Part shown: positions 1 to 64,000 of the stretch, one piece after another
How positions within the stretch are numbered: position 1 is the first letter of the stretch
Layout: each line of letters starts with the position of its first letter
Assembly: GCA_019638615.1 (NCBI GenBank)
Contig: JAHBTL010000002.1
Coordinates: 1 to 64,000, forward strand
DNA: 64,000 bases
Direction of reading: 5' to 3'
Source of the DNA: Chitinophagaceae bacterium
GTDB lineage: Bacteria; Bacteroidota; Bacteroidia; Chitinophagales; Chitinophagaceae
Notes under the pieces: generated by a model
Told to the model about the DNA's origin: nothing
The model's input: the letters and a program-made list of their open reading frames with translations, nothing else
Databases searched by the model: none
Position numbers and translations under genes: made by a program

Positions 1-140
1 ACGGTTACGACTTGTACTTTTTTTCACTACCGGCCGGTGAGACCTGCCCGACTGCGCCATTCAGGCGGGTGGTGACACCCGTCTTTAGAACTTACTAAAG
101 ATCCAATTCATCTTTTCCTGTTTGAGTAAACAGTGATCAA
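1..140. repeat. REP-like GC-rich intergenic repeat, copy 1
   Basis: This is the gene-free tail after the last gene of the minus-strand operon. It carries a GC-rich block (about 30-92) with CGGTGAGAC followed by GGCGGGTGGTGACACCCG. The second string is the exact reverse complement of a string inside the element at 20927-21039. Weaker relatives lie at 32185-32265 and 32655-32712. Its continuation to the left is outside the window. Confidence 0.5.
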
Positions 141-1307
141 TCAGGGCTTGAATACTTTCTTTACCGCTTCCAGGTAACCATAGCCAAACATGGTGCATGG
201 CTGCAGGTAGCTCGTTTCCGTCCATTCGTTCCAACTGTTGATAGTGATCAGCGGAGCCTGTTTCGGGTGAGCGTCTACGTAAGCTTTTGCATTGCGGAGC
301 GCTTTCTCAAAATTGCCAGGAGTATTTTTTTTAACAATACCACCCACCTGCATTTCAAACCTGGGGTTATTGTCCCAGCCTACAGATACATGGGGATAAT
401 ATGGAATAGATAGATCTTTGTCAATCTTTTCCCACTCTTTTACGGCATCCGCCTGTATCTCGGGGTAATCGCGGTCAATATTCAGGAAATGAACGTACTG
501 GTAATGAGTAGCACCGTCAAACTGTAATTCTTTAATAACACTAAGTTGCGTTCCAACATTATCGCCGGCAATGCCTGTAATATTCCCATTCATGTTCGAC
601 CGCAAAGTAAGCTGAAGATCCAGCCCTTTAAAGCCTGCCTTTTTCACTTCGGCACGGAACCAGTCTAACGCGGCTTTGGCTTCTTTCAACCCGCCCATAC
701 CGTCTATAAAAGTTTGCAGCTCATAGATCATAAAGCTTGGCTTGCCATCTACTGTATAATAATTCGGCTGACTGAAATATTTTTCAATCACCCGCTTACA
801 AATATTCTCAAACTCCTTACGGTTCACTCCGCCTTTCCATATAAGGCTGTTATTGGGTTGCCCTGCCAAACGTTTATCCCAGGTCATGTTCACATCGTGA
901 TTAGCCCACATCAGGTAAAACTTCATGTCCCTGTTATTAGCCGCTTTCAGAAATCCATCGTTCAGACAGCTTTCAAGAAAAGGCATACCGTCGTACCAGT
1001 ACCAGTCATAAATAAATACGTTCACGCCGTGGCGGGTAGCTGCCGATATCTGCATTTCCATTACATACGGATCGGCCTCATTCACATATCCCCAAAGGGG
1101 ATAACGGGGCTGCTCATGACCCGGGAATTTGGCTTTGTTCGACTTTACCGTTTGCCACTCTCCCATACCTTCCGGCCAGAATATTTTTGCACGGTCATCG
1201 GGGTGATAGGAAGGCCATACAAATGCAGCAATATCATATTTCTTTTGAGCGTTGGCGGTTGTTATAATAAGCACAACTAAACAGGCAATCAACAATATCT
1301 TTTTCAT
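141..1307 (-). CDS. Secreted GH71/GH99-like (WbsX-like) protein 1
   Basis: A secreted protein of 388 aa with a signal peptide at residues 1-20 (hydrophobic stretch ending TTANAQ). The body matches the GH99-like/WbsX superfamily pattern: an early WP.YHPDD segment, a central FIYDWYWYDG segment, and a C-terminal SWNEWTE (E361 and E364). In GH99 enzymes the two Glu of N-E-W-x-E-G are the catalytic pair; here Gly is replaced by Thr. It is the last gene of the susCD operon and overlaps the preceding gene by 4 bp (ATGA), which suggests translational coupling. The likely role is periplasmic or surface glycan cleavage. Family assignment is good; the substrate is unknown. Confidence 0.75.
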   Translation of the reverse strand: MKKILLIACLVVLIITTANAQKKYDIAAFVWPSYHPDDRAKIFWPEGMGEWQTVKSNKAKFPGHEQPRYPLWGYVNEADPYVMEMQISAATRHGVNVFIYDWYWYDGMPFLESCLNDGFLKAANNRDMKFYLMWANHDVNMTWDKRLAGQPNNSLIWKGGVNRKEFENICKRVIEKYFSQPNYYTVDGKPSFMIYELQTFIDGMGGLKEAKAALDWFRAEVKKAGFKGLDLQLTLRSNMNGNITGIAGDNVGTQLSVIKELQFDGATHYQYVHFLNIDRDYPEIQADAVKEWEKIDKDLSIPYYPHVSVGWDNNPRFEMQVGGIVKKNTPGNFEKALRNAKAYVDAHPKQAPLITINSWNEWTETSYLQPCTMFGYGYLEAVKKVFKP

Positions 1308-2803
1308 TCTTTATTTTTTTCCTTTTTTTCAAAAAGTTCCATCGGCATATTATAAGGGCCTTTTCCTATATCTTCCGGGATCAGGTCATCATGCTTTTCC
1401 GGATCTTGGGAAAATACCCTTCGAACAGCATCCAGGTAGCCGAATCCATGTTCGCGATAGGGCGCCAGGTAATGCCCTTCGCTCCATTCATTCCAGTTGT
1501 CCAGTATGATCATCCTGCTGCCCAGTTCATCTTTCGAAAAATTCTTCTCAATAAATGCTTTCCCTTTCCGGAGCAGTATCTCAAAATCTTTGGGAGCGAG
1601 CTTCCACACGCTGCCCTCATCCTGCCATCCGCTCCACGCCTGTGTAAAGGTGACCACCTGCGGCATTACGTCGTGTAGGCTTTGCATCTTTCGAATCTGT
1701 TCCATCTGGCTCTCAATGGCAACTTCGGGCGAAGGACTATTGGTTACATGCCAGCAGTACTGGAACGTATAATCCAGCCCCATGGCTTTGAATCGCTCAA
1801 GTGAGGTTGGATTAAAACCACGCTCCTCTCCCATGATGATCAAACCGTCGAACCCTGCTTTTTTGCAGGCTTCCCGCATGAGATTGAGCGCTACTTTTGC
1901 TTTTTCGTCTCCCCCGAGATCATCTGAAATAAAAAGCGGGCGATAGACATAGAGCACCGGCTTATTGTCGATCTTCAAATAATTATCCCGCTTAAAAAAC
2001 TTTTCAATCCAATAAGGCATCAGGTTTTCCATCAGGTCTTTCTCGTCGGTAATACCGGATGTTCCTTTAGATTGGTTTTCCCACATGATCGTGAACTTCA
2101 TCTGATCGCCGTACTTCGATTTAAAGAGCGCCTCATCAAAAACACTTTTTTCAAATTGGGTAGTAATGGGACCATTCTGGCTGGTACGATACCAGCAATA
2201 AATAAAAAAGGAAATACCATGCTCCAATGCCCATTTGGTTTCCCAATCGGATATCTCAGGGTTATCCTGCGAGTATATCCCCAAAGCCGGTGTACGCTCC
2301 TGATGTTTATGTACCACCTGGTTCCAAAGTTCGTGGCGCCCGGTTTCCCACAACGGGCAGTTATGTGCCCCCACCAGTATATCGGTTTTGGCAGGACTGG
2401 GCGCAGGAATATAAGCCGGTTTTTCTACCTTGCGGGCAGGCATCACCACCTGGTTGATCGTTGAGCGTGCAAATACCTTTCCACCAACAAGTACTTCCAA
2501 TGTAAAATCTTTTTGTCCGGGGTTCAAACATGCTACTTCCCACCGGTGATTTTGAGCAGCATCACGCACAGGTGTAACCGTTTCCTTTCCCCGGCGGGCA
2601 ACGTCATCCGGAAGAACCAGACGGCATTCATATTTCAGTTTTTCAGGATTTTCAATTACCACGTTGAAATGAAATGGCCGGTTTGCCCTGATAATGGGTT
2701 GATCTGATTGAAAACTATTACGTTTGATGTTGATTTTTTCCTGTGCAGCCAATTCAAAGCAGGATAAAACCGAAAAGATAATTGATAAGCATACATATTT
2801 CAT
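1304..2803 (-). CDS. Secreted GH71/GH99-like (WbsX-like) protein 2, with extra N-terminal domain
   Basis: A 499-aa protein with a signal peptide at residues 1-20 (ending ELAAQ). Unlike its neighbours it has roughly 110 extra N-terminal residues that look like a beta-sandwich (FHFNVVIENPEK, EVLVGGKVFA), followed by the GH99-like barrel starting near ILVGAHNCPLW. The barrel contains FFIYCWYR and ends with WNEWSEGHYLAP (E439 and E442), the complete N-E-W-x-E-G motif. A C-terminal tail of about 35 charged residues follows. It lies 11 bp after the next upstream gene and overlaps gene 1 by 4 bp. The likely role is glycan cleavage; the N-terminal domain may bind carbohydrate (inference). Confidence 0.72.
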   Translation of the reverse strand: MKYVCLSIIFSVLSCFELAAQEKINIKRNSFQSDQPIIRANRPFHFNVVIENPEKLKYECRLVLPDDVARRGKETVTPVRDAAQNHRWEVACLNPGQKDFTLEVLVGGKVFARSTINQVVMPARKVEKPAYIPAPSPAKTDILVGAHNCPLWETGRHELWNQVVHKHQERTPALGIYSQDNPEISDWETKWALEHGISFFIYCWYRTSQNGPITTQFEKSVFDEALFKSKYGDQMKFTIMWENQSKGTSGITDEKDLMENLMPYWIEKFFKRDNYLKIDNKPVLYVYRPLFISDDLGGDEKAKVALNLMREACKKAGFDGLIIMGEERGFNPTSLERFKAMGLDYTFQYCWHVTNSPSPEVAIESQMEQIRKMQSLHDVMPQVVTFTQAWSGWQDEGSVWKLAPKDFEILLRKGKAFIEKNFSKDELGSRMIILDNWNEWSEGHYLAPYREHGFGYLDAVRRVFSQDPEKHDDLIPEDIGKGPYNMPMELFEKKEKNKE

Positions 2804-2814
2804 GACGGATCGTT

Positions 2815-4032
2815 TTATTTATTTTCCTGACCAAATACAGTTTTAATCGCCTGGAGATATTTCATTTTATGCACAATATCGGGTTCCAGATAGCTCCCTT
2901 CCGTCCATTCATTCCATGAGTTGACAGTAATGACTTTTTGATTATGCTTATCCATCATTTTTTTTACGTCTATGAGTGCCTGTTTAAAAGCCCCAGGAGT
3001 ATTACCTCCAATAATGTTGGTATAAGGATAACCAGAATTATTAAACGGGGTATTCTGATCCGTACGCGGTGACGGATCCCAGCCCACCGATGCATTTGGA
3101 TAATAGGGCATGGGAAATGTGGCTATTGCTTTTTCTGCATATTGCAGGTATGCTTTTTTCACAATATCGAAGGGAACAACCTGGTCATTTAAAGGCACAT
3201 GATGGATCCATACATAAGACGTGAAAGAATTAAATCCTAACTTTTTTACCAAAGCAGCAGGATCTGTAACGGATCTTTCTCCCGGAAGTATCGGGTTTCC
3301 CCAAACAACAGCATTAAGATTCAGGTCTTTAAATCCGGCTGCAATTGTTTTTTTTCTGAACGCGGCAAGCGCCGCTGCTGTTGCTTCCACACTGCCAAAC
3401 GACTCCTGCAGTTTACTTAATTCATAAATGGAAAAATAGGGTGCACCGTCAATGAGCCAATAAGACGGGTGTTTAAAATAACGTTCGATAATCATATCGG
3501 TCATTTTATCCCAGGTGGCTGGCGTAATTGTTCCCGGATATAAAATTTTATGCGGCTTACCCTGCGTATACGGATGAATATCTTCCCAATCATGGTTAGC
3601 CCACATCAGGCTGAACTTTAGTAAATGATTGTTCTTTGCCTTCATAAAGCCTTCTTCTAATCCCCTTTCTAAAAACGGTCCATCATCATAATAATACCAG
3701 TCAAATATAAAGGCATCTATCCCATGAGATGCCGCAGCGGCAATTTTTTTTGCCATTTGCTTAGGATCTGCCTCATCTGTATATCCCCAAACAGGAACTT
3801 TCGGCTGATCATGGTTTGCAAACCTGGGCTTTGCCGCTTTCACCAACTCCCATTCCGTCCATCCCTTTCCAAAATGCGCTTCATTGCGTTTGTCCACGTG
3901 ATAGTTAGGGAAATAATATACCCCTACTTCGTAGTTATCTTTCTTTTTGTTATTGAATGTCTGGCTGTCGGCAAGGTCACTTTTTGCAATAAGTGCTATT
4001 GTTACAAAAGAAATTATTATCCATTGTCTCAT
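2815..4032 (-). CDS. Secreted GH71/GH99-like (WbsX-like) protein 3
   Basis: A 405-aa protein with signal peptide MRQWIIISFVTIALIAKS. It shares its layout with protein 1: VGVYYFPNYH near the N-terminus, GIDAFIFDWYYYDDGPFLE in the centre, and WNEWTEGSYLEP at the C-terminus (E375 and E378), an intact GH99-type catalytic motif. It begins 4 bp after the stop of gene 4 and is followed 11 bp later by gene 2, so it is co-transcribed. It is closest to protein 1, which suggests older duplication within the locus. The substrate is unknown. Confidence 0.75.
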   Translation of the reverse strand: MRQWIIISFVTIALIAKSDLADSQTFNNKKKDNYEVGVYYFPNYHVDKRNEAHFGKGWTEWELVKAAKPRFANHDQPKVPVWGYTDEADPKQMAKKIAAAASHGIDAFIFDWYYYDDGPFLERGLEEGFMKAKNNHLLKFSLMWANHDWEDIHPYTQGKPHKILYPGTITPATWDKMTDMIIERYFKHPSYWLIDGAPYFSIYELSKLQESFGSVEATAAALAAFRKKTIAAGFKDLNLNAVVWGNPILPGERSVTDPAALVKKLGFNSFTSYVWIHHVPLNDQVVPFDIVKKAYLQYAEKAIATFPMPYYPNASVGWDPSPRTDQNTPFNNSGYPYTNIIGGNTPGAFKQALIDVKKMMDKHNQKVITVNSWNEWTEGSYLEPDIVHKMKYLQAIKTVFGQENK

Positions 4033-4036
4033 ACTA

Positions 4037-5116
4037 TTATTTTAATATTTTACGAATTGCATCTAACCGGCTGGTATTGTTTCCCAATGTCGGGCATATC
4101 CATCCCCCTTCATCAAATTCATTCCAGGCATACATCAGTATTACATTGGCTTCAGCAGCATTTGCATTGCTCCTACTCCAGTTGATTGCATTTTGCAGAC
4201 CTTGTGCAATCTGATCCGGGGTACCATCTTTTGCATAGCCATCGGAAGTATAATAAGAATTCCACAAAACAGATCTTTCAATTCTTGGTTTAGGATTCCA
4301 GCCCGTTGTAACCCAGGGAACTAACTTCTTCCCTGAAGCCACATACTTTTCCCATCCCGCCTGATCGCTTTTAGAAACAGCGGGCGAATAAGCCGCTCCT
4401 TTATAGGGAGCACCCGTTTCAAAATCAGATACACTGGCGTAGCAACTGATTGCATCTGCATGTAAACTATCTGCAGCAGCAACAGCATTTCGTATCGAAA
4501 ACTCCATCACTACTATATAAGGATCAGGAACACCCGCAAGCCTGCTTAAATTCCTCAACTCGATAAGCTGGGAAAGCAGTGTAGCAGTAGCCGAAAAAAT
4601 GTATACCAATGGTCTTCCGTTCAATACTTTTTGATAATTACTTTCTTTAAACCTTTCTACCAGCCATTTCCCGTCCTTATTGTAATCAAACGGATTTGTA
4701 CCCAGTATTACACACCAATTAATATCATCTCTGTGTTTACTGGTAAGGTAAAGCTGCCTGGCAGTATCCAGTCCACTGTGTGGAGGGTACCAGCAGAATG
4801 CCCAGTAGTCGAGCCCTGCATACTTTGCGTAGGCAATTTCCTGATCCATGATAGCCTGTGTAGTACTGCGGCACTGAATGGAATCATCATTAACTATTGT
4901 ACTAAAGAACGGGGCCCTGTAATGATATTGATTCGGGCTTAATATACGCTCTACTTCCAAACCGGCCCTGTTTAAATCACCTACCCACCCGTCCCAGCGA
5001 ATGGCTCCCACAAGCGGCTTCTCTCTTTCCTTAAACGGACTTGCAGCACTCGTTACATGCTGTGTTAAAAACACCAAAGCAATTAAAATTCCATATGGAA
5101 AAGCGAATGTTTTAAT
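4037..5116 (-). CDS. Secreted GH99-like protein 4; tandem paralogue of protein 5, probable ATT start
   Basis: The protein is highly similar along its length to the next gene upstream (shared VGAIRWD, AGLDYWAFCWYPPHSGLD, CVILGTNPFDY, WNEFDEGGWICPTLGNN). The Glu pair sits in NEFDEG near the C-terminus. The first conventional start is TTG at 5077, which leaves no charged signal-peptide head. Reading further up in the same frame gives Lys-Thr-Phe-Ala, a hydrophobic run and TSA before the mature part, beginning at ATT 5114-5116. That is a complete signal peptide starting 7 bp after the previous stop, so I chose 5116 (359 aa). The preceding gene's TAG is in the same frame. The start codon is inferred; the gene itself is solid. 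Confidence 0.7.
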   Translation of the reverse strand: MKTFAFPYGILIALVFLTQHVTSAASPFKEREKPLVGAIRWDGWVGDLNRAGLEVERILSPNQYHYRAPFFSTIVNDDSIQCRSTTQAIMDQEIAYAKYAGLDYWAFCWYPPHSGLDTARQLYLTSKHRDDINWCVILGTNPFDYNKDGKWLVERFKESNYQKVLNGRPLVYIFSATATLLSQLIELRNLSRLAGVPDPYIVVMEFSIRNAVAAADSLHADAISCYASVSDFETGAPYKGAAYSPAVSKSDQAGWEKYVASGKKLVPWVTTGWNPKPRIERSVLWNSYYTSDGYAKDGTPDQIAQGLQNAINWSRSNANAAEANVILMYAWNEFDEGGWICPTLGNNTSRLDAIRKILK

Positions 5117-5122
5117 TGTATA

Positions 5123-6184
5123 CTATTTTAAGATTTTTTTAATGGCATCTAAGCGACTTGTATTATTTCCCAAAGTGGGGCATATCCATCCTCCTTCATC
5201 AAACTCATTCCAGGCATACATCAGCACTGCATTGGACTCCACAGTTGACGTGTTCCTCTTTATCCACTTTAAAGCATTATCCAGGTTATTTGCAATTTGC
5301 TCTGGTGTTCCGTCACTTACCCATTCGTCAGAAGAAACTTTTGTCCACGATACCGGGTTATCAATGCGTGGTTTTGTGTTGTGCCCGGTAGTTACCCAGG
5401 GGACCACTTTCCGTCCTGTAGCCTTATACCCTTCCCACCCAATAGAATCAGTATAAGGAATAACCGGGTAATAAGGCTCTCCATTCCTGCCCGTCCAACT
5501 GATGTAGGCACTCATTGCATCCGCATGCAAGCTATCTGCCATTGCAACCGCGGTCCTGACAGAAAATTCCATCACCACTACATAAGGCTCCCCAACACCT
5601 GCTACCTTACTCAGATCTCTCAGTTTGGCAAGTTCATGTGGCTTAGTGATAGTAGAGGGAAAAACATACACTAATGGTCTTCCATTTAGCACCTTCTGAT
5701 AGTTTTTTTCCTTAAACCTATCAACCAGCCACACTGCATCCATGTCATAATCAAACGGATTTGTGCCCAGTATTACACACCATTTAATATCATCCCGGTG
5801 TTTACTGGCAAGATAAAGCTGCCTGGCAGTATCCAGCCCACTGTGTGGAGGATACCAGCAGAATGCCCAGTAGTCGAGCCCTGCATGCTTTGCGTAGGCA
5901 ATTTCCTGATCCATAATGTCCTGGGTAGCACCCCGGCATTGAATGGAGTCATAAGAAATTTCCTTGCTATAAAATGGAGCCCGATAATGATATTGGTGCG
6001 GACCAAGCGCACGCTCTACCTCCAGCCCTGCACGGTTTAAGTCTCCAACCCAGGCATCCCATCGAATAGCCCCTACAAGAGGCTCCTGCTTGTAAGAGGA
6101 GGAAGAAGATAATTTGCACGATACAAGAAAACTAAAGATGGTAGGCATTATAAATAATAATACCTTACCTATGGAAGACATCAT
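5123..6184 (-). CDS. Lipoprotein GH99-like protein 5; tandem paralogue of protein 4
   Basis: A 353-aa protein with a lipoprotein signal peptide whose lipobox is FLVSC, so it is probably anchored to a membrane. The mature part begins after a Ser-rich linker and runs EPLVGAIRWDAWVGDLN, then GLDYWAFCWYPPHSGLD, ending in YAWNEFDEGGWICPTLG (E327 and E330). It is the first enzyme gene after susD (19 bp gap). It resembles protein 4 closely, with most differences in the middle third, which suggests recent tandem duplication and a shift in location: lipid-anchored here, secreted there. The likely role is a glycosidase of the GH71/GH99-like superfamily. Confidence 0.75.
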   Translation of the reverse strand: MMSSIGKVLLFIMPTIFSFLVSCKLSSSSSYKQEPLVGAIRWDAWVGDLNRAGLEVERALGPHQYHYRAPFYSKEISYDSIQCRGATQDIMDQEIAYAKHAGLDYWAFCWYPPHSGLDTARQLYLASKHRDDIKWCVILGTNPFDYDMDAVWLVDRFKEKNYQKVLNGRPLVYVFPSTITKPHELAKLRDLSKVAGVGEPYVVVMEFSVRTAVAMADSLHADAMSAYISWTGRNGEPYYPVIPYTDSIGWEGYKATGRKVVPWVTTGHNTKPRIDNPVSWTKVSSDEWVSDGTPEQIANNLDNALKWIKRNTSTVESNAVLMYAWNEFDEGGWICPTLGNNTSRLDAIKKILK

Positions 6185-6202
6185 AACAGCGCTTTGAGTA
6201 AA

Positions 6203-7999
6203 TTATTGATAGCCCGGATTTTCAACCAGATTGGGATTATTACCTGTACGGGTAAGTGTAATTGGCAAATAATAGTTTTGCGGATAAAATGCAGGTGGCG
6301 CCACAGTTCCATCAACATTTTCAATAATCAATAATTTATATTTGCCGGTGGTATAATCCAGGATATACTGTAACCCGGAAAAATTCCGGGAAAGTGCGGT
6401 AACGGCTACCCTCCATCTGCGCAGGTCCCAATAACGATGCCCCTCAAAGGCAAGTTCTACTTTTCTTTCCTGTCTTATTTTATCCTGGTCAACAGAAGCA
6501 AGCGGTGCAACCCCTGCCCGCTCCCTGATTTGATTAACTGCCTCTAATGCATCACCAGGTTTCCCAAGATATAAAGCAGCTTCCGCATAATTCAATAATA
6601 CTTCTCCTAAACGAAATACAATAAAATCCGTAGAAGAGGTGGCCCAATCCCCGTTAGATCCTATCAGGTTACCATGGCTCTCATCCAGGTATTTCATTAC
6701 ACCAAAACCTGTGGTTTTGTTTTGAATACCGTTAGCAAGTATACCATTGTATGACCCATCTGTCTGGATGGCGCCATCAGGCTTCAGTATACCTTTATGA
6801 TAATCCAACAGTTCTCCCTTCCATAATGTATTCTGAGTATACACCGTTGCGAAGAATCTCGGATCTTTATCCTTCCACAATTGATCAGTAGTCCACAATC
6901 CCTGCTGAATGGCATTCCGGTCCAGATCACCTGTACGTCCATCAATATATTCAAACGCTTCAACCATTTCCAGGTAAACCGCATTCTGATTACCCGACCC
7001 CCAGCCATTGGGTAATGGACACTGAAAGAAATCATACCCCCATCCATTTCCGCCATTTCCCATTCCATTATTCTCATCATGTTTCTTTACAAAAATCTGC
7101 TCCGCGTTATTCTTATCAAGAAAAAGGTTTTTAAAATTCTCGATTTTATCGTCGGGGTATTTTTTATACAACGAGTAATTGCCGCTATGTATAACCAGGT
7201 CTGCAGCATTATACGCCTGCTGGTAATAGGCATTAGCCGCAGATGCGTCAATGCCTGTTACCCCGTCTAATTGCACCGTTCCAAACTGCGCTATACTTCC
7301 TGCATATAAAGCAGCCCTGGATTTTAAAGCCAGTGCCGCATATTTGGTAGGTCTGCCAAGGTCGTTGGATGTTTCAGGAAGATCATTCAAAGATGCATCA
7401 ATTTCCGACAACACAAAATCATATATCACCTGCTCTTTATCCCGTTTTGGATACAATACATCTTTAGGAGCATCCAAATCCTGGGCTTCGGTAATTAAAG
7501 GAACACCTCCGTAACGTTTTACCATTTCGAAGTAATTATAAGCTCTTAAGAACCTTGCCTCCGCTAATCTTTTTTCTTTCAAATCATCTTCCAGCGGTGA
7601 TGAAGGCACTGTTTGTATAAACTGGTTCAGCTTACGAATAACTTTATATGCGCTTTCCCACCACTCCAGTAAACCACCGTTAATTTTTAAATTACCCGAT
7701 TTATACGGATATGCATCACTGAGCCACGCGGTTCTGGATTCGTCACTTACCTCATTAATCCACATGGGAGCAGGTCCCGCATCGCCCTTCCAAAGATTAT
7801 CCCAGGAATTATCAGTTGAAACATTGCAAAAAACATAGGTTTCTGCATAGCATTGAGTAAGGTAGGCATTGATTAACGCCGGGTCTTTCCACACCACATC
7901 ATCAGAAATCATATCTAAAGGCACTTTATCCAGTACGCCTTTTTTACAGGATGCGTTTATTATAAAGCATATTAAAAGTATTCGGATTGTTATTTTCAT
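6203..7999 (-). CDS. susD: RagB/SusD family nutrient-binding outer membrane lipoprotein
   Basis: A 598-aa protein, typical SusD length. The signal peptide ends in a lipobox (INASC), followed by KKGVLDKVPLD, the usual SusD start. Features of the family include AEARFLRAYNYFEMVKRYGGVPL in the TPR region and the C-terminal ERKVELAFEGHRYWDLRRW signature. It caps the SusC transporter at the cell surface and captures the glycan. It lies 22 bp after susC and 19 bp before the GH99-like genes, so one operon is likely. The ligand cannot be told from sequence. Confidence 0.93.
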   Translation of the reverse strand: MKITIRILLICFIINASCKKGVLDKVPLDMISDDVVWKDPALINAYLTQCYAETYVFCNVSTDNSWDNLWKGDAGPAPMWINEVSDESRTAWLSDAYPYKSGNLKINGGLLEWWESAYKVIRKLNQFIQTVPSSPLEDDLKEKRLAEARFLRAYNYFEMVKRYGGVPLITEAQDLDAPKDVLYPKRDKEQVIYDFVLSEIDASLNDLPETSNDLGRPTKYAALALKSRAALYAGSIAQFGTVQLDGVTGIDASAANAYYQQAYNAADLVIHSGNYSLYKKYPDDKIENFKNLFLDKNNAEQIFVKKHDENNGMGNGGNGWGYDFFQCPLPNGWGSGNQNAVYLEMVEAFEYIDGRTGDLDRNAIQQGLWTTDQLWKDKDPRFFATVYTQNTLWKGELLDYHKGILKPDGAIQTDGSYNGILANGIQNKTTGFGVMKYLDESHGNLIGSNGDWATSSTDFIVFRLGEVLLNYAEAALYLGKPGDALEAVNQIRERAGVAPLASVDQDKIRQERKVELAFEGHRYWDLRRWRVAVTALSRNFSGLQYILDYTTGKYKLLIIENVDGTVAPPAFYPQNYYLPITLTRTGNNPNLVENPGYQ

Positions 8000-8021
8000 G
8001 ACTTATTTTTTAGGATCATTA

Positions 8022-11000
8022 CTAAAGAGAGATGTTCACACCAAAGGTTATTGTCTTTTGCTGCGGGTAGTAGTAGCCCGAATTACCTGATGGCGCTTCC
8101 GGATCAGTGCCGAATTTCTTCAACCCGTCAAAAGTTAACAAATTGTTCCCGGCAACATAGATCCTTGCCTGCTTTAACTTAATCGTTTCTAACCATTGTT
8201 TGGGTAAATTATAGCCGAGGGCGATTGCTTTTAACCTTATATAGCCGGCTTTTTTGTAGTAATAATCTGACGACAACCCGTTAGTAGCCGCTCCTCCTAA
8301 CCGGGGAACCAAAGCATTAGGGTTATTATTTTCCTGTGTCCACCTCAAATCATACACGATTGCGGGCGGTAAGTTTCCATGTGTTAATACAACGTAGTTA
8401 TAGTATCCGAATGCCCCCTGGAACAATGCAGAAAAATCAAAATCTTTATATTTTATATTGCCATTGAAACCGATCATCCAATGAGGAACCGTACCTTTTC
8501 CGATCTCAACCTGATCTTTCCAGTCTAATACACCATCACCATTCGTATCTGTATACCCTATATCACCCGGGCGAAGCGATACATTTCCCTGGTTGTCCTG
8601 GTCGAATTTTAATCCGTCGATCTGTCCCTGGCTGGTAAATAATCCATTGGATAAATAACCGTAACTACGATCAGTCCACCTTCCTGATTTTTTATAGATC
8701 CTTTCCTGATCCGGATCGGCATACTCAGGCTCTTCATAATGGTCCCACTTTGCCCTTGACCAGGAGATATTCCCGCTTACATCCCATATAAAGTGTTTAC
8801 TCATTCCCGATGTGCCCAGTCTTAATTCAAACCCTCTGTCATTTAAGCTATTTATATTTTCAGGAGGAAGGTTCGCTCCAAATGTGGTGGGCAAAGTAGT
8901 AATCCTTGTGGCAGGTATCCCTGTACGCTCCCGGTAGAAAATATCTCCCTCTCCATATAATTTTCTATTCCACAAAGAAAAATCCAGCCCTGCGTTATAA
9001 ATACGAATTTTTTCCCAGGTTAAATTCGGATTAGCCAAACCGCTCGAAACAATTCCCTGTTGAACCTTATTGTCCAGTATGTATATAAGCCCATATTGAT
9101 ATCCCGTGAGGTACTGAAAATTACCTACCCCGTCATTACCTGATTCCCCATAACTTGCTCTAAGTTTTAAGTCACCTAAATCACTTATCCCCTTCATGAA
9201 ATTTTCCTGAGACAGCCTCCAGCCAAAAGAAACACTGGGAAAATAGCCCCATCTCTTATCTGAAGGGAACTTAGCAGAAGCATCAGCTCTTAGAATGGTT
9301 TCCACCAGATACTTTTCCTTATACGAATAATTAATCCTGCCCACATAACTTTTTCTTCCCATTTCAGACGCTGAACCATTATTTACCATACCGGAAGTGC
9401 TTCCTGCAAATAACTGGTCTATAGCAGGGGTAAGAAAATTAATTCTACCCACACTTATATAATCACTATTATAATCAATCGCCTCATAAAGGGCTAAGGC
9501 ATTCACACGATGGTACCGGCCAAAGGTTCGGTTGTAATTCAGTGAAAGCTGACCGGTTATCGCCCTGTTCTTACTATTAACCTGTGAAAGTGAAGCGGTT
9601 GAGCCTAATGCACCCGCTAATGTATAGGTATCGCCTACAGGATCATAGGTATAGAATTGTATGGGTCTCGTAAAATGCTTATTATTAGCATAATCCTGTA
9701 CAATATTTACGAACGCCCTGGCTGATAACCCCTCAATAGCATTAAAGGTATAATTTAAGGCAATGGATCCTCTTAAATTTTGAGATTCAGTATTATCATA
9801 TCCGGCTATCTCACTGTTAGTAATTACGTGAGCGCCCCCCGTACCTCCACCGTTGGCAAAAGAAATTTTAGTAGGATCAGGCAACGTGGCCGGGTATATG
9901 GGTAATGTGTTCCAGTAATCCTGCCATACAGTGTTTGCCCCGGCGCTTTGCGGCCGCCAGGGGAATTTACGACTTTCAAAAATGGAAGAAATATCCAATT
10001 GAAAAGACAGGTTATCCGAAATTGCCGCATCAATATTGGATTGAATGTTATACCTTTTATAATCTCCTCCATTCTTTTTCCAGATCGTTTGCTGATCCAG
10101 GAATCCTATTAAGCCATAGTATTTAATCCTGTTAGTGCCGCCTCTTACAGATAAATTATGTTGCTGCTGAGGCGCCCAATCCCTGATTAGCTCACGATAC
10201 CAGTTTGTATTGGGATACAATGGATCTGTACCATCATAATATTTTTGAATCTGCTCTTCTGTAAAAGGTACCTGGTCAGCCGGACGGCCCGATTGGAGCC
10301 ACTCTTCAGATTTCATCTCAGCATACTGACCTGCATTTGCGGGTTTTGGCATTATTGTAATGCCCTGCATTGTTGCAGAGGAATTCAACGTAATAACCGG
10401 TTTTCCTGTATTTCCCCGTTTGGTAGTAACCAGTATAACACCATTCCCTGCACGCGCTCCGTAAATGGAAGCAGAGCCATCTTTCAAAATAGTAACAGAT
10501 TCAATCTGATTGGCATCTATGTTATTGAAACTTGATTCTACTCCATCTACAATAACAAGCGCTCCGCCAAAACCCCGGATACTTAAGCTTGCTGCATCAG
10601 CCCCCGGCTGTCCGCTGGATTGCAAAGAAATTAAACCCGGCAGGCGCCCGGCTAAACTATTAGCGGTGCTCGCCACAGGAACTGCTGTTAATTGTTCACC
10701 CTTAACGGATGCAATGGATCCCGTAACGGTTTGCTTTTTTTGTGTTCCATACCCGGTAACAACTACCTCGTCAAGCCCCGCAGCAGCCACTTTCAGCACG
10801 ATCGTTCCCAACTGAGCTACGTCGGCAACCGGAATTTCCCTCGATTCATAGCCTACCATACTTATTTCAAGCACATCCTTATTGTCTGCGGCTATGGAAA
10901 AAGAACCGTCAGAAATTGTTGTCACCCCTTTATTCTGCCCTTTTACTTTTACACTCACCCCTTCCAGCGGGTTTCCCCCTTCATCTGTTATTTTTCCCCC

Positions 11001-11390
11001 GATATCGACCTGGCTTTCCAGCTCGGACCGGTTAGGCGAAATAACCACCAGGTAATTGTTGACAATTTTATACACCAGGAAATTACCCAGCACCTGTTGC
11101 ATAATTTCAGGTACGGTTGCATTTTTAACATCCACATTTACCTTACCCAGCTTTTTGATATCTTCTTTTAAGAAAAAGAACCGGTAATCGCTTGTTTCCT
11201 GTATTTTCCTGAATACCTGTGATACATTGACCTGCTCCAGCTTTATAGAAAACCTTTCCTGGCCGTAGCCATTGGCAGACACATGCAGAAAAGGAAGGAG
11301 AAGAAGCAAGATCGTTAGTTTCATAAGCAGTAAAAACTTAAAGAGGGGGCGCAAAGGAATATCCTGCAGCAGATTCCTGCATTTTTTCAT
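8022..11390 (-). CDS. susC: SusC/RagA family TonB-dependent transducer-transporter
   Basis: A 1122-aa outer membrane transporter. A long N-terminal signal region is followed by an STN (secretin/TonB N-terminal) domain (about residues 45-118), a carboxypeptidase-regulatory-like domain (about 130-205), the TonB-box region DEVVVTGYGTQKK, the plug with SLAGRLPGLISLQSSGQPG, and the beta-barrel ending in a terminal aromatic-rich strand (TITFGVNISL). The STN domain is the part that talks to FecR-type anti-sigma factors. This fits with the sigma and fecR genes directly upstream, so SusC probably both imports the glycan and triggers expression of its own locus. Confidence 0.94.
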   Translation of the reverse strand: MKKCRNLLQDIPLRPLFKFLLLMKLTILLLLLPFLHVSANGYGQERFSIKLEQVNVSQVFRKIQETSDYRFFFLKEDIKKLGKVNVDVKNATVPEIMQQVLGNFLVYKIVNNYLVVISPNRSELESQVDIGGKITDEGGNPLEGVSVKVKGQNKGVTTISDGSFSIAADNKDVLEISMVGYESREIPVADVAQLGTIVLKVAAAGLDEVVVTGYGTQKKQTVTGSIASVKGEQLTAVPVASTANSLAGRLPGLISLQSSGQPGADAASLSIRGFGGALVIVDGVESSFNNIDANQIESVTILKDGSASIYGARAGNGVILVTTKRGNTGKPVITLNSSATMQGITIMPKPANAGQYAEMKSEEWLQSGRPADQVPFTEEQIQKYYDGTDPLYPNTNWYRELIRDWAPQQQHNLSVRGGTNRIKYYGLIGFLDQQTIWKKNGGDYKRYNIQSNIDAAISDNLSFQLDISSIFESRKFPWRPQSAGANTVWQDYWNTLPIYPATLPDPTKISFANGGGTGGAHVITNSEIAGYDNTESQNLRGSIALNYTFNAIEGLSARAFVNIVQDYANNKHFTRPIQFYTYDPVGDTYTLAGALGSTASLSQVNSKNRAITGQLSLNYNRTFGRYHRVNALALYEAIDYNSDYISVGRINFLTPAIDQLFAGSTSGMVNNGSASEMGRKSYVGRINYSYKEKYLVETILRADASAKFPSDKRWGYFPSVSFGWRLSQENFMKGISDLGDLKLRASYGESGNDGVGNFQYLTGYQYGLIYILDNKVQQGIVSSGLANPNLTWEKIRIYNAGLDFSLWNRKLYGEGDIFYRERTGIPATRITTLPTTFGANLPPENINSLNDRGFELRLGTSGMSKHFIWDVSGNISWSRAKWDHYEEPEYADPDQERIYKKSGRWTDRSYGYLSNGLFTSQGQIDGLKFDQDNQGNVSLRPGDIGYTDTNGDGVLDWKDQVEIGKGTVPHWMIGFNGNIKYKDFDFSALFQGAFGYYNYVVLTHGNLPPAIVYDLRWTQENNNPNALVPRLGGAATNGLSSDYYYKKAGYIRLKAIALGYNLPKQWLETIKLKQARIYVAGNNLLTFDGLKKFGTDPEAPSGNSGYYYPQQKTITFGVNISL

Positions 11391-11469
11391 ACTTTTGATT
11401 TGAAAAGTTAAAAAGATGAATAAGCCCGCCAGACAGTTGTGCTTATTCTATTACCTGAATTTAGCTTTG

Positions 11470-11501
11470 AAGAGGAAGAGAGCCATTCTTCCTCTTTTTT
11501 T
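11470..11501 (+). terminator. Intrinsic terminator-like hairpin, plus strand, between fecR and susC
   Basis: A perfect 10-bp stem (AAGAGGAAGA at 11470-11479, TCTTCCTCTT at 11487-11496) with a 7-nt loop runs into seven T on the plus strand. All genes around it are on the minus strand, where no T-tract follows, so its polarity would stop antisense transcription. It could also act as an mRNA hairpin in the susC leader. Confidence 0.6.
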
Positions 11502-11580
11502 AAGGCAGCTATCCCGGAGGACCATGAGATGTCATATGCATTGTTTTGGTTTACAATTTGAGTAATACCCTGCCGCTTCC

Positions 11581-12666
11581 TTACCGGATATAAATTTCCT
11601 TATCTGTTATCTCGTATTTGAAATTTACCATTATCTGTAATATCTGCAGGGCGTGCTGAATGTCCACATTATCAAAGTCTCCATTCATCAGGATGCTTTT
11701 CATCTTTTCATTTTTAAAATGAATGCGCACATTATACCATCTTTCCATTTTAAGCGCTACTGTTTCAAAGGGCTCATCGGTAAAGATCACTTTTTCCTTA
11801 ACCCAGGCAATTTCCTCGGGCATACTCATTTTATCAATATCGTGCTGGAATGTTTTTACCTCGTAATTAATTCCCGGGCCGGCTCCCACAGCAACAGCAG
11901 TTTCCCGGGTCGCACCATTATTTTTCAGGGATATTTTTTCGCTTGGCAGCAGGATGACTTTTTTTTCTGAACCTTCCTTTAAACTTACCTCCACTTTGCC
12001 TTCTACTACCGTTGTTTCGATATCTTCTTTTGTATCGTAGGCTTTTACGTTAAAAACGGTCCCCAGTACTTTCACTATCATGCGATCGGTATTTACCAGG
12101 AAAGGATGGGCGGCATCTTTGGTTACTTCAAAAAAAGCCTCTCCTTTTAGCCATACGTTCCTGTTACCGCTGCCAAAATCCCTGCCATACGCCAACCGGC
12201 TGCCACTGTTCAGGTAAACGCTGGTACTGTCAGGCAGAACGATCTTTCTTCTCTCCCCATACGGTACACTTACAACAGAGTCCAGGATATTGGATACCCC
12301 GGCTATTATCTGTGTTGCTTTTGTTTTTGGATAAAAAAAATAGACGCTTATTGCTATAATTATCACCGCAGCCGCCATAGAAACAAAGCGTTTCATAAGC
12401 AGTATATTTTTTCTTTTTTTAACCGGTATTACTTCTGCATGGTCTTCTGAAGAAGCGGTCATACGTGAGGAAAGACTGCTCCATTTTTCGTTGAGCATTG
12501 AATCATCCGCCTTTTGCCTTTTTAACCAAATTTCGTGTAACAGTTCCAGCGAGTGAGGTTCAATATCCTTTTGTTCCAACAAGTGCGCTAACTCAATGAG
12601 CTCCTCTTCCGTTGCTTCATTGTTTAATTTTTTCCCTAATAACACAAATGTCCTTGCATCCTGCAT
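11581..12666 (-). CDS. FecR family anti-sigma factor (DUF4974), partner of the PUL sigma factor
   Basis: A 361-aa protein. A cytosolic N-terminal part (about 1-90) that binds sigma is followed by a single membrane segment (VSMAAAVIIIAISVYFFY), the periplasmic FecR domain (VPYGERRKIVLPDSTSVYLN, LKGEAFFEVTKD, VKVLGTVFNVKAY), and a C-terminal DUF4974 domain that resembles the SusC STN domain (VALKMERWYNVRIHF). It sits between the ECF sigma gene (79 bp upstream) and susC (190 bp downstream). The expected role is to hold sigma inactive until SusC reports substrate. Confidence 0.92.
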   Translation of the reverse strand: MQDARTFVLLGKKLNNEATEEELIELAHLLEQKDIEPHSLELLHEIWLKRQKADDSMLNEKWSSLSSRMTASSEDHAEVIPVKKRKNILLMKRFVSMAAAVIIIAISVYFFYPKTKATQIIAGVSNILDSVVSVPYGERRKIVLPDSTSVYLNSGSRLAYGRDFGSGNRNVWLKGEAFFEVTKDAAHPFLVNTDRMIVKVLGTVFNVKAYDTKEDIETTVVEGKVEVSLKEGSEKKVILLPSEKISLKNNGATRETAVAVGAGPGINYEVKTFQHDIDKMSMPEEIAWVKEKVIFTDEPFETVALKMERWYNVRIHFKNEKMKSILMNGDFDNVDIQHALQILQIMVNFKYEITDKEIYIR

Positions 12667-12745
12667 GAGTAAGTATGATTATATTACTCACGAAGACACA
12701 TAAAAGCAAACAATCCCCTAGTGTGGGCAAAATATTTTTGGGTAT

Positions 12746-13351
12746 TTATTTGAGTGGCCTGGAAGCCGGGGAAGCAGTCACCAGATCTGAGGGCGCCTTA
12801 AAGTCAACCTTCAGCGCCAAAGCAATCTTCTTTATGGCGAGAGCAATATGATTTTCAACCGTACGCGACGAGATGTTCAGCACCTCCGCAACTTCTTTAT
12901 ACTTCAACCCGTCTTCTTTTACCAGCTTATATACAATTCTGCATTTCGGAGGCAGCTCATAAATGGCTTTATTAACGGTATGCAACATTTCAGATGCCAC
13001 CATAAGATCTTCAGGACTGGGGGCAAGTTCGCTACAAACTATGTCAAAGTTGTTTAATTCAACAGGCGCTTCCTTATTAGCTTTCCGGTTAATATAATTC
13101 AAAGAGTGGTTCCTTACGGCAACATACAGATATACCCGGAGGTTATCAATGTTGCCCAACTCCTTCCTGTTATTCCACAGTTTAACAAATACATCCTCCA
13201 CTATTTCCTCCGCTACTTCTTTTACTTTTACCATAGAGGTAGAAAACTGAAATAATCCTGTATAAAACGACCTGAATATTTGCCGGAAAGCCAACTCATC
13301 ATCCTCTAGGGATACCTTCTTTTGAAGGGTGAAGATTTGCTCAGAAATCAT
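12746..13351 (-). CDS. ECF RNA polymerase sigma factor (FecI-like) of the PUL
   Basis: A 201-aa sigma-70 family protein of ECF size. Region 2 is seen as FRQIFRSFYTGLFQF...EEIVEDVFVKLWNNRKEL, and region 4 as LPPKCRIVYKLVKEDGLKYKEVAEVLNISSRTVENHIALAIKKI, with a clear helix-turn-helix. The C-terminus has an extra tail after the final helix. It is first in the order sigma-fecR-susC-susD and faces away from the AraC gene at 13563. It is expected to direct RNA polymerase to the susC promoter. Confidence 0.92.
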   Translation of the reverse strand: MISEQIFTLQKKVSLEDDELAFRQIFRSFYTGLFQFSTSMVKVKEVAEEIVEDVFVKLWNNRKELGNIDNLRVYLYVAVRNHSLNYINRKANKEAPVELNNFDIVCSELAPSPEDLMVASEMLHTVNKAIYELPPKCRIVYKLVKEDGLKYKEVAEVLNISSRTVENHIALAIKKIALALKVDFKAPSDLVTASPASRPLK

Positions 13352-13474
13352 TGCAAGCAGTTTTAGTGTACACCGCTATGAAGTTATTGCTATTTTTTTA
13401 AACGACGTAACAAAATTAACCATGCTTCATTTGTTTTTATCAAACGAACAGATTTTAATATATTCATGAAAGAT

Positions 13475-13482
13475 TAAATTTG
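13475..13482 (+). promoter_or_regulatory. Candidate Bacteroidota -7 element before the AraC gene
   Basis: TAAATTTG matches the TAnnTTTG element of the primary Bacteroidota sigma factor, 80 bp before the AraC start. No good TTTG lies at the expected -33 position, so support is moderate. The intergenic region is shared with the divergent sigma gene. Confidence 0.4.
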
Positions 13483-13562
13483 ACGTATGCTTCCTGATGA
13501 ATAAGTAAATGTTCCAATAAAACAGCATACTCTGGCCCCTCATTTAGTAAATGACTTAATCT

Positions 13563-14540
13563 ATGGCAAACACATCTAAACTATCGGCGGAAAACGGAGA
13601 ACCGTTTGTATTCGTGAACAATCTGCCAGATAACTACAATGGCCCCATGCTGGCGGGAGCAGTTTGTTATTCAGCCCGGTCAAGCCATTCGGAACTGGTA
13701 CTTCAGGAACTGCAGGGCGATGAATATGGCATAAGACTTCTTGCCGGAAAATTCCTGAAAAAACTGTATGCAAAAGGATGGATACACACAGAAGGTTTAT
13801 ACAGTTGTCTTATGCTTAAGAACAATATGCGGAAAAAGATGGTAAGCCTGGGAGAAACTCATTTAAGGGAAGGGCAATATTGTTGTTTTTACACTCAGCC
13901 ATCTGATTGCTGTTCATTTTTTGAAGAAGGGAAGGAATTCCGCATGTTCGATTTGTTTTACTCTCCTCTTTTACTGGAAGAGCTGGTTCCTGTTTTCCCG
14001 AAATTAAAATCAGTTGTTGGCGCCGATCCGGGCACCCTGATCACCCTAAAACCATTTTGGCTACCCCTTACCATCAGGGATATAACCAATCAAATTTTAC
14101 GATGCCCATACGATGAAACAACCAGACAGTTCTACTTTGATATAAAAGTCAAGGAATTATTGTACTGCATGCTTGAAAATGTTTTTAAACAGGATGCTGA
14201 TAAATTATCCTTTACGCCCTGGGAAATAGACTGCATTCACGAAGCCCGGAAAATATTAAAGGAACATATATCCAGTAAACCACCTTCTATCAGGAAACTG
14301 GCGAAGCTGGTAGCGCTGAATGAATATAAGCTCAAAAAAGGGTTTCACCAGTACTTTCATACAAGTATCGGGCAATGGATGCAGGAAGAAAAACTTCAAT
14401 ACAGCCGTGAGCTCTTATTGAATACCAATAAGCCCATCAAAGAAATAAGCCACCTTGTGGGTTATCCGCTTACAACAAATTTCATAACAGCTTTCAGGAA
14501 GCATTTTGGTGTTACTCCGGGAGATTTAAGACGAAAATAA
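13563..14540 (+). CDS. AraC family transcriptional regulator next to the PUL
   Basis: A 325-aa protein. The C-terminal ~100 residues are an AraC double helix-turn-helix (LAKLVALNEYKLKKGFHQYF, then IKEISHLVGYPLTTNFITAFRKHFGVTPGDLR). The N-terminal 220 residues are a ligand or partner domain I do not recognise. It has two Cys-rich spots (YSCLMLKN; YCCFYTQPSDCCSFF), which might bind metal or sense redox (inference). It is divergent from the PUL sigma gene, so a second regulatory input into the locus is plausible but not shown. Confidence 0.85.
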   Translation: MANTSKLSAENGEPFVFVNNLPDNYNGPMLAGAVCYSARSSHSELVLQELQGDEYGIRLLAGKFLKKLYAKGWIHTEGLYSCLMLKNNMRKKMVSLGETHLREGQYCCFYTQPSDCCSFFEEGKEFRMFDLFYSPLLLEELVPVFPKLKSVVGADPGTLITLKPFWLPLTIRDITNQILRCPYDETTRQFYFDIKVKELLYCMLENVFKQDADKLSFTPWEIDCIHEARKILKEHISSKPPSIRKLAKLVALNEYKLKKGFHQYFHTSIGQWMQEEKLQYSRELLLNTNKPIKEISHLVGYPLTTNFITAFRKHFGVTPGDLRRK

Positions 14541-14723
14541 TACCGATTGCAAAACTTTTGGCCCGCTTTGCAAATCAAATTATACTGACGGCGAAAAAAT
14601 TATTCCCGAATTTTGTTGTGTAAAACAAACGCTCATGACAAAACCTTCAGGGCAAATAAACGACAGGACAAGCCGGATACCTGCATAAAACAGCAGGCAT
14701 ATTACATTTCAAACTAAAACACC

Positions 14724-14863
14724 ATGAAAAAATTTCGTTTTGCTTTATTGGTACCGGAAGTGGCAAACTCACTGCCCGGGGACCAATACGATCTTCTGCA
14801 CTGATGTTTGGACAGGTAAAGTTGCAAACAATCACCGGGCAGGAACCTATGAAGGACAGATGA
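14724..14863 (+). pseudogene. Short decayed remnant resembling the N-terminus of a Gfo/Idh/MocA oxidoreductase
   Basis: The frame opening at 14724 reads MKKFRFALLVPEVANSL and stops at 14802-14804 after 26 codons. The next frame over the same bases gives IGTGSG at the place where a Rossmann GxGxx motif would follow MKKFRFAL. Together they resemble an oxidoreductase start (MKKFRFAL-IGTGS-VANSL) broken by small indels, followed by a terminator. The reconstruction is inference and the match is short. The rest of 14541-14980 holds no credible gene. Confidence 0.3.
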
Positions 14864-14898
14864 AAAGCCAAGCACACAGTAAAATTGGCAAACTTAAA

Positions 14899-14935
14899 AG
14901 AGGCCGGCTTCATAAGTGAAGCAGCCTCTTTTTTG
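14899..14935 (+). terminator. Intrinsic terminator
   Basis: AGAGGC...GCTTCA pairs with TGAAGC...GCCTCT around a TAAG loop with a small internal bulge, followed by six T. It faces plus-strand transcripts coming from the AraC gene or the decayed remnant at 14724. Confidence 0.75.
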
Positions 14936-14979
14936 TAGCACATGAGAAAAACATTGGAGCCAGCCTTTGATTTTAACCG

Positions 14980-16179
14980 TTACGGATATACATAGATGAT
15001 ATTATTTTCTATTTTGAATTGTACGTGCCCGTTTAACTGTAGCAGGTGAAGCAATTTTTCTAACGGCTCACTTCTTTTTATAGTGGCATTAAACTCCTGT
15101 TTGATTTCTGCCTGATAAATAATTTTTGCATTGTACCACCTGGCCACCTGGCTCATTATTTGCTTAATGGGCGCATCGTGAAAAACAAATAAGCCATCTT
15201 TCCAGCCGGTGGCCGCTTCTATATCCACGTTCCCGGTTGAAGTGAGTGTATTGTTCCTGATGGCTGCCTGCATTCCGGGAGCTAATAAGGCTTTATCCTT
15301 ATCGTGCTGCATAAGCACTTTGCCTTCTGCAAGCGTTACTGTCTTCTCTTTTTCTCCGGGATAAGCCTGTACATTGAAATGAGTTCCCAATACTGTAATG
15401 GTATCACTGTCAGCCAGTATAACTTTAAAAGGAGATCCTGCGTTGTAGGCAACTTCAAAATAGGCTTCGCCCGACAGCTCTACCTTGCGTTCATTGCCCG
15501 TAAAGACCGCCGGGTATCGCAATATACTTTCAGCATTCAGCCATACTTTTGTATTATCATACAGTGTTACCTGGTACTGGCCACCCACGGGGGTGGTAAG
15601 TATATGCATGAGTTCAGCATCGTTGGCATTGCTCCCCTGCCCGTACACCAGGCTTTGATCATCCCTTTTTGATATATTGAGCGCTCCGACACTGGGCAGC
15701 CCCCCTTTTTTTGCACCTGCAAGATCAATAACGGAACCATTGGGTAAAGTAAGCGTAGCCCTGTTGCCCCCCGGCTGCAGCACATCATTTTTCACTACCT
15801 GCACCTGGCTGCTTTGGGAGGAAGCTGTACCGGCATAACGCCACACTGCAAACACTCCCAGAAAAACAATGGCCACGGCTGCAGCAGATATCCATCCCAG
15901 CCTGCTTTTCCTTCTTTTGGGTTTTTCAAACCGGCCGCTTTGTTGCAATTCCTGAAAAATCCGCTCCGACGGCGTTTTTTTCATCATCTGCAGGTTAGCT
16001 TCAATATTTTGCTCGTCGGTCAAATCCTCAAACAGCTTCATGCTCCTATCGCTCGCATTTACCCAATCATCCAGCTCTTCATGCTCCGCTTTGGTGAGCG
16101 TGTTGCGGATATACCCGGCGATAAGGTAAGCCACTCGATTGGCTTCCTCATCCGTATAGCTGTGTGGATTGTTATTCAT
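14980..16179 (-). CDS. FecR family anti-sigma factor (DUF4974), second copy, without a SusCD partner
   Basis: A 399-aa protein. The N-terminal cytosolic part ends in a Lys/Arg-rich stretch (KPKRRKSRLG) before one membrane segment (WISAAAVAIVFLGVFAVW). The periplasmic FecR core (VTLYDNTKVWLNAESILRYP, LSGEAYFEVAYN, ITVLGTHFNVQAYPGE) and a C-terminal DUF4974 domain (IMSQVARWYNAKIIY) follow. It is downstream of a second ECF sigma gene. In the usual arrangement a susC gene would follow; here the next stretch holds only a remnant and a convergent gene, so its outer membrane partner must be elsewhere or lost. Confidence 0.9.
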   Translation of the reverse strand: MNNNPHSYTDEEANRVAYLIAGYIRNTLTKAEHEELDDWVNASDRSMKLFEDLTDEQNIEANLQMMKKTPSERIFQELQQSGRFEKPKRRKSRLGWISAAAVAIVFLGVFAVWRYAGTASSQSSQVQVVKNDVLQPGGNRATLTLPNGSVIDLAGAKKGGLPSVGALNISKRDDQSLVYGQGSNANDAELMHILTTPVGGQYQVTLYDNTKVWLNAESILRYPAVFTGNERKVELSGEAYFEVAYNAGSPFKVILADSDTITVLGTHFNVQAYPGEKEKTVTLAEGKVLMQHDKDKALLAPGMQAAIRNNTLTSTGNVDIEAATGWKDGLFVFHDAPIKQIMSQVARWYNAKIIYQAEIKQEFNATIKRSEPLEKLLHLLQLNGHVQFKIENNIIYVYP

Positions 16180-16233
16180 AACTTTAAATTAGCACATGCT
16201 TCTTATAAGAAAGTATTTAAGTGGAGAAAAGCC

Positions 16234-16818
16234 CTACAAAGTTGATAAGAAAATTTTTTCCAGCGCATATAAAACTCCAAAAACAGCCTGGCCCAGGATT
16301 TTTTGAAGGGCTTTGATCCCTCTCATTTTTTGGGTTTGAACGGTGCGGGGATGAAGATTCAGCTCCCTTGCTATTTCACCGGTAGTTTTCCCTTCGAAGT
16401 AATACATGGTAATTACCCTTTTATTGCCCGGGGATAATTTTTGCAATGCGGAATAAAGCAGGCGATAGGTTTCCGCCCGTACCAAAAAGCTAAATGGAGT
16501 ATCATTATCGGCAGTATCCGTTATGGACGTATCAATGCAGCTCAGTCTTTTGGCAGTTTTATAACTATCTCTCCGCACAACGGTATACAAATATGCCCTA
16601 ATGCCTTCATCACTGTTAAGCTTGTAATGTTTTTGCCAGGTTTTCACAAATGCTTCTGAAGCTATTTCCCGGGCAAGTTGAAAATCCTTTACCCATTGAT
16701 TGGCATAGAGTGAGAGAGCGGGGTGCAGTTCCCGGAAATAATGAGCAAGCGCCTGCTCATCGCCCTGGCTAAACGCAATGGCATAATTCTCTTCGTGATA
16801 TGTTTGCTCCTTTGGCAT
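16234..16818 (-). CDS. ECF RNA polymerase sigma factor, second copy
   Basis: A 194-aa ECF sigma factor. Region 2 contains LAREIASEAFVKTWQKHYKL and region 4 contains LSPGNKRVITMYYFEGKTTGEIARELNLHPRTVQTQKMRGIKAL. A hydrophobic C-terminal tail (AVFGVLYALEKIF) follows, common in this FecI-like group. The spacing to fecR is 54 bp. It is expected to be controlled by the adjacent anti-sigma factor; its target is not visible here. Confidence 0.9.
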   Translation of the reverse strand: MPKEQTYHEENYAIAFSQGDEQALAHYFRELHPALSLYANQWVKDFQLAREIASEAFVKTWQKHYKLNSDEGIRAYLYTVVRRDSYKTAKRLSCIDTSITDTADNDTPFSFLVRAETYRLLYSALQKLSPGNKRVITMYYFEGKTTGEIARELNLHPRTVQTQKMRGIKALQKILGQAVFGVLYALEKIFLSTL

Positions 16819-16926
16819 CTATTTGAAGGCTTCGCAAAAAATTTAAATCTCCTACTAAAGATATGCAAAAAGTTACATTATGTAAATATAAAAATACTAA
16901 TAGTAAATTATCACATACCCAACAAA

Positions 16927-16939
16927 GTATTGGCAATAC
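16927..16939. promoter_or_regulatory. Palindromic candidate operator before the HTH gene
   Basis: GTATTG-G-CAATAC is a perfect 6-bp inverted repeat with a 1-bp centre, ending 21 bp before the start codon of the small HTH protein. Position and symmetry fit a dimeric repressor site, possibly autoregulatory. This is inference from sequence only. Confidence 0.4.
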
Positions 16940-16960
16940 CTTTTCGCTGTAAAGTGAATT

Positions 16961-17245
16961 ATGGCAAAACAAAGCAGTAATCAACTTTTAGCGGTTGGGG
17001 CAATGTTCTTAAGCGGGTCTGTTCAGAAAATGAAAGATATCCAGGAGTTATCGCCAACTGCAATAGCCAAAGGCCTGGGTTTGAACCATAGCCGGTATAT
17101 TGAAAAACTATATAAACCAGAAGGATTTACGATTAAACACATAATCAGGCTGGCAAATCTAATAGATGTGGATCCGCACATTGTCCTCAACGTCATTACA
17201 AAACAGTTATCTCCATCTATAAAAATTACAGGAAGGTTTTCCTGA
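16961..17245 (+). CDS. Small helix-turn-helix DNA-binding protein (XRE-like)
   Basis: A 94-aa protein. Residues 25-75 look like a Cro/C1-type fold: a first helix in MKDIQELSPTAIAKGLGLNHSRYIEKLY and then KPEGFTIKHIIRLANLIDVDPHIVLNVI, where 'IIRLANLIDVDP' is typical of XRE domains. There is no clear antitoxin or phage partner beside it. A palindrome lies just upstream. It is divergent from the second sigma gene (142 bp between them). A regulatory role is likely; the target is unknown. Confidence 0.6.
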   Translation: MAKQSSNQLLAVGAMFLSGSVQKMKDIQELSPTAIAKGLGLNHSRYIEKLYKPEGFTIKHIIRLANLIDVDPHIVLNVITKQLSPSIKITGRFS

Positions 17246-17398
17246 ATCCGGAACACTTCATTCTCCGCAACATCCTGCCTGTTGTTGGTCGTGTGCCTGC
17301 AGGCGCTGATAAAAATGTATTCAGCTTGTTTCCAGAAAATACTTACGGGGAGCTACCATTGTGAACGATGTTGCCCGCTGTATCTTTTTCGCTTATCA

Positions 17399-17956
17399 CT
17401 AATTGTGTTCCAGTTCAGATAATTCCATGCAAAAATTATCATACAGCGTTCTTCTTAACCGGAACAGCCCGTATAATATTATAATTTGAAGCAATGCTAC
17501 CGTGCCATACAGCATCACCGGCATAAACATACCCGGCGGAAATTTCCGGATCGGTAATTTTAAATCGCTGCTAAGTTTTATCAACCCTTTTATATCGCTT
17601 ATTACATAGGCAAAGTGAAACGAAAGAAGGAAAAAATTAATAATAAAAAGCCAGTTAAATATCGCCTTTTGCCTGCCGGCCACAGGAATATCGGGATAAT
17701 TTTTTTGCAACAATTGCATGGCAAATATCGCCAGCCATACTGCCAGTACAAAGCTTATAAGCTGAACACATATGCTGGCATGAGCGTCTGGAAACAAATA
17801 AATGGCAAACCGCACACATAAAAAGCCGCTGATTGTAATTTGTGCCAGGCAGGCAATGCGAAGTATGGTAAAAACAGGAGGCACTAGCAGATATTTTAAG
17901 ATAAAATAAAACAGGCAATGACCGGTGTTTAAAATTACAAGGATGCTTCTTATCAA
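17399..17956 (-). CDS. Hypothetical membrane protein with four or five membrane segments
   Basis: A 185-aa integral membrane protein I do not recognise. Hydrophobic stretches lie at about 10-30, 35-53, 62-83, 103-123 and 146-168, with a basic segment (FRLRRTLYDN) before the C-terminal ELSELEHN. It overlaps the upstream GH109-like gene by 4 bp (ATGA), so the two are translationally coupled and probably work together, but no function can be assigned. Confidence 0.65.
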   Translation of the reverse strand: MIRSILVILNTGHCLFYFILKYLLVPPVFTILRIACLAQITISGFLCVRFAIYLFPDAHASICVQLISFVLAVWLAIFAMQLLQKNYPDIPVAGRQKAIFNWLFIINFFLLSFHFAYVISDIKGLIKLSSDLKLPIRKFPPGMFMPVMLYGTVALLQIIILYGLFRLRRTLYDNFCMELSELEHN

Positions 17957-19182
17957 TCGAAGCCGGGAATGGCCATATACTCCCCTCCTCTAAGCGCAGA
18001 CTGATGTCCTACAATACCGGGAACAGTATATGCCAGCGCTTCATCAATGTTTACTTCGGGGGTACGGTCTTTTACTATAGCATCAATGAATTCATATGTA
18101 ATAAAAGTATGCGAGCCCTCATGACCGCTATCATGTCTCATTGTTTCGGGAAGCATATCTGTTTCCCACCACGCGGGAACCTTATACACTTCCGCAACAT
18201 TACGGGCATGCGTAAAGCCTGCATCGTCCTTACCCAAACCAATGCCCGATGTAATGATTGTAAAATCTTTGCTTCTGCCATCAGGATAAAAAAAGCTCAT
18301 CTGGTCTCCGCGCCACTCACCGCGTTCAGCTTCTATCAAAGCTCCTTTCCAGTTCACTTCAACCCTGAAAGGAATATTCTGATTGGTCTGGAAAAAAGCT
18401 GTTTCATTCCAGAAAGGATTTTGATAAGGATTGTTTTTCAATAGTGCGCTGTTATCACCCCATCCCGTAGCACTTACATGCGTGAGCCGTGCACCGGTAA
18501 CAGATACCAGGAATGCAGTACAATGCGTAGGATACAGCAGGGGCGGGAAGCCATGCCGCCAGGTGGGTTTTCTTTCTTCAAAAAAAAGCACTTCCAGCCC
18601 GGGATGATTGTACTCTGCTGCCACGCTGAAAATATTTCCAAATTTCCCCTCTTTAAAGAATTTACGCGCCGTAATAGCGCCCTGGCGATACACGCTGGTT
18701 TCCGCCATCATATACTTTAAGCCGGTTTGTCGCACAGCATTGCGAAGATCATTACATTCCTCCAGCGTTAATGCTGCAGGAACAGCACATAAAACATGTT
18801 TTCCCGCTTTAAGGCATTCAATGGTATGCCGAACATGATCCGGCGCCGGTGTTGCCAGGAAAACCGCTTCCACATTTTTGTCCTTTAACAATGCTGTTAA
18901 GGAAGGATAGCTTTTATTGCACCGGTAAGTTTCCATCAGGTTTTTACGGCGATCTTCACGCAGATCGCTTACCGCTTCCACAATGCAATCGGGATGTTCA
19001 TGAAAATAAAAACTCAATCCAAACCTTCCCCCTACCACCCCTATCCGTACTTTTCTAGATGAAGTGCCAGGAGCCGCAAATAAAAACCGGGAAGCCATCA
19101 TAGCTGCCGCACCCAGGCCTGCCGTTTGGATAAATTTGCGCCGGCCTGAAACGAAAGGATCATTGCTGATTGTATCACTCAT
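17953..19182 (-). CDS. Tat-exported Gfo/Idh/MocA-fold protein, GH109-like (NAD-dependent glycosidase type)
   Basis: A 409-aa protein with a Tat-type leader (GRRKFIQTAGLGAAAMMASR) and a Rossmann fold (VRIGVVGGRFG). The usual Gfo/Idh/MocA catalytic E-K-P motif is absent: the sequence reads CAVPAALTLEEC (residues 132-143), the V-P-A form known from GH109. Other GH109-type positions are also present: Glu161 in AETSVY, Tyr191 and His193 in EYNHPG, and Tyr217 with His220 in YPTH. GH109 enzymes cleave GalNAc-type bonds by NAD-dependent oxidation-elimination; export with bound cofactor explains the Tat signal. I infer a glycosidase rather than a soluble dehydrogenase. The substrate is open. Confidence 0.7.
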   Translation of the reverse strand: MSDTISNDPFVSGRRKFIQTAGLGAAAMMASRFLFAAPGTSSRKVRIGVVGGRFGLSFYFHEHPDCIVEAVSDLREDRRKNLMETYRCNKSYPSLTALLKDKNVEAVFLATPAPDHVRHTIECLKAGKHVLCAVPAALTLEECNDLRNAVRQTGLKYMMAETSVYRQGAITARKFFKEGKFGNIFSVAAEYNHPGLEVLFFEERKPTWRHGFPPLLYPTHCTAFLVSVTGARLTHVSATGWGDNSALLKNNPYQNPFWNETAFFQTNQNIPFRVEVNWKGALIEAERGEWRGDQMSFFYPDGRSKDFTIITSGIGLGKDDAGFTHARNVAEVYKVPAWWETDMLPETMRHDSGHEGSHTFITYEFIDAIVKDRTPEVNIDEALAYTVPGIVGHQSALRGGEYMAIPGFD

Positions 19183-19284
19183 TATACTCCAAGGTAGGAA
19201 ATTCCAGGCAAACCGCTTAAACAGACATGAGCCCGTAAATTATACACCATGTTGATATAAAGAAAGGTACAACCATTTTAATGA

Positions 19285-19752
19285 TTACATCTTTGATTTA
19301 GTAAGTCCCAGGAACGCTGCAATAGCCAGAATAATCAAAAAAGATAACCGCACAAGGCTTAATATCTCCCATTGCTTTGCCCGCTTTGTTAAGGAATCAT
19401 CAATGTGTTCTGAATATGGAGTGCCGGTTATGGCAATGAGCTCAGGAACGAAATAAGCAAATGTGATGATCAATACGATTACATAACCAACAGATGTGAT
19501 AAGAAGATAAACTTTGCTGCCGGTTTTCCTGAACAGAATGATAGCAGCAGCCAGCAACAGTAAAGTAACAGGATGGATGGCTATCCAGAAAGGTGTAGGA
19601 TTTAACCCGTATTTTCCCTGGAACATACTCAGGGAGGCAGGCGGAGCAGCGCTCCATCGGGGCACTACAGCAATATGCTCATAAATGGCCGCCCCCACCA
19701 CAACTGCGAAAGAAAGACAGGCAAATACGTAAAGAATGTTTTTGAAGTTCAT
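19285..19752 (-). CDS. Small membrane protein, DUF1772-like
   Basis: A 155-aa protein with four predicted membrane segments (about 5-24, 57-75, 82-104, 132-150). The first extracytoplasmic loop contains VAVVPRW-like and PPASLSMFQGKYGLN text that is typical of the DUF1772/anthrone-oxygenase-like group. No catalytic role is known for the bacterial members. It stands alone, 102 bp downstream in sequence from the GH109-like gene's start and on the same strand as the cupin gene. Confidence 0.6.
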   Translation of the reverse strand: MNFKNILYVFACLSFAVVVGAAIYEHIAVVPRWSAAPPASLSMFQGKYGLNPTPFWIAIHPVTLLLLAAAIILFRKTGSKVYLLITSVGYVIVLIITFAYFVPELIAITGTPYSEHIDDSLTKRAKQWEILSLVRLSFLIILAIAAFLGLTKSKM

Positions 19753-19837
19753 AAATGAAATGATTGATTGTTTTAAGAATAATTGATTGGATGTCTATAG
19801 AATAATAATAATGCTGCGGATGCAGAAGTGTGCCGCT

Positions 19838-20518
19838 TTATAATTTCTCCTTTACAAAAGGATCATATTTTTTATAATAGCTTTTGTATCCGAAAAGCCG
19901 CAACGCCGGGGCCATAACAAAGCCTATAGCTTTCTGGATAAACACCGGCGGGCCATCTGCCACATAAGAATCAAAACCGCTGGTCTGGAACATAGCCATC
20001 CTGAAAGCTATACCCGGTTCCTTTTCAAACCCGGGGTGGTTGTCCATTATACCATACACCTGCATAAGGTTAAAGGCAAATTTTTCAGGAAAGGCAATGG
20101 CGCTTTTGGTATGTATAGTATCCGCAGTTTCATTGTAAGGCTTGTGTGGGGTACCTTTAGGAATATGCAATACATCGCCCGGGCGGATTTTCTTTATTTC
20201 TCCGTTCACCCATAATGTCAGTTCTCCATTCTCTACTTCAAAAGTTTCGTCAAAATCTGTATGAATATGCCTGGGAGGACCTCCGGCAAAGGGCCCTATC
20301 TCCGACTGGCAGTATACAAAGCCATTCTCCTGCTTCAAAACAATTTGACGGACACCCTCGGCTTTGCTATAAAATTCCTGTCCGGGTTTGAACCATGTAG
20401 AAACAACCGGTTTCTTCTCGGGAAATACAACCCGGTGCAATAAATGACCAATGACTAAATAAGAAACGATAAAAATGAGTAAAAACATAGCTGCCTTTTT
20501 TAAGATTTTAGTTTGCAT
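19838..20518 (-). CDS. Membrane-anchored cupin-domain protein
   Basis: A 226-aa protein. It has an N-terminal membrane segment (residues 9-29) and then a cupin core (about 60-140): GGPPRHIHTDFDETFEVENGELTLWVNGE gives motif 1 with the metal-binding HIHxxxxE pattern, and PGDVLHIPKGTPHKPYN gives motif 2 with its His. The cupin therefore probably faces the periplasm and binds a metal. The C-terminal 80 residues are not recognised. The enzymatic or binding role is unknown. Confidence 0.7.
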   Translation of the reverse strand: MQTKILKKAAMFLLIFIVSYLVIGHLLHRVVFPEKKPVVSTWFKPGQEFYSKAEGVRQIVLKQENGFVYCQSEIGPFAGGPPRHIHTDFDETFEVENGELTLWVNGEIKKIRPGDVLHIPKGTPHKPYNETADTIHTKSAIAFPEKFAFNLMQVYGIMDNHPGFEKEPGIAFRMAMFQTSGFDSYVADGPPVFIQKAIGFVMAPALRLFGYKSYYKKYDPFVKEKL

Positions 20519-20594
20519 AATTTCTTTTATTAAATTAAAAATGTGGTAAGACGATTGACATGTAGTGTTATGTTAAGGCTATTATGTTGCATAC

Positions 20595-20672
20595 ATTCGT
20601 GAGAAGTGAAACGTAAGACCTGAAATTCTCACATTTACCGCCTGCCGGTGGCAAGTCTGACTTTTCACGAAT
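20595..20672. repeat. Inverted repeat forming a long stem-loop
   Basis: ATTCGTGAGAAGT (20595-20607) is nearly the reverse complement of ACTTTTCACGAAT (20660-20672), 11 of 13 positions pairing. The 52-bp interior contains GCCTGCCGG-type GC-rich bases. No target duplication is visible. It could be a REP-type element or part of the leader of an unseen transcript. Confidence 0.45.
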
Positions 20673-20917
20673 AACTTAACAGTGACAATGAAGCAGGCGA
20701 GGAAAAGAAAAATTTGTTTTAACATGATTCAGCATTTTGATAAATGCGGGTGCAAATTAGACAGGGCTATACCCGCTGGGAATGTGGTATGCGATGAAAC
20801 GGAGAAATAAGCGAACGAAGTTTAGATAGGGTTGAATAAAGAGTATTCTATTATGAAAAAAAGAAGATTCTGAAAAATAAACTCATTATTTAACCTGGCA
20901 AAATAATGTACAATTTT
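20673..20917. other. Gene-free stretch
   Basis: No ORF with credible coding character and no clear structure is seen between the inverted repeat at 20595-20672 and the MITE-like element. The stretch is AT-rich toward the right end. Confidence 0.5.
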
Positions 20918-20926
20918 GTGTAAATA

Positions 20927-21039
20927 GGGCGCATTTCAATTTTTCGCTTCTGCGCGACTTTCCGGTCGGTGAGACACCGACCAGTAGCGGTTCTACGGGC
21001 GGGTGTCACCACCCGCCTGCGGAAAATTGAAATACGCCC
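20927..21039. mobile_element. MITE-like element, 113 bp, with 17-bp terminal inverted repeats and 9-bp target duplication
   Basis: The left end GGGCGCATTTCAATTTT (20927-20943) and the right end AAAATTGAAATACGCCC (21023-21039) are reverse complements with one mismatch. The element is flanked by a direct repeat GTGTAAATA at 20918-20926 and 21040-21048, the expected footprint of transposition. The interior holds two perfect hairpins: GGTCGGTG/CACCGACC around AGA, and GGCGGGTG/CACCCGCC. There is no ORF, so movement would need a transposase in trans. The interior hairpins are shared with other intergenic repeats in this window. Confidence 0.75.
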
Positions 21040-21126
21040 GTGTAAATAGTAGTTAATTTGAGTTTTTCGTATATTTTGTTTGTTTTGTTTATTTCGTTTA
21101 CTATTTTTACATAAACTAAACCAGAT

Positions 21127-21567
21127 ATGGAAACTATGGTAAGTGCACACGACCGGCAAATAGCACGGACATCTCTAAGCGCAATCAAAGCGAAAGCCCG
21201 GCAATTAATAAGAAAGAAAAACAGGGGAGTCAATATTAAAATCAACGATGCTGATATTACCATTCCTCAAACAGCCTTTTCTCTTTTGTCTGATATTCTC
21301 TCGAATATGGCAGACGGCAAACCCGTGTCTGTTATTCCCATTGAAACGGAAATCACCACGCAACAGGCTGCAAACCTGTTGCATGTATCACGTCCTTTCA
21401 TAGTTAAGCTATTGGAAACGGGAGTAATCCCCTTTTTTAAAGTTGGAAGACACAGGCGTATTTTATTAAAAGATATACGGGCTTATGAAGAAAGACAACA
21501 ACAAACCAGGAAAAAACAACTGGCATTCCTCGCCAAACAGGCGCAAAAATTAAACATGGGCTATTAA
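21127..21567 (+). CDS. Excisionase-type helix-turn-helix antitoxin of a PIN-domain module
   Basis: A 146-aa protein. The C-terminal half is a MerR/excisionase-like DNA-binding domain (EITTQQAANLLHVSRPFIVKLLETGVIPFFKVGRHRRILLKDI) followed by a charged helix (AYEERQQQTRKKQLAFL). It is followed 6 bp later by a PIN-domain gene, the standard order of this antitoxin-toxin family, where the first protein represses the operon and neutralises the nuclease. The antitoxin reading frame is intact. A MITE lies about 90 bp upstream and may have altered its promoter. Confidence 0.8.
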   Translation: METMVSAHDRQIARTSLSAIKAKARQLIRKKNRGVNIKINDADITIPQTAFSLLSDILSNMADGKPVSVIPIETEITTQQAANLLHVSRPFIVKLLETGVIPFFKVGRHRRILLKDIRAYEERQQQTRKKQLAFLAKQAQKLNMGY

Positions 21568-21572
21568 ATTGA

Positions 21573-22128
21573 ATGAAACTGCAACCTATAACAGCATTGC
21601 TTGATGCCAATACACTTTATCCTGCTCCTGTAAGAGACATACTGCTGCACCTTGCAGATATTGGGCTGTTTGCTCCAAAATGGACAGAGCAGATACACGA
21701 TGAATGGATACAAAATCTTTTAACTAACCGTCCCGACCTCAACCTTAAAAATTTAAATGCTACCAGGCAGGCTATGAATCTTGCTTTCCCGCGCTGATGT
21801 AAAGGAATATCATTCTCTTATCAATAATCTTCGTTTGCCCGATGATGATGACCGCCATATACTTGCCGCTGCCATACAAGGCAAAGCAAATCTTCTTGTT
21901 ACTTTCAATATCAAACACTTCCCTCAAACATATGTAAGCTCTTTTTCTATCGGGGTTATCAATCCCGATGACTTTATTGCCAATCTCTTTAATCAAAATA
22001 AAGCAGCCGTTTTACAAGCATTCAATAATCAGGTTGCCAATCTCAGGAACCCGCCTATGGCCAAGGAAGACATAGTGAATATCCTGGACAAATGCGGGTT
22101 AAAGAAATCCGCCAAACTTTTTAGATAA
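21573..22128 (+). pseudogene. PIN-domain toxin (VapC-like), frameshifted
   Basis: The first frame (21573-21797) gives LLDANTLYPAPVRDILLHL and TEQIHDEWIQNLLTNRPDL, the usual N-terminal half of the family, and ends ..AMNLAFPR at a TGA. The second frame, +1 relative, continues RADVKEYHSLINNLRLPDDDDRHILAAAI and VTFNIKHFP, which carry the remaining PIN acidic residues, to 22128. The two halves join naturally near 21786-21797, so one base has been gained or two lost. Neither half alone holds all PIN metal ligands. A sequencing error is possible; otherwise the toxin is dead. Confidence 0.75.
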
Positions 22129-22250
22129 TGACCTATTATTCTTAATTCCCTTTACCGGTCGCTTCATGCAACATTCTCTCCGTTTGATAACAGCCATGCT
22201 TTTTTCCGCTTCCTGTCATTTTCATATTTGCAGCAGAAAAACAAATACAC

Positions 22251-23534
22251 ATGAACGAGAAAATTTTTATACTCCTGTTAGCAACCTGCCCGGTGATGGT
22301 ACAGGCACAGGCAGATGGATGGCTGAATAAAGTCAACAGTAAAATTAAAGCCAAAGCAACCGCCCGTACTGAACGAAAAATTGACCAGGCTATCGATAAC
22401 ACACTTGATATAACAGAAGGGAAAAAACAACCTGCTAAAAAAAGTGAAACCGTACAGGGAAGTATAAGTGACACATCCGTTACCGGGAAAAAATTATATG
22501 TGAAGTATGACTTTATTCCAGGTGAAGAAGTGATCTACAGCAATGATTTTTCGACGGACAACATGGGCGAGCTGCCCACCGGCTGGAACAGCAATGGCAC
22601 AGGAGCCGTAGTAACGTTGGATGCATTTGGTGGCAACTGGATGCAACTGTATCAAAACACAGCCTATCTCACCGACAATACTGCATCCTTTACGGAGAAT
22701 TGCACAGTTGAATTTGACCTCGTGCTGCACCGCACCAACCCGAAGGCGCCATTCCCTGAATTAACCTGGGGTATATTATCCTCCGGGAGCTTATTGCCTG
22801 GCGATAATGCGTTGTTGAAAAACTATACGACCACATTTGCTACCGAAATGAATATCCAGCCCTCTGAAAACAGCAATGCCTCCGTTCACCTGCAAACATT
22901 TGCTAACGGGGCAGCATATATAAAAACCGATATTAAAAAGCCGGTTGCCAGGGTACAGGCATTTAATGAAATCATTCATGTAGCCATGCAGGTACAAAAA
23001 GAAAGGCTTCGCATCTGGTTCAATGAAGAGAAGCTGTATGATTTGCCAAAGGCAATTGTTGCCGGAGCAAACATCAACCAGCTCTATTTTATCGTGAAAA
23101 GATATGGCGGGCCGGAAGAAGAAGTAGGATATGCCATCAGCAATATTAAAATCGCAAAGGGCCTGCCGGATACAAGGCATAAGCTGGTTGAAGAAGGAAG
23201 GTTTTCCACTACCGGCATTCGATTCAATGTTAACTCATCTGTGCTGTTGCCGGAGAGTAACGGTGTATTGCGCGAAATAGCAGCCGTTCTTACCAAAAAC
23301 CCGGAGCTGAAAATAAATATTCTCGGGCATACGGATAGCGATGGAGATGAAATTGCTAACCTCGGGCTGTCAGAGCAAAGAGCCGGGTCGGTGAAGCAGG
23401 CCCTTATGAGCGATTATAGTATTGATGCTGCGAGGATACAAACCGAAGGAGCCGGTGAGCAAAAGCCTGTAAGCGATAACAATACCAAAGAAGGCAGGGC
23501 CAATAACCGGAGGGTTGAATTTGTAAAACTTTAA
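22251..23534 (+). CDS. OmpA family cell-envelope protein
   Basis: A 427-aa protein with a signal peptide (residues 1-20, ending MVQAQA). A middle region of about 200 residues reads like a jelly-roll or LamG-type sheet (YSNDFSTDNMGELPTGW, CTVEFDLVLHRTNP). The C-terminal ~110 residues are a clear OmpA domain (IRFNVNSSVLLPESNGVLREIAAVL, ILGHTDSDGDEIANLGLSEQRAGSV, ENRRVEF-type end), which binds peptidoglycan. It therefore tethers an extracytoplasmic domain to the cell wall. The gene after it is on the same strand 44 bp on. Confidence 0.85.
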   Translation: MNEKIFILLLATCPVMVQAQADGWLNKVNSKIKAKATARTERKIDQAIDNTLDITEGKKQPAKKSETVQGSISDTSVTGKKLYVKYDFIPGEEVIYSNDFSTDNMGELPTGWNSNGTGAVVTLDAFGGNWMQLYQNTAYLTDNTASFTENCTVEFDLVLHRTNPKAPFPELTWGILSSGSLLPGDNALLKNYTTTFATEMNIQPSENSNASVHLQTFANGAAYIKTDIKKPVARVQAFNEIIHVAMQVQKERLRIWFNEEKLYDLPKAIVAGANINQLYFIVKRYGGPEEEVGYAISNIKIAKGLPDTRHKLVEEGRFSTTGIRFNVNSSVLLPESNGVLREIAAVLTKNPELKINILGHTDSDGDEIANLGLSEQRAGSVKQALMSDYSIDAARIQTEGAGEQKPVSDNNTKEGRANNRRVEFVKL

Positions 23535-23577
23535 ACACACAATAAATAATTCATTAAACCAATTTAAAAATTCACAT

Positions 23578-24426
23578 ATGACACATCAGGTAACACAACA
23601 ACGCATTCTTTTTATCAGAACCTTTATCGCAATAATAACAGCAGGCTTTCTATCGCTCCTTCTGGTTTCATTTACCGTACATAAAAAAATGACGGATGAT
23701 TTTTTAAAGCAGTTGGGTATCAGCAAAGCCGATGCAAACAGTAAAATCAGCAGCAGCCTGCTGGATGGTTATGTGGATGCTTATGGTGTAAAAAATATTA
23801 AAAATATTGCCCTGGGAAACCGGGCAAATATTACCAACAGCCTGCTGGTATATACCAAACAATATGTAAGCAGCGCCGGCTTTATTAAAGAATACAATGC
23901 ATTGCGTGAACAGAAGAAACCGGTACTGCCCGTGGTGAAAACGCCTGAAGAATTTCAGCAGGGGATAATTGAAACTGCCAGGCAAAGTATGCTGGATGTA
24001 GAGCAAAAACTAAAGAAAGCGGATGCCACCATGAAGCCTGTTTTTGAAAAAACACTGGAATCCATCCGTAAGCAGCTACAGCAGGCAGAAGATCCAAATA
24101 ATAAATCCATTGCGGGCTACAGGCAGGGCTACCCGGTACTGGTGAAAAACAGGGATGATACGTACGCAAAAGAAACAGCAGCCTGGGAAGCAAAATATCC
24201 CGCCCGTCACCAGCAGTTTATAAAGCAACGCCTGTTACGGTTCATGGAAGAAACCAAAGACATCAATTTTGGGGCTGAGCTGTATGAAAAGAAAGGCATA
24301 AGATATTTTACCAACCCCGCTTATGAAAGCAAAAGCATTTACTGGAAGATGGCTTTCCGGGCAGGCAAAGAAGTGGTCGAACCGGCAAGGGCCTTTGTTC
24401 AGGAATGGATGCAATCCATTCAATAA
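23578..24426 (+). CDS. Hypothetical exported or membrane-anchored protein
   Basis: A 282-aa protein with an N-terminal hydrophobic segment (about 10-34) that is either a signal anchor or an uncleaved signal peptide. The rest is soluble and largely helical, rich in Lys, Glu and Gln (EQKLKKADATMKPVFEKTLESIRKQL), with ISKADANSKISSSLLDGY near the start. I do not recognise a domain. It may be co-expressed with the OmpA-like gene 44 bp upstream. Confidence 0.6.
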   Translation: MTHQVTQQRILFIRTFIAIITAGFLSLLLVSFTVHKKMTDDFLKQLGISKADANSKISSSLLDGYVDAYGVKNIKNIALGNRANITNSLLVYTKQYVSSAGFIKEYNALREQKKPVLPVVKTPEEFQQGIIETARQSMLDVEQKLKKADATMKPVFEKTLESIRKQLQQAEDPNNKSIAGYRQGYPVLVKNRDDTYAKETAAWEAKYPARHQQFIKQRLLRFMEETKDINFGAELYEKKGIRYFTNPAYESKSIYWKMAFRAGKEVVEPARAFVQEWMQSIQ

Positions 24427-24529
24427 TGCAACCAGGTTCATACAGCTATTTTTACACTTCATACCATGATTAAGCAGCTTAATGCCAGGGAATATCTGTA
24501 AAAAGTATATTTTCTGCGATATTTGAATC

Positions 24530-25564
24530 ATGCAGCCCGATTCTCAAAACAGAACAACCTTTCTGCTGATGGCAGTGTTACTCCCGCCTACGCTGGTGAT
24601 AATCACTTATTTTATCCTGGGCAACATGTATTTTTCCAGCCTCACAACTTTCGGTTCAGCTTCCGCAGTGGCGTTTCTTATCCTGTTCGGGATATGGATC
24701 TTGCAGGGCAGGCTGGGATGGAAGATGCTGCAGATATACCCTTCGCACCGCGACACGGTGAAGAGGGTGCTGCTCTTTTCCAGCCTGAACCTGCTGATTG
24801 TAATATTGAGCGTTACTTTAATATGCTGGGTGTTCGACCTGCTGAATATACTGGATTACCGGTTTACGGTTAAAACCTGGTTAAGGGGCCTCATGGCAGG
24901 AGCGATATGCACCATAGTTAACCAGGCCGTGTATGAAACCGAGGCTTCTTATCGCCGGATCAAAATCTCGCAGTTGGAGGCGGAGCAGTTGAAAAAAGTG
25001 CAACTGCAAACGCAGTTTGATTCTTTGAAGGAGCAGGTGAACCCGCATTTTTTGTTCAACAGTTTAAATTCCTTATCCTCCCTGATTGCTACCAACCCCA
25101 ACAAAGCCGAAGCGTTTGTGGAAGAAATGAGCCAGGTATACCGGTACCTGCTGCGCAGCAACGAAGAGCAGCTAACTACCCTGCAAAAGGAAATAGATTT
25201 TATTGAATCTTACAATATGTTGCTGCAAACCCGCTTCGGCAGCGGATTTCAGCCGGCATTACAAATAGAGGAAAAGATGAAAGAGTGGCTGCTGCCGCCA
25301 ATGACATTACAGTTACTGATAGAGAACGCAGTAAAGCATAATATTGTTGACCCCGACACCCCGCTGGTGGTGCATCTATATACGCAGGGTGAAAAGCTGG
25401 TGGTGAGCAATAACCTGCAAAAGAAAAACAAAGCAGTGGCTTCAAACAAAGTAGGGTTGAGCAATATTATATCAAAATACAAATTGCTGAACTACCCTGA
25501 AGTGGAAATTAAAGAAACAGCCACTGAATTTATTGTGGTTTTACCATTGATTAAAAACACCTGA
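24530..25564 (+). CDS. LytS-type sensor histidine kinase
   Basis: A 344-aa kinase. Four membrane segments fill residues 10-135, then a short coiled coil (ISQLEAEQLKKVQLQTQFDSLKEQ) leads to the His_kinase signature VNPHFLFNSLNSLSSLI with phospho-acceptor His173. The C-terminal ATPase domain shows LPPMTLQLLIENAVKHNI as the N box. There is no large sensor domain, so the signal is probably seen in the membrane. It is followed 7 bp later by its LytTR response regulator. Confidence 0.92.
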   Translation: MQPDSQNRTTFLLMAVLLPPTLVIITYFILGNMYFSSLTTFGSASAVAFLILFGIWILQGRLGWKMLQIYPSHRDTVKRVLLFSSLNLLIVILSVTLICWVFDLLNILDYRFTVKTWLRGLMAGAICTIVNQAVYETEASYRRIKISQLEAEQLKKVQLQTQFDSLKEQVNPHFLFNSLNSLSSLIATNPNKAEAFVEEMSQVYRYLLRSNEEQLTTLQKEIDFIESYNMLLQTRFGSGFQPALQIEEKMKEWLLPPMTLQLLIENAVKHNIVDPDTPLVVHLYTQGEKLVVSNNLQKKNKAVASNKVGLSNIISKYKLLNYPEVEIKETATEFIVVLPLIKNT

Positions 25565-25571
25565 TAATGCT

Positions 25572-26336
25572 ATGGAAGTATTAATTATTGAAGACGAACA
25601 ACTGGGCGCTGAAAAGCTTGCGCGGCTGCTTACATCTATCGACAGTTCTATAAAAATTGCGGGCAATACACGCAGCATTAAATCTTCGGTAGAATGGTTG
25701 TTGCAGCATAAGCACCCCGATATTATTTTGATGGATATTGAACTGACAGACGGGCAGAGCTTTGAAATATTTAATCATGTCGCTATAAAAAGCATGGTCA
25801 TCTTTACCACTTCTTATGACGAATATGCTTTGCAGGCTTTTAAAGTAAACAGCGTTGATTACCTCTTAAAACCTATTAAGAAAGAAGAGCTGAAAAATGC
25901 GCTTGACAAATACCAGCAGTGGCAGCAAAAGTTCTCGTCCTCTACCCTGAATGTTGAGCAGCTCATCCAGGAACTGAAACAGCAGCAGCCCAAAGCATGG
26001 CGCTCCCGCTTTTTAGTAAAGCAGGGGCAAAAGCTGCTCTCTGTTGAAACCCGCGACATCGCTTATTTTTATGCGGATGGGCGGCTGAGCTATTTTGTTA
26101 CATGGAACAAACAAAAGTATATCGTAGATTATACCATTGAAGATTTAGAGCAGATGCTGGATCCTCAACAATTTTACCGTGTCAACCGGGCTTTCATCCT
26201 GCAGATTAAATCCATTGCACAAATCCACAATTATTTTAACGGAAAGCTGAAGCTGGAATTGCAACCACATATTGATAAGGAAGTTTTAATAAGCCGCGAA
26301 AAAGCTGCGGAGTTTAAAGAATGGATGGGGAAATAA
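25572..26336 (+). CDS. LytTR family response regulator
   Basis: A 254-aa two-domain regulator. The receiver domain (1-120) shows the acidic pair in IIEDEQ, the phosphorylation site Asp55 in LMDIELTDG, and Lys100 in LLKPI. The LytTR DNA-binding domain covers about 145-250 (FLVKQGQKLLSVETRDIAYFYADGRLSYF, FYRVNRAFILQIKSIAQIH). It is expected to be phosphorylated by the kinase 7 bp upstream. The target promoters are unknown; the oppositely oriented lipoprotein gene immediately downstream is not an obvious target. Confidence 0.93.
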   Translation: MEVLIIEDEQLGAEKLARLLTSIDSSIKIAGNTRSIKSSVEWLLQHKHPDIILMDIELTDGQSFEIFNHVAIKSMVIFTTSYDEYALQAFKVNSVDYLLKPIKKEELKNALDKYQQWQQKFSSSTLNVEQLIQELKQQQPKAWRSRFLVKQGQKLLSVETRDIAYFYADGRLSYFVTWNKQKYIVDYTIEDLEQMLDPQQFYRVNRAFILQIKSIAQIHNYFNGKLKLELQPHIDKEVLISREKAAEFKEWMGK

Positions 26337-26396
26337 ATAGTTACTTAAAACCGCATCTTCATGCTTAAGCTGTCTTACTTCCCTGCAGGAATATAG

Positions 26397-27134
26397 TTAC
26401 TGGTCTGTAAACTGGATGGTAAGGCAACGGGAACAGAAGTTAAACTCCGGCTCAAACACTGTGACCATGCTGGTGTCATAATCACCTTCATAAGCGGTTC
26501 TTAGCTTCAATGTTTTATCTGTTGGGATATGCTTTGCCGTTATCATATATTTCCCGATAGGAATATCCGGTACCTGTGAATAGGTTCCGCTGTTAGGCTG
26601 ACCGCCTTTGCGTTTGATAACCTGTCCGGGGTTTCCATCAATCAAATTTCCTATTGGCGTGAAAGTGAACTCTATATTCTGCGAGTCATATATTTCGCTT
26701 TCAGAGTCGGCATACAAATAAGCGGTTCCGCCATAGAAACCAACTAAAGGAGCAGGTTTTTCACCCTCCAGTTTCCATTGGAAGTTTACGGTAGCGCCGT
26801 CTGCTCCGGCAAACGCATTGTCCTTGTCAGGGTGCATTTCCGGCTTTTTAAAGTTTTTACCGTTAAAAGTCCTGTCTATTTCAGCATACACCCTCCATGA
26901 ACCTATGCCCACCGGAATTTTATAATTTCCGTTGGCATCGGTCGTTCCGGTAGTTCCCGAGTTGTAAAAAACCGTATTGTCCACAATGATTTTTGCACCG
27001 GAAACGGGATTGCCTTTGGTATCGGTAACTTTACCTTTTACATAGTTTGTTTCTGTACCGCCGCCTATAATGGCGTCATCTGCTTTGTCGCAGGAAGTGG
27101 CAAATAAAAGTGCCATTAATAATAGCTGTTTCAT
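26397..27134 (-). CDS. Lipoprotein with carboxypeptidase-regulatory-like domain, paralogue A
   Basis: A 245-aa lipoprotein (lipobox LFATSC). After a short Gly-rich linker comes a CarboxypepD_reg-like sandwich (VKGKVTDTKGNPVSGAKIIVDNTVF...GTTDANGNYKIPV). The second half (about 130-245) is unrecognised and ends with two Cys in FNFCSRCLTIQF. It is a close copy of the protein at 36711-37469 on the opposite strand, with most residues identical through both domains. Its role is probably in the cell envelope or surface; no function is assigned. Confidence 0.75.
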   Translation of the reverse strand: MKQLLLMALLFATSCDKADDAIIGGGTETNYVKGKVTDTKGNPVSGAKIIVDNTVFYNSGTTGTTDANGNYKIPVGIGSWRVYAEIDRTFNGKNFKKPEMHPDKDNAFAGADGATVNFQWKLEGEKPAPLVGFYGGTAYLYADSESEIYDSQNIEFTFTPIGNLIDGNPGQVIKRKGGQPNSGTYSQVPDIPIGKYMITAKHIPTDKTLKLRTAYEGDYDTSMVTVFEPEFNFCSRCLTIQFTDQ

Positions 27135-27153
27135 TTTTTAAGTGTTTTGTTAT

Positions 27154-27324
27154 TTATGGAATTTTGATATCGTGCGTATGATTGGATTGGAATTTCCCCG
27201 GTGTCTCCGCCCATGACATGGTCAGCTTTGCAAGCCCGTTAACGGTATAATCCGTTCCGTTGAGGGCCAAAACACCGTCTACCGGTCGAAGATGACAGTT
27301 GGCACAGAGAAAAAGCCTTTTCAT
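27154..27324 (-). pseudogene. Small ORF or gene remnant with CxxCH motif
   Basis: An open frame of 56 codons ends 20 bp before the lipoprotein gene. It begins MKRLFLCANCHLRPVDG and continues with sheet-like text (LALNGTDYTVNGLAKLTMSW) to HDIKIP. The CANCH string matches a c-type haem motif but may be chance. The size and abrupt start look like the 3' end of a longer, lost gene that once preceded the lipoprotein. The opposite-strand ORF 27292-27474 overlaps its start and is less convincing. Confidence 0.35.
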
Positions 27325-27507
27325 AAAATTTTCAACTCTTATATCAGGCCTTTATTCTTTACTAAAGAAATGGCAACTGCCTGGCTAAAGCATAATATTG
27401 AAGAAGTCGGGAACTTTGAGTTCTTTTTACCGGAACTCTATCACAATGAAACAGGATTGAAATATTTATTTTGATTCTTAATTTAGCCACTAAAGCGGCA
27501 GCGCTTC

Positions 27508-27945
27508 TTGATGACCAATGCAATGGAAAAAATTATAAATCGCCTGCTCACTAAGCCGAAAATGCTGTTCCTGACCGATGCGTTGGGAGCTATGCTTACC
27601 GTTTTTTTATTGTTTGCAGTATTGAGAAATTTCAAAGAATATTTTGGAATGCCAGAAACAATACTGATATATCTTTCGATAATAGCTGCTGTTTTTTGTA
27701 TTTATTCGAGTGCCTGCTTCTTTTTCCTGAAAGGAAATTGGGCGCCGTTCATCAGGGGCATCAGCTATGCCAACTTACTTTATTGCATGCTCACAAGCGG
27801 GCTTCTGCTGGTATATTATCCTGTTCTTACAGCTCCCGGGATTGCCTATTTTTTGGCAGAGATAGTAATTGTTTTCGGACTTGTTTACATTGAACTGAGA
27901 GTTGCGGCAGCAGTCAGTCAAAACAGAACAGATCACCATTGTTAA
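27508..27945 (+). CDS. Hypothetical four-helix membrane protein
   Basis: A 145-aa protein with four membrane segments (about 20-40, 50-72, 80-103, 108-130) and a short polar tail. The first methionines are close together (1, 2, 6); any could be the start. I do not recognise the family, although small proteins of this shape are common in Bacteroidota. It ends near the convergent SRPBCC gene. No operon partners. Confidence 0.6.
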   Translation: MMTNAMEKIINRLLTKPKMLFLTDALGAMLTVFLLFAVLRNFKEYFGMPETILIYLSIIAAVFCIYSSACFFFLKGNWAPFIRGISYANLLYCMLTSGLLLVYYPVLTAPGIAYFLAEIVIVFGLVYIELRVAAAVSQNRTDHHC

Positions 27946-27994
27946 CCAATTGGGTCTGTAACTGCGACGTTAAACTAGGGGCCTTCAATCCGTT

Positions 27995-28456
27995 TTAATC
28001 ATGCAGGTAGGGCTCACTGGCATATGCCATTTGCCTCACATTTTCTAAAACCCTTTTCATATATGCTTTCCAGAATACTTTAGCAAACAGCCAGTTTAGG
28101 GGATATAATAAGAGAACATCCGAATGTAAAGTGTAAATGTATTCTACCAGTATCTTATTCTTTTCTATTTCAGTTGTTTTCCATTCTCCTGTAAATTTTG
28201 AAAAGCCCAGCATCCGGGACTGAAAGTCGCTTACTTCAATTTTCCAGTATTTATTTTCAACCCGCTCAATTACTTTATCAATGGAAACGAAGCCGTCTTT
28301 TTGCGTAAAGGATTTTGCGGCAAAAACTTTTTTGCTAAACCCGGGTTTTCCCCAATGTTCGTCATCTGTGCAGTGCGTTATTCTGGGCATGATACCATAC
28401 CCGGCATGTACTTTTGACACATCACAGAGTATAGGTGTCTTAAAAGCCTGTTCCAA
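27995..28456 (-). CDS. SRPBCC (START-like) family protein
   Basis: A 153-aa protein with the typical pattern of a START-like lipid or ligand pocket: IERVENKYWKIEVSDFQSRMLGFSKFTGEWKTTEIEKNKILVEYIYTLH in the sheet, and a C-terminal long helix (FWKAYMKRVLENVRQMAY). The N-terminal part (TPILCDVSKVHAGYGIMP) fits the first strand of polyketide-cyclase-like members. There is no signal peptide, so it is cytosolic. The ligand is unknown. Confidence 0.65.
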   Translation of the reverse strand: MEQAFKTPILCDVSKVHAGYGIMPRITHCTDDEHWGKPGFSKKVFAAKSFTQKDGFVSIDKVIERVENKYWKIEVSDFQSRMLGFSKFTGEWKTTEIEKNKILVEYIYTLHSDVLLLYPLNWLFAKVFWKAYMKRVLENVRQMAYASEPYLHD

Positions 28457-28654
28457 TGAGCAAGCGTAGATGGCCGATACTTTTACTTTTGTCTCTATAC
28501 CCTTTCAGGCAAAGTTATTCTCCCTTTTTCCACGAACAATAATCAGCAGCAATATACGATTCATTTTCTTTTTTTAACAATTCGCAGGACCACTGCGATG
28601 TGAAGCACATTGCAACGAAGACCTTCGGGTTGTAATTATAAAAATTAATTTAAA

Positions 28655-29329
28655 ATGAAAAAGATCATTTCAGTTTTCGCATTCTTTTCAATTGCACTCA
28701 TTCAAACAAATTGTAACAAAGACGATGACGCATCTAATCCGAATGGCCCCGATAAAACAGGCAGTGAGTGGAAAGGTATTGGCAAGTCATTGGAAACACC
28801 CGAGGGAACTCCTTTTCATTTGCCCGCTGGTATAAAGCTGGCAGGCAATGCCATTAAAGGTTACGACCGCAATGAATGTGTATGTCAGAAGAAAGAAGAG
28901 GACTGTTACCGTGGTACAGGCGAACTGGTAAGGGTATGTCTGGGCTTTACCAATACCACAAATGAAACCATTACGGTAACTATCCCCAAAGGCTTGATAG
29001 TTATTTCTACTGATGTAGAAAAACAAAACGGTTTAGTAATCGAAGTGGAAACATTTGAAATTCCTGCCGCCCAGACGGTTTATTACAGTTTAGGTACATA
29101 TTGCCTCAATTCAGGACGTAGTTCAGTCATTACCGGTAATGATGTCTTTAAGCTTGGTCCGGTAACACAAAATGCAGCGGTGAATGAACTGATGGAATTA
29201 TTAAAGAACAAACGTATTGACAACATTGAAGCCGCAGGTATTGTACAGGCAGCTCTTTGGAATATTACCAATGGTAATGGCCTTACAGAGCTTGACAGAC
29301 AATTTATTGCAGCACTTCCTAATAATTAA
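28655..29329 (+). CDS. Hypothetical lipoprotein
   Basis: A 224-aa lipoprotein (lipobox region LIQTNC, then an Asp-rich linker). Residues 70-160 form a sheet-rich domain with several Cys (NECVCQKKEEDCYRG, VCLGF, YCLNSG), so disulfides are likely. The C-terminal 60 residues are helical (NAAVNELMELLKNK, IVQAALWNITNGNGL). Similar lipoproteins occur in related bacteria, but no function is known to me. It is monocistronic as far as can be seen. Confidence 0.6.
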   Translation: MKKIISVFAFFSIALIQTNCNKDDDASNPNGPDKTGSEWKGIGKSLETPEGTPFHLPAGIKLAGNAIKGYDRNECVCQKKEEDCYRGTGELVRVCLGFTNTTNETITVTIPKGLIVISTDVEKQNGLVIEVETFEIPAAQTVYYSLGTYCLNSGRSSVITGNDVFKLGPVTQNAAVNELMELLKNKRIDNIEAAGIVQAALWNITNGNGLTELDRQFIAALPNN

Positions 29330-29487
29330 CAGGATATCATTAACAGGCAAAACCGGGCGGGCCATCATTGTAAATTGATAACGCTTTTGAAAAATGGATA
29401 TGCCAGAGAGATTGAAAATAATTTCCCTCGTATTGAACACCGTAAGCTCTAATTAAAGAATGAAAAGGCTATTATGCTATTTTTCTA

Positions 29488-30537
29488 CTACCCCGCAAGC
29501 ATATACTCTTTGCTCAACTGCTTTTTTACTTCTTTGGGAGTAGCTTTTGTCCATACTTTGAAAGCGCGCCTGAATGCAGGCAGATCGTTATAGCCTAATA
29601 CTTCGGCTACTTCCGTAATGGTACCGCTCCGGTTTTTCATTAAGTGCAGTGCCAGTTCTTTCTTTACCTCGCCGGCTATTTCCCTGAAGCTGGTCTGCTC
29701 TTCGGTTAGTTTTCGTTGCAGCGTACGCACAGTCATATCCAAACCTGCCGACGCATCTTCAATAGTGGGTATCTGTCCTTTGAATTGCATCAGCAGCAAA
29801 TGCTTTACTGCATCCCGGCAACTGGCCTGTATAGCGAGCGATTTCTTTTGCCCGAGGATATTATTGAACATTTCAAAAAGAGAGGCATCGCTGGTGAGAA
29901 TGGGAGTTTGCACATCTTCTGCCCGGAATATCATGCGATGCAAAGGCGCATTGAACAATACCTGGCAATGCAATACATCGGTGTATGCCTTCACCGCGTC
30001 TTTAGCATATTCCACCTCTACCGCCTGAGGATATATGCTCCTGCCGGTAAGCGCCTTTATATGGTTTACCGTGGATGCCAGGATAAAATCTATCGCAATC
30101 CTTGCATTGCGGGGATAAGTAGACTTCCAGAGTGTGTTCTGATGCAGCTCAATAATCGCCAGTCTGCCGTCGGTTTTATACTGGTAAACAATCATCGGGC
30201 ATACCATGTGCCCGTATTTACAGTATACCTGTATGGCTTCATCCAGGTTTTTGCTGGCCTGCATCATAAAGCCCACCATGCCCGTCATGGAAATCGGAAC
30301 ATCGCCGCCCATTAATAAGCCTATCTGCTCATTATGGGTGATATCAGCGAGCAGGTCATACAATTTGGCGGCTTTTTGCCATTCCACTATCCGTCCGGAA
30401 TCACTTATTTCTTCCTGTGTAAAGCCTGCCATTTCTCTTAAAGTATCATACGCTTCACCGTATGTAGCAGCAGCATAGAGCATATCCCTGATGGCAGTTG
30501 CCTGTAGTCCCATAGTGTAAATAACTTTTTGAGACAC
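29488..30537 (-). CDS. AraC family regulator with Arabinose_bd-type N-terminal domain
   Basis: A 349-aa regulator. The N-terminal ~200 residues match the OruR/ArgR-like sensing domain (IGLLMGGDVPISMTGMVGFMMQASKNLDEAIQVYCKYG). The C-terminal HTH_18 domain shows MTVRTLQRKLTEEQTSFREIAGEVKKELALHLM and EVAEVLGYNDLPAFRRAFKVWTKATP. In this family the N-terminal domain binds a small metabolite. The divergent neighbour is the alpha/beta hydrolase gene 30830-32143, a possible target (inference from position). Confidence 0.85.
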   Translation of the reverse strand: MSQKVIYTMGLQATAIRDMLYAAATYGEAYDTLREMAGFTQEEISDSGRIVEWQKAAKLYDLLADITHNEQIGLLMGGDVPISMTGMVGFMMQASKNLDEAIQVYCKYGHMVCPMIVYQYKTDGRLAIIELHQNTLWKSTYPRNARIAIDFILASTVNHIKALTGRSIYPQAVEVEYAKDAVKAYTDVLHCQVLFNAPLHRMIFRAEDVQTPILTSDASLFEMFNNILGQKKSLAIQASCRDAVKHLLLMQFKGQIPTIEDASAGLDMTVRTLQRKLTEEQTSFREIAGEVKKELALHLMKNRSGTITEVAEVLGYNDLPAFRRAFKVWTKATPKEVKKQLSKEYMLAG

Positions 30538-30829
30538 AAATTACAATTTTCCTGTGATCAGATACAACCAGGACAAGGTGCAACCTGTTTGTAACCATTG
30601 TCAAACCCCATTGCTCTACTACCCATAGGGCAGCCCTCTTTTATATAAAAAGGATAGCGCCTGCAACGTAAGGAACTATCGGGGAGAAAACCAATTGAGG
30701 TTCAAAAAACCTGTCGAAGATTATATAGAGTTTTTGAATAAATCATCGGAAAGCATTGACCGTAAATGCTTTGGGCTACTTTTAATAATTTACGATAAGT
30801 TTCGTACATTTGGATCAAATAACTATACA

Positions 30830-32143
30830 ATGCATAAGATCACCATCCAACTGTGTTACATATTTATTCTTCAACTTTTTCTTATCAATAATATTTTCGG
30901 GCAGCTGCCTCCTGCTGTAATGATTGGAGAGAAAGCGTATTTCACACAAAATATTAACGCAGAGAAATTTGCCGGAAAACCATTTCAGCTTATAGCGACT
31001 ACAAAAGTTCAGGCAGATGCTGATTCGGCTAAGTCCGCAATTATTGTTTTAGTGAGAAACAAAGATAATAGTATAGGCTTTCACACAGATATTACCCGAA
31101 ATTTAAAAAACAACCCGAATTGGACAGAAACAAACATTAACGGGAAAATTGACAGCAATGCAAAAACTATTGAAATAGGCGGTTATTGCAATGGTGATGG
31201 TGTTTTTTTGTTTGATGATTTCCAATTGAAGGTAGAAACATCACCGGGAATATGGAAACAAATTCCTATAGACAATGGTGGTTTTGAAAAAGGGAATTTT
31301 GAGAACTGGATTGTTGGCTCGAATGGTAAGCCCTTAAATTTTGACGGTGCAAAATTCAGTGTGCAACCTGGCAAATCCTTTAAGGGAAAATTTTGTTTGA
31401 AAGTTGAATGCAAGTACACGAGTTATGGTAATAATGATAAGTCAGGAAATTTTGTAACCGTTAATGGAATTAAGCTATACTATGAAACATACGGCAGCGG
31501 GGAACCATTGTTATTATTGCATGGTAATGGTGGTTCTATTTCAGGACAGGCAGTCAGGATTGCCAGTTTCAGGAATAAGTACAAAGTTATTGCAGTGGAT
31601 AGTAGAGCACAGGGTAAATCTGGAGATGATGGACAGGAATTAACTTACGATTTAATGGCAGATGATCTCAATAAACTTTTAGAATACCTGAAGATTGACT
31701 CTGCGTATATATGGGGGCAAAGTGATGGTGGAATTATTGGATTGATACTTGCAATGAAATATCAGGACAAAGTGAAGAAATTAGCCGTTTGGGGAGCCAA
31801 TGTTCAGGCAGACAGCAACGCATTTACCCCCGGCATATACGAGAGCGTTGTAACAGCTTCAAAAACCGGAAAAACTGAAAAGGACCGGCAGTTAAATACA
31901 TTAATGGCAAAATATCCGAATATACCTTTTTCTGATTTGAAAACTATTCAGGCTCCTGTCCTTGTTATGGCAGGTGACAGAGACGCTATTAGCCTAACAC
32001 ATACAATAAATATTTTTCAGAATATCTCCAATTCACAATTGTTTGTCATGCCGGGGGCGTCACATTATGGAGCATATGAAAAGCCTGCACTATTTAATAT
32101 TATATTGTCTGACTTTTTCGATACTCCCTTTAAAAAGCCCTGA
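30830..32143 (+). CDS. Secreted alpha/beta hydrolase with N-terminal sandwich domain
   Basis: A longer frame opens at 30695, but the ATG at 30830 is followed by a proper signal peptide (MHKITIQLCYIFILQLFLIN, cleavage after IFGQ), so I start there (437 aa). Residues 30-205 form a sheet-rich domain, and then an alpha/beta hydrolase covers about 210-435: oxyanion LLLHGNGG, nucleophile Ser298 in GQSDGG, acid Asp385 in GDRDA, and His412 in GASHYG. It is probably an exported esterase or related hydrolase. TACATTTG, matching the -7 promoter element, lies about 20 bp before the start, giving a short leader. Confidence 0.75.
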   Translation: MHKITIQLCYIFILQLFLINNIFGQLPPAVMIGEKAYFTQNINAEKFAGKPFQLIATTKVQADADSAKSAIIVLVRNKDNSIGFHTDITRNLKNNPNWTETNINGKIDSNAKTIEIGGYCNGDGVFLFDDFQLKVETSPGIWKQIPIDNGGFEKGNFENWIVGSNGKPLNFDGAKFSVQPGKSFKGKFCLKVECKYTSYGNNDKSGNFVTVNGIKLYYETYGSGEPLLLLHGNGGSISGQAVRIASFRNKYKVIAVDSRAQGKSGDDGQELTYDLMADDLNKLLEYLKIDSAYIWGQSDGGIIGLILAMKYQDKVKKLAVWGANVQADSNAFTPGIYESVVTASKTGKTEKDRQLNTLMAKYPNIPFSDLKTIQAPVLVMAGDRDAISLTHTINIFQNISNSQLFVMPGASHYGAYEKPALFNIILSDFFDTPFKKP

Positions 32144-32427
32144 TTACAGTTTGAAAGATGACTGCCTGCTGCGCGTGCATTTGTGTTATGCCGGCAAACA
32201 CCCGCCTGACCGCCCGCCCGGACGAGCCATTCGGACGGGGACGGGTAGTGACAACACTACTTCAGCTCTAGCTAGCTATTGTTTACAGTTCCGGCCACAC
32301 ATTATAAAGTAATCAAAAACTGAAATAAAAACTAACCAATGTTAAGAGCCCCCCGCCTGATTGTGCAATTATTGGGCAATTCATTTTAGTTCATAAAAAG
32401 CCCCTGCACCCTTTATTTTGATTGATT
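32144..32427. repeat. Intergenic stretch with REP-like repeat, copy 2
   Basis: Within this gene-free stretch, 32185-32265 holds AACACCCGCCTGACCG and then GAGCCATTCGGACGGG and GGGTAGTGACAAC. These resemble GCGCCATTCAGGCGGGTGGTGACACCC near the left end of the window. The copy is degenerate. The remaining bases show no coding character. Confidence 0.4.
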
Positions 32428-32643
32428 TTAGGATGTCTTTTTTACTAAGTCGCTAAGGTCATTGCTGGCGGTGTTTCTTGAACAGTTATTTAGTTGCTGA
32501 TACTCTTTGTTGGTTATTTTTTCCTTTTCTTTCACATATAAAACCGCTTTTACCTGCCTGCTGTTAAGCCCCAATTTAGTTAGCTGCTCTTCTGTCAAAG
32601 TGTTTTTGAAAAGCGGGCTTATGACCTTAGCAAGAAAAGCCAA
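32428..32643 (-). pseudogene. Remnant of the C-terminal winged helix of an AlbA/RecG-like ATP-binding regulator
   Basis: The 71 codons read LTEEQLTKLGLNSRQVKAVLYVKEKEKITNKEYQQLNNCSRNTASNDLSDLVKK. This is the usual C-terminal winged-helix segment of 'putative DNA-binding/RecG-related' proteins of 400-550 aa, in which the catalytic body should lie upstream. Here only the tail remains, with no body on either side. It is therefore a fragment left by deletion, located between two REP-like repeats. Confidence 0.6.
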
Positions 32644-32654
32644 TTGTTAACTCA

Positions 32655-32712
32655 ACCCTGCCCCTACCCGAACGATGTTCAGCCGGGCGGGCGGCTGTGT
32701 CATTCAGGCGAG
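32655..32712. repeat. REP-like repeat, copy 3 (degenerate)
   Basis: GC-rich block with GCCGGGCGGGCGGC and GTGTCATTCAGGCGAG, related to the CGCCATTCAGGCGGG section of copy 1. The flanking 32713-32886 is gene-free and shows nothing else clear. Confidence 0.35.
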
Positions 32713-32907
32713 TTGATTACATTATTTCCCTCAGCAGAAGGTAATAAGGTAGAATATGACTGGTACTGACCTGTTACTTAGGTAATAATGCTGTTTAGGG
32801 TGATATACAACATAGCCCCTCCTGTCGTAAAATGACCTCTTTACGGCACAAACTACCCTTTTTCTCCCTTTGTTATCGCTGTTCTTTTGCAATCAAAATA
32901 TAAGCAT

Positions 32908-34263
32908 ATGATACATACAAGATCAGGAAGTGTAAACAATGTTGTTGCACCGAAACGCGGTCACGCAAAAAAGAAAATACTATTCGCCAATATCCCTGCC
33001 GACGGTCATTTCAGCCCGCTGACAGGATTGGCAGTTCAACTGAAAAATGCCGGGCACGATGTAAGGTGGTACACCGGTCCTTCCTATGCGCCGAAGATTG
33101 AAAAGCTGGGTATCCCCTATTATCTTTTCAGCAAAGCAAAGGAAGTCACCATTCACAACATTGATGAGGTATTTCCCGAAAGAAGGGCTATCAAAAATCA
33201 TGTGAAGAAGATCATCTTCGACATCTGTACTTATTTCATTGAACGGGGAACCGAGTTTTATGAAGACATCAAAGACATCAACAAAAGCTTTGATTTTGAT
33301 ATCCTGGTTTGCGACAGCGCTTTTACCGGCATGTCGTTCGTAAAAGAAAAGCTGAACAAGCACGCGGTAACCATCGGCATCCTTCCTTTATGCGAGTCTT
33401 CCAAACAGTTGCCTCCGCCTATCATGGGGCTCACCCCGGCAAAAAGCATTGCAGGCAAAGCTTTTCATGCGCTGCTGCGCCTGCTTACTGATAAGGTTTT
33501 GTTTAAGAAGCCCCATGCGCTGATAGAGGAGCAGTACCGTAGTGCAGGCTTGAACAGGCATGGTAAAAACCTGTTTGATGTGCAGATTGACAAATCCACC
33601 CTGTTCTTACAAAGCGGTACGCCCGGCTTTGAATACAGGCGGGAAAATATGAGCCCGCACATTCACTTCATCGGCCCTTTGCTGCCTTATAATAACGGTA
33701 AGCCGTACACGCTAAGATTTGAGGATAAGCTGTGCAGGTATAAGCAGGTGCTGCTGGTTACGCAGGGCACCTTTGAAGGAGACGTGAACAAGCTGATCAT
33801 ACCTGCCATAGAAGCGTTTAAGCATACAGACAAACTGGTGGTAGTAACTACTGCAGGCTGGCACACGGATATGCTGCGCGAACGGTACAGGGCATTTGAT
33901 AATATTGTTATCGAAGATTTTATCCCGTTCAATAAGATCATGCCTCTCGCTGATGTATTTATTTCAAACGGCGGATACGGCGGCATGATGCAAAGCATTG
34001 TCAATAAGCTGCCGATGGTAGTAGCGGGCATACACGAAGGAAAGAACGAAATCTGCGCCCGTGTGGGATATTTTAAGCTGGGCATTAACCTGCGCACAGA
34101 AAGCCCGAAGCCCGAAAAAATAAGGAAGGCGGTGCAGGAAGTATTGTGCAATTCTGCCTATCAAAAAAGTGTAGAAACGCTTTCCGCTGAATTTGCCCGC
34201 TACAATCCATACCAATTATGCGAACAATTCATCAACAATTTACCGGCTGTCAGTAACCGTTAG
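32908..34263 (+). CDS. GT1-type glycosyltransferase (UGT/macrolide-transferase-like)
   Basis: A 451-aa enzyme from ATG 32908; a TTG 21 bp earlier is a weaker start. The N-terminal Rossmann fold begins KKKILFANIPADGHFSPLTGLAVQLKNAGHDVRWY, the standard GT1 acceptor-domain start. The C-terminal donor domain has ADVFISNGGYGGMMQSIVNKLPMVVAGIHEGKNEICARV, corresponding to the HGG-type nucleotide-sugar motif, though the usual His is Asn here. It would transfer a sugar to a small molecule or lipid. No biosynthetic neighbours identify the acceptor. Confidence 0.8.
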   Translation: MIHTRSGSVNNVVAPKRGHAKKKILFANIPADGHFSPLTGLAVQLKNAGHDVRWYTGPSYAPKIEKLGIPYYLFSKAKEVTIHNIDEVFPERRAIKNHVKKIIFDICTYFIERGTEFYEDIKDINKSFDFDILVCDSAFTGMSFVKEKLNKHAVTIGILPLCESSKQLPPPIMGLTPAKSIAGKAFHALLRLLTDKVLFKKPHALIEEQYRSAGLNRHGKNLFDVQIDKSTLFLQSGTPGFEYRRENMSPHIHFIGPLLPYNNGKPYTLRFEDKLCRYKQVLLVTQGTFEGDVNKLIIPAIEAFKHTDKLVVVTTAGWHTDMLRERYRAFDNIVIEDFIPFNKIMPLADVFISNGGYGGMMQSIVNKLPMVVAGIHEGKNEICARVGYFKLGINLRTESPKPEKIRKAVQEVLCNSAYQKSVETLSAEFARYNPYQLCEQFINNLPAVSNR

Positions 34264-34312
34264 GACAGGCGGCAAAACTAAGATGGCAGATACCTAAAAA
34301 AATAGAAAAAAA

Positions 34313-34738
34313 ATGAATAACGAACTGATAATAAAAAACAGCGTTGAAATAAACGCAGGCAGAGCAAAAGTTTGGGACGCTTTGATAAATCCCGAAAAAA
34401 TCAAAATGTATCTCTTCGGGACAGAAACCGTTACCGATTGGAAAAAAGGAAGTGAAATAATTTTTCAAGGCGAGTTTCAAGGACATAAATACAAAGACAA
34501 AGGAACAATCCTTAACATCAGGACAGACGAACTTTTGCAATATTCTTATTGGAGCGGTTTTTCGGGGCTTGAAGACAGACCAGACAATTATTCGTTAATA
34601 ACATACAGACTTGACAATGCAGACGGAAAAACTTTGCTGACTTTGACACAAAAAGGTTTTGCAAACGAACAAGCACAACAACATTCACAGGAAGCCTGGA
34701 CAAACGTTTTACAACAAATAAAACAAATGGCAGAATAA
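34313..34738 (+). CDS. SRPBCC/AHSA1-like protein with atypical base use
   Basis: A 141-aa AHSA1-type protein (SVEINAGRAKVWDALINPEKIKMYLFGTETVTDWKKGSEIIFQGEFQGHKYKDKGTIL, LTQKGFANEQAQQHSQEAW). The ligand is unknown. The gene is visibly more A-rich than its neighbours, with CAACAACA and GAAC runs, and is followed 8 bp after the stop by a near-perfect palindrome. These two points suggest recent arrival by transfer, possibly as a small cassette (inference). Confidence 0.7.
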   Translation: MNNELIIKNSVEINAGRAKVWDALINPEKIKMYLFGTETVTDWKKGSEIIFQGEFQGHKYKDKGTILNIRTDELLQYSYWSGFSGLEDRPDNYSLITYRLDNADGKTLLTLTQKGFANEQAQQHSQEAWTNVLQQIKQMAE

Positions 34739-34746
34739 AACGGGTG

Positions 34747-34765
34747 CTGCCAACCCGGGTTGCAG
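34747..34765. repeat. Near-perfect palindrome with one extra base after the AHSA1-like gene
   Basis: CTGC-C-AACCC pairs with GGGTT-GCAG, a 9-bp arm pair with a single unpaired C and no loop. It lies directly downstream of a compositionally odd gene. It may be a weak terminator half-site or a recombination-type hairpin; no T-tract follows. Confidence 0.35.
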
Positions 34766-34886
34766 TCAGTCGGGAACCATTACCCTAAAACAATAACTAA
34801 ATCATCTTTTTAAAAAATAAAAACTATTTCTCATGCACACATTTCATAAATACCCGGGTAGTATTATACTATCTGCCGGCTTTGGC

Positions 34887-36620
34887 ATGAAAGTGATAAA
34901 GCGCTGGCTTATCTTCTTCCTCATCCCGGTGGCTGTATCCTGCACCAAAACAGATCATCTTTCACCGGATATCCCAACCACACCGCTGGTTACCACATTG
35001 GGTTCTCCCGATGGGGCTGCCGTTACTAAAACCATTGGCGCTAATGGTGGCGCCATTACCAGCGCCGACGGTAACGTGAGCATTACTATACCAGCCGGTG
35101 CACTTAGCGGCGACCAGTCCATTACCGTGCAGCCTGTAACCAGGAAACTGCCGGACGGCTACGGCAGGGTTTACAGGTTGACCCCGCACGACATATCGTT
35201 TCAGCAGCCGGTAACCATCCGCATGCGGTATGATGAAGACAGCATAAAAAACACCGTGCCTGAATTACTTGGTATTGTTTACCAGGAACAAAGCGGAAAA
35301 TGGTTTTTCTCCGGCGAACCGGTACTGGACAAGGTGAGCCACACCCTTACAATTACTACAACCCACTTCAGCGACTGGGGCATTATTTCCTATCTGTACA
35401 TCCAGCCCAATGAGCCGCTTGTGCAGCCGGGTGCACATATTACCCTAAAAGTTATGGGCGTAATTCCCGAATCTGCACCAGATGCTGACCAGGTTGTTCC
35501 AATTTATGAAGGCGATGCCGTAAACCAGCCATTTATGGTTCCTCCCGGTCAGCTCGGTAATTGGAACTATTCAGGTGAAGGCTCTTTGCAGGGTGATGGT
35601 AATAAGGCGTATTACGAGGCGCCGGGTTCAGTGCCCCACATTAACCCCGAAGCCGTGAGCATAGAAGTGAAGTCCAAAGGAAAAGGCCAGTTCATCCTGG
35701 TATCGAATATTACCATTGATCAGGAATTTCATATTGACTATTTACAGGTTGATGAAACGGATATGAATACAGGCGGGCTGAATTACCCCAGCCGTCTCTG
35801 GATTTACGGCAATTTTGGAGAAGACCCCGGTCAAAACAAACGCTCGGTAAAAGTAAGCGGCAGGTCTATGCCGGTAGCTGTATGGACACCCGAAAAGATT
35901 GCCTGCGACATCCCCACTTCGGGCATATATGCTTCAGGCATGGTGGAAGTAGCTACAGCAACGAAATCTGCCGGCAAACTGCTTAACTATTGGGTAGTGG
36001 ATATGTATTACGACAAAGTAGAAAGCCCCGGCGGAGCGCTCACCAGGAAAATTCTTTTCAACCTGCATTTTCGTGGCGATGCCGATGGATTCCTCAGAGA
36101 AGGGCAGGCAGGCATGGTCAATGAAACCGATCTGCATGTGAACAGCAGGGGGCTTATTGAAATGCCATCAGGAAGCTTTACCAGCCATGTTACCGCAGAT
36201 GGCTGTGGCGATTATACCGTAACCTGGGATGCAATTCATAACCTGGAAGTATGGCGAAGCAAATACACCGATCCCGGTGGCTTTAGCGGCCGTGTGGTAC
36301 ACCGGCCCGGCGGCTTCGATGTAAAGCTACAGTTCATAGCAAAAGATGCACTTATGTCTCACCGGAAATATGTGGATTGCCATAGCGGAAGCACTGATGA
36401 CGATGTGCGGGAGGATATCGAGATGCAGGAATTCTACAATACAGTTATCCCTGTCCGGTTTTCGCATAGTGGGAGTAAGGTAACTATCAAAGCGGGAGCC
36501 ATGCCGGTAAAAACGGGTACCGGGGTGGCAACAGGGCTTTATTTTGATGCCGCCGGTTATGTGCCGGCCAATTTTACTACCCAATTACGCTGGGACGAAG
36601 CGATCCCGAAATATGAGTAG
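34887..36620 (+). CDS. ZU5-domain lipoprotein
   Basis: The ORF opens at 34833, but the ATG at 34887 gives a correct lipoprotein signal (MKVIKRWLIFFLIPVAVSC), so I use it (577 aa). A ZU5-like domain spans about 45-165 (TIGANGGAITSADGNVSITIPAGALSGDQSITVQPV, FSDWGIIS end). The remaining 400 residues are sheet-rich and unrecognised, with a short IPT/TIG-like part (SRLWIYGNFGEDPGQNKRSVKVSGRSMPVAVWTPEKI). It is an outer-envelope surface protein. The paralogue B lipoprotein follows 90 bp later on the same strand. Confidence 0.7.
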   Translation: MKVIKRWLIFFLIPVAVSCTKTDHLSPDIPTTPLVTTLGSPDGAAVTKTIGANGGAITSADGNVSITIPAGALSGDQSITVQPVTRKLPDGYGRVYRLTPHDISFQQPVTIRMRYDEDSIKNTVPELLGIVYQEQSGKWFFSGEPVLDKVSHTLTITTTHFSDWGIISYLYIQPNEPLVQPGAHITLKVMGVIPESAPDADQVVPIYEGDAVNQPFMVPPGQLGNWNYSGEGSLQGDGNKAYYEAPGSVPHINPEAVSIEVKSKGKGQFILVSNITIDQEFHIDYLQVDETDMNTGGLNYPSRLWIYGNFGEDPGQNKRSVKVSGRSMPVAVWTPEKIACDIPTSGIYASGMVEVATATKSAGKLLNYWVVDMYYDKVESPGGALTRKILFNLHFRGDADGFLREGQAGMVNETDLHVNSRGLIEMPSGSFTSHVTADGCGDYTVTWDAIHNLEVWRSKYTDPGGFSGRVVHRPGGFDVKLQFIAKDALMSHRKYVDCHSGSTDDDVREDIEMQEFYNTVIPVRFSHSGSKVTIKAGAMPVKTGTGVATGLYFDAAGYVPANFTTQLRWDEAIPKYE

Positions 36621-36710
36621 TGTGACAGGATTCTCTGAAAGAGTGCATTCGCTACACTTAAAACATCAATCAAAAAAACTATTCCAAATAAATCTTCAAA
36701 AAATAAACAA

Positions 36711-37469
36711 ATGAAACAGTTATTAATCATGGCGCTGCTGTTTGCCGCCTCATGTGAGAAATCAGATTCACTGCCAGGCACCGGCCCTGAAAACGGAAAT
36801 GAGAACGAATATGGTCAGAAATATGTGCAGGGTAAGGTTACCGACACCAAAGGCAACCCCATCGCCGGCGCCCGGATCATTGTGGACAACACCATTTATT
36901 ATAACTCCGGCACCACCGGTAGTACAGACGTCAATGGCAGGTATAAGATCCCGGTGGAATTGGGTTCCTGGCGGGTATATGCGGAGATTGACCGCACTTT
37001 CAACGGAAAGAATTTCAAAAAGCTGGAAATGCACCCTGACAAAGACAATTCTTTTGCCGGAGCAGAAGGCGCCACCGTTAATTTCCAATGGAAGCTGCAG
37101 GGTGAAAAGCCTGCGCCGATGGTGGGCTTCTATGGAGGAACCGTCTATTTGTATCCAGATTCCGATAATGAGATTAGGGATTCGGAAAACATCGAGTTCA
37201 CATTTACACCAGCAGGTAACCTGATTGACGGAAACCCGGGCAGTGTAATTGTGCGCAAAGGGGGTCAGCCACAGACCGCCACTTACTCACAGGTGCCTGA
37301 TATCCCTATCGGGAAATATATGATAACGGCAAAGCATATCCTAACAGGCAAAGCACTGAAGCTGAGAAAATCCTACCAGGGTGATTATGCTCCCGGCATG
37401 ACAATAGAATTTGAGCCCGAGTATAATTTCTGTTATCGTTGTACTGACGTCCAGTTTTCCGATCAATGA
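36711..37469 (+). CDS. Lipoprotein with carboxypeptidase-regulatory-like domain, paralogue B
   Basis: A 252-aa lipoprotein (lipobox LFAASC). The domain order equals paralogue A at 26397-27134, including the EIDRTFNGKNFKK and YSQVPDIPIGKYMITAKHI segments and the C-terminal CYRC pair. It is on the opposite strand about 9.6 kb away, so the duplication is inverted. The upstream ZU5 lipoprotein is not duplicated. Variation is concentrated in the linker after the lipobox and in the last 40 residues. Confidence 0.75.
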   Translation: MKQLLIMALLFAASCEKSDSLPGTGPENGNENEYGQKYVQGKVTDTKGNPIAGARIIVDNTIYYNSGTTGSTDVNGRYKIPVELGSWRVYAEIDRTFNGKNFKKLEMHPDKDNSFAGAEGATVNFQWKLQGEKPAPMVGFYGGTVYLYPDSDNEIRDSENIEFTFTPAGNLIDGNPGSVIVRKGGQPQTATYSQVPDIPIGKYMITAKHILTGKALKLRKSYQGDYAPGMTIEFEPEYNFCYRCTDVQFSDQ

Positions 37470-37486
37470 CCCATGCAGAATGGTGA

Positions 37487-37528
37487 AACAACAGGACGGA
37501 TTTTACAATCCGCTTCCTGTTGTTTTAT
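37487..37528 (+). terminator. Intrinsic terminator after the lipoprotein gene
   Basis: AACAACAGGA...GGATT pairs with AATCC...TCCTGTTGTT, followed by TTTTATT. It is 17 bp after the stop codon of paralogue B. Confidence 0.8.
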
Positions 37529-37740
37529 TCAAAAAAATAAGAAGCTTAAAAAAGCAAATGCAAAAATATTTTTACAGACAGGATTGTTTATACTTTGTGC
37601 GGTATACATAAGCAATGCCAGTGACCCTGAAACGCAATTGCGGCAATCTGTATATAAAAATAATTTTTCCGGGTAAAGGAGAATGCTGCTGTTTGCTGTT
37701 GATATTTTTAACTGCGTATATAACAGTTGGTACGTTCATT
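37529..37740. other. Gene-free stretch
   Basis: Short open frames here lack coding character and overlap each other on both strands. No repeat or RNA structure is obvious. Confidence 0.4.
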
Positions 37741-37923
37741 TTATCCGTTCGCCGCCATATCCCGCACATCGCCCCGGACATACTGAACAGTATTACCAAA
37801 AAGGCGTTCCGCTTTTTCAATATCCCGCACCAAAACTGTTACTTCAAATCCTGACTCAATAAATGCATTCGTAACAGGTCTTCCTATCATGCCTGTAGCT
37901 CCAACTATACCGATTTTTCCCAT
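37741..37923 (-). pseudogene. N-terminal remnant of a NAD(P)-binding (NmrA/SDR-like) protein
   Basis: 60 codons: MGKIGIVGATGMIGRPVTNAFIESGFEVTVLVRDIEKAERLFGNTVQYVRGDVRD. The GATGMIG turn is the dinucleotide-binding GxxGxxG of extended/atypical SDRs, which are about 280-330 aa long. The frame stops after GDVRDMAANG and no continuation is found in any frame downstream. It is a 3'-truncated gene. Confidence 0.65.
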
Positions 37924-38092
37924 TCCTTTTAGCCTGTATATCTACTTAGTATTCAGTAAGTGTTTTCTTAAAATACGGTGACGTGTAACAGAAGGAAATA
38001 AAAATAGTAGGATTAAAAAAGTACTGTTAAGGTAAGCATCTTTTTGATAATACCGAATACCTATTGGCGGGATAGCATTAGTGTTGCGATCC

Positions 38093-38128
38093 CGGGCAGA
38101 CTATGGAGCACCGGAGAGTCCAGCCCGG
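38093..38128. repeat. GC-rich inverted repeat downstream of tRNA-Pro
   Basis: CCCGGGC and GCCCGGG at the ends, with AGACT/AGTC inner pairing. It lies beyond the tRNA terminator on the minus strand. The stretch 37924-38092 shows nothing else. Confidence 0.35.
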
Positions 38129-38146
38129 GCTGCACGCCTCGTACCA

Positions 38147-38169
38147 ACAAAACCTTCGCTTCGCGAAGG
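38147..38169 (-). terminator. Intrinsic terminator of tRNA-Pro
   Basis: On the minus strand CCTTCGC-GAA-GCGAAGG is followed by TTTTGTT, 18 bp after the 3' end of the tRNA. Confidence 0.75.
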
Positions 38170-38186
38170 CCTTGAAACAATATCTG

Positions 38187-38260
38187 TCGGGAGGACAGGA
38201 TTCGAACCTGCGACCCCCTGGTCCCAAACCAGGTATTCTACCGGGCTGAACTACCTCCCG
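38187..38260 (-). tRNA. tRNA-Pro (anticodon TGG)
   Basis: A 74-nt cloverleaf on the minus strand. The acceptor stem CGGGAGG/CCTCCCG is perfect, with discriminator A. The anticodon stem CCTGG/CCAGG encloses the loop TTTGGGA with anticodon TGG. The T-arm has GGTTCGAATCC. No CCA is encoded. TGG reads Pro codons. The matching prolyl-tRNA synthetase gene is about 23 kb away in this window. Confidence 0.96.
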
Positions 38261-38415
38261 AACGTTTTCAAATAGTTACACTCGTTATTATTTGAAAGGG
38301 TGGCAAAGGTAATGGAATGTATCTTAATTCCCAAAATGAAATAGAACTCCTGATACAAAATCCACATCCGTGAAAAATAGTATACTTGCAGCCTGATCAT
38401 CAACGACAATCATAA

Positions 38416-38802
38416 ATGAAGTATTCTCACTGGATAGGCCTGGCTGCCGTCCTTTTGGTAGCAATAGGCTGTTTTCAACCCTGGGTAAATATTCCGGGTA
38501 TTTCCAACAAAATAACCGGTATGGATGGCATGGGCACAAACTTTGGCAAACCCGGCAAGCTGCATCTTATTTTTTGCAGCATTGCGGCGGTTCTGTTCAT
38601 CATACCCCGTGTGTGGGCAAAGAGGATCAACTGGGTCTTTTGCGCGTTAGGACTGGCCTGGGCTGTACGTAATTTTTTATTGTATGCGCGCTGCGAAATG
38701 GGCATCTGTCCTGAACGAGCAATCGGTTTATACCTTGTATTATTCGCTTCTATCGTGATGCTGGCAGCAGCGTTATTCCCGGATATGAAGGTGAAGAAAT
38801 AA
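38416..38802 (+). CDS. Hypothetical four-helix membrane protein
   Basis: A 128-aa protein with membrane segments at about 6-24, 52-64, 71-88 and 103-122. The loop between the first two is polar (NIPGISNKITGMDGMGTNFGKPG). It has a Cys pair in ARCEMGICP. I do not recognise the family. It is the only gene between tRNA-Pro and the small SD-containing transcript. Confidence 0.6.
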   Translation: MKYSHWIGLAAVLLVAIGCFQPWVNIPGISNKITGMDGMGTNFGKPGKLHLIFCSIAAVLFIIPRVWAKRINWVFCALGLAWAVRNFLLYARCEMGICPERAIGLYLVLFASIVMLAAALFPDMKVKK

Positions 38803-38849
38803 TTTTCTTTAACCCACGGAGACAAGAAGACACAGGGTTGCACAGAGTG

Positions 38850-39125
38850 TTTATCGTTTTGGGTTTATGGTTACAGGTTACAAGTTCCAGGGGGGATTTG
38901 AGATTTGATGGCTGTTGCAGGTTACAGATTTTTAGTGTATGGTTTATCGTTTCTTATCATTCCAAGAGAACAAACAATAAGATATACAAAGAGCCGTAGG
39001 CTCGGTCTCATATCGGTGCGTGGGATTTCAATCTCGCGTATATAAGAGCTGCACAGAGAGTTTGTGGTTTATGGTTTGTTATTTATAGTTAAACCACAAA
39101 CTAAAAACTATCAACTACAAACGCT
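38850..39125. repeat. Interspersed AT-rich repeat sequences (GTTTATGG/GGTTACAGGTT type)
   Basis: The stretch contains GGGTTTATGGTTACAGGTT around 38861-38885 and AGTTTGTGGTTTATGG with AACCACAAACTAAAAACTA around 39058-39110. The latter two can pair with each other. The same family appears at 43320-43470, 44815-44885 and 57760-58080. A copy of AGCCGTAGGCTCGG lies near 38992. Confidence 0.5.
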
Positions 39126-39129
39126 TCAT

Positions 39130-39182
39130 ACAAAACAAAAAAGCCACCGGCATTTAAGCGGCGGCTTCCGACATTGCTGTCG
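39130..39182 (-). terminator. Small GNRA hairpin plus intrinsic terminator of the short SD transcript
   Basis: Going down the minus strand, CGACA-GCAA-TGTCG (39169-39182) is a 5-bp hairpin with a GNRA-type tetraloop. It is followed by AAGCCGCCG...CGGTGGCTT (39141-39167) with nine pairs including one G-U, and then TTTTTTG. This ends a transcript coming from 39290. Confidence 0.75.
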
Positions 39183-39208
39183 CAGATTATTTTTATGGAG
39201 TAGCCCGG

Positions 39209-39256
39209 TTACGCGATAATAACCGAAGGCGTCCATGATTTATCTGTAGATTGCAT
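39209..39256 (-). CDS. 15-codon ORF with a perfect Shine-Dalgarno sequence
   Basis: On the minus strand AAAAGGAGGT (39261-39270) stands 4 nt before ATG CAA TCT..., giving the peptide MQSTDKSWTPSVIIA and TAA. Such strong SD sequences are exceptional in Bacteroidota, whose ribosomes largely mask the anti-SD. The last codons overlap a hairpin (CGGTTA...TAACCG). A -7-like TATCTTTA (39291-39298) precedes it and a GNRA hairpin and terminator follow, so the whole unit is about 170 nt with no larger ORF. It may be a leader-like peptide, a dual-function sRNA or an SD decoy (inference). Confidence 0.6.
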   Translation of the reverse strand: MQSTDKSWTPSVIIA

Positions 39257-39260
39257 GAAT

Positions 39261-39298
39261 ACCTCCTTTTTATTTGGTGAATTGGAATCTTAAAGATA
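39261..39298 (-). promoter_or_regulatory. Shine-Dalgarno and candidate promoter of the 15-codon ORF
   Basis: The SD AAAAGGAGGT lies at 39261-39270 and TATCTTTA, one base from TAnnTTTG, at 39291-39298. A good -33 TTTG at 19-21 bp is not clear, so the promoter is weaker evidence than the SD. Confidence 0.5.
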
Positions 39299-39372
39299 GG
39301 AAATGCAAAACAAAAAATCATTACTTTTTTTACTGATCACTCTACTCCGAAGCGCTTATCTTTACCTAAAAA

Positions 39373-40164
39373 GTGACTGCAAAGTTTCTCTACGTCTTTT
39401 TAATGCTTGCATGCGGGATAACCGTAAATCTGAAAGCACAGCCGAAAACGAAGTATTATCTTATTGCACACAGGGGCGGCGTGGTAGACAGCACAAAAGC
39501 CGAAAACAGCATGCCCGCTTTGGAGGCAGCTTTCAAAAGAGGTTATAAAATGGCAGAGATAGACATGCGGCTTACTAAAGACAGTGTTCTCATCATTTAC
39601 CACGACCGCGACTTTAAAAAATATTTTGCTGTAGATAGAAAAGTAACCGATATGACCTGGCCGGAGATACAGCAGCTTACAGGCAATACCGGCAGTAAAG
39701 TATTATTGCTGGAAGATGCCCTGGCTTATTGCAGTGGTAAAATGCAGGTAATGCTTGATAATAAGATCAGCGGTAACGATACTGTCCTGTTTTCAAAAGT
39801 GGTCGCCCTGCTCAAAAAATACAATCTTGATAAAGAGGCATTGATGATCGGCACAGAAGAATCTACCCCGTTCTTTACAGGAAAAATAAAGCTGAGCTGC
39901 ACCCGTAAGCAACTGGAAGAAAATATGCAAAAGCCCGGCTATAGTCCGGCATATTATTACCTGTTTGGTGCCGACATTACAAAGGAGGATGTACAATGGG
40001 CAAAGCAGAACAAGATACTGGCGGTAGGTGTTATCAACTCATGGCGGTACTGGCGCTCTCAAACACCCGGGGCAGACGCTGCAAAGGACGTGCAGCGCTT
40101 AAAGCAAACGGGGTTGACCCATTTCCAGCTTGATTCAGAGTTTGACAACTACTTCATTCAATAA
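39373..40164 (+). CDS. Secreted glycerophosphodiester phosphodiesterase family protein
   Basis: A 263-aa protein starting at GTG, chosen because it gives a signal peptide (VTAKFLYVFLMLACGITVNLKAQ). The GDPD core is seen in YYLIAHRGGVVDSTKAENSMPALEAAFKRGYKMAEIDMRLTKDSVLIIYHDRDF: His and Arg of the HRG motif, Glu and Asp of EIDMR, and His of YHD, all expected for metal-dependent hydrolysis of glycerophosphodiesters. The C-terminal part has DNKISG and a usual barrel end. It precedes a GH116 gene on the same strand (50 bp gap). Confidence 0.85.
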   Translation: MTAKFLYVFLMLACGITVNLKAQPKTKYYLIAHRGGVVDSTKAENSMPALEAAFKRGYKMAEIDMRLTKDSVLIIYHDRDFKKYFAVDRKVTDMTWPEIQQLTGNTGSKVLLLEDALAYCSGKMQVMLDNKISGNDTVLFSKVVALLKKYNLDKEALMIGTEESTPFFTGKIKLSCTRKQLEENMQKPGYSPAYYYLFGADITKEDVQWAKQNKILAVGVINSWRYWRSQTPGADAAKDVQRLKQTGLTHFQLDSEFDNYFIQ

Positions 40165-40214
40165 CTCTCCATACCATCGTAATTTACACTCACAAATAAA
40201 ATTATTTGCAGATA

Positions 40215-43200
40215 ATGAAACCATTGCTCTTTCTTGTTGCACTCCATTGCATATTCCTGTCTGTCAACGCACAAATGCCCGATCCTACGCACAAGGTTCC
40301 TGTTGATAAGAATCTTTCCTCCGCCTGGAAGGAATCGTTGTGGAGCATGGACCGGAAATCATACAACGGCAGGCAACTGGAAACCATCGGTATGCCTTGC
40401 GGAGGGATAGCTGCAGGACAATTGTATGTAAGGGGCGATGGTACCCTGGCTAACTGGTGGATCGCCAACAACAGCTACAATACCGGCTATGGTATTGACT
40501 GGCTCTTGAATTTTGACACACCGCTGGGTCCGTGGAAAGTCTGCTATCAAACCTTTGAGCCTTTCAGTTATATTGACCAGGGATTTGCTGTAACCGTTAC
40601 ACAGAATAATAAAACGGTATCGCGCCGGCTCAATAAAAATGGTTTCGATGCCATTTCCTTTACAGGCGAATATCCCATTGCGCGCATCCATTACGCATCC
40701 GCTTCCAACCCATTGCCATTGCAGGCAGACGCAACGATCTTCTCTCCTTTTATTCCTTTGAATGCCAAAGAATCCGCCACACCTGCTACCATATTAAAGT
40801 ATTCACTGAAAAATACCACACAACAAAAAATGCAGGTAGCCCTTACCGGCTGGCTGCAAAACCTGGTGTGCATCGATTTAAAAGGACAGGTGAGCGGAAA
40901 TCTTCGCAACAGGGTAGTTAAAGGCAAAAACATCACGTCGGTAACAATGGATCTGGTCAAAGCAACCCATCAGCCTCCTGTACCCAGGCAAACCATCCTG
41001 TTCCAGGATTTTGAATCGGGCACGTACGGCAAATGGAAAACAGAAGGCAATGCTTTTGGAAAAGCACCGGTAAAAAAGGCGGAGGCCGAAGCGGATTTTG
41101 TTACGGGTCATGAAGGGAATTTTTTAGTCAACTCAAAACTTACCAGCTACGGCGACAGCGGTACCGGTAAACTTATTTCGCCTGTATTCATCATCAAAGA
41201 AAACTACATCAATTTTAAATTAGGCGGAGGCCCCTACCGCGGTAAAACCTGCATCAACCTCTACATCAATAATCAACTGGCAAAAACGGCTACTGGCGCC
41301 AGCGATGAAAAGCTGGAACCGGTAAGCTGGGACGTAAGAGATGCGAAAGGCCAAAAAGCGTACCTGGAAATTGTAGACAATGAAACGGGCAGTTGGGGAC
41401 ATATCAATGTGGATGAAATCTCGTTCAGTAATCTTCCGCTCAAAGAAAAATTTTTCCCCGGAAACCATCCTTATTTTGGTAATATATCGCTGAGCATACT
41501 GGGAGAAAACGGGCTGGCAACATCTGACTACAACGGACAAACGATATTAAACGGCAGCACGGAAACCTTACAATCATTTGACGAAAAGCTTACAGGAGCC
41601 GCGGGAGTTTCTGTAGAGCTGGCTCCCGGCGAATCGAAAGAAATAACTTTTTTACTCAGTTGGTATTTTCCCAACCGTCCTTTGCAATATGGTGAAGGGG
41701 GTAACTGGAACCTGCCCATTCCAACAGATGGCCCGGCCATCGGCAATATGTACGCTAACTGGTACGATCACTCGCTGGATGTAGCCTCCTGGCTCCAGGC
41801 AAACCTTGACCGTCTTACCCGCGAAACAATGGCTTTCCACGATGCTTATTATAACAACTCTACCCTGCCCTACTGGCTGAACCAGCGTATTATGATGCCC
41901 GCTTCTACCCTGGCTACCGAAACCTGCCAATGGTGGGCTACCGATAAATTCTGGGCCTGGGAAGGCGTAGGATCCTGCGTGGGCACCTGCACACATGTAT
42001 GGAATTACGAGCACGCGTTGTCGCGGTTGTTTCCCGAGCTGGAACGTAATATCCGGGAGAAGACCGACTTTGGTACTTCCTTCCAGGAAGATGGCGGTAT
42101 ACAGGCACGCAATGGCTGGGGCGGTATTTTAATAGATGGCCATGCAGGCGCTATACTGAAAGCTTACCGCGAGCACATGCTGTCTAAGAACGGGCTGTTT
42201 CTTTCCCGCAACTGGAACAAGATAAAGAAAGCAACAGAATTCATTATTAAGGAAGATGGCAATGCAGACGGGTTGATCGAAAAAGAGCAGGCCAATACTT
42301 ACGACATCGCTTTTTATGGCACGAACACGTACGTGGGTGGGTTATACCTCGCTTCGCTGAAAGCAGCTTCTAAAATGGCTTTGCTGATGAAAGACACTGC
42401 TTTTTCGCTGTATTGCGACAGCATTTTCAGCAATGGCGCTCAAAACAGCGTAACCAGATTATGGAACGGTGAATATTTTATCCAGGATGTAGACCTGGCA
42501 AAACATCCATTATTTCAATATGGAACAGGATGCCTGAGCGACCAGGTATTTGGTCAAACCTGGGCGCATTTAAATAACCTGGGGTATATCTATCCCCAAC
42601 AAAATGTAAAAACCGCCCTGCAATCGGTGTGGAAATACAACTGGGCCCCTGATGTAGCCGTACAAAACAAAATACACAAACCGGAAAGAGTATATGCCGA
42701 TGCAGGAGAAGCAGGGCTGTTTATTGCAACCTGGCCAAAAAGCAAACACATGGGAGAAGCAGGTGTGCGTTACCGTGACGAAGTATGGACGGGTATTGAA
42801 TACCAGGTGGCTACCAATATGATTTATGAGGGCATGACAGAACAAGGCCTCTCGCTGGTAAAAGCGGTGCACGACCGGTACAGTCCCGAAAAGCACAATC
42901 CCTGGAACGAGATTGAATGTGGAGATCACTATGCCAGGGCGTTGGCATCGTGGGGTGTATTGCTGGCGTTACAGGATTTTAAATACGATGGCCCTGCCGG
43001 GGCGATCTCTTTTGCACCCCGCATACAGCAAAACAACTTTAAAAGCTTTTTTACGGCTGCCGAAGGCTGGGGAAATATTGAGCAGGAAAGAACAGCGCAG
43101 CAGCAGGTAAATAAAATAGCTGTAGCCTATGGCAAGCTGGCGATCAGCTCATTCGCGATAGAAACTGCAGGCACACCTGCAAAAGTAACACTCACCATGA

Positions 43201-43313
43201 ATGGGAAGGAAATCCCTGCCACAGTAGCGATAAAAGAAAATACAATGACTGTTACCTTTAACGAAATGACCCTTCGTGAAAACAATATACTGGCATTGAC
43301 AGTCAGGCTGTAG
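40215..43313 (+). CDS. Secreted GH116 family glycosidase (GBA2-like)
   Basis: A 1032-aa protein from ATG 40215 with a signal peptide (MKPLLFLVALHCIFLSVNAQ). The N-terminal sandwich domain opens with the GH116 pattern IGMPCGGIAAGQLYVRGDGTLANWWI. The catalytic (alpha/alpha) part shows WAWEGVGSCVGTCTHVWNYEHALSRLFPELE, where the Glu after WAW is the likely nucleophile, and TYDIAFYGTNTYVGGLYLASLKA, where the Asp of TYD is the likely acid/base. An extra segment (about 268-410) inserted in the sandwich part (FQDFESGTYGKWKTEG) resembles a concanavalin/CBM domain. Family enzymes cleave beta-glucosides and related bonds. Confidence 0.88.
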   Translation: MKPLLFLVALHCIFLSVNAQMPDPTHKVPVDKNLSSAWKESLWSMDRKSYNGRQLETIGMPCGGIAAGQLYVRGDGTLANWWIANNSYNTGYGIDWLLNFDTPLGPWKVCYQTFEPFSYIDQGFAVTVTQNNKTVSRRLNKNGFDAISFTGEYPIARIHYASASNPLPLQADATIFSPFIPLNAKESATPATILKYSLKNTTQQKMQVALTGWLQNLVCIDLKGQVSGNLRNRVVKGKNITSVTMDLVKATHQPPVPRQTILFQDFESGTYGKWKTEGNAFGKAPVKKAEAEADFVTGHEGNFLVNSKLTSYGDSGTGKLISPVFIIKENYINFKLGGGPYRGKTCINLYINNQLAKTATGASDEKLEPVSWDVRDAKGQKAYLEIVDNETGSWGHINVDEISFSNLPLKEKFFPGNHPYFGNISLSILGENGLATSDYNGQTILNGSTETLQSFDEKLTGAAGVSVELAPGESKEITFLLSWYFPNRPLQYGEGGNWNLPIPTDGPAIGNMYANWYDHSLDVASWLQANLDRLTRETMAFHDAYYNNSTLPYWLNQRIMMPASTLATETCQWWATDKFWAWEGVGSCVGTCTHVWNYEHALSRLFPELERNIREKTDFGTSFQEDGGIQARNGWGGILIDGHAGAILKAYREHMLSKNGLFLSRNWNKIKKATEFIIKEDGNADGLIEKEQANTYDIAFYGTNTYVGGLYLASLKAASKMALLMKDTAFSLYCDSIFSNGAQNSVTRLWNGEYFIQDVDLAKHPLFQYGTGCLSDQVFGQTWAHLNNLGYIYPQQNVKTALQSVWKYNWAPDVAVQNKIHKPERVYADAGEAGLFIATWPKSKHMGEAGVRYRDEVWTGIEYQVATNMIYEGMTEQGLSLVKAVHDRYSPEKHNPWNEIECGDHYARALASWGVLLALQDFKYDGPAGAISFAPRIQQNNFKSFFTAAEGWGNIEQERTAQQQVNKIAVAYGKLAISSFAIETAGTPAKVTLTMNGKEIPATVAIKENTMTVTFNEMTLRENNILALTVRL

Positions 43314-43319
43314 CAATCG

Positions 43320-43470
43320 CTGACGGCTGATAGTTGCAGGTTTCGGGTTTGTAGTTTGAGGTTTATAGACCTATAGCTAATAGCTGACTGCTGATAGCTA
43401 TTTGTGTCTCCGAACTATAAACAAAAAACCATAAACTATAAACACGGATGGCTGACTGCCGATAGCTCAA
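43320..43470. repeat. Interspersed GTTTATAG/CCATAAACTATAAAC-type repeats
   Basis: Several imperfect copies of TAGTTTGAGGTTTATAG, CATAAACTATAAAC and GCTGACTGC(T/C)GATAGCT are packed between convergent genes. Some copies are inverted and could pair. The same vocabulary is found at 38850-39125 and 44815-44885. Confidence 0.5.
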
Positions 43471-43474
43471 AGCC

Positions 43475-43509
43475 CAAAAAAGCCACAACCCTGTCGCCAG
43501 GATCGTGGC
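43475..43509 (-). terminator. Intrinsic terminator of the gene at 43523-43999
   Basis: Minus strand: GCCAC...CCTG-gcga-CAGG...GTGGC followed by TTTTTT. It lies 13 bp beyond the stop codon of the 158-aa protein gene. Confidence 0.75.
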
Positions 43510-43522
43510 ATATTATCTGTAA

Positions 43523-43999
43523 CTATTCAACCGCCAGTTTGGTTCTCACTTCATACCGGGTACGCTCCAGCACAATCTTTTTAACAATAGTTTGCTTTCC
43601 ATCGGATACCTCTACGGTATATACTCCTTCCGGTGCGTCGGTAAAATTAAGCTTACGGTAAATATTCGCAGGCTTTTTATCGGTGTGGAAATAAATAAGA
43701 GCATCCCCGCCCGGTGATTTCAAACGAACGCTCAGCCTTTTTCCCTCCTCTTTCTGAAGGAACAATCGTACTGCTTCAGCATTTTCTACAGGTATCAATG
43801 ATACACGGAATGCTTCCACCTCTTTTTCCTCCTTGCTTTCCTTATCCGCTTTACTGTCGTTTTTCTGAGGATGGTCTGTAATATCAGCTGTCCGGAAAGT
43901 TACAGGATATGGCGCTGCAGTTGCGTTTGTTGTGTTTGCAAGCGATACAAAGCCTGCTACGAATACTAGTACCATCAAAAATCTAAAAGAGAATTTCAT
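43523..43999 (-). CDS. Hypothetical secreted protein
   Basis: A 158-aa protein with a signal peptide (residues 1-29, ending TNATAA). A charged linker rich in Lys, Glu and Asp (DSKADKESKEEKEVEA) leads to a ~90-residue sheet domain (VENAEAVRLFLQKEEGKRLSVRLKSPGGDALIYF, GVYTVEVSDGKQTIVKKIVLERTRYEVRTKL) that resembles a secretion-tail or FN3-like sandwich. It is in an orphan position between GH116 and lepA. No function known. Confidence 0.6.
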   Translation of the reverse strand: MKFSFRFLMVLVFVAGFVSLANTTNATAAPYPVTFRTADITDHPQKNDSKADKESKEEKEVEAFRVSLIPVENAEAVRLFLQKEEGKRLSVRLKSPGGDALIYFHTDKKPANIYRKLNFTDAPEGVYTVEVSDGKQTIVKKIVLERTRYEVRTKLAVE

Positions 44000-44365
44000 A
44001 ACAAATGTTTTATAATAAATAAATTATTGCGTGGTTGAATAGTGAACAGATGAGAAGATGTAGTCATCATTTTTTTAAATCAGCATTTCATAATTATGAG
44101 GTTTAATTTTAAAAGATATTATTCCATGCAGCCATTATCGGGTATTTGCTTTTTTAATAATTGCTGCATCTGCACTTATAAACAATTTTTTTCAAAGAGT
44201 TGTTTGTTCACATGCATGCCAACATTGTTTTCGAAAAGAATGCCAGTATGTAATTACATGAAAATCAATATCATGTCGATTTGTTAAGAAAATGCAATGT
44301 ATCATTACCGTACAAAAACTGTTCTGTAACGATACATGATAAGGAAGTAGTTCAGCAGTATTACG
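44000..44365. other. Gene-free AT-rich stretch
   Basis: No credible ORF is seen; the one open frame (44096-44287, plus) is low in coding character. It may contain the promoter of the 158-aa gene on the minus strand near its left edge, but no TAnnTTTG is convincing. Confidence 0.4.
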
Positions 44366-44367
44366 TT

Positions 44368-44420
44368 GCCAGGGGCGTATTTGTCTTCGGTGAGAACTAC
44401 TCTCATTGCGGCAAAATAAG
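44368..44420. repeat. Degenerate copy 1 of the GCCAGGCAGATTTACCTTCGG repeat
   Basis: GCCAGGGGCGTATTTGTCTTCGGTGAGAACTACTCTC... follows the same order as the two better copies at 44544-44610 and 44723-44791 but with several mismatches. Confidence 0.45.
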
Positions 44421-44543
44421 AAATAGACAAATACCGCAATAAAGTTCAGATTTTCGCATAGCAGGTATTTACCAATCAATCACCAGTCTCTACATTACGG
44501 CGGGAGAGAAATTTGTTGGGTCGTAGTGTAAATGTTGAGCATT

Positions 44544-44610
44544 AGTACAAAAGCCAGGCAGATTTACCTTCGGTGAAAAGGTTCTCTGCACAAAAGAGGG
44601 ATTTTATTAT
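44544..44610. repeat. Direct repeat, copy 2 (about 67 bp)
   Basis: AGTACAAAAGCCAGGCAG continues as ATTTACCTTCGGTGA, AAAGG, TTCTC and ends TTTTATTAT. It is preceded by GAGAAATTTGTTGGG. It matches the copy at 44723-44791 nearly base for base, 179 bp apart. Confidence 0.65.
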
Positions 44611-44624
44611 AGTATTCGTGTTAG

Positions 44625-44715
44625 CTCGGTCGAGATGACGGAACCGTGACCGTCATTTCGATGGCACCGAGGAGTGCCTGAATGAACAAAATTTTGCGTG
44701 CCTGAGAAATCTGTT
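44625..44715. repeat. GTCATTTCGA / GAGAAATCTG repeat pair
   Basis: CGGTCGAGATGACGG (44629-44643) and GACCGTCATTTCGATGGCACCG form an inverted pair, and TGAGAAATCTG follows at 44704. This is the common 'GTCATTTCGA...GAGAAATCT' intergenic repeat of many bacteria (known from memory of genomes, not checked here). Confidence 0.45.
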
Positions 44716-44722
44716 GGGCAAT

Positions 44723-44791
44723 AGTGCAAAAGCCAGGCAGATTTACCTTCGGTGAGAAAAGTTCTCCCGCGCAAAAGAGTAATTTTATTAT
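44723..44791. repeat. Direct repeat, copy 3 (about 69 bp)
   Basis: AGTGCAAAAGCCAGGCAG and TTTACCTTCGGTGAGAAAAG, then TTCTC and ATTTTATTAT. Same unit as 44544-44610. Between 44815 and 44885 follows the GTTTATAGTTTATTG / GAAACTTGCAACCTGTAACC repeat vocabulary just downstream of lepA. Confidence 0.65.
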
Positions 44792-44885
44792 GCGGGATCA
44801 GTATGGCAATTTATCGTTTATAGTTTATTGTTTGACTTCAAACTAAAAACCTAAAACCTGAAACTTGCAACCTGTAACCTTTCAG

Positions 44886-46679
44886 TTAGCTATCCAGCTT
44901 CAATACGGCTAAGAAGGCTTCCTGCGGCACTTCCACATTGCCTATCTGGCGCATGCGTTTTTTCCCTTCTTTCTGTTTTTCCAGCAGCTTGCGTTTACGG
45001 CTGATGTCGCCACCGTAACATTTTGCAGTAACATCTTTGCGCATAGCAGAAATGTTTTCGCGGGCAACGATTTTCGCACCTATGGCAGCCTGTATGGCAA
45101 TCTGGAATTGTTGCCGTGGCAATAATTCTTTCAGCTTTTCGCACAGCTTTCTTCCAAAATCTTCTGCCCTGCTGCGATGGATCAATGCGCTTAAAGCATC
45201 TACTTTGTCGCCGTTTAAAAGTATATCCATCTTAACTATATCAGCTTCCCTGTATCCAATGGGGTGGTAATCGAACGATGCATATCCGCGGGTCTGGCTT
45301 TTCAGCTTGTCGTAAAAATCGAATACGATCTCAGTAAGCGGCATTTCAAAAATAAGCTCTACGCGGGTGGTAGTTATATAACTCTGGTTGATCAGCATTC
45401 CTCGTTTGCCGAGGCATAAAGTCATGATATTACCAATATACTCTGGCTTTGTAATGATCTGCGCTTTAATAAAAGGCTCCTCAAGCCGGTCAGTCTTTAC
45501 CACATCGGGCATTTCGGCAGGGTTGTTCACAATGAGTTTTTCCCCCTTGTTTGTATAGGCTATAAAGCTAACGTTGGGAACTGTGGTGATAACGGTTTGG
45601 TTAAACTCTCTTTCAAGGCGTTCCTGTATAATTTCCATGTGCAGCAGCCCTAAAAAGCCGCAACGGAACCCAAAACCCAATGCCTGGGAAGTTTCCAGTT
45701 CAAACGTGAGCGAAGCGTCATTTAACTGCAGCTTGTCCATGCAGTCCCGCAGTTCCTCAAAATCATCGGTAACAACCGGGAATATTCCCGCAAATACCAT
45801 CGGCTTTACTTCCTCAAACCCTTTAATAGCCATCGGCTTGAGGTTGCTGGCCAATGTAATGGTATCGCCTACTTTTACTTCTTTGGCATTTTTAATGCCG
45901 GTAATAATATACCCAACATCGCCGCACAATACCTCATTTCTCTCCGTCATTTTCAGCTTTAATATGCCTACTTCATCGGCTTCGTATTCCTGTTCAGTAG
46001 ATACAAATTTTACCTTATCGCCTTTTTTTATAGAGCCGTTCAATATGCGATAGTATACAATAATGCCACGGAAAGAATTGAAAACGCTGTCGAATATCAA
46101 AGCCTGTAATGGCGCTTCCGCATCGCCCTCGGGTGCTGGCACGCGTTCCACGATCGCTTCTAATACGGCTTCTATGCCCAGCCCGGTACGGCCACTGGCC
46201 AACAGGATATCTTCGGGCTTACATCCAATCAGGTCAATGATCTGGTCTTTTACCTCTTCAATCATAGCCCCGTCCATATCAATTTTATTGATCACGGGAA
46301 TGATCTCCAGGTCATTCTCAATTGCCAGGTATAAATTGCTGATCGTTTGAGCCTGTATACCCTGGGTGGCATCTACCAGCAACAGGGCCCCTTCGCAGGC
46401 TGCCAGCGCGCGGCTTACTTCATAGCTGAAGTCTACATGCCCGGGGGTATCGATGAGATTGAGTGTATATCGCTGTCCGCTCTTATCCTTGTAGTCAATT
46501 TGTATGGCATGACTTTTAATGGTAATGCCTTTCTCCCTTTCCAGGTCCATATCATCTAACACCTGGTCCATCATTTCCCGTTCGCTAATGGTGTTGGTTA
46601 CCTGTAATAACCGGTCGGCCAGGGTGCTTTTCCCGTGGTCGATGTGAGCTATAATACAAAAATTGCGGATATGCTTCAT
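44886..46679 (-). CDS. lepA: Elongation factor 4 (LepA)
   Basis: A ribosome-associated GTPase. I place the start at ATG 46679, giving [19 protein letters not shown] (597 aa, the usual length); a TTG 75 bp upstream would add an unsupported extension. G motifs: [17 protein letters not shown] and NKIDM. The elongation-factor-like domains and the LepA-specific C-terminal domain ([51 protein letters not shown]) are complete. It back-translocates or rescues stalled ribosomes under stress. It is divergent from the bestrophin gene. Confidence 0.97.
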
Positions 46680-46807
46680 GCGCTTGCCCTCATTTTTCAG
46701 GTGTGCAAAGGTAAGCGATTTACTGTTCACTTCAGCTACCGGTTTTTTGCCCAATCTTCCATAAATTATTCCGGCCAGTTATATTTGCTCCTCAAATCGT
46801 TGGTTAC

Positions 46808-47686
46808 ATGCTTATTTATAATCCTAAAGACTGGTTTGGAATCATTTTCCAGTTCCATAAAGCAGATACGGTAAGGAAACTCACTCCGCTGATCTTATTT
46901 TTCATAGTATATTCTTTGGGAATAGCAGTATGGGAAATAGAATACCTCCACCTGTCTGATAAAAGCTGGGTAAAAAATATACCCGTCATGCACAATCTGC
47001 TCGGCTTTGCTATTTCCATGCTGCTGGTATTCAGAACCAATACTGCTTACGACCGGTGGTGGGAAGGCAGAAAAATGTGGGGAGGGCTGGTAAACAACAG
47101 CCGGAATCTCGCCATTAAACTGAATACAATGCTTGATGGGGAGGATAAGTCGACACGGAATTTTTTCAAAAAAATGCTGCCGCTCTATGCCACAGCCCTG
47201 ATGAATCGCCTGCAATCGGAAATTACCCGGTTTATGCTTGACGAAAAGGACCATCCGGAATTGGCCTCTGTCGATATAAAAAAACACATTCCCAACCAGA
47301 TTGCCATGCTGATGTTTCAAAGGATCAACCTGCTGTATAAACAGGGAAAAATAACGGGTGATCAACTGATAGTACTCAATGGCGAGCTGTCTTCTTTTAC
47401 TGATATATGCGGCGCCTGCGAAAGAATTAAAAATACTCCTATTCCTTATTCATACAGTGCATTTATTAAAAAATTCATCTTTATATACGTGATGACCCTT
47501 CCTTTCGGGTATGTGTTTACACTGGGTTATTATGTTGCTCCCATTGTTGCCTTCATTTTTTATGTACTTGCAAGCCTTGAATTGATTGCCGAAGAAATTG
47601 AAGACCCTTTTGGCAAAGACAGCAATGATCTGCCTATGCAAAGAATTACTGAAAATATCTCGGGGAATATCCAGGAGTTGCTTTAA
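46808..47686 (+). CDS. Bestrophin-family anion channel (UPF0187)
   Basis: A 292-aa membrane protein. The family signature LVFRTNTAYDRWWEGRKMWGGLVNNSRNL lies at about 77-105. Hydrophobic segments lie near 27-45, 65-80, 215-240 and 243-262. It ends with the cytosolic NISGNIQELL tail. Homologues form pentameric chloride-type channels. It is divergent from lepA with 128 bp between starts and may be followed on the same strand by the acyl-CoA-binding protein gene. Confidence 0.9.
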   Translation: MLIYNPKDWFGIIFQFHKADTVRKLTPLILFFIVYSLGIAVWEIEYLHLSDKSWVKNIPVMHNLLGFAISMLLVFRTNTAYDRWWEGRKMWGGLVNNSRNLAIKLNTMLDGEDKSTRNFFKKMLPLYATALMNRLQSEITRFMLDEKDHPELASVDIKKHIPNQIAMLMFQRINLLYKQGKITGDQLIVLNGELSSFTDICGACERIKNTPIPYSYSAFIKKFIFIYVMTLPFGYVFTLGYYVAPIVAFIFYVLASLELIAEEIEDPFGKDSNDLPMQRITENISGNIQELL

Positions 47687-47773
47687 AGCTGTTAACCCAG
47701 GCAATAAAGAATATTTGGGTTAAAATACTTGAGTATTAGCCATATACTTATTATTTTCACCGTAAAAAGCATT

Positions 47774-48034
47774 ATGGATCTGTTACAACAATTTGAAGAA
47801 GCCGCGGTTGCCAGCAAACAGCTTTCAGAAAAACCCAGTAACGATACACTGCTTCAACTGTATTCACTGTACAAGCAATCCACTGAAGGCGACAATACTT
47901 CCGAGCCACCGGCCAATCCATTTGATTTTGTAGCAAAGGCAAAATATGAAGCCTGGCTTAACTTAAAAGGCAAATCGAAAGATGCCGCCATGCAGGAGTA
48001 TATCAATCTTGTAAACAAACTAAAGGAAAACTGA
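47774..48034 (+). CDS. Acyl-CoA-binding protein
   Basis: An 86-aa protein, the canonical ACBP length, from ATG 47774 (an upstream in-frame start at 47729 adds residues with no support). The four-helix pattern is clear: MDLLQQFEEAAVASKQLSEKPSNDTLLQLYSLYKQSTEGD, PFDFVAKAKYEAWLNLKGKSKDAAMQEYINLVNKL. Residues LYKQ and KAKYEAW contact CoA and acyl chain in the family. It is cytosolic and buffers acyl-CoA. Confidence 0.92.
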   Translation: MDLLQQFEEAAVASKQLSEKPSNDTLLQLYSLYKQSTEGDNTSEPPANPFDFVAKAKYEAWLNLKGKSKDAAMQEYINLVNKLKEN

Positions 48035-48085
48035 ACGGCTTCGCTCATTACCGCGCCGATTCCCCAATACCCGGCAAAACATATT

Positions 48086-48268
48086 TCATACCAAAAAAGT
48101 GTACCCTGCTGCTCCCCATAGCAGGTAATCTTTCTTAGAGCATTGCTGTTCGAATATTGTCCCGGCTTTTGCAGCAAAAGGCACCAGAGCATTTCCTGTA
48201 AAATCAACTGCTGCATTTTGAATAAATTTTCTTCCTGATGGCACGATCTGTGCATTTATATCATTCAA
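48086..48268 (-). pseudogene. Small ORF or decayed membrane-protein gene
   Basis: 60 codons: MNDINAQIVPSGRKFIQNAAVDFTGNALVPFAAKAGTIFEQQCSKKDYLLWGAAGYTFLV. The next frame continues MKYVLPGIGESAR near the stop, which looks like a frameshift within a longer gene. The sequence has a convincing protein texture, but I do not know the family. The rest of 48035-48382 is empty. Confidence 0.35.
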
Positions 48269-48382
48269 TTAAGGTAACATCATTTTTAGAATGGTATTAA
48301 CACCGGGAGTTAATTTGTGAGATGAAGGATGTTCTTTAAATTACAGAGAGATAAAAGCAACAGGATGAATTAAAAGATCAAT

Positions 48383-49765
48383 ATGCCTTTTAAACATTTT
48401 TCATTTAAAAATATAGCAAGAGACACTTTTAACCAGGCAACCGAATCCTTGCTTTTAACCTGGAAAGAAATTGCCACATTGTTTGGGCTTAAACAGGATA
48501 TTTATAAGAACCCGTTGCACAAGCCTTTGTCCAGGCCTGTTACGGCTATACTGATCGGCGCAGGCAACAGGGGGAATATATATGCGGATTATGCGCTCAT
48601 TCACCCGGACGAATTAAATATAATTGGAGTGGCTGATGAAAATGCCGTACGCAACGGACGCTTTGCGCGGAAACATAAAGTGGTTGCTTCCAACAGGTTT
48701 TATAACTGGGAAGATGTTTTTAAAAGAGACAAATTCGCTGATGCGGTGATCATCGCAACACCGGATCCGTTACACGCACCGGTATGCCTGCAGGCATTAG
48801 ACAAAGGCTATGATGTACTCCTGGAAAAGCCTATTGGATTAACAGAGGAAGAATGCAGGCAGATACATGAAAAGGCCAAAACTACAGGAAGAATTGTAGG
48901 GGTTTGTCATGTATTGAGATATTCCCCTTATTTCAGGCAACTGAAAGAAATCATTGCCTCCCAAACAATTGGCGATATAGTAAGTGTGCAACATATGGAA
49001 CCCATTGGATTTTCTCATATGGCGCATTCGTATGTAAGAGGCAACTGGCACAACAGTAAAGCAACCTCTCCTATTATCCTGGCAAAATCGTGTCACGATA
49101 CTGATATCTTAAGATGGCTTATCAACGAGCCCATCGAAGACCTTCAATGTTATGGAAGCCTTAGCCATTTTATCTATGAAAATGCGCCCGCAGGCAGTAC
49201 GGAAAGATGTACGGACGGATGCGCAGTTGAAGGCACCTGCCCGTTTTCGGCACTGCAGATCTATTACCGCGACCGGAAAAGGCTATACGTTTTTGATTTG
49301 CCGGAAAGAAAGAAAAACTGGGATTATATCATCCTGAAGAAATTAAAGACTACTGATTATGGACGTTGTGTATACAGAATGGATAACGATCAGCCCGACC
49401 ATCTCACCGTGAATATGCGCTTTGCCAAAAACATTACGGCCGTTTTTTCCATGGAAGGATTAACTTCTTATGAAGGAAGGTGCACACGGATCATGGGAAC
49501 CAAAGGAGATATTGTGGGTAACATGGAAACATATACCATTACTGACTTCCGGACCGGGCAGCAAACAAGCTGGAGCCTGAAAACAGATTTCCATGGCGGC
49601 GGCGATCATCGCCTGGTGCAGGATTGGATACAGGCGGTAGGACATCAAAACGCAGCTATACTATCCTCCACCATCGATGTATCGGTAGTCAGCCATTTAA
49701 TGGCATTTGCCGCCGAAAGAAGCAGGCTTAATCACAGCATTGAAGAAATCAAATTGAATAAGTAA
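48383..49765 (+). CDS. Gfo/Idh/MocA family oxidoreductase
   Basis: A 460-aa protein with an unusual ~48-residue N-terminal lead before the Rossmann fold (VTAILIGAGNRGNIYADYALIHP). The catalytic motif is intact (VLLEKPIGLTEEE), unlike the GH109-like protein at 17953. The C-terminal domain contains AKSCHDTDILRWLI and a Cys cluster (ERCTDGCAVEGTCPF) that may bind metal or an Fe-S centre. It is a cytosolic NAD(P)-dependent sugar-type dehydrogenase. The start codon could be later within the lead; I keep the longest form because there is no better ATG before the fold. Confidence 0.85.
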   Translation: MPFKHFSFKNIARDTFNQATESLLLTWKEIATLFGLKQDIYKNPLHKPLSRPVTAILIGAGNRGNIYADYALIHPDELNIIGVADENAVRNGRFARKHKVVASNRFYNWEDVFKRDKFADAVIIATPDPLHAPVCLQALDKGYDVLLEKPIGLTEEECRQIHEKAKTTGRIVGVCHVLRYSPYFRQLKEIIASQTIGDIVSVQHMEPIGFSHMAHSYVRGNWHNSKATSPIILAKSCHDTDILRWLINEPIEDLQCYGSLSHFIYENAPAGSTERCTDGCAVEGTCPFSALQIYYRDRKRLYVFDLPERKKNWDYIILKKLKTTDYGRCVYRMDNDQPDHLTVNMRFAKNITAVFSMEGLTSYEGRCTRIMGTKGDIVGNMETYTITDFRTGQQTSWSLKTDFHGGGDHRLVQDWIQAVGHQNAAILSSTIDVSVVSHLMAFAAERSRLNHSIEEIKLNK

Positions 49766-49850
49766 ACCCTAATGGATAAAGTAAAGAACTATTCGGGCTT
49801 TATAAACAGCAATCGTTTCGGGCTGAATATTGCAGGCAGGGTACAAACAT

Positions 49851-49893
49851 AAAGCGACCGGTATCTCACTTACCCGGTCGCTTTATTATTTTT
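49851..49893. terminator. Bidirectional intrinsic terminator
   Basis: An 11-bp stem AAAGCGACCGG/CCGGTCGCTTT with a 12-nt loop and T-rich flanks both ways (ATTATTTTT on plus, ATGTTTG on minus). It sits between two convergent genes. Confidence 0.8.
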
Positions 49894-49907
49894 ACGGCAA
49901 TACCTCC

Positions 49908-50357
49908 TTATACAGCAGCCTGTGATTGTTCAAAGTCAAATACAGGGCCTGCGGGGTTTTTAGGATCTTCACCATACGCATTGGTAAACCTGTTGCCGTC
50001 AGTAAAAAACCAAACCAATAAAATAATTCCTCCAACAAAAGGAATCAATCCAACAAAATAATACCATCCGCTTTTGCCGAGATCGTGCAACCTCCTTACT
50101 CCTACTGCCAACGATGGCACTAATGTACCCAGCGCAGCCAAAAAATAAATGCCGAATCCCAACATCATCAACCCGTTTGATTGATTAACAGCGCCAATCC
50201 AGCCAATAATATAAAATGGTATAAGTAAAATAAAATTAGCCAGGGCAAAATACCAATATTCCGCCCTTCTCGCCCTGCCGTTAAAATTCGCATAATTTTC
50301 AAATACTGCTTTTTTCCACCAGCCAATCAGGCTGTTGTTAGTGTGTGCTTGCTGCAT
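49908..50357 (-). CDS. DUF805 family membrane protein
   Basis: The frame extends to 50420, but the ATG at 50357 gives the standard DUF805 start (WWKKAVFENYANFNGRARRAEYWYF) and 149 aa. Four membrane segments follow, with the conserved GVRRLHDLGKSGWYY loop between the third and fourth. The domain's role is not known; it is often found in envelope proteins. The C-terminus after GNRFTNAYGEDPKNP is soluble. Confidence 0.85.
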   Translation of the reverse strand: MQQAHTNNSLIGWWKKAVFENYANFNGRARRAEYWYFALANFILLIPFYIIGWIGAVNQSNGLMMLGFGIYFLAALGTLVPSLAVGVRRLHDLGKSGWYYFVGLIPFVGGIILLVWFFTDGNRFTNAYGEDPKNPAGPVFDFEQSQAAV

Positions 50358-50650
50358 AATGGATAGTTGTTTTAGAATTATTAAAATTAGAATTGTGAAC
50401 TGAACTGAATTCATCAGCAAATGCTCTCCTTCGACTTAAGAAACCACGTCACTTATGAATATTGAATAACCTTCTTCAATTTTACCAGCATACACAACAC
50501 AAGCCTGGCAGTCGTCCTGCTATTATTTCACCTAAAAATTACACATTTCTTATTACATAGCAATAAGTTATTATACTTTTCAGCTTAAAACCGGGAACTA
50601 CCTGTTAAAGACATCCTCCTGCCGTACCGAAACTGATTTTATTTAAACGA

Positions 50651-50677
50651 AAAAAGGTTGATACCGTTGTATCAACC
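50651..50677 (-). terminator. Intrinsic terminator after glgC
   Basis: On the minus strand GGTTGATA-CAACGG-TATCAACC runs into TTTTTTCG, 28 bp beyond the glgC stop codon. Confidence 0.75.
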
Positions 50678-50704
50678 CGTTAATTTATTATCGGTGAAAG
50701 CACC

Positions 50705-51979
50705 TTATATTACAAAACCATCAGGTAATATTGCTCCTTTCTTAACCACCACAATACCGTCTTTCACTGTGTACAACGGATGGTCAGAATCGGGAAGGTG
50801 GCTTCCCCCGTTTATGCGGACATCATTACCGATCCGGCAATTTTTATCAATAATAGCATTGCGTATATAGCAGCGTTCGCCAATGCCTACCCTGGGCAAT
50901 CCCCGCTGGGTAGCGCTGTTCATATCTTCCAGGGTTTCGTAATAATCACATCCCATGATATAAGTACTTACCACAGTAGATCCATACCCAATGCGCGTAC
51001 GTATGCCTGTAACACTCTTTTCGATACGGGATGCATTGATAATACAACCCTCTGCGATAATTGTCCGCTCAAGCGTGGTACCGCTTATTTTGGCAGGAGG
51101 CAGCATACGCGCCCTGGTATAAATAGTTTGCGAGCTGTCGAAAAGATTGAACGGAGGAATATCGTCTGTCAATGCAAGATTGGCTTCAAAAAAAGAATAG
51201 ATATTTCCAATATCCGTCCAGTAACCTTCGTATTGATAGCTCACTACTTTATGCTTGCTTATAGAACCGGGAATGATTTCCTTCCCAAAATCCGTGGCAT
51301 CTTTATTTACATCCAGCAGCAGATCAAACAAAAGCTTTCTGTTGAATATATAAATACCCATCGAAGCCAGGTAGATCCTGCCTGCATTGCGCATTTCATC
51401 GCCTGTATCACTGGTCCATTCAGGCAGCAGATCTTTTTTGGGTTTTTCGATAAAAGAGGTGATATACTGATCTTCATTTGTTTTAAGAATACCGAATTCG
51501 GGGGCTTCCCTGGAGCCAACCGGTATAGTTGCTATGGAAATATCCGCTTCTTTGCTTACATGGTTATCCAGCATTTCGCTGAAGTCCATCTGGTACAACT
51601 GGTCACCCGAAAGGATCAGTACATAGTCGAACTCCTGTTGTTGCAAATGTCTGAGCGATTGCCTCACTGCATCGGCTGTTCCCTGGAACCAGCCCTGGTT
51701 ATCGGGCGTTTGTTCCGCAGCAATAATGTCTACAAAAGCCTTGCTGAAGGTACTGAAATGATAAGTGTTCTTTATGTGTTTATTAAGCGATGCAGAGTTG
51801 AACTGGGTTAACACATACATTCTTCCTATATCCGAATTCAGACAATTGGAAATAGGGATATCCACCAGCCTGTATTTACCGGCAATGGGCACAGCGGGCT
51901 TACTACGGGTAGCAGTGAGTGGCGAAAGACGCGTACCCGCGCCCCCTCCTAATATAACGGCAATCACACTTTTTTTCAT
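50705..51979 (-). CDS. glgC: Glucose-1-phosphate adenylyltransferase
   Basis: A 424-aa enzyme making ADP-glucose for glycogen. The nucleotidyltransferase signature GGGAGTRLSPLTATRSKPAVPIAGKYRLVDIPISNC is at the N-terminus; the glucose-1-P site FIEKP is at about residue 166. The C-terminal left-handed beta-helix (IRNAIIDKNCRIGNDVRINGG) carries allosteric control in the family. It follows glgA on the same strand with a 39-bp gap, so glgA-glgC form an operon ending at the terminator near 50651. Confidence 0.96.
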   Translation of the reverse strand: MKKSVIAVILGGGAGTRLSPLTATRSKPAVPIAGKYRLVDIPISNCLNSDIGRMYVLTQFNSASLNKHIKNTYHFSTFSKAFVDIIAAEQTPDNQGWFQGTADAVRQSLRHLQQQEFDYVLILSGDQLYQMDFSEMLDNHVSKEADISIATIPVGSREAPEFGILKTNEDQYITSFIEKPKKDLLPEWTSDTGDEMRNAGRIYLASMGIYIFNRKLLFDLLLDVNKDATDFGKEIIPGSISKHKVVSYQYEGYWTDIGNIYSFFEANLALTDDIPPFNLFDSSQTIYTRARMLPPAKISGTTLERTIIAEGCIINASRIEKSVTGIRTRIGYGSTVVSTYIMGCDYYETLEDMNSATQRGLPRVGIGERCYIRNAIIDKNCRIGNDVRINGGSHLPDSDHPLYTVKDGIVVVKKGAILPDGFVI

Positions 51980-52018
51980 TGCAAACTTAATTTTGGTGAA
52001 TTAATATTGGGTTTTTGA

Positions 52019-53470
52019 TTATTCCGGTAACGATTTTGCAACCGGCTCTTCTTTATATTGCAAGTCCTGGTATAAACTGATGTACTGCTGAACACTGCTT
52101 TGCCAGCTAAAATCGAGCTGCATCATTCTTCCCCGGATCTCAGCCATTTTTTCTTCATCGCTGTATAAATCAACGGCTCTCCAGATGCCTTGTGTTATAT
52201 CTCCTATTGCCGCCCAGTTGTATACGATGCCATACCCGTTTTCTTCGCCATAATCTACAACGGTATCCCTTAGTCCCCCTGTTCTTCTTACCATCGGTAC
52301 TGTGCCATAGCGCATGGAATACATCTGGTTCAATCCGCAAGGCTCTACCCTGCTGGGCATCAGTAAAAAATCTGCTCCGGCATACATCAGGTGGCTCAAG
52401 GCCTCATTATAGCCAACGTATACATTATAATCGTTTTGAGCCAACCGCTGCAAAGCGCTTAACTGGGCTTCTACTTCAGGGAAACCGCTTCCCAGGATAA
52501 GAAAGTTCATCTTTCTTCCTATATAATAGAAGCTGTCGCTGATGGCGGCAGGCAATATATCTGCTCCCTTCTCGCCTACCAGGCGTCCGATAAATACAAT
52601 TAAAGGCTTATGGATGTCAAGACTAAACGTGTCGCACAGCTTTTTTTTGCTCCGGGATTTCCCTTCCGCTACTGTTTCCACTGAAAAATGATCTTCCAGG
52701 TAACTATCTGTTGCCGGGTCCCACACATCAACATCAATTCCATTTAATATGCCGCTGCATTTGCCGCGTTCATATTCAAACAGGTCTTCTAACCCGTTCG
52801 ATGATTGCCTCATTTCTTCAAGATAGCTTTTGCTTACCGTAGTTACTTTCCACGCGCACTTAATGCCCGATGCCAGCGGATTGATAGCCCCCTTCCAGTC
52901 GAGCATCCCCCATTTCCAGCTATCCCAGGGGGGCAGCAGGTAACTTTTGTCCCACCCCATTGCGCCCTGGTATTGCGCATTGTGAATGGTAAGTACGGTA
53001 GGAATATCATGCAGGTGCTGGTATTTGTAGCAATGTTTGATAATAAAAGGAATCAGCCCGGTATGATGATCATGAACATGTATCACATCAGGCTTATGAG
53101 CCCATACCGAAATCCAGTCAACCACGCTTACCTGGAAAGCAGCGAATCTTTCCGTATCATCATCATACCCGTACACTTTCTCCCTGTCAAGCAACCCATT
53201 GATATCTACCAGGTATAAATCAAAACCCAGTTTATTGGTTTGTTCTTTAATAATGGTATAATCGAACCAGTAATCGCCTATGTTGGTTCTGCCCTTATGT
53301 ACCACATCCCATGCATTGTTCATGAGAAATTTGGTTTTGTACATAGGCATTACCACTTTAGCAATATGGCCAAGTTCGTTCTGGTATTTAGGTAAAGCGC
53401 CAACCACATCGCCCAGACCGCCTGCTTTGGCTACCGGGTAACATTCGGCACTTACATGAATAATCTCCAT
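52019..53470 (-). CDS. glgA: Glycogen synthase (GT5)
   Basis: A 483-aa enzyme that adds glucose from ADP-glucose to alpha-1,4 chains. The N-terminal ADP-binding motif is KAGGLGDVVGALPK. The C-terminal GT-B signature is MPSRVEPCGLNQMYSMRYGTVPMVRRTGGLRDTV, with the catalytic Glu in SRVEPCG. It is cytosolic and is followed by glgC. No branching or debranching enzyme gene is in view. Confidence 0.94.
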   Translation of the reverse strand: MEIIHVSAECYPVAKAGGLGDVVGALPKYQNELGHIAKVVMPMYKTKFLMNNAWDVVHKGRTNIGDYWFDYTIIKEQTNKLGFDLYLVDINGLLDREKVYGYDDDTERFAAFQVSVVDWISVWAHKPDVIHVHDHHTGLIPFIIKHCYKYQHLHDIPTVLTIHNAQYQGAMGWDKSYLLPPWDSWKWGMLDWKGAINPLASGIKCAWKVTTVSKSYLEEMRQSSNGLEDLFEYERGKCSGILNGIDVDVWDPATDSYLEDHFSVETVAEGKSRSKKKLCDTFSLDIHKPLIVFIGRLVGEKGADILPAAISDSFYYIGRKMNFLILGSGFPEVEAQLSALQRLAQNDYNVYVGYNEALSHLMYAGADFLLMPSRVEPCGLNQMYSMRYGTVPMVRRTGGLRDTVVDYGEENGYGIVYNWAAIGDITQGIWRAVDLYSDEEKMAEIRGRMMQLDFSWQSSVQQYISLYQDLQYKEEPVAKSLPE

Positions 53471-53616
53471 TCTTTTTTAATTGGGATGAGCAGTTCGTTG
53501 ATTGAATATAGGAAGGTTTTTGAATTACGCGAAAAAATATTACTACCAACAAAAGGTCAGTATAAAAATACGCTGATCCTGGTCTTTCAAAAATTGAAAC
53601 TCTTTCGTTAGTGCCT

Positions 53617-54957
53617 TCAGGCGTATTTACCCACTTTAAATCCTTTTATCCCAAAATACAATATATACAGGTAACCCGGTATCATGATCCAGTAAGAATG
53701 CTGTGCCGCCGAAGCGCGGGCTGTTGCTTGAGATATTCCTTGCGCAACTGCCGCATGAGTGGAACTGTCTACCATTACACCATAGATCAAAGGCAATATA
53801 GCGCCGCCCACAAAAGCCATTACCATAATGCCCGAGCCTAATTTGGTGAACCTGCCCAGTCCATGAATGGCCAATGGGAACAAAGCCGGGAATAACAACG
53901 AATTGGCCAGTCCCAGCAAGGCGATAAACAGCACGGAAGTAAATCCGCTGGTAAGCAATGCCAAACTGGTAAAAACAACTCCCATGATTGAAAATATCTT
54001 CAGGCTGGTTTCCTGTGATATGAGTTTGGGAATAGCAAATATACCTATGATGTATCCTAACAACATACACACCAATGTGGCGGAAGTAAAGAATTTGGCT
54101 TTGGTCATTTCAATTCCCAAAGCATGCCCGTAACTGATAATGGTGTCGCCCGACATCACCTCAACGCCTACGTACAAAAACATGGCCAATGCCCCCAGGA
54201 ACAAATGCGGGTACTGGAATATACTACCCCTTTCATTTCCTTTTTCAGCTTTACCTGAGTCGTCCTTGATGTCGGGTAACGAAGAAAAATATACCGCTAC
54301 GGCCAGTATAACAAGCACAATCGTAATAATAATATAAGGGTTGATAACCCGGGCCGCCAGCTGATCCAGTTCCACTGCTTTGGCGGCATCATCCAGCGTT
54401 TTTAACCTGGCAGTAAATGCATCGGCATCTTTTAGCGCTATAAAGCCAAATACAACACTTGCAATGATCCCTGCCAGTTTATTACATATCCCCATGATGC
54501 TGATCCGGGAAGCAGCGCTTTCAATAGGGCCGATGATAGATATATAAGGATTGGACGCGGTTTGAAGAATAGCCAGTCCTGTGCCTATAATAAAAAGCCC
54601 GAATAAAAACAGATTATAATTACGGGTTTTAGCCGCCGGGATAAATATAAGGGCACCTACTGCCATAATGAGCAATCCCAATGACATCCCTTTTTTATAA
54701 CCGGTTTTATTTAAAACAAAGGAAGAAGGAATGGACATTATAAAATAGGCAATAAAAAAAGCGGTTGCTACTAAAAACGATTGCGTATCCGACTTTAATT
54801 CGCAGGCAATTTTAAGATAAGGAATCAATATCCCGTTGATCCAGGTTACAAAGCCAAAGATGAAAAACAAAGCTCCGATAATAATAATGGAGGAAAGGTA
54901 GCTTTTCTGCTGCTGTTGTTTTGGTTCCAGTTGAGTAAGGAGATCAGAATTAGCCAT
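53617..54957 (-). CDS. FucP/GluP-type MFS sugar transporter (FHS family)
   Basis: A 446-aa permease with twelve membrane segments. The FHS pattern is seen in FFIFGFVTWINGILIPYLKIACELKSDTQSFLVATAFFIAYFIMSIPSSFVLNKTGYKKGM and LAILQTASNPYISIIGP. The linker between halves (about 225-250) is short and charged. Family members import glucose, galactose or fucose with H+. It is divergent from a second permease gene, 134 bp away. Confidence 0.88.
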   Translation of the reverse strand: MANSDLLTQLEPKQQQQKSYLSSIIIIGALFFIFGFVTWINGILIPYLKIACELKSDTQSFLVATAFFIAYFIMSIPSSFVLNKTGYKKGMSLGLLIMAVGALIFIPAAKTRNYNLFLFGLFIIGTGLAILQTASNPYISIIGPIESAASRISIMGICNKLAGIIASVVFGFIALKDADAFTARLKTLDDAAKAVELDQLAARVINPYIIITIVLVILAVAVYFSSLPDIKDDSGKAEKGNERGSIFQYPHLFLGALAMFLYVGVEVMSGDTIISYGHALGIEMTKAKFFTSATLVCMLLGYIIGIFAIPKLISQETSLKIFSIMGVVFTSLALLTSGFTSVLFIALLGLANSLLFPALFPLAIHGLGRFTKLGSGIMVMAFVGGAILPLIYGVMVDSSTHAAVAQGISQATARASAAQHSYWIMIPGYLYILYFGIKGFKVGKYA

Positions 54958-55091
54958 GGTTGTATAAAATTTCCCGAACTTAACAAAGAATTCTGGAATG
55001 AAGCCAGTTTTTTATTTTTTTTGCTGCAAACGATTGTTATGCTTTAATTTCACTACCACTTAATATTTTTACCAAATTAACCTCACTAACG

Positions 55092-56747
55092 ATGTCGCAA
55101 ACAAAACAGCCTACCAATACAGGTGCCTTAAGCACGCTCGTAATTGTGTTTTTCTTCTGGGGTTTTATTGCTGCCGGTAACGGGATATTTATTCCTTTTT
55201 GCAAGCACTATTTTCATTTAGACCAGTTCCAAAGCCAGTTAATTGACTTTGCCTTTTACGGAGCATATTACGTGGGCGCGTTGGGTTTGTTTGTGGCCTC
55301 TGCCGTAAAAAACAAAGATATCATGAACCACTGGGGCATGAAAACCGGTATTATTTACGGCTTGCTTACCAGTGCCGTAGGCGCAGTGCTGATGCTGGTG
55401 TCTTTTAACTTTGGCGGATTCGCCGGCATACTGGTCTCTTTGTTTATTATAGGTCTTGGCTTTTCGTTGCAGCAAACCTCTGCCAACCCGTTCGCTATTG
55501 CCCTGGGTGATCCGTCAACGGGTTCGCACAGGCTCAACCTTACCGGGGGCGTTAATTCGTTTGGTACCATGATTGGCCCTATTATCGTAGCGCTTATTCT
55601 TTTTGGTCATGCCGCTAAAAGCGATGCGGATATTGCCAACGCCAGTATTACTTCTATGAATTCTTTGTACATTGGAGTAGGCATTTTGTTTGTTCTTTCG
55701 GCGCTTTTATTCAGGGTCAGTAAAAAATTACCCAACGTAAAAGAGGAAGACAGTTTTGAGCCTGCTCCTAAAGCCATGTGGCTGTTAATTTTCATTACGA
55801 TTGTTATGGCAATAGTGTTCGGAATTATTTTCGCCAGTTACCGTGGGCTCGGGGACAATGAAAAGCTATCGCCTGAAGTAAGTTTAAGGAACATGTGGCT
55901 GCTGGTGGCGGGGTTGGTAATTATGGTTGTCAGCTTTTTTGGCGCCAATGCAAGCGCTCAAAAAAATGCAACCGGCTGGGGCGCTATGAAGTATCCTCAA
56001 CTGGTATTGGGCATGCTTGCCATATTCATGTATGTGGGAGTGGAAGTAACGATACAAAGTAACCTGGGTGAGCTTTTAAAAACCGAAGCTTTTGGAGGAT
56101 ACAGCGAAAATGACCTTGCTCCGTTCATATCGCTTTACTGGGGAAGCCTAATGATCGGTCGCTGGACCGGCGCTGTAACGGTATTCAATCCAACCAAATC
56201 AATGCGTACCATTTTATGGATATTGGTGCCTTACATTGCCTTTGGCATTACCATTGGGGTGAACCTTATTGCCGGCAATGATTTTACTCCTTTATATGGA
56301 TATGCCATTGTGATCCTTTTCCAGATAGCAGGTTTTTTCCTGGGTAAAGAAAAGCCCACAGAAACCCTGATGATATTCGGGGGATTGGGCATTGCCGCCA
56401 TGCTGATCGGGTTGTTTGCTACGGGGAAAATTGCAACCTACGCTTTCCTGAGCGGCGGGTTGTTTTGCTCTATCATGTGGCCCAGCATCTTCAGCCTTGC
56501 TATTGCAGGTTTAGGAAAATATACCGCCCAGGGATCCGCCTTTCTTGTTATGATGATTTTGGGCGGAGCCATCATACCGCCATTACAGGGTAAGCTTGCA
56601 GATATACCTGCCATAGGAATTCATCACTCCTACTGGATTCCGGTAATAGGTTTTGCTTATCTTGCATTTTATGCCACCAGGGTAAAATCTGTTTTAAAGT
56701 CGCAGGGCATTGATTTTAATGCACTGGAAGGCGGTGGAGGACATTAA
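55092..56747 (+). CDS. MFS sugar permease, larger FHS-like type
   Basis: A 551-aa permease. The N-terminal half matches FHS permeases ([65 protein letters not shown]). It carries a longer central part with two extra membrane segments around the mid-loop ([37 protein letters not shown]), for 13-14 segments in total. The C-terminus is Gly-rich (EGGGGH). It is followed 6 bp later by a ROK sugar kinase, so uptake and phosphorylation are coupled. Confidence 0.85.
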
Positions 56748-56789
56748 TATTGAATGAGTCGCTCAAAAACAATAAAATACAAGCAACAT

Positions 56790-57755
56790 ATGAAACAGGA
56801 ATATGCTATAGGCATAGACATTGGAGGTACAAATACGGTTTTTGGCATTGTTGACCACCGGGGAGACACATTATACAGGGGCGCTATTTCGAGCAGAAAA
56901 CATACAAAAATTGAGGACTATATTGACGAGCTTTACGAGGCGCTGCAGCCTGCTATAGACCAGGTGGGCGGAATAGAAAATATTAAAGGAATCGGCATTG
57001 GTGCGCCTAATGGAAATTATTACAGCGGCACCATTGAATACGCGCCTAACCTCATCTGGAAAGGGATCATTCCGCTGGCGGATATGATGACAAAAAAATT
57101 TGGTGTGCCCGCCGCTTTAACCAACGATGCCAATGCTGCTGCAGTAGGCGAAATGATGTATGGTGCAGCAAAGGGAATGAAAGATTTTATCATGATCACC
57201 CTGGGTACCGGCGTGGGTAGCGGCATTGTGGCTAACGGTCATTTAATATACGGACACGACGGGTTTGCGGGTGAACTGGGGCATATTACCATCATTCCCA
57301 ACGGCAGGTTGCACCCCGGCACCAATATGCACGGATCACTGGAAAGCTATGCGTCTGCAACCGGCGTAGCCTATACTGCCCGCGAATTCCTGGAACAACG
57401 CCCGGACAAAGACAGCCTGTTGAGAAATTATCCCCTCAACGAAATTGATTCAAGGATTGTATATGACTGTGCCATACAGGGCGATGCCATTGCAAAAGAA
57501 GTATACGAATACACCGGTATGATACTGGGTCTGGCGCTTGCCAACTTTGTGATGTTTTCGTCGCCGGAAGCCATTATCCTGTTTGGCGGCATGACAAAAG
57601 CAGGAAACCTGATCCTTAAGCCGACCAAAGAACATATGGAGAAAAACCTGCTGCCGATTTTCCAGAATAAGGTAAAACTTATTTTCAGTGAACTGAAAGA
57701 AGCCGATGCAGCTATCCTTGGCGCCAGCGCGCTGGTATGGGAAATTAAATCGTGA
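56790..57755 (+). CDS. ROK family sugar kinase (glucokinase-like)
   Basis: The ORF opens at 56754, but ATG 56790 gives the usual ROK start EYAIGIDIGGTNTVFGIVD (321 aa); the earlier ATG cannot be excluded because it follows the permease gene by only 6 bp. ATP-binding: DIGGTNT and LGTGVGSGI. Sugar: LTNDANAAAVGE, GELGHITII. The canonical ROK zinc motif (CxCGxxGC) is replaced by PNGRLHPGTNMHGSLE, so the kinase is of the zinc-free kind. It likely phosphorylates the sugar imported by the upstream permease. Confidence 0.87.
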   Translation: MKQEYAIGIDIGGTNTVFGIVDHRGDTLYRGAISSRKHTKIEDYIDELYEALQPAIDQVGGIENIKGIGIGAPNGNYYSGTIEYAPNLIWKGIIPLADMMTKKFGVPAALTNDANAAAVGEMMYGAAKGMKDFIMITLGTGVGSGIVANGHLIYGHDGFAGELGHITIIPNGRLHPGTNMHGSLESYASATGVAYTAREFLEQRPDKDSLLRNYPLNEIDSRIVYDCAIQGDAIAKEVYEYTGMILGLALANFVMFSSPEAIILFGGMTKAGNLILKPTKEHMEKNLLPIFQNKVKLIFSELKEADAAILGASALVWEIKS

Positions 57756-58081
57756 TGAGGTGTCAGGTGTGAGGTATCAGGATAATGGACAATGGATAGT
57801 TGACGGGGGACAATGGGAAGAGAGTCACACTATCAATTGTCAATCGTCCATTATCAACTGTTTTAATTCTTGTCATTCTGAACGAACAAAGTAGCTGCCG
57901 TAATAAGCGAAATATTCTCGTGAGCGAAGAATCCGTGGGTGGCAGTAATTTATCGGCAATGTACAATTAAGGGTTGACAATGAACGGTGGACAGTTGATA
58001 ATGAAATTCATTTTCGTCAGCTGTCAATTGTTAACTATCAACCAACCTGCAACTTGAGACCTGCAACCTGTAACTCTTCTA
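57756..58081. repeat. Gene-free stretch made of interspersed repeats
   Basis: GATAATGGACAATGGATAGTTGAC (57780-57803 area) faces ATCAATTGTCAATCGTCCATTATCAAC in inverse orientation, so the two can pair. TGTCATTCTGAACGAACAAAG and GAGCGAAGAATCCG (57872-57935) are a copy of the common GTCATTCTGA...GAAGAATC repeat. GTCAATTGTTAACTATCAAC and GCAACTTGAGACCTGCAACCTG close the stretch. Confidence 0.6.
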
Positions 58082-59641
58082 TCAAAACTTAAACCCTACC
58101 GTAAGCAATACCGTGCCGGAAGTGCTTTTTAATGAAGCTGAATTATATTCACCTACATCCAGTCTGTAAGGATAATATCCATCGTTTATAAGCTGATGAA
58201 TATAAGCAAGATCCACGAACATGCCTTTATTTCTCCAGCCCAATCCACCTGTAATATTCATGCGCCTTCCATCCACAATATTTTTTGAGTCGTTGTCAAA
58301 ATAATTGCTGGTATAAGGATTGCCGTAATAGGCAAATCCGGCCCTTACCATCACGGTTTCAAATTTCAACTCACCTCCGATCCTCATGTTCACGGTACTT
58401 TTAAATACGTCGTCAATAGTGCCGTTCAGTTGCGAAAAGTATTCCTTGTCACCGGCATTGGAGTTATCCTGCGAATTGAAAGCATTGCCTTTATAGCTTA
58501 CATATTCAATATCTGCCGTAATAAACCCGTGCTGTGCTTTTACATCGCCCGTGGTACCAAGCATATATGCCAGGCCGGCGCCAATACGCATAGGCGTTCT
58601 GTAGCGGTAATTGTATTCGCCTTCATATCCATCGTTTAAGTCCAGGGAACTTTGATATTTAACTCCCTGGTACCCTTCCGTATCTGTTTCAAGCGATGAG
58701 GTGTAGGTATCTTTAAATGAATACCACGAAGGGCTGTGAAAGCTGAAGCCCACTCTCAGCGCTTCAACCGGCTTGAACATGATGCCCAGCTTGATGCTGG
58801 CGCCTACCCCATCGGTTTTCAGATAATCTTCTGCGATAAAATAGTTGAAATCATTATTGGCATCATTGGTAGCATCCGACTCTGTGAACGTGCTGGTACG
58901 GCTGAAGCTCAGCGAATTAATATTGAGTGATCCGCCTATATAAAATACGTCATTGTAGTTAGCCCCCAAACCAATACTAAAATCAGATATCCCGCCTTTG
59001 GTGGAAATTACCTGTTGTTGTCGCAGGCCTGTTGCTACACTGGCGTTACTGGCATACCCCGTAACATTCCCGTCATCATCGTATGTGGGGTCTATGAGGT
59101 AGGTATTTAACCCCAGGCTTGCTCCATATGGATAATCCACTGCTGCATGATCCGGGTTGGTAGCATTGTCGTTGATCAGCTGATCAAGATATTTTTCTGA
59201 AAACGAACTCTTATTGTTTTGCCCATCCACATAAACCCTGCCGTTGAAATTCGCGGAACGGCTGATGCCGATCCCGAGCGCCATGTTTTTCCACTTGCTG
59301 TTCGTACGCGAAGGGATTCCATATACCAATCCTATGGGTCCATAGGTAAAACTACTTTTATTATCGGATGCAGCCCCACCCCTGTAATTGCTTTTGCTGG
59401 TTACAAAGTTCAATCCGGGCGTTAATACAAACTCCCCGGTTTTATACAATCCCAGCCCTGCAGGATTTGAATACAAAGAGGTGATATCTCCCCCTAAAGC
59501 TGTAGTAGCGCCGCCAATAGATTGTGCCCTGGCAGTACCCTGCGATGTGAGCCATGAATACCTGATCGCATCCAGTGGTTCCTGTGCAAATAAACCGGAA
59601 AAAGATAGAGCTAAACCTGTCGTTATTAATATTTTCCTCAT
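58082..59641 (-). CDS. FadL/OMPP1-like outer membrane protein
   Basis: A 519-aa beta-barrel protein with a signal peptide (MRKILITTGLALSFSGLFAQ). The plug start ARAQSIGGATTALGGDITSLYSNPAGLGLY is the hallmark of the FadL/Toluene_X group in Bacteroidota, and the sequence ends in alternating strands with a terminal Phe (LLTVGFKF). Family members let hydrophobic molecules across the outer membrane, but in Bacteroidota related proteins (for example PorV types) have other roles. No transport partner is nearby. Confidence 0.82.
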   Translation of the reverse strand: MRKILITTGLALSFSGLFAQEPLDAIRYSWLTSQGTARAQSIGGATTALGGDITSLYSNPAGLGLYKTGEFVLTPGLNFVTSKSNYRGGAASDNKSSFTYGPIGLVYGIPSRTNSKWKNMALGIGISRSANFNGRVYVDGQNNKSSFSEKYLDQLINDNATNPDHAAVDYPYGASLGLNTYLIDPTYDDDGNVTGYASNASVATGLRQQQVISTKGGISDFSIGLGANYNDVFYIGGSLNINSLSFSRTSTFTESDATNDANNDFNYFIAEDYLKTDGVGASIKLGIMFKPVEALRVGFSFHSPSWYSFKDTYTSSLETDTEGYQGVKYQSSLDLNDGYEGEYNYRYRTPMRIGAGLAYMLGTTGDVKAQHGFITADIEYVSYKGNAFNSQDNSNAGDKEYFSQLNGTIDDVFKSTVNMRIGGELKFETVMVRAGFAYYGNPYTSNYFDNDSKNIVDGRRMNITGGLGWRNKGMFVDLAYIHQLINDGYYPYRLDVGEYNSASLKSTSGTVLLTVGFKF

Positions 59642-59691
59642 GACCTACGCTGAATTATTAGTAAAATAACACAAACCTGAAAAATTATACT

Positions 59692-59719
59692 AAAAAGAGC
59701 GGCATAATCCGCTCTTTTT
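59692..59719. terminator. Bidirectional intrinsic terminator
   Basis: AAAAAGAGCGG/CCGCTCTTTTT around CATAAT, with A/T tracts on both sides. It ends the lipoprotein gene at 59765 on the minus strand. Confidence 0.85.
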
Positions 59720-59764
59720 ATAAAATCTCAAACAACTATTCCAAAATAAGAAAAAATGCATTGT

Positions 59765-60670
59765 TTATCTTCCGCCTCTTCCGGGAGCTCTCGAAGGCGC
59801 GCTTCCACCGCCGCCGCCACTGCTTCTGCCGCTACCGCCAGACGAAGAAGGAGTAAAAGATCTTGAAGGCGCGCTGTTGTTATTGCCCGACTCAAAGCTG
59901 CGGGAAGGTCTGCTATTGGAAGAACCATTGTCATATGATGATCTTCTCGGGCTGGTTGATCCTGACGAAGACCTTGGGTTTACGTAACTATCATTTCCGT
60001 TCCTGAACACCCGCACGGGAGCATTTCTGTCAGCAACCCGTCCGCTGGTGGCATTGGTACGGCGTGTACCATATGTACCTAAGTTATCTCTTCTCGGCGC
60101 ATAAGAACCAGCGGGTCTTGCAGTGTATCCCGATTTTGGAATACCGGGATAATAGCCGCCGTAGCCATAATAAGGATTATAAAATGAATAGGGATTGTAA
60201 AATGAGCTGTATCCAAAACCCAAACCACCCCATCCCATGCCTAATCCAAAACCACTTCCATAATAGGGTGAGTAAAACGGGCTGTAAAATGAAGAATAAG
60301 GACTGTAAAATGAATAGGGGTTATAAAATGAATTGAACCCGAAAGCGCTGCCATAGTATGGTGAATACATCGCATCGTAATAATCAAGCGAAGACCACAT
60401 GGCACGGTTTCTCACTTTCATTCTTAAATAATTATCCTCACTCCTGTATGCGCTCCTGTCCTGGTCTGTTTGAACATTTACATATTCACCATCTCCGTTT
60501 TCGGTATAATACCTGTCATCGTCATTATCGTTGTTATTATTATATGCCACCCTTTGCTGGGGTGCGGGAGAATAATAAACATCATCAGGGGTTTGTCCGG
60601 ATTTATACATGGTTGAACAACTACCCAAGCTCACCAAAGCCGTTCCAAGAAGTAAAATTCTAGTGTTCAT
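59765..60670 (-). CDS. Low-complexity lipoprotein with Tyr/Phe/Ser/Pro repeats
   Basis: A 301-aa lipoprotein (lipobox LGSC). After an Asn/Asp-rich linker (YNNNNDNDDD) and a short conserved helix (RMKVRNRAMWSSLDYYDAMY), a ~100-residue stretch is made of imperfect units FYSPY, FYNPYSFY and SPYYG. Then comes a ~110-residue Ser/Gly/Arg/Asn-rich tail ending GRGGR. No known catalytic domain is present. Such composition suits an extended, aggregation-prone surface layer or matrix component (inference). CAAACATA at 60751-60758 gives TATGTTTG on the minus strand, a possible -7 element. Confidence 0.72.
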   Translation of the reverse strand: MNTRILLLGTALVSLGSCSTMYKSGQTPDDVYYSPAPQQRVAYNNNNDNDDDRYYTENGDGEYVNVQTDQDRSAYRSEDNYLRMKVRNRAMWSSLDYYDAMYSPYYGSAFGFNSFYNPYSFYSPYSSFYSPFYSPYYGSGFGLGMGWGGLGFGYSSFYNPYSFYNPYYGYGGYYPGIPKSGYTARPAGSYAPRRDNLGTYGTRRTNATSGRVADRNAPVRVFRNGNDSYVNPRSSSGSTSPRRSSYDNGSSNSRPSRSFESGNNNSAPSRSFTPSSSGGSGRSSGGGGGSAPSRAPGRGGR

Positions 60671-60847
60671 AATTATGTGGGTTTTAAGTTTTACACCATG
60701 AAGTTACTACATTTGCGCAATTCGGCCTGTTAATGTATTCAAAATAGTTACAAACATATTAAATGATAAATAATATGTGAATTACACATAACCAGAATAC
60801 ATGGAACACCAGGCGGGGTTTTTCGTAAAAAGCTTAGCAAAAAGAAT

Positions 60848-62326
60848 ATGAGTAAAGAAATAACGTCAAGAGAACAGGATTATTCTCAATGGTACAATGA
60901 TCTTGTAATAAAAGGGGATTTGGCCGATTATTCTGCTGTAAGAGGCTGTATGGTAATTAAGCCCTATGGTTTTGCCCTGTGGGAGAACATGCGCGACCAG
61001 TTGGACAGCATGTTCAAAGATACCGGGCATGTGAATGCCTATTTTCCTTTATTTGTACCTAAAAGCCTGTTTGAAGCAGAGGAAAAAAATGCGGAAGGTT
61101 TTGCAAAAGAATGCGCTATTGTAACGCATTACCGGCTTAAGGGCGATCCTGAAAAAAAGGGCAAGCTGATCGTAGATCCCGAGGCGAAGCTGGAAGAAGA
61201 ACTGGTGGTAAGACCTACCAGCGAAGCGATCATCTGGAATACCTATAAAACCTGGATACAATCTTACCGCGACCTGCCTGTCCTGGTCAACCAGTGGGCG
61301 AATGTAGTACGCTGGGAAATGCGTACCCGGCTGTTTTTACGCACCGCTGAATTTCTGTGGCAGGAAGGACATACCGCTCACGCCACCTCGCAGGAAGCGA
61401 TTGAAGAAGCAGAAAAGATGCTGAATGTATACGCCGAGTTTGTGGAAAACTGGATGGCGCTGCCTGTTATCAAAGGCGTTAAAACTCCTAATGAGCGATT
61501 TGCCGGCGCACTGGATACTTATTGTATCGAGGCATTGATGCAGGACGGAAAAGCTTTGCAGGCCGGCACTTCCCACTTCCTGGGTCAGAATTTTGCAAAG
61601 GCATTCGATGTACAATTTCTTACTAAAGAAAACAAGCAGGAATATGTGTGGGCTACTTCGTGGGGAGTATCTACCCGCCTCATAGGAGCATTGGTAATGG
61701 CGCATAGCGATGATGAAGGGCTCATTCTTCCTCCCCGCATTGCGCCGCTGCAGGTGGTGGTAGTTCCCATATACAAAGGCGAAGAACAAAAGGCATTGAT
61801 TGATGAAAAGGTAAAAGCACTTTTCAGGGAATTAAAGCTATCCGGTATCCGGGTAAAGTACGATGACAGCGATAACGTGCGCCCCGGCTGGAAATTTGCA
61901 GAATACGAAAAAAAGGGAGTGCCGGTACGTATAGCCATTGGCGCACGCGACATAGAAAATAATACGGTTGAAATCGCACGCAGGGATACAAGAGAAAAAA
62001 CAAGCGTAAGCATGGATGGCTTGCCTGTACGCATTGTGAACCTGCTGGAAGAAATTCAGCAGGATATGTTTGAACGGGCAAAACAGTTCCGCGATGAGTA
62101 CATTACACCTGCCGACAACTGGGATGAGTTCGTTGAACTGCTCGGGAAAAAAGGGGGGTTTATAGCCGCACACTGGGACGGAACCGGCGAAACCGAGGAT
62201 AAGATAAAAGAACTGACCAAAGCTACCATAAGGTGCATTCCGCTCAACAATGAAAAAGAAGAGGGAGTATGCATATTAACAGGTAAACCCAGCATGCAAC
62301 GGGTGCTGTTTGCCCAGGCTTATTAA
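60848..62326 (+). CDS. proS: Prolyl-tRNA synthetase, archaeal/eukaryotic-like type
   Basis: A 492-aa class II enzyme charging tRNA-Pro. Motif 2 and nearby: [24 protein letters not shown]. Motif 3: [28 protein letters not shown]. The tRNA-binding domain (about 290-390) and the C-terminal zinc-free domain ending in the conserved Tyr (LFAQAY) fit the short 'ProS type 3' form without the bacterial editing insertion. The start is supported by the usual [23 protein letters not shown] opening. Confidence 0.95.
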
Positions 62327-62383
62327 AGCAGGAAGTCAGGATATTCTTAACTTTCATGTAAAGTATATTCTCTGCTGCTTGCG

Positions 62384-62695
62384 ATGCTTCATATTATTCA
62401 GTGGCTGGAAGGGCATATGCTTACATGTCCTTCGGTTAAATATTTGCATATGGCCTGCCCGGGCTGCGGTATGCAACGCAGCGGTATTGCGCTGTTAAAG
62501 GGCAATGTGGCTGAATCGGTTTATTTGTACCCTGCGCTTTTGCCCATGCTGGCCTTATGTGTCTTCGCTGTGCTGCACCTGTTCATGAAATTTTCATACG
62601 GGGGAAAAATTATTATTGCCTTACAAACTACAGTTGTTGCAATCGTATTGGTACATTACATTTACAAAATACTTCATCATCAAATTTTTCTTTAA
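62384..62695 (+). CDS. DUF2752 family membrane protein
   Basis: A 103-aa protein with the DUF2752 signature CPGCGMQRSGIALLKGN at about 30-46 (the Cys-Pro-Gly-Cys-Gly turn) and two membrane segments behind it (50-68; 80-98). Function unknown. The next gene starts directly after its stop codon, so the two are coupled. Two ATGs lie near the N-terminus; the first is used. Confidence 0.85.
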   Translation: MLHIIQWLEGHMLTCPSVKYLHMACPGCGMQRSGIALLKGNVAESVYLYPALLPMLALCVFAVLHLFMKFSYGGKIIIALQTTVVAIVLVHYIYKILHHQIFL

Positions 62696-63049
62696 ATGGG
62701 CATCGAAGAACCTTCTATTTTTGCATCGCAAACCCAGCGTCCGTTGCCCAATGCTTCGGCGGTACTGGCATTGGGCATTATATCAATAGTAAGCTGCTGC
62801 TGCTATGGCCTGCCGGGCGTTATATGTTCTGTTATTGCCCTGGTGCTTTACAGCAAAGATGCCCGGTTATATATGGCAAACCCGGAGTGGTACACAGCTT
62901 CATCATACAGCAATCTTAAAACAGGGCGAATCTGCGCCATTATCGGACTAATCCCTTCCATCCTGTTTTTCCTGTTTGCCATTATTATGATGCTGACGGT
63001 AGGTTTTGGCATGCTGAGTAACCCCCAGGAGTTTTTCAATAATATATAG
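62696..63049 (+). CDS. CCC-motif membrane protein (DUF4190-like)
   Basis: A 117-aa protein with two membrane segments (about 24-48 and 77-104). The first contains ILGIISIVSCCCYGLPGVICSVIALVL, where the CCC and the GLPG turn define the family. The segments enclose a polar loop (ARLYMANPEWYTASSYSN). Function unknown. It starts at the base after the DUF2752 stop codon, so translation is probably coupled. Confidence 0.82.
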   Translation: MGIEEPSIFASQTQRPLPNASAVLALGIISIVSCCCYGLPGVICSVIALVLYSKDARLYMANPEWYTASSYSNLKTGRICAIIGLIPSILFFLFAIIMMLTVGFGMLSNPQEFFNNI

Positions 63050-63198
63050 AGGCTGCCAGGGAATATAAATAGCGCTATATATTCTTACGGGCATGCATCC
63101 TATCAATATGATATTTCTCGCAGGCCGGGAAATGATAACGGGATTTGATGAGAATGTGCGGGACGGACGGCAACGGGTTTGAAGCCGTCAAGGTAGTT

Positions 63199-63230
63199 TT
63201 TGGTTATCTGCCTCACATCCAATATTTTTG
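63199..63230 (+). promoter_or_regulatory. Bacteroidota-type promoter for the E1 beta gene
   Basis: TTTG at 63199-63202 and TATTTTTG (TAnnTTTG) at 63223-63230 are separated by 20 bp, the expected spacing. The start codon follows 25 bp later, so the leader is short. Confidence 0.7.
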
Positions 63231-63255
63231 CTCTCCTCAAATCAGAATACAAAGA

Positions 63256-64000
63256 ATGGCAAACCGTGTAATACAATTTCGCGAGGCTTTGCGCGAAGCA
63301 ATGAGTGAAGAAATGCGCAGGGACGAGCGTGTATATTTAATGGGAGAAGAAGTAGCAGAATACAATGGAGCTTACAAAGTAAGCCAGGGCATGCTCGACG
63401 AATTTGGCCCCCGGCGGGTGATTGACACGCCCATTTCGGAGTTGGGTTTTACTGCCGTTGCAGTGGGGTCGGCACAAAATGGTTTGCGCCCGATCGTGGA
63501 ATTTATGACCTGGAACTTCGCCGTATTGCCTCTTGACCAGATATTGAATACCGCTTCTAAAATGCTGGCTATGAGCGGGGGGCAGGTAGGTTGTCCTATT
63601 GTTTTCCGCGGCCCCAATGGTTCTGCCGGTCAGTTGGGAGCGCAGCACTCCACAGCTTTTGAAAGCATGTATGCCAACATACCCGGATTAAAAGTAATTT
63701 CTGTTTCCAATCCGTACGATGCAAAAGGCCTTTTAAAAAGCGCCATCCGCGATGATGATCCGGTTATATTCATGGAAAGTGAAGTAATGTACGGCGATAA
63801 AGGCGAAGTGCCGGAAGAAGAATACCTGATACCTATCGGGAAAGCCGATATAAAAAGACCCGGAACCGATGTAACGATCGTTTCGTTCAACAAAATGATG
63901 AAAGTTGCTTTAGGAGCGGCTGAGGAGCTGGCTAAAGAAGATATAAGCGCCGAGGTGATCGATCTTCGTACGATACGCCCGCTCGACTGGCATACAGTAC
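63256..64000 (+). CDS. pdhB: Pyruvate dehydrogenase E1 component, beta subunit (partial, runs off the window)
   Basis: The first 248 codons read [71 protein letters not shown], the standard E1 beta start with the ThP-contacting Glu in [38 protein letters not shown] and [18 protein letters not shown] follow. It works as part of the alpha2-beta2 E1 with lipoyl E2 and E3. The alpha-subunit gene is not directly upstream. About 80 residues should lie beyond the window. Confidence 0.92.

Follow-up and report, generated by a model that had tools for sequence, protein, structure and literature searches.

The window, that is, the whole 64,000-nt stretch of DNA analysed, carries on its minus strand, at 39135-39298, a compact unit in which a promoter-like box, a perfect Shine-Dalgarno (SD) sequence AAAAGGAGGT, a 15-codon open reading frame (ORF), hairpins and a terminator can be read from the sequence. 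The -7-type promoter element TATCTTTA (39291-39298) is followed by a conserved 5' box, TTCACCAAATA (39271-39281), which occurs as TCA[ACT]CAAA in 127 of 138 copies and, judging by the position of the promoter, probably lies at or near the transcription start; the SD (39261-39270, with the conserved core AAAGGAGGTAT), a gap of 4 nt (ATTC) and the ATG (39256-39254) come next, TTCACCAAATAAAAAGGAGGTATTC forming the short leader between the TATCTTTA box and the ATG at 39256. The ORF MQSTDKSWTPSVIIA (39209-39256), supported by a test of frame conservation, closes with TAA (39211-39209), and beyond it lie the P4 hairpin CGACA-GCAA-UGUCG (39169-39182) and an intrinsic terminator (39135-39165), recognised by folding as a hairpin at 39165-39143 followed by a T run at 39142-39135. 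This minus-strand layout, from the promoter box, the SD and its 4-nt spacing to the ORF, the hairpins and the terminator, had been proposed in the initial annotation and was confirmed from the sequence. As a whole, the 165-nt strand folds at -46.8 kcal/mol against -34.4 kcal/mol in shuffled sequences (z -3.2), with 2 of 200 shuffles equalling it.

The bare motif AGGAGG-N4-10-ATG is not rare in the window, where 5 matches were found against 2.6 expected and 13 of 100 shuffles reach 5, and over the 7.18-Mb genome AAAGGAGGT-N3-8-ATG occurs 5 times against 20 for the reversed pattern. The earlier observation that no other gene of the window has such an SD agrees with a check by pattern only, in which the other four AGGAGG matches were without AAAGGAGGT. 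A known RNA family was ruled out with Rfam 15: over the whole window, tRNA-Pro (TGG) at 38186-38260 on the minus strand was the sole match at gathering score, the 11 matches within 39100-39330 at E<=10 were every one far below gathering score, and six diverse loci of the element gave no match. Among the article titles listed from the open-licence PMC literature, none described the element. Just past the terminator, the region 39040-39122 is AT-rich and contains short near-repeats of the aaccataaaccacaaac type; two other genomes of the genus show weak, short matches to its part at 39100-39122.

By blastn, 9 of the 12 genomes from the genus, its own among them, gave strong matches (E 2.4e-22 or better), and a pattern composed of SD, ATG and TCATGG, with 3 mismatches allowed at most, located 60 places in 59 of 294 genomes of the family, with 0 occurrences of the reversed control pattern among the matches listed for the family genomes. 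A covariance model of 35 copies gave full matches in 68 of the 294 family genomes, spread over 33 of 101 genera; a second model, made from 101 matches, returned the same 68 genomes, its weakest full match scoring 72.5 bits, the next best being a 37.7-bit fragment at a contig end and the remainder staying below 29 bits, and with this model no intermediate or decayed copies were seen in the family genomes. Conservation in relatives, on which the initial annotation had staked its reading, extends to the SD, the ORF and the hairpins alike; chance occurrence is ruled out by the genus and family matches together, and it is this conservation, not the rarity of the motif, that places the element beyond chance. 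Within the family sample, the element is either intact or undetected and mostly present as a single copy, and its patchy occurrence (68 of 294) indicates that it is not essential. A class-wide draw with stricter filters matched in 2 of 395 genomes, both in the same family (Chitinophagaceae), and an exact-pattern scan of a named collection gave at least 119 stretches; the matches listed (80 titles) are of Chitinophagaceae type, being Chitinophaga, Niastella, Segetibacter, Puia, Pinibacter, Ferruginibacter and the like (Chitinophaga pinensis and Niastella yeongjuensis among them), together with MAGs labelled Chitinophagaceae, Chitinophagales, Sphingobacteriales, Bacteroidota/Bacteroidetes or 'bacterium', and one title labelled Beijerinckiaceae. 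Viral contigs gave 0 matches to the exact pattern, by which phage cargo is ruled out.

Comparisons between copies were made on 138 distinct sequences from whole genomes, fetched regions and genome contigs, some of them from close relatives, which were obtained from 139 pattern-found stretches after leaving out one (L270), a chance match in another reading frame; the copies are related, so the counts are not independent events. Since membership of this set required an exact SD and, within a limited distance, CATGG, the invariance of these two motifs is claimed from the 69 family copies only. Two intact copies with near-identical ORFs stand 960 bases apart on the same strand at L056/L082 (G222:C1:4223028-4224088).

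Of the 138 copies, 130 have a promoter-like TAnnTT[TC] 20-70 nt ahead of the ATG, against 55 of 138 shuffled stretches; the box ends 28-29 nt before the ATG in 96 of the copies and, at a longer distance, 35 nt before it in the window copy. From the 28-29-nt spacing, transcription would be expected to start close to the conserved TCACCAAA. Further upstream, TTG or TTTT was found in only 64 of 138 copies, from which the -33 part of the promoter must be regarded as weak. At the other end, 132 of the 138 copies have a terminator-like site no more than 95 nt from the CTG, and the 32 nt after the CTG (the P4 region) fold below -3 kcal/mol in all 138, a result that may take in letters of the terminator. 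In a survey of 41 neighbourhoods of 8-9 kb each, one per locus and with the window included, no conserved neighbour was found, the largest gene clusters covering 4 of the 41 loci and several of these being just close relatives (L085-L087); the next ORF was convergent in 18 of the 41 and co-directional in 23, and the likely gene closest to the element in the window (38416-38802) lies on the opposite strand. The lack of a shared neighbour, together with the 18 convergent cases, argues that no particular adjacent gene is controlled, and the sequence data point to an autonomous small transcript of ~150 nt that has its own promoter and terminator and no partner gene.

The reading frame is protected, as indicated by the 126 copies of usual spacing (106 distinct sequences, unselected for ORF length), in which codons 2-14 contain 1 in-frame stop against 28.3 expected from column shuffles (the lowest of 500 being 18), and the other two frames contain 25 against 22.6 and 80 against 78.9; the sole premature stop belongs to a MAG (L231), 1 of the 138 copies. 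The peptide is 13-15 residues long in 137 of 138 copies and ends at TAA, TAG or TGA. The distance from ATG to TGG is 21 nt in 60 of the 69 family copies, where it is fixed by the search pattern, and in the 9 copies found by the model alone it is 18 nt in 8 (one codon less) and 20 nt in 1. In copies with the 20-nt distance (L134/L128 and L285), the loss of one base near codon 2 is compensated by the gain of one base after CATGG, which restores the frame and leaves codons 2-8 altered and PSVGIA and the stop codon kept. The stretch from the stop codon to the CTG varies in single-base steps, with 22-31 nt in 135 of 138 copies. When ORFs differing by a single base were paired, 12 of the 14 differences were nonsynonymous, the expected synonymous share being 26% (14 pairs only), and the peptide is, in consequence, only loosely constrained. 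Val12, kept in 94 of 99 distinct 15-codon ORFs, and position 14, which is mostly I/F/L/V and thus mostly hydrophobic, are the best candidates for constraint at the protein level; judged by eye, the peptides are polar, with Lys/Asp/Ser/Thr. A functional peptide had been envisaged beforehand, with a check of whether SD and peptide are both conserved: the SD is present in 69 of 69 family copies and the frame is protected, but the amino acids drift, by which the case for a functional peptide is weakened.

Two competing folds are predicted for the RNA. The first, S2, is a long hairpin composed of P1 (CAGAU:AUCUG, 39242-39246 with 39183-39187), P2 (UGGA:UCCA, 39232-39235 with 39196-39199; 97.9% of cells paired) and P3 (GCC-CGGUUAU:GUAACCG-GGC), the last being in the window the hairpin GCC-UU-CGGUUAU ... 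GUAACCGGGC at 39203-39230, which takes in codons 10-15 and has the stop codon in its 3' arm. In 35 copies, 90.5% of the S2 cells pair and the covariation score is 0.156 against 0.089, a value reached by 0 of 500 shuffles, with further pair types not above those of shuffles (17 against 16.5). In a larger set of 101 rows, 97 of them distinct, for which the alignment followed the model and hence favours the structure, double changes were found in 14 of 19 pairs, including all 10 pairs of P3, and the score was 0.246 against 0.120 (0 of 500 shuffles). Three letters that S2 leaves unpaired are conserved over the 101 rows, C48 and A49 in 100 each and U61 in 94; for C48 and A49 this is in part a product of the search pattern by which most rows were gathered. 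In the second fold, S1, the strand GGAGGUAUUCAUG (39254-39266), with the SD and the start codon, pairs with CAUGGAxGCCUUC, that is, with CAUGGACGCCUUC at 39225-39237, a switching strand shared with P2 and P3; the SD and the AUG are buried in codons 7-11, and P2 and the lower part of P3 are excluded. The S1 cells are paired at 98.2% in 35 copies and at 97.2% in 97 rows, against 47-58% after a one-base slide, and RNAalifold by its own choice returned S1 with the upper part of P3 instead of P1-P2-P3, which brought the competition between the folds to light. Because the SD side never varies, S1 is without double-sided covariation and the shuffle control is uninformative for it; on the opposite side, CATGG is found in 68 of 69 family copies, the remaining one having TATGG, which still wobble-pairs.

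When folded alone, the 5' half takes the S1 structure in 35 of 35 copies. Calculated for every second of the 138 copies (69 sequences), its energy is -13.6 against -7.7 kcal/mol in dinucleotide shuffles (56 of 69 at z<-2), with the SD unpaired at 0.05 against 0.32; against shuffles in which the pairing of the downstream fold is preserved, the values are -14.1 and -8.2 kcal/mol, with z<-2 in 43 of 69. With S1 forced through its AUG:CAU pairs or S2 through its CAG:CUG pairs, the median difference between the folds is 1.3 kcal/mol and does not exceed 3 in 112 of 137 copies, S1 being of lower energy in 82 and S2 in 48 of these 137. When the full core is treated as an ensemble, the SD remains mostly paired (mean unpaired 0.23 against 0.38 in shuffles), partly with other letters, so that S2 does not simply free it, and the start site is predicted to be mainly closed. 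By these calculations, the energies of which come from a thermodynamic model, the RNA is bistable in silico, with two near-isoenergetic and mutually exclusive folds.

Two aberrant loci may be mentioned in relation to the folds. In a MAG (L243, 1114-1571, minus strand), an intact copy is followed by two tandem copies of the 3' half that have neither promoter nor SD, both of them having lost P1 and one also part of P3; decay of this type, in what is a single case, would be expected if the folds matter only in a transcribed unit bearing an SD. At L032:1487-1598, an unrelated hairpin of greater length takes the place of the upper part of P3, and the peptide ends in LPAFAA, with the SD, the ORF length, P1 and P2 kept.

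The SD provides the link of the element to the ribosome. Its core AAAGGAGGTAT is found in 69 of 69 full family copies (the 60 pattern-found places and 9 more), and its duplex with the 16S tail is calculated at -13.6 kcal/mol, against -13.4 for the SD of the genome's own rpsU, which is located on another contig and also has AAAGGAGGT; in these calculations, the 16S tail was taken from general knowledge and the energies were obtained by ViennaRNA, not by the program of PMC9976891. In the Bacteroidia, as described in passages of PMC9976891, the anti-SD is held in a pocket of bS21, bS18 and bS6, and ribosomes without bS21 prefer mRNAs with a strong SD; the same passages describe rpsU as typically the sole gene with such a strong SD in Flavobacteriales, and about half of the Chitinophagales as meeting the criteria for rpsU. 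The pairing of the element SD falls below the threshold of about -13 kcal/mol given there for an extended SD, and its product is a 15-residue peptide and not bS21. Since this pairing is as strong as that of the own rpsU, a connection with free anti-SD is plausible, and the element would be the second strong-SD mRNA in its genome. The strength of the rpsU SD did not differ between 44 genomes with and 46 without the element (p=0.63), with medians of -13.15 and -12.5 and values under -13 in 22 of 44 and 18 of 46, respectively; the comparison covers 44 of 68 genomes with and 46 of 226 without the element and is not a random draw, 26 of the latter being best Pfam matches and 20 hand-picked, many from genera that also have the element. 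By this comparison, the idea that the element replaces a lost rpsU SD is ruled out. The SD of the element is invariant and that of rpsU varies between relatives, an invariance that fits a double duty in anti-SD pairing and in S1 pairing. In some rpsU leaders of the family (e.g., L335, L341 and L304), ACC or GCC was noticed by eye a few bases before AAGGAGGTA, and a small hairpin hiding the SD could form there.

Taken together, these data may be interpreted as a self-gated, SD-dependent micro-mRNA that would be read by ribosomes with a free anti-SD, as a sensor or a decoy. S1 would form first during transcription, with the start site closed and translation off; a 30S subunit whose anti-SD is exposed, for example one without bS21, would then capture the SD, keep the RNA open and translate the 15 codons, and P2-P3 would fold ahead of the ribosome. 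Termination would take place inside P3, and S1 may re-close behind the ribosome. Because the frame is kept while the amino acids drift, translation itself, in a ribosome-state sensor or a harmless decoy that occupies such ribosomes, would be a likelier function than the peptide; this reading as a whole, with ribosome occupancy as the output, is given slightly less than even confidence, and the alternative outputs may be the peptide, or an RNA region exposed by translation. The stronger claim, that the element is a dedicated ribosome-state RNA with binding and translation by exposed-anti-SD ribosomes (bS21-lacking or immature 30S) as its sole job, is put forward tentatively, and that such an RNA serves as a sensor or a safe decoy, with a self-refolding gate limiting the loading, in SD-poor bacteria should likewise be taken as possible rather than probable.

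A different reading places the function in the peptide, a micropeptide of 13-15 residues (M-x-S-T-x-x-S-W-x-P-S-V-x-I-A) acting in trans, with the folds regulating only its synthesis; the protected frame, the length kept in 137 of 138 copies, the C-terminal PSVGIA retained in the two frameshifted copies and Val12 in 94 of 99 distinct ORFs are all in its favour. Nevertheless, 12 of 14 single-step changes are nonsynonymous, and in L128 and L285 Trp8 and its neighbours are gone and yet the DNA letters CATGG stay, which implies that these letters serve the RNA, so this reading is considered doubtful. Alternatively, the transcript could act in trans by base pairing, as a dual-function small RNA in which translation toggles the fold and exposes, for instance, the A-rich strand before AUCUG. 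The promoter (130 of 138) and the terminator (132 of 138) of an autonomous transcript, the lack of a conserved neighbour, the strong covariation and the conservation of the A-rich strand would all suit such a role, which is nevertheless unlikely, the best-conserved unpaired letters being those of the SD leader itself.

Two further systems share part of this architecture, and both are very improbable as explanations. A leader-peptide attenuator of a downstream gene, already disfavoured, has the same anatomy of short ORF, alternative hairpins and terminator, and in 23 of the 41 neighbourhoods the next ORF is co-directional; this candidate was rejected since no conserved same-strand downstream gene was found in the 41 neighbourhoods, the next ORF being convergent in 18, no gene being common to more than 4 loci and the nearest likely gene of the window (38416-38802) lying on the other strand. 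Similarly, a hok-like type I toxin mRNA with a sequestered SD is suggested by the hiding of SD and start codon in an early fold and by the alternative fold of similar energy, but instead of a hydrophobic, membrane-active product, the element encodes peptides that are polar, as judged by eye, and drifting.

The element also bears on a wider question. Bacteroidota retain a perfect anti-SD yet hide it, and for the purpose of this retained anti-SD beyond rpsU control the element offers a direct handle, which can be deleted, recoded and footprinted. This handle rests on a predicted stand-alone transcript, family-wide, with an invariant perfect SD, a frame that has to remain open and a changeable peptide. 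With 15 codons and a structured RNA, it also represents a class of genes likely to be missed by routine annotation, and it may be a case of selection on translation itself.

Among the systems known from general background, dual-function small RNAs such as SgrS/SgrT and SR1/SR1P resemble the element in being small, autonomous and structured RNAs with a short ORF, but in the element the peptide sequence is not clearly selected and the SD itself belongs to the predicted switch. The leader-peptide attenuators of the trp, erm and speF type likewise have a short ORF over alternative hairpins and a terminator, whereas the element is without a conserved downstream gene, and the mRNAs of hok-type type I toxins have the SD and the start codon buried in an early fold, as in the element, the peptide of which is, in contrast, polar and drifting. 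The rpsU (bS21) mRNA with its SD-dependent autoregulation, as described in passages of PMC9976891, shares with the element an exceptionally strong SD, both being found in a lineage where the anti-SD is hidden; nevertheless, the element encodes no ribosomal protein, is a structured RNA of 15 codons that can hide its own SD and has its own terminator, and its SD is invariant, whereas that of rpsU varies between relatives.
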